A stretch of 64,000 nucleotides of DNA from Spinellus fusiger (lineage: Eukaryota; Mucoromycota; Mucoromycetes; Mucorales; Phycomycetaceae): positions 1 through 64,000 of the forward strand of contig JALLLS010000043.1 of the NCBI GenBank assembly GCA_025094145.1. Direction: 5' to 3'. The notes under the pieces are model-generated. The model worked only from the letters and a program-made list of their open reading frames with translations, had not been told where the DNA came from and ran no database searches. How positions within the stretch are numbered: position 1 is the stretch's first letter; each line of letters begins with the position of its first letter. Both the position numbers and the translations under genes were made by a program. This document shows positions 1-64,000 of this stretch, one piece after another.

Positions 1-190
1 ATCTAATTGAGCATCTGTGGGCCCACCTTTAGAAGATCATTAGGAAGGACATAAGGGTATATTCGACCAAACAAAATTTGGACGCGGCCCTGATGCTGGA
101 ATGGGGCAAAATATCTAAAAGAAGTGACAGATATCCTCATTGCCAGCATGGGGCGGAGATGTCAGGTAGTCCTTGATGCCGGGGAATAGT
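1..190 (+). pseudogene. Tc1/mariner transposase, C-terminal fragment
   Basis: The left edge of the window translates in frame as a transposase tail with the motif IEHLW, the segment of Tc1/mariner DDE transposases that carries the third catalytic acidic residue. It is followed by helix-rich sequence and a stop near 189. It resembles the end of the copy at 9.5-10.4 kb (NPIQHLW, then a tail ending in conserved DRCQVVIDA-like residues; here RCQVVLDA can be read after a frame change). Only about 60 codons are present because the window starts inside it, so whether the whole copy is intact cannot be judged. Confidence 0.55.
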
Positions 191-917
191 AGTAGTTACT
201 AAACAACCTTACAATAAAAACCACTCTTATGTATTATCAACACTCTTATCTTTATGTATTGAATGTTGTATGTCTCTAGCTAATGAATTCATAAAGTGGT
301 AGCACTATTAAGAAAAGTATGAATCTAAAAATGAAATCTGCATTTGAAAAATGAAATTACTTTTACTCTGTCACTTTATTAAAGATATAAATAGTACTTT
401 TTATAATACAAATACACAGTACAAATACATATCTACCGTTTAAATGAGTCTACTCATATAATAAAATAGTGCTAGTTATCAATCATATGTATGTTATTGT
501 TATTGACGTTGCTATTGCTATTATTAAAAGTAAGAATTGAATGGATATAGCACTCGATATCAACCTGACACCAGCCCGACACCACCTTAAGACAAGGCTT
601 TCTAATTTTGGCATTAGTAGAAGGAACTCAAATATGTGTGTAATCTATTCTTCATCAAAACAGCTGTGTCTATTCTAATTGTATTCTTGAAAATATACTT
701 TATTTATTTAAAAAATACACTACATCCATAAACGAGAGACTTCTTTAGTGTAAATAACTTTAAGTTGGAAATCATACTGCATAAACCAACCTCTGTAGCC
801 AGTGTCACATTATAAGTAGTCGTCACTATTGAATTATCTATACGCCACATTAGTCAAGAGCCTATTGAGCACGAAATACGAAAATAACAATAGCCAATCT
901 ATTTCATTCCACTGACA
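191..917. other. Intergenic, no gene seen
   Basis: AT-rich sequence between the transposase fragment and VPS5. No open frame with protein-like composition was found on either strand. The last 150 bases are presumably the VPS5 promoter and leader. Confidence 0.5.
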
Positions 918-3321
918 ATGAACAACTACGGGTCTGATCATCACTTGGGGTTTGGTCATTCACTTGAAGAAAATCCCTTTGCAGATGTAGTCTCTCAAAA
1001 CAATGCGTCTGTCTCGACAGATACAGCTCAGCAGAACTCTCCTTCTCCCTTAAGCTATACATTTCCCATAGAACAAGATATTAGTATTCCTTCCTGGGAG
1101 ACTGAACCAGAGATAACAGTGCCAAGCCAAACAACCACACTTGAGCCTTCTCATGAGTCTTCTATGGTTACTCAAATAACAGAACCTGAAGCAGTGCCAC
1201 AACCAAAGGTACAACCACAGCTAGAGCCAGACATACCAGTGCAAGTAGAAATACCAGTGCAGAAAGTACAAACAGAGGCAGAGATATCATTGCATGCAGA
1301 AATATTACCACAGGCACAACCACAGAGTCGGTCAGAAACAGAGACAGAGACAGAGACAAAAGTAATAAAGGACTTGAGTACACTACATATGCAAAACAAC
1401 CCAATTGAAACAGAACAGAGCCAGGACATGGAATCCGAAACTACTGTCGAGAACACAGACAGACAAGCTGTCACTGAAGTAGAGGAGTGGGATGATCAGC
1501 CATCTGAGGAAGAGAATGATGATGAAGATACTAGCAGTGAAAACAGAGATTTACATCAAACAAAGACAGAAGATGAGCTGGACACACAGGTAGGCCACAA
1601 CTCTACTCTTTAACAGCCTTTAATACATCTCTAGTCAGAGTCTTTAGAAATCCCAAAGAGCGGGATCCGACCTTTCTTTGAGGTTACTGTAGAAGACCCT
1701 CAAAAAGTAGGCGACGCTATCAATGCCCATATTGTATACAAGGTCAAGACAAAGGTATACCTAATCATTATCTTGGAAATTCTGAGTGACCATACATCTT
1801 TTTTTCTTTTTCTTTTAGACAAACTCTCCTTTCTTTCGGTCGTCTGAATGTGTTGTAGCTAGACGCTATCGAGACTTCCTATGGCTTTACAATCAACTGG
1901 CCCTTGGCAATCCCGGTGTCATTGTGCCACCTGTACCTGAGAAGCATGCATTAGGTAAATCTGCTTGCATGTTTTGCTGCTCCACGAAAGCTTTCATCGG
2001 GTTGGTTTGACGAACTTGTCTTTGAGTGAGCAGGTCGCTTTCAAGACGAATTTGTAGAATCAAGACGCATTGCACTAGAACGATGTCTAAGGAAAATAGT
2101 ATCACATCCAATGCTCTATGGAGATCCTGATCTTAAAGTATTCTTGGAGAGTGAGGCATTCAATACAGAGGTATGAATTGGTGTTTATAATATGTATTAA
2201 TACATTCTGTTATTAATGCTCTATATTTAATAGAAACGGCAAAAGAGGGCTGAACCTGAAGCACCCAAGCTTGGGTTTATGCGTTCTTTTGGTGAAACAA
2301 TATCAAATGCAGCTTCAAATCCATTTTCCAAGTTTGTTGAAGTCGATGAATGGTTTACTTCCAAGAAAAATCAATTGGACGTTCTTGAGACACAGTTAAA
2401 AGCACTTATGAAGAGTGTTGAAAGTGTAGTGAAACAAAGAAAGGGTATGAAGAAAAGGAGTATTTAAAACCTGTAGTACTCAAGCAGGCTATGGCTTTGT
2501 AGAATTGGGTATTGCAACATCAGACTTTGGAGAAAGTATGTTTCCACTTGCTTCTGCAGAGTTGAATCAGAATTTGTCAACACATCTGAGAGTGCTTGGA
2601 GATATTCAGCGACAAATGAAAGTACTTCATGAACAACAGGTAGTTTGAATACAAATATGTATTTATAAAAAGGAGTATAAAGCGAGGTGAATTGACAATG
2701 GAAATAGGCTAGACATGATATTCTTACATTGGAACATACAATCGACGAATATGTTCGAATCATTGGGTCCATTAGGGTATATTTTGGATGAAAATAAGTT
2801 GTATTCATAATACATTTGCTAGTTGTCATTTAATGCTCGTATCAAGGCCTATCAAGTATTCCAAGCAGGTGAATATGAGCTGCAAAAGAAGATCACTGCA
2901 TTTGAAAAGTTAAAAGGTCAAGCAAAAAACAAGACAGATAAGATGGCTGCTGCTCAACAAGAGATTGTAGAGGTAAAATGGAGGACTTATTGAGAATAAG
3001 TGTAGATATGTTATGGTTCATTATTAATTGTACTATAGATGAGACAACGTGTGAATGAGCATCGTAAAGAGTTTGAGGAAATCTCCAAGTTGATCAAAAG
3101 TGAATTGGACAGATTTGATAGGGAAAAGGTAGAAGACTTCCGTGATAGCGTTGAGCAGTTTTTATGCAGCATGATAGAGTATCAGAAACAGGTAACCTAC
3201 TACATCTGGATTGTATATTAATAATTTGTGAAAGATGATTGCTCTATGGGAAATGTTCTTTGAAAAAACAGAAGGCCTTGAAGATGAGGAGTATGAGAAT
3301 GAAAGCGATGAAGAAGACTAA
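918..3321 (+). CDS. VPS5: Sorting nexin Vps5/SNX1-like, retromer subunit
   Basis: Ten exons give about 628 residues: 918-1589, 1635-1754, 1819-1954, 2034-2170, 2234-2444, 2488-2639, 2708-2776, 2823-2972, 3039-3191, 3235-3321. All introns are GT-AG, 43-79 nt, and all phases agree. Residues 1-225 are acidic, low-complexity and rich in Glu, Gln and Thr. A PX domain follows, with the phosphoinositide-binding pattern RRYRDF and the downstream PPVPEK loop. A C-terminal BAR region (from SFGETISNA to LWEMFF) is coiled-coil-like, and the tail is acidic. This order (disordered N-terminus, PX, BAR) is that of Vps5/SNX1. In known fungi the protein pairs with Vps17 and deforms endosomal membrane for endosome-to-Golgi recycling. 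The start is the first ATG after an in-frame-stop-rich leader. The fusion-free architecture and length fit the family. Confidence 0.92.
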
Positions 3322-3772
3322 AGGGGTTCTAGCAATATGAGAAGATAATTTAATTCACTAATTCACTAAAAAAAAATTGAAAAGCATTTCGTAAATGATT
3401 GGAATTAAGGATGAAATCTTTGTAATATAATCTTTATAATGTAGTTTAAGCCATTTATACTTTACATAAGTCTAATTCTGGATTTGCATTAAACACCCTT
3501 CAAATGATTATGTTTCTTTCTACATTTTAATTTGCTAGTAGGATATAAGAGTTTCACTTGTACATAGGATTCTCTGAACAAGAACAAAGATATTCAACTG
3601 AATCCGAGCTAGGAGTTTATGATAACTTGTTAGATATGATTCCCATTCTATATATTTTCTCTTTAATAATTACACAAAAAATTTAAATATATTATCCTTT
3701 AAAACATAATGTAAATAGTAATCAATCCTCATTTGATAAAAATAAATATAACATCGATTAATCAATGTAAAT
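3322..3772. other. Intergenic, 3' flank of VPS5
   Basis: AT-rich, no coding potential seen. It contains the presumed VPS5 3' UTR and, at 3738-3743, an A-run that would read as a short T-run downstream of the minus-strand tRNA, suitable as a Pol III terminator. Confidence 0.4.
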
Positions 3773-3845
3773 CGCCCAACGGGGGGCTCGAACCCCCAAC
3801 CTTGGGATTAAAAGTCCCACGCTCTACCAATTGAGCTAGCCGGGC
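3773..3845 (-). tRNA. tRNA-Lys (anticodon TTT)
   Basis: The minus strand folds into a 73-nt cloverleaf. The acceptor stem pairs GCCCGGC with GTTGGGC (two G-U pairs) and the discriminator is G. The D-loop has the A-box TAGCTCAATTGGTAGAGC. The anticodon loop CTTTTAA sits in a GGGA/TCCC stem. The B-box is GGTTCGAGCCC in the T-arm. There is no intron. The anticodon TTT reads AAA/AAG lysine codons. It lies 450 bp downstream of VPS5, in front of the first repeat block. Confidence 0.96.
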
Positions 3846-4110
3846 ATCTCTCTCTCTAGAAGGTTAGAAATATTTTGACAATAATACTAAGCACGAAAGT
3901 AGAGACAGCAATAAGAGGAAACTGAGGATAACAAGGTCTGGACTGAAGCCCACGTAGATCAAAAAAGAATAGGTAAAGAGAGGATAGAAGATGCTTTTTA
4001 TTCATTCAAAATAGTTGCTTATTTATACTAATTTACATATGATACAATTGACTAAGTACATCTTGTCTTCAGTCTACTCAGGGTGAGTGTGACTTCATCC
4101 AAGACATACT
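3846..4110. other. Repeat-derived spacer, possible LTR remnant
   Basis: No gene. Near 3990-4045 the sequence reads tttttattcattcaaaa...gcttatttatact, the same layout as the R/U5 end of the LTR that follows: on the minus strand, an AGTATAAATA box followed by an AATAAA-like signal. A second, older LTR of a related family is possible, but I could not define its ends. Confidence 0.3.
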
Positions 4111-4714
4111 TGAGATTGTTTGGACAGGTAGATTAACAAGACTGAACAAAGATAATTTTTATTGAGTAAAGAAAAGTTCACTATTTATACTTTTGGTAGG
4201 TGCTTATCCTTCAGTGGCTTCTACCTTATGGTAGGATAATCTATTCTACCTTATGGTAGTTATGATAGTCAACCTTATGGCTGCTTCACAATTACAACTA
4301 AATGGTTGGTGTTTATATTACTACCTTATGGTAGTATTAATAACTGCCACCTTATGGTTGGCTCATATGTTTTACTTAGTTGTAGTATTATTAGATTCAA
4401 CCCTATGGTTGGTTCCTGGGATAAGCACTCCATTATTGAAACCATTAATTATTATGAGTCTTTACTCAATTGACTCTGATAGTTCAATATTGTTCTGTTA
4501 GGATTATTAATGAAGATGGCTCTTGTTAAGTGTCCAATAGTACACTGAGCTTTAGAAGGTGATTTGTAGTTACAACCAATCAGTGAGATGATACAGAGAT
4601 GTACTATGTTACTTGTGTGCACTCAAGCTTTCATAGAGTATTCTGAATGTCACAGCACACCACTTGTGTTGACTTATTCATAGAGAATCTTTGGATTGAA
4701 GTTGGAACATGACA
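4111..4714 (-). repeat. LTR copy A of an LTR retrotransposon (U3 with palindrome array)
   Basis: A 604-bp unit beginning TGAGATTGTTTGGAC and ending GGAACATGACA (TG...CA). It matches 8928-9453 (inverted), 26977-27554 and part of 31728-31852. On the minus strand it carries AGTATAAATA and then CAATAAAA, giving a promoter/polyadenylation order and hence orientation. Between them and the other end lie seven or so diverged copies of a 14-base palindrome, CTACCTTATGGTAG. The flanking five bases differ (atact / gacgt), so this copy has no clean target duplication. It abuts the truncated 5' end of LINE copy 1. Confidence 0.75.
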
Positions 4715-5286
4715 GACGTGTTGCTGCTTTAACAAGAGCCTTTACTGTCTCAGTAGGTAAACAAGGGTACAACTATGTGTACATCCCCTATGGAAGATGC
4801 ATGAACCATCCAGAAGTGCGCAAGCTCCTTAGAACTCTTGGCTTTGATACTGGACGCATCCTGGATATCTGTTTCCCTGCCAGATCTGTCATTGGCCTGT
4901 TGGTGCACCTTCAGTATGAGCCAGAAGTGCCGTCTCTCTTGGAGAAGGCTGGCATCACCACCTACAAGGACTTTGATCCTACAGCAACAGAGCACCTTGC
5001 TGATCCCAAATATGCAACACTGTCAAAAGAGGACCTGGCCTCAGAAGCCATCCACCTGCATGAGAGCAAATGCCTCCAGGCCATTGCCTACATGTGTCCC
5101 CACTCAGCCTTCTCTGTGGCCACAGCATTTGCTGAGGTAGGATGGATTGAAGAATCCCAGATCCCTGAGAACCCCAACAAGAGGAAGCAGTACCAAGACA
5201 GAGACAGGGCATCAGAAGCATTCAAGGCACCACAAACAGATGTAGAAATGCTTGACACCTCAGAAGAAAACACTACCTATGAATAG
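4715..5286 (+). pseudogene. LINE ORF1 (5'-truncated), RNA-binding-type protein
   Basis: An open frame runs from the LTR junction to a stop at 5284-5286, about 190 residues. The core (YNYVYIPYGRCMNHPEVRKL and on through LLVHLQYEPEV) aligns by eye with ORF1 of copy 2 (YKFVYVPCCCYLKYGQVHKM ... ALLVHSSYKKEL), so it is the same protein family. By position it should be the nucleic-acid-binding ORF1 product. I see no CCHC knuckles. The stop overlaps the ORF2 start in the string ctATGaaTAG: the ATG at 5279 is in frame with ORF2, and ORF1 ends six bases later. The N-terminus is missing. Confidence 0.7.
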
Positions 5287-7170
5287 AGTCTCCCTGGGGC
5301 TCTGGAATGCCAATGGACTTCAACAGTCTTTGGTACATGACATTATGCAACACACACACACACTTACTATGCTCTTTATCATGGAAACGTGGCTCCTTTC
5401 TCCCTCCCTCCTCCCCACATCATGGACACAGTTTCATACTTATGGTAAACCAGTGGTAGGCAACTACCATGGCTCCATGGGTATCTGTGCTCTTATCTCT
5501 CCCCTATGCCCCTATTATGTCACCCATATCCCTATGCCCACCCCCTATGCCCTTGGAGTCCAATTTGGATCCATTAGAATTGTATGCCTTTACCTTCCCC
5601 CCTCTCTATCCACTGAAGAAGCCCTAGAGGTTCTCAATACCATTCCTTTGAACAATGACACCATGATCTGTGGAGACCTCAATGCATGCCTTGGTGATCA
5701 TGTTGGTGATCATTCTTCCAACTCCAGAGGAAATGCCCTGCTTATTTGGATGGAAGAACAAGGCCTGACAGTCCTGAATTCTTCTCTTGCATTTGGTCAG
5801 CCTACCTACATCTCATTCAGGCAACAGCAACAGCTTAGTAGCATCATTGACCTCTTCATCACCAACACACCACTTACCAATGCATGCATAGAGGTTGATA
5901 CCAAACACTCACTGAACTCTGATCATAGACTTCTCACTTTATCTTTTGATTATGATCTCTCTGACTTTCACCTCTCACCACCACCTCTCAGAAGACTATG
6001 GAACTTGTCTAGATTGAAGGAGCCTGACGTTGGTAAGCTGTATGCACACCATTTCCAGACATTGTCACAAAGTCTTAGCACAGAGCTAGCAGCCTTAGTA
6101 GCCTCTACACCAAGATCACAGCCTCCCATTGACCAGTTGACTGAGCACTTTAACAACAACGTATACAAGGCACTTGATCTCTCTATTGGTAGCAAACATC
6201 CAAGACCCACACACTGGAAGGCCTTTTGGTCTACATCACTACAGGAGGCAGCTGACCTGAGAGATAGATACTACAGAAGATGGAGACATGCTGTTGGCCT
6301 TGACAAAGTCTACTGGTGGGAGAAGCACCAAGCAGCAGTAGCATCATTTAGAAGTGAAGTGCAGGCTGCCAAAAGAAGAGCATGGCGTGCTTTCTGTCAG
6401 GCAATGGAGAGAGACTTTGCAAAGACAACTTCAAGGATCAAGCAGCTGAGACAACATAGGCAGAAGCAGACCACATACCAGCACCCTGATGGACCAGAAG
6501 CAGCTGCCACAGCAATGGGAAGACACTTGGAGACTGTCTACAGTGGAGGTATTCTGCCTGAAGTAAGACAACCTGCACCAACACCACCACTATCACAGCT
6601 ACCTTTCTCTGCTAGCAATGCACCTTTGACTTCAGCAGACGTCTTGCACTGGATTGCCTTTCTGCCATCTCGAAAAGCACCAGGTTCAGACCACATCAGA
6701 GCAGAGATGATCAAGTCCATCAAGTTTGTGATTGCACCTGTTCTGTCTAACTTGTTTACAGTTTGCTGGCAATGGGCCTATGTCCCCTCACCATGGCACT
6801 AAGCACAGGTCTTTCCTATCTACAAGAAGGGTAGTCCAGACAATCCTGCCAACTATAGGCCTATTTCTCTTACCTCAGTAGTAAGGAAGCTGTTTGAAAT
6901 GTGTCTTACACCCATGTTGCATAAGTTTTCCCTGCCTCTGGACGTGGCCCAAGGTGGTTTTAGACCAAGAAGAGGTGCTCTTGACCAGGCCCTGTGCCTT
7001 TACAGTATCATCAGCCAGAACTACAAACAGCATCACAAGTACACAGTAGTGGCCTATCTGGACATCAAGGCAGCTTATGACACAGTTGACCATAGAGTGA
7101 TATGGCATGCTCTCAAAAAAAGAAACACTTCACCTGCTTTTCTGGCACTTCTTGTCAACATATTTGATTT
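5279..7170 (+). pseudogene. LINE ORF2: endonuclease plus partial reverse transcriptase
   Basis: The N-terminal part is an AP-like endonuclease, with GDLNACLGDH, SIIDLF and the SDHR motif. A linker follows, then the start of the reverse transcriptase (RKAPGSDHIRAE, PANYRPISL, AQGGFRPRRGALDQA, YLDIKAAYDTV), so the catalytic Asp of domain A is present. A TAA at 6800-6802 interrupts the frame just before QVFPIYKKG. The frame continues unchanged after it to about 7165, where homology ends before domains B and C (no YADD). Hence the copy is dead. The start overlaps the end of ORF1. Confidence 0.85.
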
Positions 7171-8530
7171 AAGAACCAGAGAACAGACAGGGAAAAACGG
7201 GGCAGAGGTACTAGGTATTGTGCATTGGATCAGGGAACAGAAGCAAGAAGAGAACAAAGGTAAGAAGACAGAAGACAAGGACAGGTGCAGGTAAGGAAAC
7301 AGATATCAAGATATTGTTTTTATTATGACAATAAGTCAAGTATTTATACTAAATGTTATATACTGCAATCTAATTCTAAAATAACTTAATAAACAAATCT
7401 ATTGATTTACAACAAGCCAAGACAAAGATAGGAGCAGGAGAAGAGAGACTTATAATGATTGAGACAAATGGTAGACTAATGAGTTTGTCTGGGACAAGAC
7501 CATTGGTGATGCCCAAATTACTTTCATAATTTGCCAAGAACAAACTAGTCATTACATTTTTAAAGTAAGAAGTACTATTCATATCTTAATAATAAAATAA
7601 ATATCTTTTGAGTTCTTTTATTTATTTAATAATAATTAATTTTTATATATATAAAATTCTTTAAATAGTGTTCAGAAACAACCAGGAACAAGAGGTGTGT
7701 TTGGTAATAAAAAGGTTGTATTTCTCAAAGTTCTATACTACAACAACTACAACTACTTATATACTTTTCAGACTATTATATATTAATATAATTTATACAA
7801 TAGCAATGTCTCTTGGAATGTGCGGGTCAAATTCCTCAACATTCTCAACAATAGTATTATGATCTTTAAATAAAAAAATACTTTAAAATATACATATCTC
7901 AATTAAAATTTTCTATTACATGTTAATTAAATTATTATTAAAGATGATGATTATCTTTATATTATCTTATTATCCTTAAATAGAAAAGATATTTCCAGAT
8001 ATTATAAAATTAAGTAATTCTATCTAATTTGATAACTTTATAATAATTATAATAATAAATATATATTATCATTATAAGATAATATTGTTATGTTTTAATC
8101 TACTTATCTTGTTGTGAGCCTGGCACTCTCCGGAGTTCCAAAAGAATAGAAACATTCTTCTGTTGTTGCTGACTCAAATACCATGAGTCATTAGCTGTAA
8201 CGATTGCTATGTCAATATCCACAGACTAAATGTTAGTCATTAGCTGTAAGAATTACTTTACTGTTACCCGCAGTACTTGATAACAGTTAGTCATAATAGC
8301 TCCATAGAGATTATAGAATTAGAGTAGTATAAATAGACAGACTTATACATACAGAATAAACTATCTTTCTCTACCCAAAAGTTCATCCTTCTATTTCCCA
8401 AGCCCTCTAAGGCTTTCTATCTCAAGAGTACCTCAAGTTTATTTTAATCTGGATAAAAATAATACCTCTTGATTTAATAAAATTTAATATGTTAAACCCT
8501 TCAGTAGAAACTCTATTATATTCTGACATT
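7171..8530. other. AT-rich repeat-derived spacer
   Basis: No gene recognised. Near 7305-7350, tttttattatgacaataag...gtatttatact repeats the inverted TATA/AATAAA layout of an LTR end. Around 8110-8460 there is a promoter-like unit (a TGTGAGCC start, TATAAATAGAC near 8330) that could be another solo LTR. I could not find matching ends or a target duplication for either. Confidence 0.3.
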
Positions 8531-8537
8531 GTTACAG

Positions 8538-8870
8538 ATACACACCAGAAGATTTTTTGGGTCTTTAAAGGTGCACAGTATTACCTGTTACATAATAATT
8601 TTTTTTGCCCTTTTATGGAACTGTGTTTAAAATCAAAGGTTTGCAAGTATCTGTAATATAGGGCACTGTGGTTATCAACAGAACTACTAGAGCAATGAAT
8701 GGATAGTTATTTGGTCTCTAGCAGGGACAGCAAAACAAGGTTCTGACACAAAGTCAAACAAAAGGAAATCCAAAGGGATATGGGAGCGGGGTTACGACAC
8801 ACAGTTTGAGCGCAACTGGTAACTAGGCAACTATTCTTTAAGCAATCCTTGCTTCTCTCAACAGTTCCAA
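8538..8870 (-). mobile_element. Fragment of the CTAYACACC-ended TIR element (element 4)
   Basis: The left edge reads ATACACACCAGAAGATTTTTTGG, a version of the terminal repeat of the elements at 17.8-20.1, 50.8-52.3 and 62.7 kb. Inward from it the minus strand contains GCAAACCTTTTGATTTTAAA and CATAAAAGGG, as found just inside the right ends of elements 1 and 2. Further in, 8655-8870 matches 63720-63925 in inverted orientation (shared strings include GTTGCCTAGTTACC and CTGTTGATAAC). Homology fades near 8870, short of the LTR at 8928. No coding part is left. Confidence 0.6.
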
Positions 8871-8927
8871 CAATACTTAGCATAAACAAAAAGGTCAATA
8901 ATTTATTGATAGTTCAATTGATGAGGT

Positions 8928-9453
8928 TTTTCATGTTCTGACTTCAATCCAAAGATTCTCTATGAATAAGTCAACACGAGTAGTGTGCTGTGACATTCAG
9001 AATACTCTATGAAAGCTTGAGTGCACACAAGTAACATAGTACATCTCTGTATCATCTCACTGATTGGTCATAACTACAAATGAGCCTTCTAAGCTCAATA
9101 TACTATTGGACACTTGAGAGCTGCCTTCATCTATAAATCCTTAGTGGATAAAATAAAACCTATCAAAGGCAATTAAAGTGAAGACACATAATTGATGGCT
9201 CTATAATGGTGTGCTTATTCAATAAATCAACCATAAGGCTCCACCTATGTAATCTACCATAAGATAGATCATCTACACCAACCATACAGTTGCATCTATC
9301 AATAAGCTATGCCATAGACTAATAATTAACTACCAAAAGGTAAAATGCCACTGAAGGATAAGCACACACAAAAGTATAAATAAGGATCTTTTCTTTACTC
9401 AATAAAAATTATCTTTGTTTAGTCTCATTATTTTATTTGTCTAAACAATCTCA
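8928..9453 (+). repeat. LTR copy B, inverted relative to copy A
   Basis: The inverted match of 4111-4714 and 26977-27554. It begins with a mutated TGTCATG end, contains diverged palindromes of the CTACCATAAGGTAG type, then AGTATAAATA and CAATAAAAATTATC, and ends CTAAACAATCTCA. Promoter and polyadenylation order put it on the plus strand. No five-base target duplication is recognisable. Confidence 0.7.
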
Positions 9454-9530
9454 GTGGACACTCACAAAAAGATCATGGACAGATAAAAAAGATCGTGGAC
9501 AGATAAAAAAAATTGTGGACACATAATAAC

Positions 9531-10371
9531 GAGAGAGACCTCAGACGACTTGAGGCCATTCTAAGAGGCAACCCATTTGCCTCCTATAACTATATAAATT
9601 CGAAACTTAAGGCACATGAGATAATAATCTGTAGAGCAACATTCATCAAATACATATACTAGATTGGGTTTGGTTCCTACTTCTCAGCACACAAGCCAAG
9701 GTTATCTGAAGAAAAGATGAAGAAAAGACTTCTTTGGGCAAAGGAACGGGTCAATTGGACCTCTGAGGACTGGAGACGCATTGTATGGTCTGATGAGTCA
9801 CGGGTTGAAGTAGAGGGTTACCAGGGAGGAGCCAGAGTAATTCAAAAGATCGGAGAGAGGTATAAGGCTGCTCATAGTGTAACTACAACCAAATGAGGAG
9901 AAAGGTAGCCTAATGATCTGGAGCTGTTTCTGGGCTGATGGTTTTGGGCCTTTGGTCTTTATTGATGGCACTGTAAATCAGGACGTATATGTCAACATTC
10001 TGGCAGGAAAATCTCTGCCATGGTTCATTGAATTGAATGAGAAAGAGGATAGTGAGTTTCTTTTACAAGATGGGGCTAGCTGCCATACAGGTGGCTATAC
10101 AACATGGTGGAAAAACACACATCAAATTAGGCGCTTTGATTACTGGCCTGCCCAAAGTCCATATCTCAACCCCATTCAACATCTCTGGAGCTTTTTTGAT
10201 AAGCTTATCAATGAAAAGAGAGCCAGTATTAATAATATTGATGAGCTCAAGACAGCTTTAGAAGAAGCTTGGGGAAATATCTACGTTGATCTTGCCAAAC
10301 GTTTAGTTGGCTCAATGAAGGATCGCTGCCAGGTAGTTATTGATGCCAAAGGTAGCCTAACAAAATATTAA
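9531..10371 (+). pseudogene. Tc1/mariner-like transposase, inactive
   Basis: The plus strand reads as a Tc1-type transposase from ERDLRRLEAIL (helix-turn-helix part) through IVWSDESR (first catalytic Asp), LMIWSCFWADG, FLLQDGASCH (second Asp), WPAQSPYLNPIQHLWSFF and a terminal DRCQVVIDAKG. TAG near 9661 and TGA near 9894 break the frame. The position of the third catalytic residue, Glu in NPIEHLW of active relatives, is Gln here. About 35 residues separate the second Asp from it. A direct repeat, (a)atcgtggacagataaaaaa, occurs three times at 9468-9520 just upstream. The terminal inverted repeats were not identified. It lies next to LTR copy B. Confidence 0.85.
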
Positions 10372-11066
10372 ATAAATTTTATATATATATTACTATAGAC
10401 AATATGTTAAACTAACTTTGTGTTGAATTTGGTCGTTATTATGTGTTTTGAGGTCGTAAAATTTATATCCATGAAGCATGTTTTTTTTTTCAGGATTTCA
10501 AAAAATGAAAATCGTATACTTTCTAATGTTGTGTGGCTGTATATTCAACGATCTCAAACACCCAAATAAACTGCCTTTACCTGCTCAATTAATTGTTTAA
10601 TTGAAGATATATGTTGTATATGAAAAAGATGTTATATGATACACATACCAGCACAGCCACGTGGATAGGATTTTTTAACAGTTTTCTGAATGATCCAAGC
10701 ATCTGTCTGATTATTATTTGATAATACTCTTCAATGAGTGTCTATTTCATTTCATAACACCAGTTTTTTATCATGATAACAGTTTATATTAATAATAATA
10801 ATAATAATAATAAAGATTATGAAAGATCTCTAAGCCTTGGTTGATTCGAGCCCTTAAAATTTGGCTATCAAGTTTTTTTTTTGACAAGATGTCTTTCTAA
10901 TGGTCAGATTTGGTCACAGTTAATATTGATTTTTTATCTCTTATAGATGTCATAATTGCCATTATTATTGAATATTTTATGGTTAATGAATAGCAGTGTA
11001 TTCACTGTAATACAATAGCAGAGTGAGAAATAAAAGATACGTTACTTTTATGCACAGTAAAATGCA
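10372..11066. other. Intergenic, 3' flank of CENP-I
   Basis: AT-rich with a (TAA)n run near 10790-10812. No coding frame seen on either strand. Confidence 0.4.
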
Positions 11067-14000
11067 TTAGCTGTAGGTCGGATCGAGTGCTTTTCGGCGT
11101 TGAATCAAGAAACTCATGCATTCATAAAGTAGATCATGTACACCATAAAGACCTTGGTCATAGAGATACTCTAGAAACTCTGCCCTATATTCCCCAAAGG
11201 ACATCGAAAGTCCACCATTCTATTTTTTCTTCTTCTGGTTATTCTTTATACTATACTATACTATACTATCTCCTTTCCTTTTTACTTACCGCACTCAAAT
11301 CACTCAGAGAAGAAGTAGTGATAGGTTTATGATGTTGAACTAATAAATTACGTTCTTTTAACTATCGTAAAATCTGTCAGTGCCACCATCCAACTAATAC
11401 ATTAGTCATATGCTTGCCTCAGCGAATCGCTTTGAAAACCCTACAAAACATGTAGAATGTGTGATGGAGACTATACACTTCATTTCGTCTCCTCTTTCTT
11501 TACATAGTGCTATAAGTTCATCAATTATATCCCTAAAGACAAGTTTTCAGCTATTCCTCTTTCTTATTTATCTATATTAAGAAAAAGATTACTTACTTGG
11601 GCATCGAGAAACCTCTTGCTACATTATCTGATCGGCTAAATAATGCATTGCGCCACAATGCATTGCACAAGTCCATCACAAACATATTGAAATGTTCAAG
11701 ATGTTCAACTGCATGTATTGGCTTCCAATCGTTTGATGGTTCGTATTGAAATTCAAATGCAAGTTTATATTGGTAGATTATACTACAAGTCCTAGAAACA
11801 GCCATGGGTGAAGTAGAAAAAAAGTGGCGAGTGATGAAAGGTTCTTCAGGTAAAATGATCTCAGGCAGATTATAGCTTGTAGATAAGGTCGAAACCTAAA
11901 GAAGATGGAGTTAGTGCCATAATAACAGAGTACATGTACCTACTAGCTCAAAAAAGGAAAGACTCGAGTGCTGTAAGAGACAATGATCTTCCTCTAGAAC
12001 CAAGCCCATCATGCTTATTTGATCTACATGAGAAGCAAACTCATACATCATTGCGAAATAGTCAACTTCAAGAGATAGATCATCGAATAGCCATATCCTA
12101 TAAGTCAAACATTCATTTAATACCACATATATCTTTTGATATATTCAGTCTTCATACTTGTTATCCATTCCATTGATAAATGCATCATCTCCTCTTCTTT
12201 TTACATGTTGATGCCAGTCTAATAGTGCCCAGTTTTTTAGTAATTCACCATAGCAGTGAACAAGTTGAGCCTACATATTTATGTTTTTCATTAGTTAATC
12301 TTATCTTCCCTTGTATATTCTCTTCTTACCTTCCATCGAATAGGTGATACACAATATAGGCGGTACAGTGGCTTTAGATAAGAAGTATAAAGAGCTATTG
12401 TGTAAACAATGTGAGTACTACCAAACATACAAATATTAGTGCTTATTACCTTTGAATGAAGTAGGCTTAATAAAAGTGATCAGCTCAAATATTTCTTCCT
12501 CAAACTCAACACCATTCCATGTTGCTATATATTCTTCAAGAAAACTTTCAAAAACAGGAAAATGACACTATATTTACACCGATAAAGTCAGTTCATCTAC
12601 TCTAATTGTCGCCATTCTCTTTTTGACATACCTTTGTAAATCGTGTCATTACCAAACACTTTCCTAATAATTGTTTAAATCTCTCTTTTGTTTCTCTGGT
12701 ATGGTTGTTCCATTTCACAAGATCATTTAGTGTATGACTCAACCAGAAACTAATACGTGCAAGTGTAGTAGCTGTTATTATGTTAAAGAAAGAGAGTTAG
12801 TAATTTATAAAGACCAGTGTATAGTAATTACCTTTTGGATGGCAGATCAAAATATGCTGAAGTATCCTGTTATCAAGAATAGAAGCCAGTTGATCAGGCA
12901 ATTCAAGCCTGTCGATATTTTCTGCAAACTCTGTAATATTACTGATTTCTTGTATTGTAGCAGCATTCTAATACATACATATTATTAATACTTTTCTATT
13001 TACACTCTTTTCTAAATATATTTATATGTCTTACTCTCTTTGCCTTTGTTGTTATGATACTAGGAATCAGTTTATTACTGAAATGTTCTTTACGTCGACG
13101 CTTTGTCTATAGATATCCATCCAAAGTCATTAAACGGAGCATGTATAAGATATAGACTTACACCAGGGTTTTTTAAACTTGGCTTATGTAACCCAATTGT
13201 TTCGCCCGACTCTATTTTCTCCCAGTGTCTCCAAATATTTTGAATATATTCTCTTGATGTAGGATCAGGGTGCTAAATAAATCAACAGAGTAAAGATTGG
13301 TGTATAATTATGATGCTGGCTTACTGTAAAGATGAGTTTCGATCTGTATATACTTCGAGGAAGAAGTATATCAGGACTGTATGTTTTAAATGTGAAGATA
13401 AGAGCATAAAGTTCTGGTTCCACCACTGCATCACCAAGAAGCTGAAGTCTATTGAGATTTAACAATAAATATATGAACAGTTTGTTTATCCAACACTCAC
13501 AGGAGTCGAATTCTATACGGCTTTACATGTACGCTTTTTGTCATGTAGTATAGTAGATGACATAGCTGTGGTCTACACCAGGCACATTAGCACTTAATCT
13601 CTTTACAGACTAACAAACCTCAGTTTCTCTATTGTCAAATAATGGAACAAGACAGGATACAGCATCTCAATTTGCTGTGTTGATTCTAGTAAATCATAAA
13701 TAGTGATAACCCATTTCAATAGCCTGTTCTAATATTTTCCATTTAGATTAAACATCAATATACAATTCTATATATATATAGTAAAGAGCAGAAATATATT
13801 ACCATCAAAGCTAAAGGATAAGTACGACCTGATATCTTGCCAAATATCTGAACAACGTGTTTTTCTTGGACATTATCTCTTGGTAACAATAACTGTACGA
13901 GTTTTATCTCTTGCGTATCCACTTTTTTCCTCCATCATATCAACACTGTAAGGGAGTACTGTTACAAGACAATTGCTTAGATCTACCTAATTTACGGCTA

Positions 14001-14373
14001 AAGATCAGATCTAATAGCAATGCAAGCTGTTGTTCTGAGACACCATATTTTGTTATAATAGGAAATAGCCTCTCAAACTTCTCTTTAAAAGTCTTTCGAA
14101 GATTCTTATCAGGAATACCTGGTAGAAACAAAGACATGAGTTTGACATGTCCAAGGTCTAAAAGGGGCATTGTCTACCTGAATTAAAGGTACCAAACTCT
14201 GCCTGCAGGGCTGCATCTACTGCTTCACTGTTCTCAAACACTGGCACATTCTCAGTTAGACTATTATTAATATAGGTTGGTGGTATGTCATGCAGTGAAT
14301 TGTCTTGATGTAAAGTAGATACAACTTCAGGCACCTCATGTTGACTTTCATTAACTGAACATAAAAAGCCCAT
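11067..14373 (-). CDS. Inner-kinetochore protein CENP-I / Mis6
   Basis: Eighteen minus-strand exons give about 762 residues: 14373-14178, 14118-13987, 13909-13803, 13728-13619, 13572-13501, 13448-13325, 13272-13162, 13106-13035, 12967-12832, 12771-12632, 12567-12450, 12394-12330, 12270-12158, 12097-11944, 11895-11597, 11532-11418, 11361-11290, 11219-11067. All phases agree. Family hallmarks are LLKWVITIYDLLE, CHLLYYMTKSVHVKPYRIR, ELPDQLASILDN, ISMMGLVLEEDH with SLSFFELV, SITHSTCFVGFSKRFAE, and a C-terminus FGEYRAEFLEYL. The length matches the family. The Mis6/CENP-I protein belongs to the constitutive centromere network that links centromeric nucleosomes to the outer kinetochore. The intron between 11418 and 11361 begins GC (GAG/GCAAGC). 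The acceptor of exon 3 is the least certain splice choice. The start is the first ATG with a long exon; a divergent ATG lies 100 bp upstream. Confidence 0.88.
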
Positions 14374-15129
14374 TGTTTATAGCAGCCAGTGACATTATTG
14401 AAAGGAATCAAGGAGAGATAGAAGTAAAATATTAAAAAAAGCAAATAAAACAGACAGCCCAAAAAACAAACGAACATGAGTGTATTGAAAAGGGGTCACT
14501 TTGATCAGTCAGAGGTAAGCTCATGAGATAGATGAACTAGTACTTTACATAAAATGTGCTGTGGTGTCGTCTTAGAGAATAGACTCTACGGAAAAGTAAG
14601 TCACACAATTGATACAGGCATCTAACCTAAAATTAGACTATTTTGAAATTAAAATGAGGTTGTAATCTTACTATAGACAAATGTTTAAATGATGTGTAGA
14701 TGAAAGCAGTCGTAAGGTGCAACCTTGTCTTATTATTTAATGTAAAGTGAATTATGTTTATTATTATAAACAAGTGTGTTTTTCCACTCTAGAGTCATTC
14801 TAATATTGGTAGTACTCAATTGAATAGGATACATTAGTAAGCTTCTTTTTATACATAAGTCCAAATCTATCCTTCATAAAACCTGCGTTTTTCATGGACA
14901 TACTATTAGCATATGACCTTGCTCTTTTATCATATCTGATGATGATTCCACCAATAGATTATCTTTATTCTCATTGTCTTTGCACTTTTTATTTTACCTA
15001 ATATTTTATATTATCCTATTAGAAGAAGAAACATTAGAAGTAAATAAATACACTACACTATTAATGTTTACATACGTTATTGTTTCTACCTATCTTTTGA
15101 TTTCACAAGAAGTTGAAAGAATACTGTCC
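14374..15129. other. Intergenic; possible divergent gene start at 14476
   Basis: Contains the CENP-I promoter. On the plus strand an ATG at 14476 opens 13 codons (MSVLKRGHFDQSE) that end at a good GTAAGC donor, and a second in-frame exon of seven codons can be proposed near 14577. After that no frame continues. It could be the remains of a divergently transcribed gene. Support is weak. Confidence 0.25.
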
Positions 15130-16010
15130 ATGTGCTTCCTATGCACGTATTCAATGAACGAATGCTCAGCAAATAGCCATTTATGAAAGTACCAAGATTC
15201 ATATTGCCTACATGAACAGCTTAACCCTTCTCTTTGGAGATCGTTTTGAAATATTTCTAAACAAATTTCTACAAAAAAAAAGAACTCACAAGCTACCTCT
15301 TGACATAAACAATAACTGTTCTTATAGATTTCTTGGAGGACATGGCTTTGGTTTGAATTAAAAACCCTTTTTAAATGTTTACTCAGAGAGTTACAAGTCT
15401 GCAAAGGGCTCTATTTACTACAACACCAAGTCAATCCCACAGCAATATATGTATATGTTTTACATGTTGGCAAAGATAGGTGAAGAAAACAGTACAAAGT
15501 TGTTCAACTGATTCCTACTGTAAAAAAAAGAAGGCTTTATCCTTTGATACATGACATTAAATGCCAAGATGTTGGACGATGATATATATATTAAAAAAAA
15601 GGAGAAATAACTTTACTAGAAACAATGCCAATCTTTGGAGCAGTGTCGATAGTCTGAACTTTGAATCTATTAAATATCAACATACTAAGACAATGAGGTT
15701 TGAAGGAACCATTGAATTAGTACTGCAAGATATTGCTGGCATTCAGGAAAATGAAGTATCCAAGTAAAATTAATTGACAGCCTATCTGACAAGGAGTTAA
15801 TCAATAGCTTGAAGAGAAAATTCAAGGATGCTGATCTAGTCTTAAGTGATTGGTCTTCTATGAATGTGAAATTATGAGACAAAAAGAAAAGAAATGGAAT
15901 GCGATATATACTGCAGTGCTTAATTCTAGTCATATTATAACTTTGCTTAGAGAAAAAGGTATCTGTCCTGACTGATTCATGCACTAAAATCAAGAAGCTC
16001 AAAGTATGAG
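15130..16010 (+). pseudogene. Fanzor/TnpB-like nuclease relic, plus-strand copy
   Basis: Two separated coding patches share a family with the minus-strand gene at 18.0-19.0 kb. The first, around 15150-15330, reads QIAIYESTKIHIAYMN ... FGDRFEIFLNKFLQKK; the other copy has QIAMYESRKINTAYLN ... FGNKLCMLLNILLKK. The second, around 15770-15880, reads DKELINSLKRKFKDADLVL followed by SDWSSMN, which by comparison with remembered Mucoromycota relatives is the central RuvC-like segment. Stops and frame changes lie between and after, and no zinc ribbon or final RuvC motif is seen. The termini of the TIR element were not found here. The family assignment rests on the comparison with 62.9-63.5 kb. Confidence 0.45.
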
Positions 16011-17793
16011 AGGCAACTATACTATATAAAATCTATATTATTATTAAGAATTAATTAACTGGTAATAACAACAAGTATGTGATCTCTTATTTCTCTCTCT
16101 CATTACTAATTTATAAAAGTTTCCAAATCTTTTAATTGTATGTTGAAAGACATTATAAACTTAAGGGTATACATAATCAGATCAAATTATTGCAAATTGT
16201 ATTGAAATAGTGTATATACACATTTAATTTAACTGCCTTTATTCATATGAGAGTAGACGTTATTCTATTGTGTATGTGTATGTGTGAATGTAAAAACATT
16301 CACACAATCAAAGACTTGCCTGATTTTACAGAATCTGACACTGCTGATCTAGTTGTTGTGTTACACCCAAAGTTATTCAATAAGGATTGATCTCATCTGA
16401 GTATTTAGAGTTGTAAAAGGACATTTATTGCTTTTAGGTTTTTCCTTAATAATATTCATCTATCTTTTCTGTATCAATTTCTTATTATATAAAAAAAGAA
16501 AGTCAACTAAATTATTTAATTTTCTTTTGATTCTTTCAATTCTTTTGAGTCCGAGTTCTTTTGAGCCTTTTGTTTATCTAAATTGTTTCATTATGCAATA
16601 ATAGCTCAATCAGTAGACCCACGTATGCACACAGCACATACTTATAAAATAAAATAAAATACTGACTGTAAAGATAATGTGCCAAGTTAACCATGGAGTT
16701 GTCTATTGGCAGCATGATTCTTATCTTAAAAACTAGATATATCAGACAATATTACTAAGATTAATATGATCAATATACACTGCGAGAACACTACACTTTC
16801 TATAGAAGAATAAATATACTATATTTTTAAGTCGTCTTTGTTGAAATCAAACAGGTTATCTAAATGCCTATCGCTTAAAAAATAATGAAGATAATCCATG
16901 GCAAGAGTTCTTAGATAATTCTATTAATATAAAACAGGCATAAGCTCCATACCACTCTGGGTAGAGTCTTTAGTCAAATAGGACATTCTATTTATAAACA
17001 AAGGAATCATTTCAAGTAAGAACAATTACATTAAATTTCAAGAGATATTTCTTAGCTATCTTATCACATATAATAATTATGTAGTTTTTTTTTTAAATAA
17101 AATACAAATAAAATAAAATAAAATAAAATAGGACAAAAAAGACTCGTTATAGTTTTGGCGTTATTACTATTTTGTTTCACCAAAATAGAGTTTAGGTTAT
17201 TAGCCATTTAGTCGTTTTTTATTGAGGCCCAAGAAAAGAAACTCAGCACTCACTTATACGAGGCCAAAACCAGTTACCAAAAAGATGTTACTAATGCCGT
17301 AGACCGGGTTAAGGTTTTTTTTTCTATCAAACCCTAGTTTTGGGAGTCATCTTTGCCCTACTTGTACCCCTACTTTGGTTCATTGTCACCATATATTAAT
17401 GCCTCGATAAGCATTTATTATATTATATTATAGTCAGAGATTGGGTCTAACTATATTACCATAATTATCATCATTGCTATTAGTTTAGATAACAGTGATG
17501 ATTAAATGATCTTATTGGTCATTCAATACAAAACGTTGGCTACTTATTATATTTTTATTATTAATAATAGGAAATAAACCAGACTTTTTTATTTTATTTT
17601 AGAAAGGCTATAATAGAAAATAGTTTTTTTTTAGTATATGATATATTTATTTATTTATCTCCCTATTTTTATTAAAAATATTAGTAAGAAAGCACTACAT
17701 TATGACTTTATCACTTACCAAAATTGAAAACATCTTTTTTGATCTTTTCTCTTTTTTCCTAATTAGAAATATACAAAAATTCATCGGTAGAAA
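16011..17793. other. Gene desert
   Basis: Very AT-rich. Contains an (AAAAT)n run near 17098-17131 and T-tracts. No gene, RNA or mobile-element end was recognised. Confidence 0.4.
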
Positions 17794-18050
17794 TATACAC
17801 ACCTAAAAGATTTTTAGGATATAAAAGTAGACACATAGAATAAAATCACACTTATTATGATTGGCTAATGTGTTATAAAATAAGCCTTTTTGCTGTGTAA
17901 ATAAACTGTTTCAGACTCTATATGCTTATTTTAGCATTAACAACACTATTTTCACAAAGTATTGGTGCATTTTTGAGAAATAAAAATTGTAGACAAAACG
18001 CATTATTGTTCAAAAAGACTTATGTGTATCTTAGTTTAGTGCAGCGATAA

Positions 18051-18957
18051 CTACACCAGATTCTTTTTTGATGTTTTGGTAGGTCGACTACTACTAGCTA
18101 ACCGTTTGTCTAATTGTTGTTGGTTAATAAAACTCGAAGGCTTTATTCTACGAAATGGGATTAAGCTATTGACATTCTGGTTTTCCACAGCAGGAGTATC
18201 TTCATTTGAACAATAGTTATGCGATACTGGGGTGACTCTAGCTCTCTCTTCGATGTATCTTGTAAACTTTTCACAATTGACTGTTGAAGATTTATGACCT
18301 GACAAATATAATTCAGCTGCTTTCACTGAATCAGGCTTCAAGTTCTCATGAAGTTTCCTGAACTTTATTGACTTGTTTTCAATAGCACTTTGATTGCTAG
18401 TGTATCGGTGTGTTATTTTGTTTTCTACAGTGCTATATTCATGCATTCAATAAAGTAAATCACAACAACCAAGGTAAATCAACACACACTTGCCAATACT
18501 AGCTGCTAAATCTTCTTCCAGACGAAATGACTGTTTTGATTCTACTGCATTGTTCAATAAAATCCTTTACTGCAGCTGATACTTCCATCTTTGTGGTACC
18601 TTTCTTCTTTATTTCATCTTTCGCTGTCTTTATTCATTCATTCTTCTTCAAAAGAATGTTTAATAACATGCACAACTTGTTTCCAAAGTTTAATGAGACA
18701 CCATTGAGGTACGCTGTGTTTATTTTCCTTGATTCATACATGGCTATTTGATAGGCATACTTTAAACTGATTGGCTCATATAGACTGTGTTGAAAGTATA
18801 TGTCTCGATAGCTGTTAATAATTTCTCGTTTGGTTCTTGACTTTGAGTAATTTGCTTGTTTATTTGGATTGTAACTCTGAAGAAGCGACAAAAAGACTTC
18901 AATGTAAAAATCAACATCGGCAAAATCCTCCAGAGCAAAATCAGGGTTATTTCCCAA
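18051..18957 (-). pseudogene. Fanzor/TnpB-like nuclease relic in element 1
   Basis: Three minus-strand coding patches: 18957-18634 (108 codons, with YAYQIAMYESRKINTAYLNG and FGNKLCMLLNILLKK); about 18610-18500 in another frame (MEVSAAVKDFIEQ); and 18446-18051 (FRKLHENLKPDSVKAAEL, RYIEERARV, LIPFRRIKPSSFINQQQLDK). The final stretch ends in a Ser/Lys-rich tail. The patches resemble the N-terminal and middle parts of a Mucoromycota protein family whose C-termini carry a zinc ribbon and an NRDxNA RuvC motif; that comparison is from memory. The C-terminal half is absent and a frameshift separates the first two patches. Its 3' end faces the left terminus 250 bp away. A shorter relative lies at 50992-51318. 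Confidence 0.5.
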
Positions 18958-19352
18958 TTCTTGAATGAGTATTTACTTTAGAAAAGCAAATGTATGCATT
19001 ACAAGAATATGAACAGTAGATACAAGTGTATTAAACGGCAAAAAATACTGCGGTTTCCATCTAATACCAATGATTCAATCCGTGATTTAAAAACTAAGTT
19101 GTGCTAAAGTGTAAATTTTGCATTTCTATCAATGGAAACTGTGAATCCCACGGACACCTACGGGCTTTTCATGCACATGTATATATTTAATGTTATAGAT
19201 ATAAAGAAAAGTGTAATGTCGAAGAGAAAAATGTTTTAGATAATTTGAGTTTGCCAACTATGAACAGACCCAATACTATATAAAACAACAAACAACATAA
19301 GCTGCTTGTAACTTCATGGATTTAGTAGTGTATTTTTTTATTAGTCAACAAG

Positions 19353-19801
19353 CTTGATGTTAATAGTGTTGATCGGAGTGGGATCACCGCTACTTCCTCA
19401 GATTCAGTGATAAACTCTCGGTCATCATCTGAATTATCTTATTCTACACAGAAGATTGTAGTGATGGCAGGAGAAGGTATCTGAACAATAACAGTTAGGC
19501 ATAACTAGTTTTAATCTTGTTATGTTATGCCCTTGTGTCTATGATAAATACCTAAAAGACTCAGCCATAAGGCTATTCAAATCAGAGAATGGGCAACATT
19601 ACTTCTAGACTTGAAATTAATCTTACATGTTGTGGGTAGCGGTGTGTGCTTTCATTTTTGTTTTATTTTGAATGTCTTTTTGCATATGTTGCAGGCGGGG
19701 ATTTCATTCTTCTTGAGGTTGATGATAGAGAAAGACATGATAAACGAGATTTCAATATAAGATTAGAAAGAGAGTGGGTTGTTTGGCTTGATAAATTATA
19801 G
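19353..19801 (+). CDS. Short spliced frame inside element 1, function unknown
   Basis: Two open stretches join across a GT-AG intron (donor at 19477, acceptor ...gttgcag at 19695). The product is Ser-rich (SGITATSSDSVINSRSSSEL), then MAGEGGDFILLEVDDRERHD, and ends VVWLDKL at a TAG. No start codon is secure and nothing is recognised. It could be the start of a second gene of the element, a lost N-terminus of the gene that begins at 20134, or noise. Confidence 0.25.
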
Positions 19802-20019
19802 GAAGATGTAAGACTAAAGTATATATCTCACCAGAATGAAGCTATCTTTTATTCTTTGGTCTTGTTATTTTTTTTTTATTTCTCACAAAAACTATTAACT
19901 TGATACTTAACTAATTGTCAAGATGAGCATAACTGAGCAAGGCAATGTACTATTATTAACAAAGCAAAATAATAGAAGAAAGTTGTAGACACCACCAAAG
20001 AATATCATAATTTAGATAC

Positions 20020-20132
20020 TTGCAAACCTTTTGATTTTAATCCTCTTTCTATAAAAGAGAATGATATGGTATTGACTTAACAGAAAGGTAATGTTGCCAC
20101 TTAAAAGTCAAAAAGATTTCCTGGTGTGTATA
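20020..20132 (+). promoter_or_regulatory. Conserved promoter-like block at the right end of element 1
   Basis: GCAAACCTTTTGATTTTAA followed about 20 bases later by TATAAAAG and 70 bases later by the terminal GGTGTGTA. The same order occurs at 52218-52329 and, inverted, at 8538-8650. The TATA-like box points to the right, out of the element and toward the gene at 20.1-22.2 kb. Promoter activity is an inference. Confidence 0.35.
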
Positions 20133-20133
20133 A

Positions 20134-22247
20134 AAAAGCCTATGTAATAATCCATTTACTTTATCTTTCTACTGTTGTATTCAAAATCATCTTATAACTG
20201 ACATCATAGAGCACAAAAGACTTGAGAACGCAAAAAGAACACCAGTATGGTAAGTCATTTAACTTTAATGAATTGCGAAAGAGAGAGAAAACTAATAGTT
20301 TTCAAGGTCTGCTACTGAATGGTTGCTGAAAAACTATAAAACTACGAATGGCCTACCAGGATTCTACAAAGAAGGACGTTATAATATTTCAATGAAACAA
20401 ATTGCGGAAGAAGACTATATATATGCTGTAGATGAAGGATGCTCTAGTGCCAACATAGACTTTCAGGCTTGGTCTCGAAATATGAAACGAAACCAATACA
20501 TGGTAAAGACACTTAACTGAATGCATTCAACAGATCATATAAAATAGGGTCTTGCTAATATTGTATTTTCGGAAAATTTATCAGGCAATTAGCCTTTTAG
20601 ATACGCAGGAATATTGGAGACAACGATCTGAGCAAGATAGCAAGGAGGCTCAACGAGATCGTTTGAACAACTTGCCTGTTACTGCTTCTTCTTTTTATGT
20701 CTCAAGCGAATCACATATATCAAAGAAGTATAAGACAAGCGTAATGTTTTGATAAACCAATTTAGCTTTGTTAATCATTTTCTAAGCAGCACATTAATCT
20801 TTCTTTATTTAATCTTTTCTTTAGTATATTGCCAAAGATTCTTTATATATTGAAGGACTTAGAGACTCTATTGGAACAGTAATTGGAAATTATAGTCGAA
20901 GAATTAAACCATGTTCATACAAATCATCCTACTTTAAGACGTAAGTGTAAAACTTTAGTGATTGTTTATATCAATATCTTATTGAATCAATTAAATTATA
21001 GGCTTGGAATGAATAATATTATTGATCTGACAGACTCTTCCTATGGTTCCCATATGGCAGAATTCGAGCCTGTTGACCGAGAAAAAGTATATGCACTATT
21101 AAGTTCAGATAGTAGCTCTTCTTTACCTATTTATAACTGCGAACCGTATGAAGCTGTTATATATAAGGTCAGTGGCCCCTTCCCCTCTCTTTTTTTATTT
21201 TATTGAATTTCCAAAATAAACAGTTAAAAGTATTTTCTTCTTTATATTTGTAGTATAAGGCAGAAGAAGACCATAATAGGTTCTGCAGAAAAGTACTACA
21301 AGACATTAGGAACATCAAAGCTACTGACGAGGCAATAAAGAAAGGTTACATGCAAATGTAAGTTTAATGTTTGATTTCTAGATAATGTTAAATCTATTAA
21401 ACTCTTTTGATTTAGTCTTGAAACAATGTATTACGATTCATACTTGTACAATGGCAAGGAGAATAATAGTGAAAGAGATTATATTATTAAGTTGCATGGA
21501 CCAATTATGGAAGCAGTATTCAGAGGAAGTGGTTGCCAATTAAGATGGTAGTTATTTTTTGTCTTCACATTTTTATTGAAAATACAGAATAATGATTTTA
21601 TTTTTGATAATAGGGGGGACACACAATCCCCAGTCTGTAGCTCAAGAAACAATCATTGCAGATTAGACTTAAGAGTCACATCAAAAGAAAAAACAAACCA
21701 AGCAGCGGATATTAGTCTAGCAGAATACACTAGAAGTTCTTATGAAAGCAAATACTTTAAGGACAAGAAGAAGTTAGTTATTGCAAGTCAAACACATTTA
21801 AAAGAACATTTGAAAGACAGCAGCATGAGCCTTGCAGAAGCAAAAAGAGTGACTGTACCATTTATATTGACGATGGGCCTTGAATCTGAGATGTTTATAA
21901 TTCATTTAGTTGACATGGACTGGCTCGTGTTGAAAAAGGTTGGTGATGTGGACATTCCAATGTGTGTTGAGGAGGTAAAAGCCGGTGCTATTGGATTATA
22001 TTTATGTGGGTTAAAAGGATTCAAGGTATGCATGTCAACCAAGCTTTATATTTTTGTTTAAGTATTAACAAATGCTTTCAATATATAGAATATTTGTATG
22101 AACCTAGGTGACAAAAGAAAATCAATGGGACAAAGAAAAGAAAACATGAGAAGATTTAGTGTCCAAAAGAAGCAAGATTGTATGGAATTTATAAAGAAAA
22201 AAAAATTCATTGATAATTATAGCGACTCCGAAAAAGACAACAATTGA
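20134..22247 (+). CDS. Multi-exon protein of a Mucoromycota-type family, function unknown; no start codon found
   Basis: At least eight GT-AG introns join a long frame of about 560 residues. Exons cover roughly 20134-20264, 20308-20501, 20582-20740, 20825-20940, 21001-21168, 21254-21358, 21415-21549, 21615-22025 and 22089-22247. Visible features are WSATEWLLKN, DLTDSSYGSHMAEFEPVDRE, WGDTQSPVCSS, CRLDLRVTSKEK, an LAEYTRSSYESKYFKDKKKL segment and VPFILTMGLESEMFIIHLVD, ending in a Lys-rich tail. The DLRV...KLVIAS region resembles a widespread Mucoromycota family that I know only as hypothetical proteins. A PD-(D/E)XK-like fold is a guess. The frame is open right up to the terminus of element 1 but has no ATG, so the 5' end may have been lost to the insertion or lie upstream across it. 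The exons themselves contain no stops. Confidence 0.55.
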
Positions 22248-23290
22248 TAGTAATACAAAAATACATTATCATGTACATTTTCAATCATGCTGTGATATTA
22301 GAGAATAAAATTATTTGAAAATTAAAGTACCTATAGAATGAGTCTCCTTGTAATCCTTTTAATAACAAAGTAAGGGGAGAATCATGACAAAAGAATTTGT
22401 TTAATATCAAAAATAGAGAAGGGTTTTTATCCAATCATAGCTGTTAATCTATATCTGAATCTTGTGAATTAGATATATAATGAATTACCATTATAGATGT
22501 TGAGAATAGTGATTAACTATATAAATTAAATAAATTAATATACATTATACAATTTTTTAATGTTTATATAAAACTATAAAGATACCTCAGTCTACAATAT
22601 ATTTGCATATTCATTGTAGACAAAATTAGATTATATAAACAAATTTATTTTCATAAACAGTATTTCTTGTGAATATAATTTCTCTCATAATTAAAAATAT
22701 TTATAAAAACTATTAATGTTATAATATATTCATATATGATGCTTTGTATATCCATAGTTAGGTAGACAATATATCCTTTTAAAACACAAGTATTTCTAGT
22801 ATATATTGAGAGACAACTCAACTTAATAGAATAATTATATTTAATATAAAACTCATACTATTTTAAACAGTGTATTACTTTCTAAACAACATTATTTTTT
22901 CTAAATTAGTTGTATTTTTTAAATTATTATTTTATTTAAAACTTTTCTTATTTTATAATCAACACATTTATTAATATATAAAATACTATTGATTAACAAT
23001 ATATATGTACAGAAAAAAAGATTATTTCTTTATGATAAAATTAAAATAATATTAGACACTTATCATAGAAAATTAGACCATTCAATAAATGGTGTCTAGC
23101 TAATGTTAAATTTTATATTTCTATTTTATAGACTTATCATTATAATAATATTTTATTGGTTAGCTGAATATCCTATTAATTTCATATTTAAATATTTTAA
23201 GTATAATATAAAATATTATAGATTAATTGAATTTGCAGTAAAATATAAAAAAAAAGTTTTATTAATATGAATAAAGAAAAGCAAATTTTA
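22248..23290. other. Extremely AT-rich spacer
   Basis: No coding frames. A short inverted repeat (attagacac ... gtgtctagctaat, near 23052-23106) lies left of the decayed transposase and may belong to it. Nothing else was recognised. Confidence 0.35.
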
Positions 23291-24721
23291 TTCTAGGAGT
23301 TCAAGAATATTTATAATGAATATTGGGATTCACAGAAAAAAATTATTTATTAAATACAGATGAACAATATCATTGTACTAAGATAGATAGCTTTATTAAT
23401 ATTGACAGAGTAAAAAGAAACCTATATAATAAACTTGGAGCTATTTCTGTATTTGTATTTCTTACAGAATATTGTATTAAGATTAAAATTCCTAGACCAT
23501 ATAATAACTTAGAAAAGGGGTTGTTAGTACTTGAACATCTAGTTAATGGTATGTCTATCTCAGAAATGGGTATTTATTGTAATAAATCTAGCTATTATAG
23601 TATATATTATTCTATTTTTATTGAAAACATTGATCTACTGGAAGAATGGGTAGATAAAATGATAGAAAATGCTTTTGGTAATGCTATAACTAGATCTTTA
23701 AGTGCATATATAAATAATCCTGATATATTTAAACATGTTACTTTATTTATAGATGGCCATCATAACAAGATTAGTTATCAAAATATTTAGATAAAAAAAA
23801 GATCTATATTCATGGAAACTTAAAACTAATAGATTAAACACTCAATTTTTAATAGATGGAAATGAAATGCTAGTTTTTGCTTTAGAATCTTTACTATGTA
23901 AAATAAACAATAATGATAATATGTTTATCAACAATGTTAAAATTAACACATTTATGTCTATAACTGACTGTATGGTATTTGATGGCTTATATCTAAATAC
24001 AGTTGAAGAATTAATTAGTAAATACAATAATATTGGATTAATTATTTCTTTAATAAATTTTTGTTTTTTAATTAATAAACAAAAAAAATTGAATTAAATA
24101 AAGATAAAGCCAACTTTAAACAAATTAGCAGTTTTAGATCAAGAATTGAATCATATTTTAGTAAATTATCTACAACTTTTAATAGATTCAATCCACAAAA
24201 CAAAGTCAGAATTACAAATAATATATTGTATAATGTACAGTTAAAATTATGCTGTATGTTGCTTAATATAAAAAGGTTTGTAATTTTAAATGATATTGAA
24301 GAAACTGGGTTTTATAAAAAGTGGCTTGATGAAGATTTTTATTTCTTTAATAAAGACAATGATATTATTAATAAATCTGTAACATTAAAAACACAATATA
24401 AATTAGATAATATGAATGTCATGAAAAATATGCAAAGGGACTGTATTAATAATTTAAAATCTATGAAAAAACTTTGTACAAATAATGATAATAAAAGAAT
24501 GATAATTGATGAATCTGATATACCTAGTACATCTAGTAGAATTGAAAAAGTATGAGGTACAATATATTATAAAACACAGGGTAGTAAATAATATTATTGA
24601 ATTTAAAGTGAAATGGAGAAATTATACTAAAGTCAATTCTTGGATTAAAGAATCAGATTTTATAGAGAAAGATATAATAAAAACATACTGGAATAGCACA
24701 CCAACCAATCCATTTGTTTAA
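23290..24721 (+). pseudogene. PIF/Harbinger-like DDE transposase with C-terminal chromodomain, frameshifted
   Basis: Read with frame changes, the plus strand gives one transposase of about 460 residues. It has an N-terminal helical part (LEHLVNGMSISEMGIYCNK), then LFIDGHHNKISY (first acidic residue), LYSWKLKTNRLNTQFLIDGN, SITDCMVFDGLYL (second), FRSRIESYFSKLSTTFNRF (third) and LLNIKRFV. This order is that of DDE transposases known from Mucoromycota and Glomeromycota. A chromodomain follows: YEVQYIIKHRVVNNIIEFKV, KWRNYTKVNSWI, with TYW at its end. The frame breaks near 23790, 24080 and 24550 each fall at an A-run. A stop also occurs near 23790. Codons are far more AT-rich than in the LINEs. 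Terminal repeats were not found. Confidence 0.7.
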
Positions 24722-24724
24722 ACC

Positions 24725-25670
24725 CCTTTTGCTTCCTAGTTTCTATATAAATCTCTATAAATGTCATACTGTGTTTGTATGAAGTGATTGATTCTACTGT
24801 AAAGTCAATGTTTTCAATACTTGTAGGGTTTGTTGTTGCTGTTGCTGTTGAGATACTGGTAGAGATAGATAAGGAGGCTTCACCAATGGTATCATTGTAT
24901 TTCCTTTTTAATGCATAATTTTGATTCTGCAAATCCTTAATGGCTTTGGCCACTTGTTTGGTAGATGACTTTTTGTCAATGAGTTCCAATATTTTTTATA
25001 CTCTTGATCTTGAGTTTCCAGTCATTGCATTAAAGTATCAGATATATGTTGATTGTTCAACTGACTTTAGTGTTTTTGTAATGCCAAAGAGTGTAAGTAC
25101 TGAATGGTTGGATCATTCTGGCATAGTGTATTATTAATATCAAGGGCATGGCTGGTTAAAAATAAACCAAGAGCAATAAATGAATTGATAGGCACAGTAC
25201 CAGTATGCTCTTGAATGCATATTTTACATAAAATTAGACAATTGTTAGCCCAACCTTTAGCAGGGAATTTATAGCAACTGGGAAAATTGCTGATTGTTAG
25301 GTCCTTTGCAACACATTCAGACAACGTGCTGGTGAATATTATAAGTACAATTGGGTCTACTTTACATCTCTTAAAAGCTTGGAGGCTGTATTAATTACTC
25401 TCTTTATGAATAATTTATTGATTGTGTGCTGGATTTCTATCATTATGTGAGGAAGATTCAATGCCAATGACTTTGGTTCTAGCACAATATCTGAGCAAGT
25501 GCCATTATCCCATTCTTAATTCCCAACTGTGTAATTATTTTGTACATTTAACAATGCAGTTGATATAATAATAACATTAGGATTGTTAATGGTAGCCTTT
25601 GCCATCAAGTCTGAGCCTAGATGCATTGACTTTGGAAGGGTGAAAAAATTCAATTTAGCAGCTTAAATTG
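24725..25670 (-). pseudogene. Decayed gene of a nuclease-like Mucoromycota family (IEIQ motif)
   Basis: Minus-strand reading: LGSDLMAKATINNPNVIIIS ... LALNLPHIMIEIQHTINKLF, then a FIKRVINTASKLL segment, then SECVAKDLTISNFPSCYKF, GWANNCLILCKICIQE, PINSFIALGLFLT and DPTIQYLHSLA. This order matches a family common in Mucoromycota genomes in which ...DV(L)IEVQHTVD... is the best-conserved stretch. An acidic residue upstream of E-x-Q recalls PD-(D/E)XK nucleases, but that is inference. Stops near 25508 and 25363 and at least one frameshift show it is broken. It abuts the transposase relic tail to tail. Confidence 0.45.
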
Positions 25671-26010
25671 AACCCCAAACAAAACCCAAGTAAGGGCCTT
25701 TTTAAACTAACTTATTTTCATCAGCTGTACTTGGCCATTGAATATAATGACATCAATAACATAAAACTATTACTTTAGTTAACTAAGTTAAAGATCTAAA
25801 TAACAATATAAGAAAAGCATCAAGTGAATGAAAATCACAACAAGGAATGTGATACTCCAGCTAATTTTAATTGGGAAGTTATGACAATTTTAATTGGAAA
25901 GTTGTGCCAAAAATAATCTAAACTCAAGACAAAACATTTTCAAAAGCAAACATTTATTTTTGACTTGTGGTCAATTATTTATGAGTAAATGCCAATTTCC
26001 ATAAGCCTGA
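25671..26010. other. Intergenic spacer
   Basis: AT-rich, no gene. Two near-copies of tttaattgg(g/a)aagtt(a/g)tg occur at about 25866 and 25892. Confidence 0.35.
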
Positions 26011-26150
26011 CTGTACAGAGATGTAAGGCTCTTTTGCATAATAAATATTACCCAAAAGAGTATATATAAAAATCAACAACAAACATTACCATCATCCATC
26101 CATCAACAACAACACCCCCCAACACCCACATTACACTGAATCCACTAACC

Positions 26151-27782
26151 ATGGATCTCACCCTAGCACCACCAGCCAAACCCTTTGAGTTTGGCACTTC
26201 CAACATTCCTGCCACCCACAACATCCCCAAAAGTAGAAAGGAAAAACTACTTGCCAAATGCACTTGAGCAAAAACCAACAAGAAGAATAACATGTCTGAG
26301 GTAGAAAAGGCCAACACCCATGCCCAACAGATGCTGCAGATAATGGTGGCAATCCAAAAACAGATGGAGATCTTTGGACTCCATATCCAGGAATTGTAGG
26401 CCCAGCTGAAGGCCAAAGATGCAATGATTGCATCCCTCAAGGCTCAAGCCACTACCACTGCCACTCCTGCCAAGCAGGACAACTTGACTGCTGCTTTAAA
26501 GCATGCCTCAACCTCCACACCCACATCCACCACCTATGCCAGTATGGCTAAGAGAAACACCCAGGCCAAGAAGCCTACAAAGGCCAAGGCTGTGCTTAAG
26601 GCACAAGCAGTCTGTGCCCTGCAGGAGCCCACTGGACTCTCAGTGTACAAATTTGTATATGTTCCTTGCTGCTGCTACCTTAAGTATGGCCAGGTCCACA
26701 AGATGTTGGGATTGTTGAAGATCCAACAGTCATGGATCATTGACATCCACTTCCTGGCAAGGGGAACAGTTGCGCTGCTGGTCCACAGCAGCTACAAGAA
26801 GGAACTCAAGGAGCACCTTGAGAAGCTTAAGATCAGTTCAGTGAAGGACTTCAACCCTTTGTCTGCTGCAGTCATTGCAGACCCAAAGCTGTAAGGGAAA
26901 ACGGACAGTACCAAGGCTGCAAAGGCCCAAGAACTCTTTGATCAGAGAGTATCCAACACCTGTCTTTGTTCCCCCATGTAATTATTCAGACAAGTAGAAA
27001 ATAACAAGACTGAACAAAGATAATTTTTATTAAGTGAAGAGTGGTTCATTATTTATACTTTTTGTGGGTGCTTATCCTTCAGTGGCATTCTACCTTTTGG
27101 TAGTTAATGATTAGTCCATGGCATAGCTTATTGATAGATGCAACCATATGGTTAGTGTAGATGATTTATCCTATGGTAGTTTACATAGGTGTAGCTTTAT
27201 GGTTGGTGTAGGTGTTCTACCTAATGGTAGACTACATGTTGGAGCCTTATGGTTGGTTCATTGAATAAGCACACCGTTATAGAGCCATCTATTATGCCTT
27301 CACTTTTAATTGCCTTTGATAGGTCTTATTTAATCCACTAAGGATTTATAGATGAAGGCAGCTCATTAAGTGTCCAATAATAATTTGAGCTTAGAAGGTT
27401 GATTTGTAGTTACAACCAATCAGTGAGATGATACAGAGATGTACTATGTTACTTGTGTGCACTCAGGCTTTCATAGAGTATTCTGAATGTCACAGCATAC
27501 TACTCATGTTGACCAATTCATGAAGAATCTTTGGATTGAAGTTGGAACATGACACCCCACCCACTTAGGGTACAGCATTGCTTGCCACTTTGGCTCTGGT
27601 AATGCCACTCCCTGCCTCTCTGCCACTGCCTTTGAGAAGCTCTTGGCAGATCTCAAGGCCAAGACCCTAGTTGCCAGCTGCCCTGCCACCCTTGAAGAAA
27701 AGGCCATCCAGGCATTTGGATTGGGCTCAGCAATGGAAGAAGATGAGGAAGACACCCCAAACACCCACCAAGAAGAATTATG
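26151..27782 (+). pseudogene. LINE copy 2 ORF1, interrupted by stops and a solo LTR
   Basis: ATG at 26151 opens a protein beginning MDLTLAPPAKPFEF, with stops at about 26265 (TGA), 26397 (TAG) and 26892 (TAA). A helical segment (NNMSEVEKANTHAQQMLQIM) precedes a Lys/Ala/Thr-rich linker and the conserved core YKFVYVPCCCYLKYGQ ... TVALLVHSSYKKEL. The LTR at 26977-27554 splits it after a CLCSP stretch. The remainder (THLGYSIACHFGSGNATPCL ... EEDEEDTPNTHQEEL) ends at TGA 27780-27782, overlapping the ORF2 ATG (27779-27781) as ATGA. Copy 3 lacks the LTR and shows the uninterrupted junction. Proposed role: nucleic-acid-binding partner of ORF2. Confidence 0.75.
26977..27554 (-). repeat. Solo LTR copy C with five-base target duplication
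   Basis: Starts TGTAATTATTCAGAC, ends GGAACATGACA, and is flanked on both sides by CCCCA (26972-26976 and 27555-27559). Same family as copies A and B. On the minus strand it carries TATAAATA and CAATAAAA. The palindrome array is present in diverged form (ctaccttttggtag, ctacctaatggtag and others). The host LINE sequence resumes exactly after the duplication, proving insertion into ORF1. Solo status implies loss of the internal region by recombination. Confidence 0.9.
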
Positions 27783-30700
27783 AATAGACTGAAGATTGGT
27801 CTATTGAATGCTTGTGGAATCAGGCCCAAACTGGTGAACGTTCTGAATGTGTGTGTGCAGAATGATATTGATATACCTTTAGTGACAGAGACTTTCCTGA
27901 CCAAAGACATGCAAATGTTGAGGTGCCCCTGGATACAAATACACAACTATGCTACAGCCCATGGTGATGCTGGACAAGGTTTTGATGGAGTTTTGTTCTT
28001 TATTCGTCCTGACTTTCCTTACCATGTACATTCCTTACCAATTACTAATCCTTTTGTGGTCTCCTGTAGGATTGGCCCATATACACTCCATGGTCTGTAC
28101 CTACCTCTAAGGCTGTTGTCTAGTGAGGCTGTGGAAAGGTTGAATTCACTACCCATAGATGACTTCACACTTGTCCTTGGTGACCTGAATACACATTTAG
28201 GCTGCCTGACTGGAGATCATGGCATAAACAACAGACATGTGGGATTTGAAGACTGGATCTGCCATCAGGATCTAACCTTGTGGAACTCAGGGTTGGCATT
28301 TGGCTTGCCTACATATGAGCAAATTCTAGCAGATGGTCGTTGGTTTGCTAGCATTATTGACCTGTTCCTGTCAAGAAGCTACAACTTCTCCAAAGTGTGC
28401 TTGCACATTAGGGACAATCTGACGTTAGGTTCAGACTACCACTCATGACAGAAACAGCTGTCCATTGCCTCTGGAGACTGCAACATTAAAATAAAAAAAC
28501 AGTCTGTGACCAGTACAAGCAATGTTTTGCAGAGAACACAGGTGAACTGCAAAGAGAGATCCAAAAATTATTGGAAGACAAAACCCTGTTGTGCTCTGTT
28601 AAGATGGAGGACTTTGCTGAGAGACTCAATAAGTCAATCTACAAGGCCCTGGATAATAGTGTAGGGCGCGCACAATCCCATTCAAAAGCTTGGAAAAGCT
28701 ATTGGAATGCTGATCTACAACAGTTAGCTGACCGTCATCAAGAACTTTATTGTTTTAGACAATGGGTAGGCAATGATATTGAATGCATTGAAGCCCACTG
28801 CTTGTATGAGGAAGCATGTTTAGCTTTGAAAAAGGCTATAAGGCAAGCACAATGACAAACCTGGCATGAATTTTGTGATAAAGTCCATAAGGGCTTAACA
28901 GAGATGACAAGTGCTGTGAAAGGAATGAGGCTGCAGAGACGTTTGCCAATTTCCCTGTCATCTCCAGAGGGCCCTTGGCATGCTGCCAATTGCATGATTG
29001 ACCACCTAGAGAGTGTGTTTGGTGGATCTATGGAAAGACAGGAGCTTCAAGAGTGTATTCTCCAAGACAACCCAGTCCCATGGGACATAGACTTTATTCA
29101 CTCTGCTATTCAAAAGATGCCAAATCGAAAAGCACCAGGCATTGATCATATTAGAGTAGAAATACTCAAAACCCTAGTTTGAGTGCTAGTGCCTCTGTTG
29201 CATCAGATTTTCATATTGTGTTGGAGATGGTTGTGGACGCCTGTGGCCTGGAGAACAGCACAGGTGGTACCTATTTACAAAAACAATAGAGAGCAGGATG
29301 ACCCTAGTAACTATTGGCCTATTAGCTTGACATTGGTGTTTTGTAAGCTCTTAGAAAGATGTATAGCTGGGGAGCTCCTTTTGACCATGCCTGCATTGGA
29401 CATGGCTCAAGGTGGATTTTACACTCGTCGTGGAACTCTAGACCAGGCCCTCTGTCTCCACAAACTTATGGGGTTGTATGCTGCCCAAGGATCAGGAGAG
29501 CAAGATCCAAAACCTCCAGTCATCATCTTCCTAGAAATTAAAGCTGCATATGATAGTGTGGAACGCTCTGTCATATGGGAGTTGCTGATGCCCTTTGTGT
29601 CTCAGCTGTTGCTCTTGCTACTACAGAATTTGTTTGATGACATTGTGGTGAATGTGATTCTGAAAAATGTAGCATCCTGGGACATTGCACCTAAACAAGG
29701 AGTCTTACAGGGTAGTATTCTTTCTCCATTCCTTTATTCTATTTTCATTGATACTCTTCCACATTTCTTGAGGTTTGCTTTGGTATCCCCAATACTGGTT
29801 GGTATGTACCCACCTACCATGGGATGGTCCATTAATCTCTGTGCTCAAAATCCTTTCTCTTTTGCTTCCCCACAGGCAACTGTTCATGCATTGCTTGACA
29901 AGTTACAGAATTCCCTTCACAATCCTTTTCCTACTTCTACAGTTTTGGATGACTCCTCTGAGTTGTCAGATTCCTCTTACAGTCCGTCCCATGTCACTGT
30001 TACTTGGGCTCCTGTGAATTGTTTGTTGTATGCTGATGATGTGGCTCTTATGGGCTGCCCAGAAGATATACATTGAATGCTGGCACTTGCCGAAATTCAC
30101 TCGACCCTCCTTGGTTACAAATGGAGTCCCTCCAAATGTGAAGTGCTCAATGCCCTGGCCAATGCGCCGTTTTATCTCTATGGCAACAAGCTTCCAACCT
30201 GTGATACTTTCAAGTACCTTGGTATCCCCTTTTCACGTCAAGGTATTAACCAAGATGCACTTTTCTCACACTCACAAGTCAAGGCAATTGCATTAATGCA
30301 AAAGCTGAGAAGAATGGGTGTAGACATGTATGGCTTTGGGATTACAGCAGCCCTAAGAGCTTATACTGTTTTTGTTTGGCCTATTCTTGAGTATTGGTTG
30401 GCTATTTGTAATGTCAATAGACTAGGCATCTGCCTGCCACAAATCTGTCACTCTGCTTGTCTGAGACTTTGTCTTGCTAGATCTGCTACTGCTATGTTTG
30501 GAACAATCCAGGTTGCCCAATTAGCTGCCCTCCCTAACATATACTCTTGTTTCCTTTATCTGCAAGCCAAATTTGTTGAGTGGTAGCTACCCTTCCTGAA
30601 GACACCCTCCTCTGGTGCCTTGTCCCGCAGCTTGAAGCACCCCAGAGTAAATCAGATGGATTAAGCTACGTGGCAATGTACTCTGGCAAAATGCTCAAAG

Positions 30701-31326
30701 AATAAGACGGGCTCACAACCTTCCTAAATATCCATTGAAAGTAGCTTATCTTGAAGTCTTCAAAGTGAAATTACTAGTCTAGTACGTGGCAAGAATCTGC
30801 TGGTGACAGTAGCCCGTGGACTATGTAGACCTGTTTGGGATCCAATTGTTCTACTACCATGCATGCAAAGAAAGACATCGTCTACTAAAATGGAGGATTG
30901 CTTGGTTACCACCAACACCTTCAGTTCCTTGCCAATGTGGCCACCCATCTGCTAACAGGGACACTTCTCACATGCACATTCGTTGACCATGAACGCTCCA
31001 TGTTCTTGTTCTTCTTAGTTCCTGCACCACCACAAGACGTTCATCCTATTGACTAATATCTAAATTTCTGCTGCACACGGTTAAGTCTTTCTGTTAAATG
31101 GCGAGATCTCTGGCCTAGTTTGTTAATACTGCTGCAAGCCATTGATCAAGCCACGTCTATTCGAGACTTTAAGGTAGAGCCATCAGCTGGTAGCTTGCTC
31201 ATTGAGGCTGCTGATGGGTGTGTTGAGCAGGAACGCCAACGCCACCATAGAGTGCAAAGACTCCTTCAGCAACAGATGCTGTATCCTCACTTCTCATCTG
31301 ATCTCTCCTCTACCACCCATTCTTAA
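27779..31326 (+). pseudogene. LINE copy 2 ORF2: endonuclease-reverse transcriptase, inactive
   Basis: The frame begins MNRLKIGLLNACGIRPKL, with endonuclease motifs GDLNTHLG and SIIDLF. The SDH motif is changed to SDYH near 28435. The reverse transcriptase has RKAPGIDHIRVE, DPSNYWPISL, AQGGFYTRRGTLDQA, QGVLQGSILSPF (domain B) and LLYADDVALMG (domain C). Domain A reads FLEIKAAYDSV, with Glu where the first catalytic Asp of copy 1 stands. TGA stops occur near 28446, 28853, 29180 and 30074, and TAG at 30584. Beyond 30586 fragments continue in shifted frames, including a zinc-knuckle-like PCQCGHPSANRDTSHMH near 30930. So it is non-functional, though nearly full length. Confidence 0.85.
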
Positions 31327-31727
31327 CCCGTTTAGCAAAGCCAGAAGCTGCTAGTGTAGTTGCTGTATTTGTGTCCTCAGGATTGTCCGAGTTGCTCTAA
31401 GTATCCCTCGTTGGATTTCGAATCACCACAGGATGACGGTTATCTTTTTGGTGTCCTGGATTCCTTGCTGAATTTATGGCCTTTTGGATGTCTATTCATA
31501 ATTCTCATTTACAATCATTTCTCACTTTCTCATTATTTTCCCCTCATCTGAGGTTTTTTATTTCTCTGTCCTTCTGGTTCCCATTCATTTGCATTACTTT
31601 TTTCACTTTTGTATTTGAAGTGTTTATATGTCTATTCTCATTTATTCCACAAAAGTTCTCATAGGGTGGCTGATATGCCCAAAGCGCGAATAGCAAACCA
31701 CACCCAAAAAATAAAAATACTTTGAAC

Positions 31728-31852
31728 TGTACAGAGATGTACTATGGTACTTGTGTGCACCCAAGCTTTCATAGAGTATTCTGAATGTCATAGCATACTA
31801 ATCATGTTGACCAATTCATAGATAATCTTTGGATTGAAGTTGGAACACGACA
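31728..31852 (-). repeat. LTR fragment, copy D
   Basis: From TACAGAGATGTACTATGGTAC to GGAACACGACA this matches the last 125 bp (plus-strand sense) of LTR copies A and C. Its left limit coincides with the target duplication of LINE copy 2, as if the LINE had inserted into an LTR. The other part of that LTR is not recognisable on the left side of the LINE. Confidence 0.7.
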
Positions 31853-32565
31853 CATTTATCATTATAGACGTTATATACTGTGCTTGTCCTTCACAATTAT
31901 ACCTTGACAGTAAAAGCAAATATGCTAACATATTAAACCATGCACTTTAGTTACTTGACATATTTCTATTATTATTTTTTTGTTCAAATAAAGACAGAAT
32001 TATGTACTCCTTTTTTATTCTCTTTTTTTCTTTTTTTCTTTTTTGGCATAATATGTACCTTTTCTTACATATATTGTATAAGAATATTATTGTTGTCTGT
32101 TTATCTACATATTGACAAAAAATAATTTAACCCTAAAAAATCACTTGCCATTCTGTTGCTAAAAATCAAATTGCTAAGATAAAAGAGAGACATGAGTAAA
32201 CTGAAGCTTGATCAACAAATGACATATACTACATAGAAACCTGTATTTTTATTGATAAGAGTACATTTTTCTGTATATATCTCCTGCCAGGTATTTCTAT
32301 TGTTCAGACCCTTCTGAATCCAAAATACCATAGTAAATCTCCAGGTGTAACTTCAAGTGGTAATAATATCTGTCTCTAGTCAACTCATTATGAGACCTAT
32401 AAGTCTTTTTTTCTTCTTACATTGTCTTAAACTATAGTGCGATTCAACTTATTTGATCTATTCAAATTGATCAATTAGTTTTATACAAATTAAAACTTTA
32501 AACTAAAGAAAATAACTTGAGATTGCGCAAATTGATATCATGAGCACTATACAGCTTTTGTCAAG
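31853..32565. other. Intergenic spacer between LINE copies
   Basis: AT-rich with pyrimidine tracts. No gene or further repeat end seen. Confidence 0.4.
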
Positions 32566-33690
32566 GCTCTTTTGCATAATAAATATTACCCAAAAATGCC
32601 ATGGATGCATCTCTCCAGGCTCAAGTAACCAATACCACTACTGGTGCTGCTTCAAAGAATGTCTCAACTACCACCCAAACACCCACATCCACTTATGCCA
32701 GTATGGCTAAGATGAACACCCAAATAAAAAATTAACAAAAGGCCAGAGCAGTGCTGAGAGCACAGGCAATCCATGCTCTGCCGGAGTCCACCAGACCCTC
32801 AATTTACAGTTTTGTAAATGTTCTCTGCTGCTGCTACCTCAAGTACGGCCAGGTCCATAAGATATTGTGATTACTGAAGATTCAACAGCCCAGTATCATA
32901 GATATACACTCTCTGGGCAGGGGCACAATTCCACTGCTTGTACGTGACAGCTTCGAAAAAAGAATTCAAGGATCAACTCGAAAAAAATCAAAGATCAAGC
33001 CACAGACAAACTTTGATATAGTAACTGCAACGGTGATTGCAGACCCTAAGCTTCAGGAAGAGGCTGACATTGTCAATAATGTAAAGGCCAAAGAACTCCT
33101 TGAACAAAGAATGTTCAAAAACTGTCTCTGTGCCACCCACCCACTTAGGGTATACTATTTCTTGACACTTTGTTTCTAACACTGCTACACCCCGCCTATC
33201 TACCAGTGCTTTTAGGGAGTTCCCAGTGGATCTCAAGGCCAAGGTCTCGATTGCCAGCCATCTCACCACCCTTAAAAATCGGCCATCCAGGTATTTGGGT
33301 TCGAGTTGGCCATGAAAGGAGTAGAGGAAGGCGATTCATATAAGCAACAACACTTATTAATAGACCAAAGATTGGTCTATTGAATACTTATGATATCAAA
33401 CCCAAACTAGTGAACAATATAATTTGTTCTGTTTTTTTTCTGCCATTATTGTCTTTTAGATGTCTATGTCTGCATTATCATTTACCATCATTTCTCATTT
33501 TCATTTTTTTTCTTCATTTTGAAGATTTATGCATTCTAATCTTTCTATTTCTTTTTCTTTGCACATATCATTTTCCACTTTTGTATTTGAAGTGTTTATA
33601 TGTATATCTTAATTTTTCAAAAGCTCTCATAGGGTGGCTAATATTCCCAATGCACAAATCACACCTAAAATAAAATAAAAAGTATTGTAT
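32566..33690 (+). mobile_element. LINE copy 3, internally deleted (ORF1 joined to 3' UTR)
   Basis: Starts with the same AAGGCTCTTTTGCATAAT string as copy 2 and skips the N-terminal part of ORF1. It then follows ORF1 with several stops to the first codons of ORF2 (...AAGATTGGTCTATTGAATAC... near 33370). At about 33420 it jumps to the 3' untranslated region (TTTTGTATTTGAAGTGTTTATATG, and CTCATAGGGTGGCTAATAT further on) and ends in AAAT-rich sequence. The whole of ORF2 is missing. It preserves the ORF1 junction that is disrupted by the LTR in copy 2. Confidence 0.75.
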
Positions 33691-35491
33691 CTTCCAAAAG
33701 AAGGTTTTGTGTATATTTGTTTATTAGATAGAGTGAAAGGCCAGGCAATCATCAAGGCTCTCAAAAGACATTAGAAAGACTTTTTTACTAGCGTCTGCTA
33801 TAATCTGTCAGACAAGTGTTTACCTTTATTATTTTGATTAATAATATCAATAATAATATATCTTTTTTTTATCTATTATAAACTGATTGTATTATGGAAA
33901 ATCAAATCTATAGTTTATCATTATATATAAAAATAATCTAGTAAAGATGACTATTTATTATAAATGAAGTTATACATATGAAATAAAACAGCTATTTGAA
34001 CTTAATAAACTTATATTTTCAGTATATTTACAATCTCCTAAAGAAATCATACTAATAAAAGACAAATATGATATCTTTAAATTTTCATCTCAAGCACTAA
34101 TAATTACTTTGCCGGCCACCTCATTTAATAACCAAATATATATAAATCCTTCTTTTGAAAGACGCAACACTTTTTTTAGTACAATATCTTTTTGGCAAAA
34201 TGTATATTTCAGCAAATCAACAAATCAGAATTAAAACAACCATAGTGTTAGGATAAAGTGATATATTTATAGTCAATGTCTCATAATAGGATAGAGTTGG
34301 AGTTATATATGATGACTTGTTGTCTTGACCACCGAGTTTTTCTTTTTTTCTTTTTTCTTTTTAAAATAATAATATTATTAATGATAAATTGGTTTATTCT
34401 ATTCATGTACCTCTACTATTGAATGTTTCATCATCAAGTGTTTAAAAATTATTTAAAACATGTCGAATAAAATGCATCGCATAGCTCCCTGAGTAAACTA
34501 TACTTGTAAATTTAGTAAAGGCAGATTGGATGCTTCGGAGTATCAAACTGAACATTTTTTATTATTATTATTTTACGTCATTTCAAAACTTGTTTATTTT
34601 TAATATCATAGTATATTAAACAAGTACTTTTATCTACAGCATCTCCTCCACTTTCCCACTTTAATGTTCATTCATAGTAATATTAAATATTCTACAGTAG
34701 AAACTTATCATATAATAAAATTAATTCCATGTCATTGCAGTATAATATTAGTAGACATGGTCTTTATGCATAATTTATTATTAAGCATAGTAGAATGAAT
34801 TTTATTTTATGCTGAGATAATCTGGTGATGATTTCATAAGGTGAATGAGTAGAACTGAGTATAAAATAGGGTCTTTAATATTACGGTGAATGAACATTGG
34901 AAATGTATAAGTGAAACAAAAGGAGACTTAAAACAGTCGTCAAGATGAAAGGGTATAGGTTAATTTATAAAAGCTGATCAATTTAAATCTAACACTATTT
35001 CATGTTTTTATCTTGTTATCTCCCTGACACTTGTCGGATAATCGCTTTCCATAAATAGAACTATCGATCATCCCAGTCAATAGAAACACAAACTGCCTAA
35101 ACGGGACCACATGTTAGAAGATGAGTTAGTTACTAAGGCGTATATCTAAGGGATGATGCTCTATCAAGAGGGGGTTTCCATAGCTTTTATTAGTAGATAT
35201 CAGTCATTAGAAAAGTATAAAAGAAGTGTGGAAGACCCATCAATAAATATCAGACTTTGTTTACTCTTTGAACTGTCTGGATCTCCTTTGGTTAAAGCTA
35301 AAGACGACACACTATGAATTTATATTTCCATGTCAAATTGAAATCAGAATAGAAGAGAAGAGAATAGTAATAGTAATAGTGCATTGTTAGTTTAACATTT
35401 CACAAGAATGTAGTTGTTAGTTTTATTATTTTCAGGTACCCTTCTCCCCCAAAAAACTATTCTACTACCTGTGATTTTGTCTTAATCTTCT
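33691..35491. other. Long spacer without recognised genes
   Basis: AT-rich throughout. A promoter-like AAGTATAAAAGAAG occurs near 35213 but no convincing frame follows. No RNA gene was recognised. Confidence 0.4.
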
Positions 35492-35495
35492 TATC

Positions 35496-35759
35496 CACCT
35501 TTTGCCAAAATAATGTCGCAAGAAAGAGAAGAAAAAAAAATGAGTGTCGCACTTTTAAAAGAGATAGTGTCATATAAATACATATTTTTTTAGAAAAGAG
35601 TATCACATCTATAATAAATAAATAAATAAAAAGGAATAGTCGTACTTTTCTGAATTCAGATGTCAAAACAGGTTCTACTAGAATTGGCTTCTAAGATCTA
35701 ACTTGTCCATCGTATGATACTATTCTCTAATAAATAAATAAGTAAAAATATACGACACT
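35496..35759 (+). repeat. Left terminal inverted repeat
   Basis: Inverted copy of 37661-37921. Contains several related boxes around GTGTCGTA/TACGACAC, plus a TAAATAAATAAATAA tract. Confidence 0.88.
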
Positions 35760-36253
35760 CCTGGGTACTTTGAGATACTTGAGACTTGTATAGCTCATGT
35801 GAGAGTTGTCTACGACACAAATTCGCTGAAGCGTAAAGGGCATCAGGGGATTATTTACCAGGATTTTTTCAATGAGGTAGACAAAAGAATACTTGTAGCA
35901 GTAGTCGTTTGGGTACGGTATCTTTCCTTTCAGTCTAAAATAAGCAAAGGTTTTTACGGTGAACCTCACAAACACTCTCTACCACCACTTTGAACCAAAA
36001 AGACCTCTTTATTATTATAGCATTATTGTTCTAGCATTATACGTTTTCTACTATTCAAAAGGAATCGTGAACAAAAGATGTGTTTTGTAATATATATATC
36101 TATATATATAATTCACAAGGCTTTCTTATATACTATTTTTACTAGACATATTAGACTCTATATGAAAATTACAAAAAGTAATCTCTTCCAAAAACATAGA
36201 GAGGATTTCTCACAAATTAATATCAGAGATAGAATACTTCCTAATTTGCAATA

Positions 36254-37306
36254 ATGCAATTCATTCTTTACCTTGTTTTGATTGTTGATACTGAAAGGTA
36301 TATTCCATTTTGACACTACATCCACATTTCAAAAGCATGTTGATGACCAGTTTACCATTACAGCGGTAAGAGCTTTCCTTTGAATAAAACGATCAGTGTT
36401 TGATTCATTTTCATAGCTTAACAGTCACTGATTTTGTGTGCATAAATACAATATTACGAATGTGTTTGTAAGTAGCTTGTCTGTTGGTGATAATTTAGAG
36501 GTAAAAAAAAAAAGACCAAACGAATAATCAAAAGATGAATAAGATATGCTTGTAGGATGATGATGATTCATTGAGCAGTAGTCTCTTGGTGATATTCTAG
36601 TGTTGAATAGACTATACTCATTTTATGATCAAGTCATATCGATAGGACGAGGACGAATCCTTATCAGATATTGATCTCTTGCAAGTGAAAGAGAGTGAAA
36701 TAAAATAAAGATTGCCCACTCCATTCTTGGTTTGTTACAGAGGGCGGAATCATGTTTTCCAATTTACAAAGAAAATAAACGATAGTGTTCCTGTATTCAC
36801 AAATAACCCACAGGAGCTGGCGATGAAGATGACGATGACTTGTTTGCTGTGGAAGTTATTTATGCTTAGTAAGATCATCAGAAATCGAATGTCTATTGGT
36901 TTATCTTATTTTACAATATTTCTATTACAGATTAGGCCGATGAATAGACAGCAGCAATGGTGAACGAAATCTCGAATACATCTTTGCCAATTATACTTGG
37001 ACGGAATTCTGGAGACTATCTTTGGCTCCGATCAGTATTCCAAGTAAGATTAGTAAAAGTAAAAAAAAAAGATAATCAAATGGATTGAATAGAAGAAAGA
37101 ATGATATTGTGTACAAACCAGATTGAACCATGCGTGTTAAAAGAAGTCTGGTGGCTATTATTATCGGTACATTGGAGTTGAAAGTAGCCTACATGTGCAA
37201 CCCTGGCCATGTATCTGATTATGTCAAGTTGGCAAAAAGAGATGAAATTAATGAACTACTCATATTGTTAAAACAGTTCCGCATTTCTTGGTCTAAAAGC
37301 TATTAG
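36254..37306 (+). other. Interior of the long-TIR transposon, fragmentary coding signals
   Basis: Plus-strand stretches with donor/acceptor sites include MQFILYLVLIVDTE (36254), NHVFQFTKKINDSVPVFTNN (within 36712-36963) and MVNEISNTSLPIILGRN followed by a GTAAGA donor (36958 on). The last is a 58-codon frame at 37130-37306 (MRVKRSLVAIIIGTLELKVA, continuing to RISWSKSY). No domain was recognised and I could not join them into one consistent gene. Confidence 0.3.
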
Positions 37307-37660
37307 AATAATAAATTTACATATACATAATAATTCTATTGATGATAGGATTATTATTTCCCTCTTACTCTGAAGATCTTTAAGATATAGACTCTATCTA
37401 ATAACAGTATTGCTTAGTTTTAATAGATATGAAAACTAATATTGACAAACCATATTTTATGATCCAAAGCAGATCTATAGAATACATTTTACTGTGCACC
37501 AAAAGTCAAAAAGATACGCACCACATCATATTCACAAAAAGCAAAATCCACCTTAAAATAATAAGCGAATTTATTTTCTATTACGAATTGGGATATTTTT
37601 TTCAGTTAGGAATTAGGCTTTCATAGCCTTTTCTTGTTAATATAGTTATTTAAAAGAAAC

Positions 37661-37921
37661 AGTGTCGTATGTTTTTACTTATTTATTTATTAGAGAATAG
37701 TATCATACGATGGACAAGTTAGATCTTAGAAGCCAATTCTAGTAGAACCTGTTTTGACATCTGAATTCAGAAAAGTACGACTATTCCTTTTTATTTATTT
37801 ATTTATTATAGATGTGATACTCTTTTCTAAAAAAATATGTATTTATATGACACTATCTCTTTTAAAAGTGCGACACTCATTTTTTTTTCTCTTTCTTGCG
37901 ACATTATTTTGGCAAAAGGTG
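37661..37921 (-). repeat. Right terminal inverted repeat
   Basis: Inverted copy of the left arm. On the plus strand related boxes are spaced along it: AGTGTCGTATG (37661), AGTATCATACG (37699), AAGTACGACT (37773), TGTGATACTC (37813), ATGACACTAT (37847), GTGCGACACTC (37869) and TTGCGACATT (37897). This looks like a series of protein-binding sites. Confidence 0.88.
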
Positions 37922-37925
37922 TATC

Positions 37926-39964
37926 TCTTTTTATAGATAAAGGTTATTCTCTTTCAAGGTGCATGATGTCATCTGCTTCATTTTAAACTAGTTGATTGTC
38001 TTTACAGACTGTTTGATATTATTGACCCATAGTATCATGGACACCCACTGACACCATGCTGGATGCACATGGAAAAAGATGTTGTAAAGGCACTCTCCAA
38101 TGTATTCTACAGCAAGAGAATGCAGTGAGTTTATAAATAATACATCTCTTAGAGAGAGAGAGTGTGTGTTTTATTATTATTATTATTAATTCATTATTAT
38201 TATCTCTCTTTTTCTTGGTTAAAAGAAAATGACTTATGCACAACATTGAGAGAATAAAATATTTATCTCCACAGCTTCATACTCAAATAAAATGATTCAT
38301 CTAACTATTTATCACTAGACTTTGCTTCTTACTCAGTCTAGTCTAGGACAGTCATTGGATGAGTAGAAGCCTTATTCAATGAACAATATAAATCTCTATA
38401 CTCTCCTACAAAGTCCTCTTTATTTCCTATGTGCTTGAGTGTTGAATAGGCTCTCTGCTTCATAAAAGAAGACACTATGAGTAATCTAAAAACACAGAAA
38501 GAGAGAGAGAAAGAGAGAGAAAGATTCTCAGGTATGGACATACTTTATTGTTCATTTCAATCTATTGTATTATTTCTTTTTGTTTTTTAATTTTTGTTTT
38601 GCTTTCAAACCAATACAAATGTAGCAAGTCAGGTGCCCTACTAACATTCCCGATGCCACTTTAGACAGGCTTGCTTAGCTTGTGTATCAGTCAATGATTG
38701 CACAGAGTTAGACGAAACAGATGCACAATAAGGTTTAACATTATTCTGTAGACAAAAGATAGAGTCGTACGCCGCATCTTGATGACTGACAGCTGTTATA
38801 CAGTAATACAGATCGGCATGTACTCTATCCCTATTTTTCATGTTACAATGGCCCTGAATTCTTATGTCATCCTAGAGTATTCACTTTTTTTTTTAAAAAT
38901 AAATAAATAAATAAAAATAAAAATAAAAATAAAAATAAAAATAAAAATAAAAATAAAAAAGAATCGATCGATTTTTATGATTTTCTCCACACTTTTTTCT
39001 TTAGTAGAGAGAGAGAAAAGAAGCCTATCTAGGATAGAATGGACAGATAAAGAGCAGTCTTCTTGTCATGTGCTTGTTCTTCTTGCAAACACAAGGACAC
39101 TTCCATAGACATCTATTAGAGTAATGAACAGAGTCAGTGAATGATTCGTGCCGTTTATTTGATATTTTTATACTTTTATTTATAGTCATGGGCCATTCTA
39201 GTCACTCCATTGCTATTGCTATCTATTCTGACAGTGGCTACACACCAAGCCTTACAAGACATACCCTACCCATTCGACCCATTCAATACTGTTTTCTGTG
39301 CATAGGAAATTCAAATGAAAATTAAACTATTTTCCATCTATCCTCATTAGAATTATAAAAAATAAAAAATAAAAAAAGGGTCAATGAATAACAAATGGAG
39401 ACAAACAAGCATGGTATTTTTTCTTTCTTTCTTTCAAGATGAGGATATTTACGTTTCATCATTCAGACCGAGACTACCTTGCAGCTTCTTTGAAAACGAC
39501 ATGTGCAGACATACTGACCCTGCATGCATGCATGCATGCATATATGTATGTATGTATGTATGTATTACATACATACATACATCATGATAGATGTCATTGT
39601 AAAAAGAAAAAAAAACACATACACACACACATCAACCACTCACTCTGTCTGTTAGATAATCAATAGATACAGATGTATATAATATTTTAATGTAAATGTA
39701 GTACACTTTGTGTGCTCAGTAAGCAGACATATAATATGATAGATAGAATGCAGATAAACTAAAAATAACAAGTCCATAAACACTTCATGGAGGAGAATGA
39801 ACAGGGGACTTGGAAAAAGAAAAAAAAGGAAAGAAAAAGATAAGATATGTAGAGAGAAATAAAAACGGAGTAAGTTAAGATGAAGTAGAGTGAGGTGAGG
39901 TGAGATGAGATGAGGTGAGGTAAGGTAAGGTGGACAAAGTGATTTTTTCTTTTTTTTTCTCTTT
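37926..39964. other. Spacer with microsatellites; small uncertain frames
   Basis: No recognised gene. An (AAAAT)n tract lies at 38895-38960 and an inverted (ATGT)n/(ACAT)n palindrome at 39545-39581 after a (GCAT)n run. Minus-strand frame 38641-38841 encodes 66 residues with six Cys (MKNRDRVHADLYYCITAVSH ... CLKWHREC) and could be an exon of a small Cys-rich protein. No splice partner fits in phase. Confidence 0.35.
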
Positions 39965-42108
39965 TTATGAGCTCTGCTGGTTGACAAGATTAGGAACTGC
40001 ATTGTACTTCCTTGGGCCGTAAGGGGTGGTAGGGGTGGTAGGAGAAAAGGCGCTTGTCTGGGAGGTGGCAGAGGACAGTGTGGGGGTGCCATGTGGGAAG
40101 TAGGAGTTCTGTGCGTGGTCTTGAGCAGGAGAGGACTGTAGAGAGCTAGTCGAGTGATATCGGGTGCGTGTCCATTCTGCAGGAGCTGAATCTAAAGGAA
40201 TATGGATGTTCAGATTGTTGGTAGGGTGGGAGGGGTGGTGGAGGTGGGTCATCTTTGGTTCTTCATGGCCAATGCTCTGGTGCGAGACATAGTCACTCGA
40301 GTACATGTCAGAAGAGGGTGTCTCGGAGGGGTGGTCAGGCACTGTGTGGACCATGTAAGGGTGGGATGCCTGTGAGGGATGAGGGTGTGGGTAGGGAGGG
40401 TGGGTGGTTGTGTGGGATGTGGCTGTGGGTGCAATGCCGACCATCATTGTGTGAGGAAGAGGAGAAGCAAAATGAGAATAGTTGGTGTAGTATGGATAGG
40501 ATGAGTTGTATTCAGCAGACATCATGCTGGGAGAGGTCATTGGAGGTCTTGCGTAGGGTGTGGTGAACCGTTCGTCTATGGAGGAGGGCGATGAGAGCTG
40601 TCCATTTTCATGGGTGGGCTGGGCAGTGCCATGTCTATCTTGGCTGTCTGCATAATGGCCTGGGCTGCGACCACGCACAACAAGAGGCGCTGACTGACAA
40701 GAGGCAATCTTGACCTTTTGGCCATCTTCAGTCAGGGCATACAGGTTGACTAGACACACATAGTATTGCTGGGCAGCCCGTCGCTTGCCGTTGTTGGCTG
40801 TGGCGGTCTTGAATTGGATGCGCTCAAAGGTGGCAATGTTCTGGTTGCTGCCCACGGTGCTCATACCAAGATTGCCACCTAGTGTGATGGGCTTGGGCTC
40901 TGGTTTGATCTGAGGCCCCTTATCACGCTTGGGAGTGTGTTGGATAAGTTCAATTTCTTTGTCACTGTTGGAGACACGTGCAGAGATACCAAGAAAAAAC
41001 CGCTGGCATTGACGGAAGGTGCCGTCTTCTTTCTGAACCAGACACTGAGGATCATTCTCACTGTAGTAGTGGCTCGTGCCTTGAATGGAAAAGACGCCAC
41101 TGACCTGGAAGTAGTTGCGACGGTAGCATGTCCAATCGTTGTAAAACAAAAAGAACCCTCTGTCCATTTTGGCCTGAATACGAGGCATCAGTCTAAAGCA
41201 GAGGAGGGTCTTAGTAGGCTGTCCCCAACAGATACCCTTTTTCTTTTTCTTCTTTCTTTTTCTTTTCCCGTGGATGACTTACAATGTGGTTCTGTCCAGA
41301 GCATACAGATTATCAAAGTGTTTTGTAGAACTAAAAACAGGGCCTGCCTCTGTAGGACACAGGGAATCATTCCGGGATCTCTTTCGTGTGAGTGAGATGG
41401 GAGAGTAAGGACCTGCATGGAAGGATGACGTGGTATAAGCACTACGGGCATTCTTAGTGGGAGAAGGTGGAGCATCATGGTTGGTTGCATTGGGACGAGG
41501 TGTGCCTGGTTGTGAGAGTGCCATCATGCTATTATGTCCGAGGTGAGTTACAAAAGAGCACACAACTTGTTATAGACAACTTGTTATAGACAACTAGCTA
41601 CGCAACTAGCTACACACACTACACCCCACACTCTGGATGTGTCCAATGATTTACCCTGGTAGTCTTGGATCTGATTCTACTCTGTTGGAGGGTAGATAGC
41701 CAGGTGCCATCGAGGGATAGGTGTGACTAGACAGACAATAACAGAACATGAGTGACTTGCTACAGTGGATTGGGAGAGAGGGCTTCCTTCTCATCCTCCT
41801 CCAAGTGTTACTATCATTTGACAATAGCCACTGCCTAATACTGTTGCACTGATTGTAACACTCAGAGTACGCATAATGGATGACAGAGTACAAAAGTAGA
41901 AATGTACACACATACACAGAGAGAGAGAGACTACTTACATTGGTGGATGCAGAGGGGCTCCCTGGGTGAAGGAGTGACTGCCATAGGAATGGCCCATGGA
42001 GGGGATGGGTGAGTAGTGCTGCATGGCGTGGGTGGCTGCTGCTGCTGTCACAGAACCCTCAGATGCCTGGGCCATTGGCCACTCTTTTGACTCATGGGAT
42101 GGGTTCAT
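39965..42108 (-). CDS. NDT80/PhoG-domain transcription factor
   Basis: Four minus-strand exons (42108-41939, 41726-41655, 41528-41283, 41192-39965) with GT-AG introns and matching phases give 571 residues. The N-terminal 165 residues are Pro/Ser/His-rich (MNPSHESKEWPMAQAS). An NDT80-type DNA-binding domain follows: MDRGFFLFYNDWTCYRRNYF, FRQCQRFFLGISARVSN, IELIQHTPKRDKGP, NIATFERIQFKTATANNGKR, then LVVRGRSPGHYADSQDR. The C-terminal 190 residues are disordered and rich in His, Pro, Ser and Thr. Fungal members act in meiosis, nutrient signalling or incompatibility; which applies here cannot be told from sequence. The long intron-free 3' exon holds the whole DNA-binding domain except its first few residues. 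Confidence 0.9.
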
Positions 42109-44560
42109 TTTAAAATTAAGGGAAGATCCACAAGAGACTGGGAAATGTAGGAGAATAAAAGAAATGGAGTAAAGGCAGAAAATACAAAGGCAAATAGGTT
42201 AGAAAAGTGTTATTTTTGTTCTTAAGCAGGCTGCTCTCTAAATGAGAGTTTGGAAGTGAGAAGAGGGGAGAAGGATTATCGACGGGTGATTCTAACGTGC
42301 AAATCTTATATGGCCCAGTGGCATCGGAACCTGAATAGAGGTCATAATAAGGTTGAGGGGCAGTGACGCCCGTTTGGACACTGTTTTTTTATTTTTATTT
42401 TTTGATCCTTCACTGTAAACAGCCCAAAAAAATAAAATAAAATAAAAAACAACAACAACAACAACAACAACAACAGTCGATTGGCACTGCAAAAGGGTAC
42501 GTCTTGTTACTGGGCGTTGAGTGTTTCCGCTTCTCCACAGATCTGCAGCAAGTGAAACAAGCAGTGTACTTTTGTGTACCTTTGTTTCCATGTCTACCAC
42601 TGCTGGACATGACTTGTTTACAGGCAGGACCCTCTTCCCTCTGCCCAGATGTGTAATAGAGGCACTGTGCAACATCTCATTCCAGTTCAACTCCCGACAG
42701 AGCCCAGTGCTCTTTCTCCCCTTGTCCTTTTTTTTTCTCCTTCCTTACATGTACAGCCTGCAGACACGTTTTTTTTTCCCTTCCAAAATGGTGAATAATA
42801 CATAAAACTGACGTCTACAAATCCATCTAACCAGACAGCACACACTAAACGAATACAGCCCATTATGTCAGCCTAGTCTCCAAGTCATTCCTTATTTTCC
42901 TATAGTAACCCATGCGGTGCTGATTCGGTCGGCGCATGGATGTATCATTCGTTTGAGCTTAAGGAATCAAATGCACGCGCCAAACAAAGCAATATCCACC
43001 CAACTAGGCGGACCCACCTCTTCTTAGACAGTGGATTGCTCTTGCTGTCCCCCAAATAATTCCTTGCCTCCTCGTTGCTTTGTGAATCCTTGACAATAGA
43101 TCAGTGTCTACTGTCTGTGCGTACCTCGTACAGCGCTTTGAACTCTGGGTAACCATGGAGAAACAAAAGAGTCCCTCTTGTCCAGTGGCCTCTGTTCTTC
43201 TTCCTCCTCCCCCCTCCCCTCCTGCAAGAGTCAGCTCCAAAGAAAAGAAGAGATGGGCGCGTGATGGGTTGGGGGAGGAGGGGGAGGAGGAGGTGGTGGT
43301 GGAGGGGGAGGAGGAAATGAGTGAATTCAATGGATAAAGAGATGCACGCCGGTTTTTTCTGTCTTTCCCAAATGAGAAGTGACTCTTATTGACTGCATCT
43401 AGTAAAAGACATCCGATGGACTAACAAACGCACCTTTGGCCTGAGTTGATTCCAACTGCTACTTTTGTCTTTTGGGAAATAGAGAGAGAAAGCATATAAT
43501 AACATATAATAACATATAATAACACTAATAATAACACTAATAATAATATATAATAAACAATCTTGGACTTTACGGAACCGCCCTGACCAAATGACTGCAC
43601 GCTAACAGATCAGTATGAGTTTCATCTTATTTAATTTCACTCACCCACTCGTCGGCATCTGGTTATGTTTTTCTTTCATTCTCCGGCGGTGTTTCTTTTT
43701 ATCTTTTTTCTTTTTTTGTTCATCGCTCTGTCTCTTGTGATGGATGATGGTAAGGAGAAACAAAAAACAAAAAAAAAGAGAGTTAAACATCTACAGTCTT
43801 AAAACTCTTAATCAAAGAGTGAATAAAGGTCATCTTCTGTTGTTTCTAAATACACCCCTTGGCTATAATAAAGAAATGTTAAATTGTGATTTAAAAAGAC
43901 TCAAAGAGACTAAAAAGGAATAAAAAGGGACTAGAAGCAATTCAATATGTGATTCGATGAGATGAAAAATAATAATAAAAAATAAAAAATAATAGAAAAT
44001 GCTATTTGAGTGTGCTTGTTGATGACAGTCTTTTGTCCTTTCACTTTAGGAATCCTACTCTTTTCATTCTCCGAACAAGAGATTCTCAAACTTCGGAAAA
44101 GAGAAAGTCGGTTAAAACATTACCATAAGAAGCATGTTTAGAGTTTATGTATTACTAAGATTACAGTAGGCAGGGGGTGATACAAGAAGAGTGGATTGAA
44201 TGACTGTGCAAAACTATAATTATCTCCCACTGTGGGCAAATAATAATAATAAATAATAAAACACCTCTGATTTGCCATATAAAATTAGAAATGCGGTAAC
44301 ATCATGAGTGTAGAATAACAGGCCAAGCGCCCTTTGGATTGTTTATCTTACTTGTTTCTTATGTCCCCTTGAAACCTACTGTCATAAGTAGGCTGTGTTT
44401 CCTACAGAAAACTCATCCTCAGCCCACACCCTCCTCAGCCCACACCACACCACACAGCACTAAAGTAAGATGGAAAGAGAAAGAAGAAAAGAAAAAAAGA
44501 GAAAAAAAAGAGAAAGAGAAAAAAAAGAAAAGCTGAGGTCTAAAGAAGGATAGGCGTGTT
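42109..44560. other. Upstream region of the NDT80-domain gene; no gene seen
   Basis: About 2.4 kb, more GC-rich near 43.1-43.3 kb. It contains a (CAA)n tract at 42449-42475 and purine/pyrimidine tracts. The open frames at 43004-43337 on both strands are low-complexity and mirror each other, so I do not call them. Probably a long regulatory region plus the 3' flank of GOT1. Confidence 0.4.
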
Positions 44561-45022
44561 TCAATAACCTAGGAGCGAAAGGAACGGACCAATAAGAGGC
44601 ACTTGTCGCAAGAAGCCAAAGATCATTGGAAAGAAATCACTAAGCAACAGGCAAATAAGATATTCATTGTCATGGAAACTCCAATTTACCTAAAGAGACG
44701 GACACAGCCGTAGATCTCACATAGAAACCCAATGAAGGGATATTTCATAAGGACCAGTAGAATTCCTCCCACCAGACTAATGGAGCCAAGGGATTTGTCG
44801 CGACGTGTGATATACAGCACCATGCGTTGGGGTCCTAGAAGCGTTGTTGTGCCCGACAGAAACAGCAGCTATTGGCAGCTGTTGGCAGCTGTTGGCAAAT
44901 GACTGCTAATGACTTACATTACCAACGGCCATGAGACCAACATCCAGCAACAGAACAACACCCATCGTCATAAAGAACAGTCCAAACACCACCAACCCCA
45001 CACCAATCTCTATTGAACCCAT
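44561..45022 (-). CDS. GOT1: Golgi transport protein Got1
   Basis: Three minus-strand exons (45022-44918, 44868-44690, 44639-44561), phases consistent, encode 120 residues. The order of four hydrophobic segments and the family motifs are clear: IEIGVGLVVFGLFFMTMGVV, LLDVGLMAVGN, TTTLLGPQRM, KYPFIGFLCEIYGCVRLF, FGFLRQVPLIGPFLSL. Got1 is a small tetraspanning membrane protein of the ER-Golgi system that aids vesicle fusion and COPII function. It is slightly short relative to typical members (about 140 residues), mostly at the C-terminus. The next gene, BFR2, lies 160 bp upstream on the same strand. It is too small for its exons to show as long open frames. Confidence 0.88.
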
Positions 45023-45181
45023 GCATGCATTGATCAGTGTCTCTGGTGGAATCCAACTACTTTACTTTGTGTATCGTTTAACCACATTCAAGGAAGACAC
45101 CTCTACTTCTCTCAGCAACAAGGATAGCCTATGAAGCAGTCACAATTATGGAGTGTCTAAGCTATGTTTTTATTGTCCTTA

Positions 45182-47137
45182 TTATGCAACCACCGTGTCT
45201 GTACCACCAAGAGTATCTCTGCGTTGACCCAGCAAGGAAGAGTAGAGCTCATCAATCATCTGCTCATGCCACTGGCCTGATGGTACAGGGGCTATGAAGT
45301 TCTGCAGTTTCTCATGGACATTGAATCTACCTCCAGTGAGTCTTCCTGGCTCTACCTGAGGGGGACTTACCGTAGTTTTCGTCCTTTGCTTGCCTTTTGA
45401 TCCACCACCCTGTTCTTCTTCTTTATGTCTGCCTGCTTATTGGCTGCCCACCGAATACCCATAGCGATGGGATCCTCGGTATCAATCATGCGAGACTCAA
45501 TCAGCTCCCTCAGTTGCTGCTGATAAAAGTCATTGTCATCAAATATCTCGGTGTCGTACGTGTTCAGATGTTTGTCCACCTCGGTCTGTGCTGTCTGTGC
45601 TTCCTCCACCTAATGTCAGTGTCAATGCCAGTGTCAATGCCAGCACTCAGAAGAACAGACGAGACGAGTACCTTGCCAAGAATGCTGTAGGCTGCTCTTT
45701 GAAGCTGTGTTCTTTTTATCAGTGTCTCCTTGTCAGACAGTACGTTCTCAACTTGGGTCAGGATGTTCTAGTGCAAGGATAAGCCCACAGTCTATAGCCA
45801 CATGCACAAACTTACTTGATCAAATGCCTTGAACTTTTTGTTCAGACGGACACTGGAGGCTGCCTGTACTTTGTTGCTCCACTTCTCCAGAGTAGCATCA
45901 CGGAAGGATACAAATCTAAGGGCACGCATCAATGCACAAGGCCATCTCTCTCTAGTCTCTAGTCTCTAGTCTCTAGTCTCTCTAGTCTCTCTAGTCTCTC
46001 TTCCTTACACGTCATTCACTTGGGAAATATCCTGCCACAGCTTCTCATTATACTCATCATCGTCATCCGTGCATCTCTTTCTACTGTTCCAGCTACAGTT
46101 CTCCATATCAATGGCAGTGTTCTCTTCAAACAGGGATGTACGGAGATCCATCATAGTGTCAATGACCTCTCTTAGTCCCTCCTTCACTGCATCAAGATTC
46201 TCCTCAATGTTCTCCTCCTTTGCCAGGACATCTGGCCACACGTCATACTATAATGACTACTGTAAGTCCACAGAGACTCAACCCTCACTAAGAAGAGAAG
46301 CATTTACCTGAGGAAGTTGGTTAGCCATCTCTACAACCTTCTGCACACGAATACGACTCTCTAGGAAATTATCCCATAATTGCTATAGCCAATAGCAAAG
46401 TATTCTCCTTTAGCTTGTTCATTCCTTTTCCTGTTCTATTTCTGAACTTACGAGTTGCTGTTTGACGTGCTGTCCCTTTTCAATATCACTTTGTGCACTC
46501 TTTGACATTTGAGAAAGCATTTCCCTATTCAAATAGAGCCATCAGAGATTCCTTTCCAAAGAGATATTACTGTACTTTTCATCTGCTTCTATTTTGCGCA
46601 TTTCATCTTTGACTGTTCCGTCTTCTGCTTCTGACTCCTCACTGTCTTCTTCGTCTTTATCGTCTTCTTCGTCTTCTTCGTCTTTATTGTATTCTTCATC
46701 TTCTTCCTCATCAGAAGAATAAATATCTTTACGACTGGCTCTTTTTCCAAAGTAACGTGGATCATCCATTAAGAATTGCTGGCTTCGAAGTGCACTCTTT
46801 CCTACTTTCACATAATGCTCTCGTCCTCCCTTGTCTTCAGCCACGTCTTCCTCTTCACTGTCCACATTGTTTCTATCATCAACAGCTCCATCGATATCTT
46901 CAGGGTCGTAGTCTATTATAGAAGAGAGGGAGAGTGAGTGGGAGAACATCATCAAAAGCGAGTACAGCCTCCCTTCTTCTCCATAGGCATGTACAAAGAC
47001 ACTTTCTATCTATCTATAAAAGGTAACTTACCCTTGGGTGCAGTTGTACCGAGATCAGCGATCAGATCGTTGAGTGATTTCTCTACAATATTCTTTATCA
47101 GTGAAGGAAGAAGAGAAGAAGAGGAGAAGAGGGACAT
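45182..47137 (-). CDS. BFR2: BFR2/AATF-type ribosome biogenesis protein
   Basis: Nine minus-strand exons (47137-47032, 46912-46576, 46524-46452, 46382-46308, 46247-46009, 45915-45816, 45767-45672, 45609-45371, 45326-45182) give 469 residues with consistent GT-AG phases. The N-terminus has [20 protein letters not shown], then a long Glu/Asp-rich tract with many SDEEED runs. The AATF-Che1 part has [20 protein letters not shown] and [16 protein letters not shown]. The C-terminal TRAUB domain has [19 protein letters not shown] and [20 protein letters not shown]. Bfr2 is a nucleolar component of the small-subunit processome. An alternative upstream ATG at 47209 (MAP then a GTAAGT donor) does not connect in phase, so 47137 was chosen. 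Confidence 0.9.
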
Positions 47138-49919
47138 GTGTTCATGCCCACCTCAACACTAGACAGCCCAGTCCAATGGACTCCTCTACCTCTACTTACT
47201 TGGTGCCATTGATGAGTAGTAGTAGAGTCTAATGGATAGGCAATTTTTTCGAATCAGTCTATGCAGTCTACCTGTGGCTTTTCTGTGACAGTTTCTCGCT
47301 TCTTGGGGGAGGAGGAGAAGGAGGAGGAGATAGAACACCGCTCCCAGGATTCCAAGTGATGTCCTTTCTTTCTTTTTTTTCTTTCTTCTTAGGATGTATA
47401 TTATTAACCAATGTACTACTCATGTACTGTTCAATAATGAAATGTTTTATAAAAAAGATAATTCTCTGTTTATCTCTCTCTCTCTCTTTTTTTTTTAAAA
47501 AAAAGAATACTATAGAAATAATAAAATATTAAAAGAATCTATTCTAGTTTTATTCTCCAAAATTACTACCCTTAGTGATAAAGTGCAAGTATGTACTTTT
47601 TATTTATTTATTATTTATTATTTTTTAATTAATATTATTCTCTGCTGTCCATTCTTTGTCCAATGTCCATTCTTTTTCTTTTATTTAGTTCAAAGACCAG
47701 CAGCCCTGGTAAACCATAAAGAACACTCTGAATCTATTCCATGACAAAAGATAGATATCCATGGGCTTGGCAGCTCAGCCCAACCTTCCAAGTGTAGTAT
47801 TTACTCACCATCATCTAGTGTCATTGAAATCTACCACCACCACTACTACTACTGCTACTGGTGATGATGACGATGGTTGTAAATGCAGTTTGTACATAAT
47901 AACTCCACCCTCCCATCTAGATGGGATTCTCCTCCTGCTTACACATAAGCCTATTTCGTTGTTATCATCTGATGCCTTAATAAGTTATCAAGAAAGTCCA
48001 AGTCTGTTGAAAGAATACAAAAAGGAAAATAAAATAAAAATAATATCTCTTAATACACACATGAATTCATCATTGTGTGCATACAGTATGCATACAGCTG
48101 CATACTGTATGTATAGAGTCCACATGATTGTATTTTGTCAACCCAACTGCGGTCTGTCTGTAGTTGCTTATTCTATCAAGACTGTAGACCACCCCAACAC
48201 AAGGAATAGAACAAGGAATACAAGGAATACAAGGAACACAACAAGGAATACAAGAAACACAACAAGAAACACAAGGAACATAAAAGGGAAAATCAGAAAC
48301 CTTAATGATTTCTACTTGAATGGAAAATCATGTCCTTGTACTTTTGACTGCCCAACAATCGAGATGCATGGACAGATACTAAGTCCATTGCTAAATAGTC
48401 TAAATGTCTATCCACCAACCTATAGAGTATGGCTGGGTCAATGATGAGGTTCTGAGATGCAAGAGACTGACAATGACATCAAAGCCATGTGTCTCTTCAT
48501 AGTGTTACCATCAATGTACTTTATGCTGGGAAATGAAATGGTGCAAGGTAGCTGGACTTGTTCTATTAAAGGAGATGGAGAGAGCGTCGTCATGGTAATG
48601 ATAAAGTGTATGTTCTCTAGCCCACACCGATCATGGAATGTATGCATTGCTTACCCATTAGGACTAGTGTTTACAGTGGCTCATAAGTATAAGCCTCTAT
48701 GTACAGGCCATTGGATAGATGCATTTCTCAATGTCCCCACTACTCAAGCTGATAACCTTTTTTTACCGTGGTTTGAACATTATACAATGAACATTATAGA
48801 TAAGATAACACTAACACTAACAACCTTGGAACTAAAGAATACTTGTGGAAATCATCTTCTGCAAGCCATGTTAACTTGATACTGTACCGGGTGTCTCAAA
48901 GGGGATGGAGTAGAGAACCTCAAAGAACTCACTTTTACTTGATAGAGTCACATGGGACTAACACTGAGATCTTCACTCAAAAGTCAATAATGTACAATGA
49001 CACTAAGGCCTAGAAAACAATGACGATGCTAATAATTTAAAATAAAGAAAGAAAGAAAGAATAGAAACAACCACATTCAGGACCAGTTGGTTGATAAAGA
49101 GGCTGATATCTACAGCCGCTGCTATTCTCTAGGTTGCTCTTTTCTCTTCTCATGTTGACTAGGATCACTATGAGGATCAGATGATAGAATAGACTTGCTA
49201 CATCCAATAAAGAGAACGACATGGAGAGACTCTATGAGTGGGCACGAGCTCACCATCAACACTAGGGCATTGTCTGAGTTTGAGTGCATACACAACGTAC
49301 TATCATGCACGATAGGCAGGCCACTAAAGTACTATCATGAAATAAGCTCTGTTGGTGCTTCTCCTATTCCAGGCAGAAAGAGAAAAGAAAAAAAAAAGCT
49401 GGAGAAGGAATGGGTTGATTCTGAAAATAAAATAAAATAAAATAACACATAGTTTCTTCCAAACAGGATCTGTCCGGCAGTGGCAGCAATAGAGCTTATT
49501 TCATCAGCATAACATGAACATTCTACTAGAACACATGATAATCACTGACCAGCAGAGTGGTGTTGGTACTGGTGATGCAAGTAGAAAGCTACAGAACTGC
49601 CTCAATAGTGAAGACAATGGGAGATGATGTAGTGTCGTCGCGGTAATGGTAGTCACTTCCGTACCTTGAAGACACACCATCTTAAACTCTTCATCTTTCT
49701 TCTCTCATCCAATCCGAGAAATCAGGCAATGTATACAGACAGAATAATTACTGGTAGCCAACCCCATCAGAAGAATAACAAGACAATAGACATCCATAGA
49801 AAGATAGAAAGATGGGAAGATGGGAAGATGGAAAGATATATTTTTAATGTCAGGTATAAGGTTCTGAATTAATTTTAGAGCCTGTTTGGGCTTACTTGAG
49901 AAGGGTTAATTACAAGTAG
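47138..49919. other. Gene-poor region with two weak plus-strand frames
   Basis: Frame 47761-48444 (227 codons) begins MGLAAQPNLPSVVFTHHHLV but contains a Thr run and a tandem Arg-Asn-Thr tract produced by an ACAAGGAATAC-type repeat near 48200-48260. Frame 48457-48879 (140 codons) has WFEHYTMNIIDKI and no recognised domain. Neither has clear splice context or a known relative. They may be fragments of a real gene, but I would not rely on them. Confidence 0.3.
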
Positions 49920-49926
49920 ATAGCAC

Positions 49927-50047
49927 TGTATACTACCAATTCATATACCAATTCATATACCAATTCATCTACCAACTTATATACCAACTTATATACCAAC
50001 TTACTTATATACCAACTTACTTATATACCAATTCATCTACCAATTCA
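49927..50047. repeat. Minisatellite of about 13-17 bp units
   Basis: Repeated ATACCAATTCAT / ATACCAACTTATAT units, about nine, with two slightly different subtypes arranged in blocks. Confidence 0.8.
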
Positions 50048-50650
50048 AAAGTCAACAAATCCATAAAATTGTTGCATAATGGAAAAAGGCAGGAAATTAA
50101 AAGGATAGTTGTTTCTTTTTTTTTTTTGGACCCAAGTTTCACACTTTACTGTTACTATCTCTTCATTTTTGGTGTAAACACTCCATAGTCACTGTAACAT
50201 GGCTTACCTTTCTACCTGTTAAACCAACGCCTGCCCTTTCTTCAACCATCATCCAACAAGCCATACTCATTGTGGTTTTATCGTAAATTAGCTTAGAATA
50301 AGAACACACTAGTCAAGTCATACAATAAATAGTCAATATAGAAAACAGGTCAGTCAAATAAATAGAAACAAAGAATAAAAGAATAAATTAAGATGCTTAT
50401 TTTTGGATAAAGAGCAGGCTAAATCAATATTCTGTGACAACTCTGTCCTACAATGTGTGATAATAAAACAGTTGTAAGATATTTTGATTTCCACACTCAA
50501 CACCAGTGAGAGTAACCCTCGTAAAGTCTTCTATTGCCTTTTTGATCGTATGGCATGGACCCCACTAAGATGAGATGTTTAGCAAGAGTCTATTGAAAAT
50601 AGGATGCCATCAGACTGTATTTATAGGTGAGCCCATCCACATTTATTATG

Positions 50651-50706
50651 ATTAGTAGTAGTCATGGCAGCAGTAGTCATGGCAGCAGTAGTCATGGCAG
50701 CAGTAG
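50651..50706. repeat. 15-bp tandem repeat, four units
   Basis: Direct copies of AGTAGTCATGGCAGC, identical by eye, ending in AGTAG. Confidence 0.85.
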
Positions 50707-50830
50707 AAACCCCTCTTTCTTATTTAACTTGAACTATGAAAGCACTCATCAATAAAATAGAATGAGTGTTACAAAACTGCCTTTACACGATGAGAGAGTA
50801 TACTACAAACTTTAATTATTTATTGCTTTT

Positions 50831-52329
50831 CTATACACCTAAAGATTCTTAGGATATAAAAGTAAATACACGGACAATAAAATAACACTATCTTCATAAA
50901 GTATTGGTGCATCTTTGGGAAATAAAATAGTGTAGAAATGTAGTATGATTCAAAGAAGACTTACGTGTATCTTGGTTTAGTGCAGCAATAGCTACACGGG
51001 ACTCTTTTTTGATTTTTTGGTAGGTCGACTACTACTAGATAACCGTTTGTCTGATTGTTGTTGACTAATAAAACTCAAAGGCTTCATTTTACGAAATGGG
51101 AGTAAACCATTGGCATACCAGTTTTCCACAGCAGGAGTACCTTTATTTGAATAATTAGTTATGCAACATTGGGGTAATTCTGGCTCTTTTCTCGAGGTAT
51201 CTTGCAAACCTTCCACAATTGACTGTTGAAGATGTATGTCCTGATAGAGATAACCCGGTTTCCATCCAATACTAGTGATTGAGTCCTTCACTGCTACGAT
51301 CTTTAGAGCAAGTTCCATGAAGAAAAGATAAAAGATGAGTTGACCTTTTATTTTTATACTATTTCTGTTTTATAATTGGTCTTCATATACCATTGATTAA
51401 ATCTGTGATTTGAAAACTAAGTTGTGCTAAAGCATAAAGTTTGCATATCTATCAGCACAAGATGTTCATAATAAAATATTCATGGAATAACACAGGATTT
51501 GGAACAGTTGTTCTTCAAATGACTGTCTACATCCTCATTATAAAAACATTTCTCAGCACTTTGTAACAGATTCTTTATTTTTAATCACTCTAGTCCCTTT
51601 ATCATTGCCCACAACTGTAAATTGAAAATTGAAAATTGATTTGCTGTCTACTCATTTTTGCGTGAGTGTACCTCACCAGAATGAAAATATTTTTTATTCT
51701 TTGATCTTGTTATTATCTTGTTATTTCTTACACTGTCAATGCAACTTGATACTTAAGCACTTTTCAAGATGAGCATAACTAATCAAGGTAATGTACTATT
51801 ATTAACAAAGACAAACAATAGAAAGAAGTTGTAGATACCACTAGAGGGTATTCTGAAAGTAAAAAACGTAAGCAGTGTCTTCATCTGGGCTATGGCTTAT
51901 TCTAATGTACAAGACACTCATTGTATTGTTATTAGGCAAGTAAAGACTCTTCTCAGGTCAATCTCAGGTGGTCTTCTGTACTATCTAGGGTCTCTAGGGT
52001 GTACTAACGAGCATATTTATCTATCTTCCAAGAACAAAGAATTGGGTTTTTAGGGTATAGATTCTATTGCTATGAGGGAATGCACTTGGGCAGTAGCTAT
52101 AGTACATACTATACTATTAGCTATACTATTACAATAAACAATTTTATTCATAAACAATATATTTTACTGATAATACAATTTGATAGTGAGGTATACTACA
52201 AAAGGAAACTATTATTTGGATATCCACAAACCTTTTGATTTTAAACGCAGGTTCATAAAAGGGAACTTTTTTTACTTAAAAGGAAAGAGATATCACCGCT
52301 TAAGGGCCAGAGAATCTTTGGGTGTGTAG
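50831..52329. mobile_element. TIR element 2, internally deleted relative of element 1
   Basis: Ends CTATACACCTAAAGATTC at the left and GAATCTTTGGGTGTGTAG at the right. Comparing the two ends inverted, I count 19 matches in the first 23 positions. The sequence follows element 1 at both flanks: 50850-51115 against 17820-18200, 51400-51470 against 19070-19140, 51660-51850 against 19830-20020, and 52205-52329 against 20010-20132. Several hundred bases present in element 1 are missing inside. It contains the shortened minus-strand nuclease-like frame and the same promoter-like block near the right end. No transposase was seen. Confidence 0.65.
50992..51318 (-). pseudogene. Shortened Fanzor/TnpB-like frame in element 2
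   Basis: A 108-codon minus-strand frame with an ATG: MELALKIVAVKDSITSIGWK, then YLYQDIHLQQSIVEGLQDTS, then LLPFRKMKPLSFISQQQSDK and a Ser/Lys-rich tail. The last third aligns without gaps to the end of the relic in element 1 (LIPFRRIKPSSFINQQQLDK and the same kind of tail). The middle (FRKLHENLKPDSV and upstream) is deleted. Both copies stop at the same place, so the truncated C-terminus predates their separation. Its 3' end faces the left terminus 160 bp away. Confidence 0.45.
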
Positions 52330-53517
52330 TAAAAAGAAGAAAAGAAGCAGAAGCAATCTCTTAGTATGCGTGTAAAAATGATCATCCATTGTGGATCTTT
52401 ATTTTACTTTGTTATGCTATTCATAATAAATAATGGCTCAATGGCCACTATCTGCCTACCTAAATTCTTCTCTTACTAGCTAGTGTTGTGAAAGATACCT
52501 CAATAAAAGAATAATAGAAGGCTCAGATATTCTACTAATGTAGCGTCTTTTTTTTTTTTTTTTCAATCTTTTCTTCCCAATACTAGAGAGACACATGTGT
52601 CTTACAAAGAGATGGAATTCTCTAATAGTACTGTACATTTGCAATGAAAACAATACACAAATACATTCAACAACAGTCAAGTCTATTTTATGGCTCGTTG
52701 TTAATGGAAATAGCCTGTCTTACGATAAATAAACAAATCACGTATTCCAGGTCTTTGATTTCTTTTCTGTTTGTACATTTCAATCTGTGAGTCAGAGCAA
52801 ATGACCTTTTTAGTCCTTGAGCCGATGTGAAGAGTAGAGGTAGAATCAATCAACAGTAGAAAATAAAACATGAAAATAAACCTCTTTCTTTCTGAACGAC
52901 TCTAGATATATAAATATACGTAGTCATCTACATATAACGGCATGGTAAATCAAATGTTTGCCTTGTCTTTGAGCTTTTCTTTTTTGTATATCTTATAATA
53001 ATAATAATATATTTATAAAAGGTGTGTTGAAACTGAATAATTCATTCTGCTTGGCATTCTTTATTATTATTATTATTATTATGAGAGGCTGAGCATCTTT
53101 GACAGATTATTAAATTGGGAATTCAGGGCTCTACCGCCCAGTGAAGGACAGATACATTGACCCAACGTATCCTTTTTTTTTTAAGATCAAGTTTAACTTT
53201 AATGCTTTGTTTAATCTGCATCCAAAGACGCTGAGTCTCTAAGATAAGGTCTATATAGGACATGTTCAATAATAGCTTCTTATTCATGCTTCTGTAGATA
53301 TCAAAACAAAGACACCTATTTGTTTATCAATAGTATTCAATAGTATCTTCTTTTTATATATATATACATATATATCTTAGCTATAATATTCAATATATTC
53401 TAGACCACTATGTATTGGTCAACAGCACAGACAATTCTATGCAATGTATATCTACGTCTATTCTTTTCATGGACGTGTGAATTAGTCTAATACGGATGCT
53501 GACTAGACATTATACAG
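52330..53517. other. Intergenic spacer
   Basis: AT-rich, with (TAA)n/(ATT)n tracts near 52996 and 53062. No gene recognised on either strand. Confidence 0.4.
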
Positions 53518-53768
53518 TTCAAAGTATTTTTATTTTTATTTTTGGGTGTTGGTTGCTATTCGCGCATTGGGTATATTAGCCACCCTGTGAGATCGTTTGA
53601 AAAATAAGAATAAACATAGAAACACTTCAAATACAGAAAGTGAAAAAATAATAATGAGCAATGAATGAGAGACAGAAGGACAGAGAAACACAAAACCCCA
53701 CATGAGGGAAAAATGATGAGAAATGATAGTTAAGAATAGACATTCAAAAGGCCATAAAGTCCCTAGAC
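53518..53768 (-). mobile_element. LINE 3' end fragment (5'-truncated copy)
   Basis: Inverted match to the 3' untranslated region of LINE copies 2 and 3: ACTTTGAACTG end, AAAAT-rich tail, CAGGGTGGCTAATATACCC, TATTTGAAGTGTTT, TTTATGGCCTTTTG. About 250 bp with no coding part, typical of 5' truncation during target-primed reverse transcription. Confidence 0.8.
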
Positions 53769-54010
53769 ATGTATATAATAATGAAGCAAGATGATTTTTA
53801 TTTAAAGACCAACTAACTAAAAAGTTGAGTAATAAAGAGTAAGGATTGCGTAAAGATTTATTGGTATCAATATACACTCACACGCCCATATTTATAGTTA
53901 TAGTTATCTTATATTTAGTTATCTATAGTTATCTTATATACGCGTACGTAGACACACACACGCAATCAGTGCTTTTATTCCACAAGAAAATACAAGACAC
54001 ACTATAGACA

Positions 54011-54463
54011 TTAGGCATTAGAGAAGAAATACTGGTATAAATTAGCATAATGAGTTTGACAACGACGAAGTTCTCTTGATTCATCGCATGGTTTAAGAAG
54101 AGGATGTTTTTGCTGTTGTGAGTTTTTAAAAAAACACTGGGTGCGAGTATTGGGTTTGGTTGGGTGCCCCAGTAGACTCTCATCTTTTGAAACAAAAAAA
54201 GATAGGGCGTTCTCGGGATGATAAGCCTTTCTTTTGACTGTACACCCCATGTCCTCAAGTAATGAAGGGGAGGAGGGGATTGTAGACACTGTCTGTGAAT
54301 TCTCTAATGGTGCTGGTGTGAGTTGACTGGGGATGGATATGGAGGTTTGCTTGAGTGGATGGGTGGATGGGTGGGTGTTCTCATGACGAGGTATATTCTG
54401 TGTTAAAGATTGTCGATGCCAAAGACGCCATGTCATATGTGTCATTGGAGGAGTGTTCTTCAT
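54011..54463 (-). CDS. Hypothetical protein, 150 residues
   Basis: A single minus-strand frame with ATG at 54463. The first 80 residues are rich in Pro, Ser, Thr and His (NIPRHENTHPSTHPLKQTSI). The rest is more ordered (LLEDMGCTVKRKAYHPENAL, then SRELRRCQTHYANLYQYF). No domain was recognised. Length, base composition and absence of repeats favour a real gene. It may have further exons upstream. Confidence 0.4.
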   Translation of the reverse strand: MKNTPPMTHMTWRLWHRQSLTQNIPRHENTHPSTHPLKQTSISIPSQLTPAPLENSQTVSTIPSSPSLLEDMGCTVKRKAYHPENALSFFVSKDESLLGHPTKPNTRTQCFFKNSQQQKHPLLKPCDESRELRRCQTHYANLYQYFFSNA

Positions 54464-56027
54464 GTATTTATTGAATTTGAAGAGGGCTATATATGTGTTA
54501 GAGTTGTAATAGACTGTAAAGAAGTATTCTAACCTGATCTCATAATAAGTAACTTCTCATGACTTTGTGATATATGGTGTATGTATCGAATGGGTATAGC
54601 ACTATGGCTTTTGACAATTGCTATCTTCATCTTTATGTAAAGAAAAGGGCAGTCTGAAGGAACTACCACTTATATATGTATGATCTGTAAATGAATGGGG
54701 GTGCATATATATGTGTATCTATATGTATCTATATTTGAAGGCTTGTCTAAAGCAGAAAGATGGGGCTATGGAAGAACTCCACTAATGTCTATGATTGCAT
54801 CAATTGTTATCCGATTAGGAGCTACAAGCCCACTGTTCTAATACAACCCTTATCATTTTGGAAAATCCCCTATCAACACGTCACTATTGGTGAATACTAT
54901 CCATGAGAGAAAATAACAAACAGGCCAACCTCACAGAGAGAATACAAAGCTCACTTTATTATACTATGAAATCATCCCACCTGAGTGTGTAGGATAAAAG
55001 CACTCTGGATTATACAGATGCAGATGCTATCACCCCATTCATCCCATATTCTTACTGGTTCTAGGTGCAAAGGTAGTCTTCTCCTATCTAACCGGGTCAC
55101 ATTGAGGCCATCACGTTATCACAATCTATAGTGGATAGAATAGCCTTATTCAAACTACACATATTCCCACAAATCAGCTAGAGAGTCAATACTATCTATT
55201 ATAAGATGAAGTCCACATGGCAGTTCATCTATTCCTACACATAAATCCATACACTTTTGTAAGTGTAAAATACACAAAACCCATCTTGAGTGTGATTTTG
55301 ATTCAACATCTTGAAGCGAACTTAGTTGCTAAAATGGGCTATCAAAAATGTTCTCTATTTTTGTGTAGATTTACATTTTTCATCACGTATATCACTCTTT
55401 TTCTCATTACTCAGAATCTCATGGGGTTGAATACGCCTCTTTAAGATGAACAAGTATGCGAGACACAAATAGGATGCTTTTTCTTTTCTTTTCTTTTCTT
55501 TAATCTATAGTATGTCACTCTTAATTCTTCAGCCATCATAAACCACAAGCATATACTATTTCATCAAAAATGCTGGTTTCCAGAAGCTTAGTTTCTTCTC
55601 ATTTTATTAGTCTTCAATTGATTTCTTCTTTATTTTATTCTCTCTTTTCTGTTGATCATTCTGTTGATAGATGGACACTCTTTCTTTGGTATTGGAGATT
55701 GTCATTGAGTTGATAAAATAGAAAGCCTTCCTCTCTCTACTCTATAAAACAGTAGTTATAGTAAGTGAGTCTTGGAAGAAGAAGAAAAAACATGACGACA
55801 GACACTGTTGATTAGTTTATTTGTTATAATATCCCAGGTTCAACTCAAATAGTGATATCTACAAATGAAGGCAGGACAGTCTGAATTATAATACTACATA
55901 AGACCCATGAAAAAAAAGGGCTTATAATGAAATATATAATTTGTTAATATCTATTTCTTTGAACCTCTTGCATCTTCTACTAAATTAATAACATATTAGC
56001 AGTATTTTCACACGTTGATTATAACCA
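54464..56027. other. Intergenic, no gene called
   Basis: The frame 55217-55444 (plus) is hydrophobic and AT-driven and is not called. The remainder is AT-rich. Confidence 0.35.
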
Positions 56028-56855
56028 ATGTCTGAAAGCATACTTAGCAGAAACTCCTCTTGGACAGACTTGGGTTGCGCTCTTCAAGAGGCATGGGGAA
56101 AGACAAAGACAGACTCACCATTGATCTCCGAGTGTGTGGATCATGAACTACTTCAAAGTGGAATACATGTATGGAGTGTTCTTCTCATTGTCTTTTATAC
56201 TTATTCACATACCAATTTTCAGTCTTCTCTTCAAAAATTGAGTGGAAGCTGTAGATTCTCTATCAATACTAAGTACCAGCATGAAGATTTCCCTTTATTT
56301 AGTGGATCAACCGAAGAAGAATGGATGGAAATTCAGTTTATAGATAAAGAGGGACTTGTGGCTTCAAGTATCACTCGTAGAATAGAGCCAATAAAAGTGG
56401 ACCCACCGATCGAAAAAGCAAATGAATGTTTTACTATCAGCAAAATAATCAAAACACCACCACCAACATTAGGCCAAATAATAGAAGGCTCAAAGGCAAC
56501 CACAGGTATTTTCTGTAGATCCCATCATTGCACACCAAACAGTAATGTGTTTTCAGAGATGCCTGGCCATCAGAGAATGACGCCTTCTATAGTATTGAGC
56601 AGCGAGAAAGAACATACTATGAACATCATTGACACAATTGAAGTCAAGTCATCTGTCACTTCAATGTTTGGCCCCTTTCATCATTCTTTAGAGTTATACC
56701 CATCCCCTTCTCCATGTCATCCTTCAAATGAACAACCCTCTGTCCAGTTTGTTACACCACCTTCTATAACGGTGCCTATGACCCCTCCTCCTAGAACGCC
56801 TACTATGAGACCAACATTACAAGGGTTCAAGAGAATGCCTGGAGCATTTCCATGA
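56028..56855 (+). CDS. Hypothetical protein, 257 residues after splicing (275 unspliced)
   Basis: ATG at 56028 opens MSESILSRNSSWTDLGCALQ. Middle segments include WMEIQFIDKEGLVASSITRR and PPPTLGQIIEGSKATTG. The end is Pro/Thr-rich (ITVPMTPPPRTPTMRPTL, then GFKRMPGAFP). A 54-nt stretch at 56168-56221 starts GTATGG, ends TTTTCAG and is a multiple of three without stops, so it is probably a short in-frame intron that leaves the frame open either way. No domain recognised. Composition suggests a regulatory protein with disordered tails. Confidence 0.5.
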   Translation: MSESILSRNSSWTDLGCALQEAWGKTKTDSPLISECVDHELLQSGIHVWSVLLIVFYTYSHTNFQSSLQKLSGSCRFSINTKYQHEDFPLFSGSTEEEWMEIQFIDKEGLVASSITRRIEPIKVDPPIEKANECFTISKIIKTPPPTLGQIIEGSKATTGIFCRSHHCTPNSNVFSEMPGHQRMTPSIVLSSEKEHTMNIIDTIEVKSSVTSMFGPFHHSLELYPSPSPCHPSNEQPSVQFVTPPSITVPMTPPPRTPTMRPTLQGFKRMPGAFP

Positions 56856-57629
56856 TGATCATCAAGCATCTTTTCTCATTCTTTGTCTCAAGCAGTTTAT
56901 TGCATTAAAAATGAATTCTTCTGTTAAACCACTTCTATAGAAATAGCAAGGCAACTTGAGTGATTTTGTTTTGTTTTCTATTCACTCATCATATAATAAT
57001 AAAATGCTATGAATCAAATAATCAATAAAGACATTAAGAATGGTGCTCTTCAATATCTTATTGGACTCAATCTCTTTGTACACTTTGGAAAGAATAGTCT
57101 GTCATTGATTGCCTCTTATTATAGCCTATAATGACATTTGGACTTGACAGGAGCAAGTTGAGCAACTGTCCTACTCCATCTATCTTTTGTATCTCAACAT
57201 TACAATCAATAAACTTACTGCTTCTCTAAGGAACATGTTGTTTGAAGATGCTTTATTTGTATTCTATAAGAGATAGATAGATAGATACTATATAAATATA
57301 TCATTATAACTATATGCTGTTTTAATGTATTCTCTATGCATTATTTCTGTGTCAGATGTGATGACTCCGGTGAATCATAGAAACACTTGAGGGGATCAGC
57401 ATAGAAGGTAATACCTAAGCAGTAGAATGATCAGATATCTCATCCTTTTAATTATTACTATTATTTCCTTTTTGCTGAATGGATCTCATCACACATTGCA
57501 ATTACAGTAAAAGACCCTCTTTTATATAGACATGTAGATCGATACCTGTAATTAACAGGGTATTATCAATAGGTAGAGTGTACTTTGCCATTTAATTTCC
57601 CCTTTGTCTATCACTGATGATTACCATAA
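56856..57629. other. Intergenic, no gene seen
   Basis: AT-rich sequence between the hypothetical gene and the proteasome pseudogene. Confidence 0.4.
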
Positions 57630-58270
57630 TAGAACCTTCTCCACTAGCTCTCTTACCAAATTCTAGTGTCAGATTGCATACACTCTAAATGACTTTGTTC
57701 ACCATGAGACTTCTTCATAGATAAGAGTCTACCACTGTAAGAGTGTTTCTTGTTGTACCAAACACACACACACACACACTACATCAAATATGTTTATTTA
57801 TCTCTCTCCTTTGTACAATAGAACCACCTTGTAATAGTATAGATAGAAATAAAAATAAAAATAAAGATCGATAGATAGATGGATAATACCTCTCCATAGT
57901 CAATACAACCCCTTCAGAGGTCTGTATTCCAATAGTTACTGTTTTAAGCCCCAAGGCAGTATAAGTACCCCTTGTCTTTGTGGGGATATCTGTCACTAAA
58001 AACTATGAAGTATAAAAAGACAAAAATAAATAAATAAATGAAGTTGTCTCTATAGCTTCACATGGTCTATTCTACTAGTAAAAGGACAATAATTAATTGA
58101 ACAGCTATTGAGGCCTTGATTCTATTTAGAACCAGTCAAAATCCTATTGTACAATAAGAAAGAAGTCTATTTCCAACAATACTATGCTTCACACTACACT
58201 ACACTACATCACTGCATACAGGAATCACTGTACTCCGGAGATTTAATTCCACGTATATCCGTACCAAGTG
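57630..58270 (-). pseudogene. Proteasome alpha-5 (Pup2/PSMA5) pseudogene
   Basis: Three minus-strand patches follow the order of the 20S subunit alpha-5. Near 58250 is DIRGIKSPE (family: YDRGVNTFSPEG). At 57940-57895 is TIGIQTSEGVVLTMER (family: AIGIQTSEGVVLAVEKR). At 57697-57630 is SVCNLTLEFGKRASGEGSIM (family: SVCDLALRFGEG...IMS). The sequence between the last two is too short for the roughly 70 residues expected, and the lines after IM do not follow the family. So it is a decayed copy. The alpha-5 subunit forms part of the outer ring of the proteasome; a functional gene should exist elsewhere. Confidence 0.55.
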
Positions 58271-58380
58271 ATGTCGATGAATAAAAGGAGAGATGAGTGC
58301 TGCATTTCTCATTATTAGAACCATAACTCTCTCTCTATCTCTCTCTCTCTTCTCATTCAAACCTATTTCTTATTTCGTAC

Positions 58381-58772
58381 CTTTCAAAGACTCTCCATGG
58401 AAACAACCTGAATGTGTTGCCTGGTAGCCATTGTTCTATTTTAAACTCCTGTGTAGAGTCCTATAAAACACATTTTTGTCTATCTGTTTCATTCACATTA
58501 AACAGTCACATAGCTTTATCTAGTGTTCTTGCTAAATTCATCCATAGTGCTGCATCAAAGCCCTCTACAAATTGAACTCTTATAGAAACACGTACACTTG
58601 TATGTCTATATATATTTATATATTTATATATATTTATAGCTATATATCTATATTCTGAATGATAAAAGTCGCATCTATTCTTCCTAGTAGAACAGCCTTC
58701 ACATACCTCCTGCCACTTTATCACCTTGCCACCTTATCACTTTCCTAGACGGTGTTTCAATGCAGTCAACAT
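58381..58772 (-). CDS. Hypothetical gene divergent from UTP4
   Basis: Proposed exons 58772-58741 (MLTALKHRLGK), 58605-58508 (HTSVRVSIRVQFVEGFDAAL, then WMNLARTLDK) and 58460-58381 (DSTQEFKIEQWLPGNTFRLF, then PWRVFER). The first intron is GT-AG and in phase. The second joins in phase only with a GC donor (AAA/GCTATG) and is uncertain. Its continuation beyond 58381 is not resolved. The ATG lies 90 bp from that of UTP4, head to head. Product not recognised. Confidence 0.4.
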
Positions 58773-58861
58773 CTTCAAGTCACGCAAGCAGTCCGAAAAT
58801 TATTTCTGAAAAAAAGCAAAAATCGAATAGCCCTTTTGTTCTCAATTCAACTTAGACAATC
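58773..58861. promoter_or_regulatory. Bidirectional promoter of UTP4 and the divergent gene
   Basis: Only 89 bp separate the two start codons. The stretch contains an A-tract (tgaaaaaaagcaaaaatcg) and no obvious TATA box, as is common for paired ribosome-biogenesis promoters. Function is inferred from position. Confidence 0.45.
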
Positions 58862-61440
58862 ATGGAAGTGCACCGTTGTCGTTTTGTAGAGTACCAACCT
58901 GCAGCTATCAATGCACTCGACTTCACACCCCACACATTCCAAAAAACCCGATTAGCTGTGGGAAGAGCCAACGGAAATATCGAGATTTGGGATCCTTCTC
59001 ACCGTTACCGTCTGGAAAAGACGATTCCTGGTGGCAAAGATCTCTCTGTAGAGAGTCTTGTATGGGCACATCAGTCAGTGATTGTGGACGAAGACATGGA
59101 CAATTCACCAGAAGAAATAGAACGGGAGTTAGAGCAACTGCTCTCTCAGCCACCACGCCTGTTTTCATCCGGGTTGAATCCTTATATTGTAGAATGGAAT
59201 ACAACATCACTGACAGCCAAAGTGAGATTGATATACATATTTTCAAACTATTTCTCTGACACCCTTCTCTATTTCTTTTTCTTGTCACTATAGAAATCAG
59301 TGGATTCGAATGGTGGTGCTGTTTGGTGTTTAGCCGTGAATAATACAGGCACAAGACTAGCAGCTGCGTGTGAAGATGGGTGCATTCGGTTGTTTGATAT
59401 TGCTGATGATCGTCTTGAATATATCCGTAGTTTTGAAGCACAAAAAGGTAAGCCAGTTATACACTATGGTATTGATGTGTTGAGGTAGGCCGTATTCTAT
59501 CGGTGGCATGGTCGCCTGAGGACACCTTTATTGTTTCTGGTGGGTCCGATAGTTCTCTTCGTACATGGAATGTGGCTACAGGAAGAGCAACCCAACGTAT
59601 GACTGTCAACAAAATCAAAAAAGAACACACACTTGTATGGTCTGTGGTAGTATTGAAGAATAATACCGTGGTATCTGGAGATTCACTAGGAAATCTGATG
59701 TTCTGGAATGCTGAGAATGGTTCATTAATGCAGTGCCATAAAGCACACGGAGCAGATATCTTGTCTGTAGTAGCCTCAAGTGATGGAGATCAAGTCTTTT
59801 CAGCAGGTGTGGATCGTAAACTGACATCGTACCGAAGACTACAGCCTAACCAGAGAAAGGGCAGTAAGAGTTCAACAGAAGGCAGTTGGGTCAATATTGG
59901 AAGTCGTCGATACCATTGGCACGATATCCGTGCACTTGCTATTGATGACAGACCCACAGTCAATTCTATTGTTTCTGGAGGAGTGGATATTGAACTGGTA
60001 GCATGTCCTGCTGCTGAATTTCCACAGCTTATTCAGAACAGATTGCCTCCGTTCCCCCACAAAGATCTTATTTCACTATCAAAGTCAAAAAAGCTGATTC
60101 TGTCTACTCTCTTCAACTCCCTCTCTTTATGGAAGCTTGGCAAAGGTAATGTGCTGTGTGGATAGTGCACTGGAGTATCATTTAGGCTCATTCTTTATAT
60201 TTATATATATACATACTAGCCACACCCATTGATAGCTCTACTTCTTACCGTCATGCACTACCTCAGATGCTAGAACCTCACCAAAGAGTACTGGACATTC
60301 AGTTGAAGCCTGATTGCAACATCACCTCAAGCGCACTATCAGAGAACGCAAAATGGATTGCTGTAGCTGACACAGAGAGTGTCCGCCTTTTTAGAGTCTC
60401 TGAATCCGTAAGTTGCTAAATGAGATGGCTATGGGTCCTTACCTTTCTTTTTCTTTTTCTTTCCCTTTTTTCTTTATTTTTTAAATAGGAGACTTCAGAC
60501 AGACTTAATGTGAAGAAAGTTCGATCTTTTGAAGTAGCATTGAATGAATATCTTCAATTGAACAACATAGCTGCAGGCGCACACCACGTCTTATTCACAC
60601 CAGAATCCGATAAATTGGTGATTGTTACTGTAGAATCCTGGATTCTTGTCATTGATCTTGTCAGCTGGGAAGAAGGATGCTTTGAATTCCTCCGAGAATT
60701 TGGACACCACCGAGGACTCAACAGCAAGGAAAGTAGCCTACAAGATGCCACTGTAGCCACTGTTATCTCACTGGCAGTCAGTGCTGATGGTCAATGGCTT
60801 GCTACTGCCGACGATGATAACCGTATTCATGTATTTAATTTAGACAGCTTAATGGTAAGTGTTCATAAGGATGCCTTTCAGAACCATAAAAACAAAAGAC
60901 TAAAAAAAAAGGAACCTATACCACTAGCATCATTTCAAACTTCCTAGATCCTCCATTCCACACACAGCACTTTCGTTCAATGACTTCCGCCCCAACGAAC
61001 TTTGCGTTAGTCAGGCCACTAACGAGTTTTATATCTACAATGTAGAACAAAAGCAATTGACACTTTGGTCTAAATTACATGCTGACCAGCCTGATGATAA
61101 ACTGCTTGAGCAACGTGATAGAATCCGTGGTATGACTTATAACCCTGCTCACAAAGACAAGATGATTCTTTATGGAAGCACCTTTTTATGTCAGGCAGAT
61201 CTAAATGTTACAAGCAAGACAGAGAACAAACAGCAGAAGCGTAAACACGATCAAGACAAGAACGAACAGAAGAAGACATCCGACAAGGTGGCATCCGAGA
61301 CAAATATTGTTCACAAATATCAACAGATTCTGTACTGTGGGTTTATTGATCATCATTCCATGGTGATGATTGAGCGACCAAAATTCAGTGTATTAGAGAA
61401 CCTGCCGCCATCCTACTACAAGGCACAGTTTGGTACCTAA
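58862..61440 (+). CDS. UTP4: U3 snoRNA-associated protein Utp4 (cirhin-type WD40 protein)
   Basis: Six exons (58862-59221, 59294-59447, 59489-60145, 60220-60407, 60489-60854, 60928-61440), all GT-AG and in phase, give 745 residues. The start matches the family: MEVHRCRFVEYQPAAINALD, then LAVGRANGNIEIWDPSHRYR. WD-type repeats recur: AVWCLAVNNTGTRLAAACED, ILSVAWSPEDTFIVSGGSDS, ADILSVVASSDGDQVFSAGV and VISLAVSADGQWLATADDDN. The C-terminal block includes SFNDFRPNELCVSQATNEFY and a Lys-rich insert before PPSYYKAQFGT. Utp4 belongs to the t-UTP/UtpA subcomplex that loads early on nascent pre-rRNA in the nucleolus. The acceptor at 60927 was chosen because it alone continues the family's LPRSSIPHTALSF segment in phase. 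Confidence 0.93.
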
Positions 61441-61508
61441 TGTTAATATCCTAATGTTGATGAATAAAGATGCACAAAAAGCATTTAATGTCATTCTCTA
61501 CTTTATTA

Positions 61509-62574
61509 TTAGTTGATAATAGCAAAGAGTTCAGTTACAAACACATGGTCTCCTTGTTCATATGCTGTTTTTCCTTCTTCATCACGTAAAGAAGTATCAC
61601 AGCCCTGTTGATGTAATAGTCTGGCAGTCTCAAATTGCTCAGAAATGTAGGCTGATAAGAGACATGTTACTATAAAATCACTATTTGGTAGCTTACCATA
61701 ATGCAAGGGGGTTTCTAATGCATTGTTCTATAGAAAGAATGAGTGAGTGAGTGAGTGAGTGAGTGACAGTGTCTACCATCACTTATGGTTACCTGTACAT
61801 TGATATCAGCACCAAGATCGATCAACATACGTGCCATATCAGTATAGCCACGATCGCATGCATGATGAAGAGGAGTCAATCCCTTTCGATATATCAATCA
61901 TAGGTACATGGAAGAATGGAAGAAAGAAAAAGAGTTTTCCGTTGAGTGGCCTTGGTGAATGGCTGACATTTTACCTCTTCATCTTTGCTATTGACTGATT
62001 GCTTAAACTCTTTTATCTGCTCACGTACTTTATCCAAGTTGTTGGTACGTGTGAAGCCAAACAGATCCTCCTCATACACTTCTTCTTCATTCTGGGCCAA
62101 TGAACTCACACAAGCACCCAATCCATGGATTTCCTATGTATATATCCTCAGTACAGCCATAACAACAAGCACTGTACCTCTTCTTTGCTTTGCTGATAGG
62201 CATACTCACCTTGACAAGACCATCCAACCCCAAGGGATTCTACAAGGGCAATGTATTGGGTTTTGGCGTCCTCTCCTGGAATTCCCTTGGCGGATTGCCA
62301 GGCATCCCACTTTGCTCTATTTACAAATTCAAACAGACCTGGTTTGGGTGTAGTGCAGTCGCCAACAATCACTTGTTTGAATAAGGCATAGAGCTACACT
62401 TGACGTTGGTACATTTCTCTGGGTGTCTTTGTGTGTGTGTGTGTGGGTGTGTATGTGTATATATATCAGACTACCTGCCTTTAACTTGTTATCATTGGAC
62501 ACTTTGATTCCTTCATGGGTGCTCATATAGATATAGGCTGACTCGAACCAATCATCAAGTTGTGTAGATGCCAT
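61509..62574 (-). CDS. Acyl-CoA-binding protein with ankyrin repeats (ACBD6-like)
   Basis: Six exons (62574-62479, 62393-62178, 62133-61975, 61882-61793, 61727-61697, 61651-61509) give 244 residues. An N-terminal acyl-CoA-binding domain has LDDWFESAYIY, KLYALFKQVIVGDCTTPKPG, WDAWQSAKGIPGEDAKTQYI and VESLGVGW. An acidic linker follows, then two or three ankyrin repeats (GLTPLHHACDRGYTDMARML, ETPLHYG, TARLLHQQGCDTSLRDEEGK). This order is that of ACBD6, a cytosolic carrier of long-chain acyl-CoA. The first intron must start with GC (AAG/GCAGGT) to keep LKLYALFKQ in frame; all others are GT-AG. It converges with UTP4, whose stop lies 68 bp away. Confidence 0.9.
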
Positions 62575-62698
62575 GGTGGAATGAAGAAAAACGGCAATCC
62601 AGGAAAAGAAGGACACTCCGCTATACTCTTGACCATAAGCCACTGAGGGTTGCTTATGTTTGTTCTGCTATTGTTGACTGTAGCTGGTCTACACACCA
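62575..62698. promoter_or_regulatory. Short upstream region of the ACBD6-like gene
   Basis: About 120 bp between the ACBD6-like start codon and the terminus of TIR element 3. The element has inserted in, or sits immediately beyond, this gene's promoter. Confidence 0.35.
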
Positions 62699-64000
62699 GG
62701 AGGTCTTTAGGATATAAAAGGAAATAGTCGAAATACAATTGTTTAGAAATGACATGGATTTGAAAAGGAGCAAAAATAAATTAAGATGTATTCATGTTAG
62801 TTTTTAAATAAAGATTATTATGTAGATTTACCTGTAAATATCTGAATCCCGGAGGAAACCACTTTTAATGTGGCGATATATAATATGAATACGAATAAGA
62901 ATATCTATTCTTATGTGACTGTATAGATACCCTTTGATGCATTCACATCTCTGTTCTAAACAATTCCGCAACTTTGGCAAGCGTGGATAGTGTTGAAATT
63001 CACTAATACCTCAGTGAGGATATTTGTGTTGCAAGTATGGCAGATCTTGAGAATAAAAAAAGAAAACAAAATAGAGTAACTGTTAAAAGAGCATTTTATA
63101 TTGAGTGAGAGGTCAATCATGCTTACCCTCGATGTAAAGAACTCATCGACATCAACCAGAAGAAGATCACCACTCTTTTGTCTCTTTTTCAATGATTGAT
63201 ATAATATTCTTGTCAAACCAACACGATGGCCTTTGAACTTGACAGCATCCTTTCCTTTCATTCCTGTGCCATAGGCAATGGCTGGCAGCTTGGTAGGAGC
63301 GTACCCCAATCATTTTAGGTGCCAATACCCCTTTTCAATAATAAAATAGTAGTAAGAATAATTAGTTCGAGATGTATTAATGTACTCTCTATGTATGTCG
63401 TATTACCCTTGCACTGGCACCTTCTTGCCTTTGTAATGGATTCACTGGGTTTATTATAGTAAAAAAATATACAATAGAAACTGACCAACATGTAAGACAT
63501 AATAAACATACACAAATACTTACCAGATCACAACTGTTGGTTTATATGCCAGACAAAAACAAACAAGTTAAAGAGGGTAGAAGTTATGAAGAACAACAGA
63601 CAGTGTGTTTGACATGTATTAGTATCCGAACAGAAGAGAACAAAACTAAATTTCACAATTCATTTGCTTAATCAGAACTACCAAAGTAATGCAGACTACA
63701 ACAACATTTTAAAAAGAAAAGAATTCCTTAAAGAACAGTTGCCTAGTTACCCGTTGTGATCAACTCGTGTGTTGTGTCCCTGTTCATCTACCCTCTTTGA
63801 TTTCCCTAGACTAGCCTTTTTACTAATACTCTATTTTGTCTTCACTGCTAGAGACTCAAACATCTATACATTTATCTCTCTAATGGCCCTGTTGATAACT
63901 ACAGTGCCCTTTATTACAGAATAAAGGATATATTTTACAAAGTCACATAGTATAGATCTTGAGGCTACTTTTATATATTTTTAAGCTATAAGGATCAAAG
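62699..64000. mobile_element. TIR element 3 carrying a Fanzor/TnpB-like gene, runs off the window
   Basis: The left terminus CTACACACCAGG at 62699 continues into GTCTTTAGGATATAAAAGG, matching the left ends of elements 1 and 2. A minus-strand nuclease gene follows with its 3' end toward this terminus. Farther right, 63720-63925 matches element 4 (8655-8870, inverted), including GTTGCCTAGTTACC and GTTGATAACTACAGTGCCC. The right terminus lies outside the window, so the size is unknown but at least 1.3 kb. Confidence 0.65.
62911..63560 (-). pseudogene. Fanzor/TnpB-like RNA-guided nuclease, C-terminal half
   Basis: The minus strand encodes YKPTVVIW (near 63540, GTAAGT donor), then GYAPTKLPAIAYGTG, GKDAVKFKGHRVGLTRILYQ and LLLVDVDEFFTSR, followed by a GT-AG intron (63127-63053). 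After the intron comes ICHTCNTN, then HACQSCGIV, a TAG, and NRDVNASKG to a second stop at 62911-62913. DE(F/Y)xTS, a CxxC...CxxC zinc ribbon and NRDxNA form the signature of TnpB/Fanzor C-termini, where the final Asp is the third RuvC catalytic residue. The TAG sits exactly where relatives have Trp (VWNRD), so one base change (TGG to TAG) cut off the catalytic Asp. The junction upstream of GYAPTK has no good acceptor, so that region is damaged too. N-terminal parts were not found. An alternative label would be a domesticated TnpB-like protein. Confidence 0.7.

Follow-up and report, generated by a model that had tools for sequence, protein, structure and literature searches.

A degenerate Fanzor1 fragment within one copy of a large, mostly non-autonomous family of TIR elements in Spinellus fusiger

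A degenerate C-terminal part of a Fanzor1 gene was found on the minus strand at the end of the window, that is, the 64,000-nt stretch of DNA from the Mucorales fungus Spinellus fusiger that was analyzed. It lies inside a member of a Tc1/mariner-like family, large and mostly non-autonomous, whose elements have terminal inverted repeats (TIRs) and TA ends. We put the probability of this reading, together with an account in which copies would have been mobilized in trans and retained through Fanzor guidance, at roughly 0.85.

Results

Identification of a Fanzor1 C-terminus

The features of the window copy are listed in Table 1. The motif order from which a Fanzor/TnpB-like nuclease had originally been predicted (DEFFTSR, CHTC...CQSC, a TAG and NRDVNAS on the minus strand) was borne out at the predicted positions when the sequence was read, with DEFFTSR in the RuvC-II exon. 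The gene had also been expected to contain an intron, and an 81-nt stretch with GT..AG ends probably represents it; at this site homologue P0004 has extra residues, and its spliced counterpart P0002 has none.

Table 1. Features of the window copy and its surroundings (positions in the window)
Feature	Position	Strand	Basis
Acyl-CoA-binding protein gene with ankyrin repeats	61509..62574	minus	Pfam PF00887 and Ank families; ATG
Flank after right end, would-be guide if an omega-RNA is transcribed across the right end	62670..62689	minus	analogy with SpuFz1 and SfAV Fanzor
Window part of TIR element (whole element contig 62690-65747, 3.06 kb)	62690..64000	minus	blastn alignment to copies elsewhere in the genome
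Right terminal inverted repeat, TACACACCAGGAG on the plus strand, outermost TA	62690..62702	minus	shared end of aligned copies
Right-terminal non-coding block, where an omega-RNA scaffold would lie	62690..62764	minus	conservation
3′ module common to the window element and S. fusiger Fanzor loci keeping RuvC-I or the part just after it	62690..63434	minus	blastn
RuvC-III remnant NRDVNASKGIYTVT followed by a stop, after the TAG	62911..62955	minus	translation
In-frame TAG ahead of the RuvC-III aspartate	62956..62958	minus	common to a group of 10 sampled copies including the window copy
Zinc ribbon exon, CHTC-x17-CQSCGIV	62959..63045	minus	Pfam PF07282 jointly with RuvC-II exon, 28.4 bits
Inferred intron, 81 nt, GTAAGC...CAAG, GT..AG ends, in frame, stop-free	63046..63126	minus	sequence and homologues
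Fanzor exon piece with RuvC-II, ...LLLVDVDEFFTSR	63127..63309	minus	translation and profile alignment
Interior, no protein homology to Fanzor or a transposase detected	63435..64000	minus	homology comparison

Profile searches, which had been proposed as a check, upheld the Fanzor label. The 61-aa piece was matched by all 150 scored candidates (of 595, the window copy included), the weakest with an E-value of 1.2e-22. Against Pfam PF07282 (TNB; cut-off 26.3 bits), the unspliced frame stayed under the cut-off with 14.7 bits, the spliced C-terminus reached 28.4 bits and a stop-free sibling 49.4 bits. Because every scored candidate matched the 61-aa piece and the spliced piece scored above the cut-off, the similarity is not due to chance.

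For comparison with proteins of known structure, a profile was built from one sibling and 20 homologues. It matched the solved Fanzor1 proteins SpuFz1 (E 7.8e-8), PpFz1 (6.2e-6) and GtFz1 (9.8e-5), as well as LaTranC (2.6e-10), mimivirus Fanzor2 (2e-8) and several Cas12 and TnpB proteins. The better E-values of LaTranC and the mimivirus Fanzor2 would suit a captured TnpB or Fanzor2 remnant of IS607 type, but the RPxxFxR tail at the C-terminus is included in the alignments with SpuFz1 and PpFz1, TIRs and TA ends delimit the element, and the close relatives that carry names are Mucorales proteins. A remnant of this kind is therefore improbable, and Fanzor1 is the preferred assignment.

In the profile alignment, the Glu of DEF, which had been proposed as the second catalytic acid, fell on E541 of SpuFz1 and the Asp of NRD on D606. 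From the Glu of DEY to the Asp of NRD, 65 residues were counted by hand on the SpuFz1 alignment, and SpuFz1 E541 and D606, likewise 65 residues apart, coordinate metal (PMC10432273). The equal spacing indicates that the Glu of DEF (minus-strand codon 63142-63144) is the expected alternative RuvC-II residue and a candidate alternative catalytic Glu. The ribbon part of a published regular expression, ExxxxxxCxxCx(12,18)CxxCx(4,8)D (PMC10711439), was found in an intact-tailed sibling, and in the window copy the alternative RuvC-II Glu precedes the first CxxC by six residues (E-FFTSRI-CHTC), in agreement with that paper. The Fanzor1 order of RuvC-II, TNB ribbon and RuvC-III Asp was also present, with the Asp of the window copy lying beyond the stop. 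Structure prediction, in which a RuvC fold with the ribbon ahead of its last motif was looked for, returned a model of poor quality. The viral contig IMGVR_UViG_3300033519_000155 of IMG/VR (L033) encodes a sequence weakly related to the Fanzor C-terminus, at 35% over residues 63-110.

Loss of RuvC-I from the window copy

Fanzor homology in the window copy begins only at about 63434. By homology comparison, RuvC-I and everything N-terminal of it are missing: the RuvC-I part of the Spinellus sequences P0075, where it reads CGVDLGRKHIF, and P0001 had no match in the window copy, and the DPG motif of RuvC-I, which appears as DLG, DPD or DPE among family members, was absent. The window element was compared by blastn with 16 records representing 15 places at which RuvC-I or the part directly following it is retained (L037 and L058 being one place), and it aligned mainly over its last 745 bp; two of the 16 records matched it in parts only. 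Upstream of the 3′ module, the interior showed some resemblance to DNA close to the C140 Fanzor locus (72% over 204 columns).

The zinc ribbon had been described as intact. Its cysteines are, but the protein as a whole is not. Since RuvC-I is missing, the feature is to be regarded as a Fanzor-derived fragment and not as a functional Fanzor, so that the Fanzor part of the original prediction holds and the nuclease part, in view of the missing RuvC-I and the stop, does not. Judged by its sequence, the window copy is a dead fragment without DNA cutting ability, ordinary debris.

Ends, copy number and length classes of the element

A 1.2-kb element with ends at 62699 and 63925 had been proposed. 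By blastn, the right end lies at 62690 instead, 63925 is internal, and the left end is contig position 65747, 1747 bases past the window end; the proposed element is merely part of one of 3.06 kb. Alignments of the window copy with copies elsewhere in the genome stop at 62690 on one side and, for those long enough to reach it, at 65747 on the other. Each end of the family copies is an inverted repeat of TACACACCAGGAG that has TA outermost, as in Tc1/mariner-type TIRs, and the left repeat of the window copy is degenerate. A target duplication of TA is putative, both ends finishing in TA. The left module of the element has no recognizable coding content and also occurs inverted in L027, L040 and L042.

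The element had been described as lying next to a host gene promoter; its right end lies about 115 bp upstream of the start codon (62574) of the acyl-CoA-binding protein gene. An intron-containing WD40 protein gene was also seen on the plus strand (about 58856-61440).

Right ends numbered 589 genome-wide with a 23-mer and 582 with a 27-mer, and left ends 550 with a 23-mer (up to 2 mismatches allowed; reversed-pattern controls 0). From 100 listed exact right ends, 14 copies spread over contigs were sampled. Fanzor C-terminal sequence was present in 12 of them; two of the 14 retained just 37-53 bp of the right end. The first exon was present in nine of the 12, with a frame break in seven and a stop in two, and missing in the other three. 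None of the 12 was open through both exons.

The RuvC-I motif itself was covered at 18 places (hand count among 51 matches of the RuvC-I region). Five RuvC-I-bearing loci were read by eye as open-frame lists, introns not being modeled; four had broken last-exon frames and C140 lacked two ribbon cysteines. No fully open Fanzor was found among these five loci and the 12 right-end copies, and a present-day active Fanzor source in S. fusiger is unproven.

Thirty pairs of ends were spaced at 262-284 bp (3), 842-1041 bp (9), 1374-1400 bp (7), 1923-2683 bp (10) and 3421 bp (1). The class of 1374-1400 bp is tight and that of 1923-2683 bp broad.

Apparent spread of broken copies

Among 28 copies, 13 carry the stop ahead of RuvC-III, as do 4 of the 12 right-end copies. 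A tree of 39 copies placed ten of those with the stop, the window copy among them, in one group (support 85/89); the shared stop is moderately supported. The stop label needs six changes on this tree, indicating that it arose more than once. Already broken copies seem to have been copied onward to new places, and this multiplication points to mobilization in trans. Matches to DDE_3 are common in the genome (174 reported), and by eye none of those listed falls inside the 30 paired elements, so no transposase with TACACACCAGGAG TIRs was found among them. In a separate observation, one copy of the Fanzor element was seen to harbor an insertion at L013:5840-7528, a Tc1/mariner element about 1.67 kb long whose TIR is TACACTATTTTCACTTATTATTGTCGC and of which 77 exact ends were located genome-wide.

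Some copies are mosaic. L030 and L031 were 99.3% identical over 1833 nt to the right end and 87.7% identical upstream, and their right flanks differ; L009 and the window copy shared 97.9% identity over 2094 nt, then 86%. Such sharp identity steps suggest recombination or gene conversion between copies.

A further explanation would be that selection maintains a useful product of the window copy, a C-terminal protein made up of RuvC-II and the zinc ribbon that might act, for example, as a regulator. Such a protein is favored by a set of 28 copies, most of them chosen for protein similarity, in which the first exon varied most at third positions and dN/dS was 0.25-0.47. However, picking copies by protein similarity favors low dN, and the low ratios in this set are attributed to how the copies were chosen. 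In the 12 copies picked by right end, the ratios in the real frame were 0.58 and 0.45 for the two exons, compared with 0.475-0.945 for off-frame and non-coding controls in the same copies; one exon thus lay inside the control range and the other just below it. Intron divergence was not above that of the exons in the 28 copies and lay between those of the two exons in the 12. With none of these 12 open through both exons, a selected product is very improbable, and decay of the Fanzor1 gene remains the preferred reading.

A base preference in the left flanks

Flanks were taken from the first 100 of 183 left and the first 100 of 218 right matches, with patterns that demanded a non-T letter eight bases outside. 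The base ahead of TA was C at 76 of the 100 listed exact left ends and, mirrored (G), at 41 of the 100 right ends (Fisher p 8e-7), and the two bases ahead of TA were TC at 46 and 12 of them, respectively (Fisher p 1.5e-7). The window background for C before TA was 18%, and right flanks therefore also prefer G. Among the left flanks, T was found at 54% in the next position, and 99 distinct 8-base flanks occurred among 100. The left-flank C was present in both listed copies of 262-284 bp; the shortest paired copies (262 bp up) were judged by length, their sequence unread. As in ghost elements, both ends and the left-flank motif are thus retained while the gene is lost or broken.

These preferences may be due to the transposase, with no role for Fanzor, either through an asymmetric target preference or through a flanking base carried with the left end. 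The excess of G in the right flanks shows that some symmetric preference exists, and a base carried along with the left end would be left-specific. A carried base would, however, be expected to be near-fixed like the TIR, unlike the C, the T and the diverse flanks observed. Moreover, in a transposase-bearing Tc1 family of the same genome, C was found at 3 of 77 exact ends and A was the commonest base before TA (50/77); these ends share one pattern, with an outer non-T letter, and were pooled. We give the transposase explanation slightly less than even odds.

Immediately outside the left repeat, complete Fanzor elements and ghosts of S. punctatus alike have CA, with CATA as the TAM (PMC10432273). 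By analogy with this case, (T)CTA is a candidate TAM of the ancestral Fanzor1 of Spinellus. It is conceivable, although less likely than not, that the left flanks of several hundred broken Fanzor1 elements preserve the (T)CTA TAM of a Fanzor1 acting in trans on the family, that guided repair, beyond transposition, shaped the surviving insertions, and that the mosaic copies are traces of repair.

The right end and a putative omega-RNA

With a pairwise difference of 0.06-0.09, the right-terminal non-coding block ranks with the best conserved stretches of the 3′ module. No conserved RNA structure was detected at the right end (z -0.15 to -1.75), nor a covarying one, and a search of this end against Rfam gave no match. 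We infer by analogy with SpuFz1 and the SfAV Fanzor (PMC10432273, PMC10711439) that the flank just outside would serve as the omega-RNA guide. The omega-RNA region of Spu-1 is reported to measure 75-80 nt (PMC10432273), longer than the right ends of 37-53 bp retained by the two shortest sampled copies.

Discussion

The following course of events would account for the family. A TA-specific transposase would have moved copies in trans. As long as an intact Fanzor1 existed, an RNA transcribed across the right end and on into the flank may have directed it to the empty donor site, which it would have cut beside the left-flank motif (T)CTA, and repair after the cut would have restored the element. 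Broken or deleted copies with both ends kept could have shared in this restoration as 'ghost' elements.

The family resembles Spu-1/SpuFz1 in being a TIR element with putative TA duplications, a Fanzor1 and conserved bases outside the left TIR, and it resembles the Spu-1 ghosts in having many copies without a working gene but with both ends kept (PMC10432273). For S. punctatus, 42 Fanzor loci (19 full-length), 134 ghosts and a tested omega-RNA are described (PMC10432273, PMC3627910). Unlike Spu-1, Spinellus has 582 right ends, most sampled copies carry a broken gene tail, and no open Fanzor was found among the copies read; the flank motif also differs, being (T)C before TA in Spinellus and CA in Spu-1 (PMC10432273).

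Elements described by Bao and Jurka 2013 (PMC3627910) are likewise Fanzor1-only, with mariner TIRs and TA duplications, the latter putative in Spinellus. Their Fanzor1 hosts include Mucorales (Mucor, Rhizopus, Phycomyces), the order of Spinellus, but the Mucorales families given there are MuDr-like or unclassified with other duplications, and a table of fungi in that paper does not list Spinellus. PpFz1 of Parasitella parasitica (PDB 9cf0, PMC11423790) is another Mucorales Fanzor1 with the same C-terminal layout; in contrast to it, the Spinellus ribbon is shorter, the sequence is distant and the window copy is broken. The TAM of PpFz1 is ATN (PMC11423790).

Earlier papers thus already describe Fanzor1 both from Mucorales and from TIR elements that have TA duplications, as well as ghost copies (PMC3627910, PMC10432273, PMC11423790). 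The titles and abstracts of the literature searched on Fanzor, Mucorales, ghosts and Spinellus held no report of the Spinellus family or of its flank motif. The Spinellus family therefore appears to be new, as do its copy number and flank motif, while the kind of element itself is known.

The role of Fanzor for its transposon is unsettled, and help in trans has been discussed as a possibility (PMC10432273). With about 580 right ends, and flanks from 100 sites a side, such a role becomes testable by counting: Fanzor-guided retention predicts a left-only motif equal to the TAM, even in copies without a working gene. If the pattern is true, Spinellus would provide a second and larger case in a distant fungus, the chytrid case having had fewer copies (PMC10432273).
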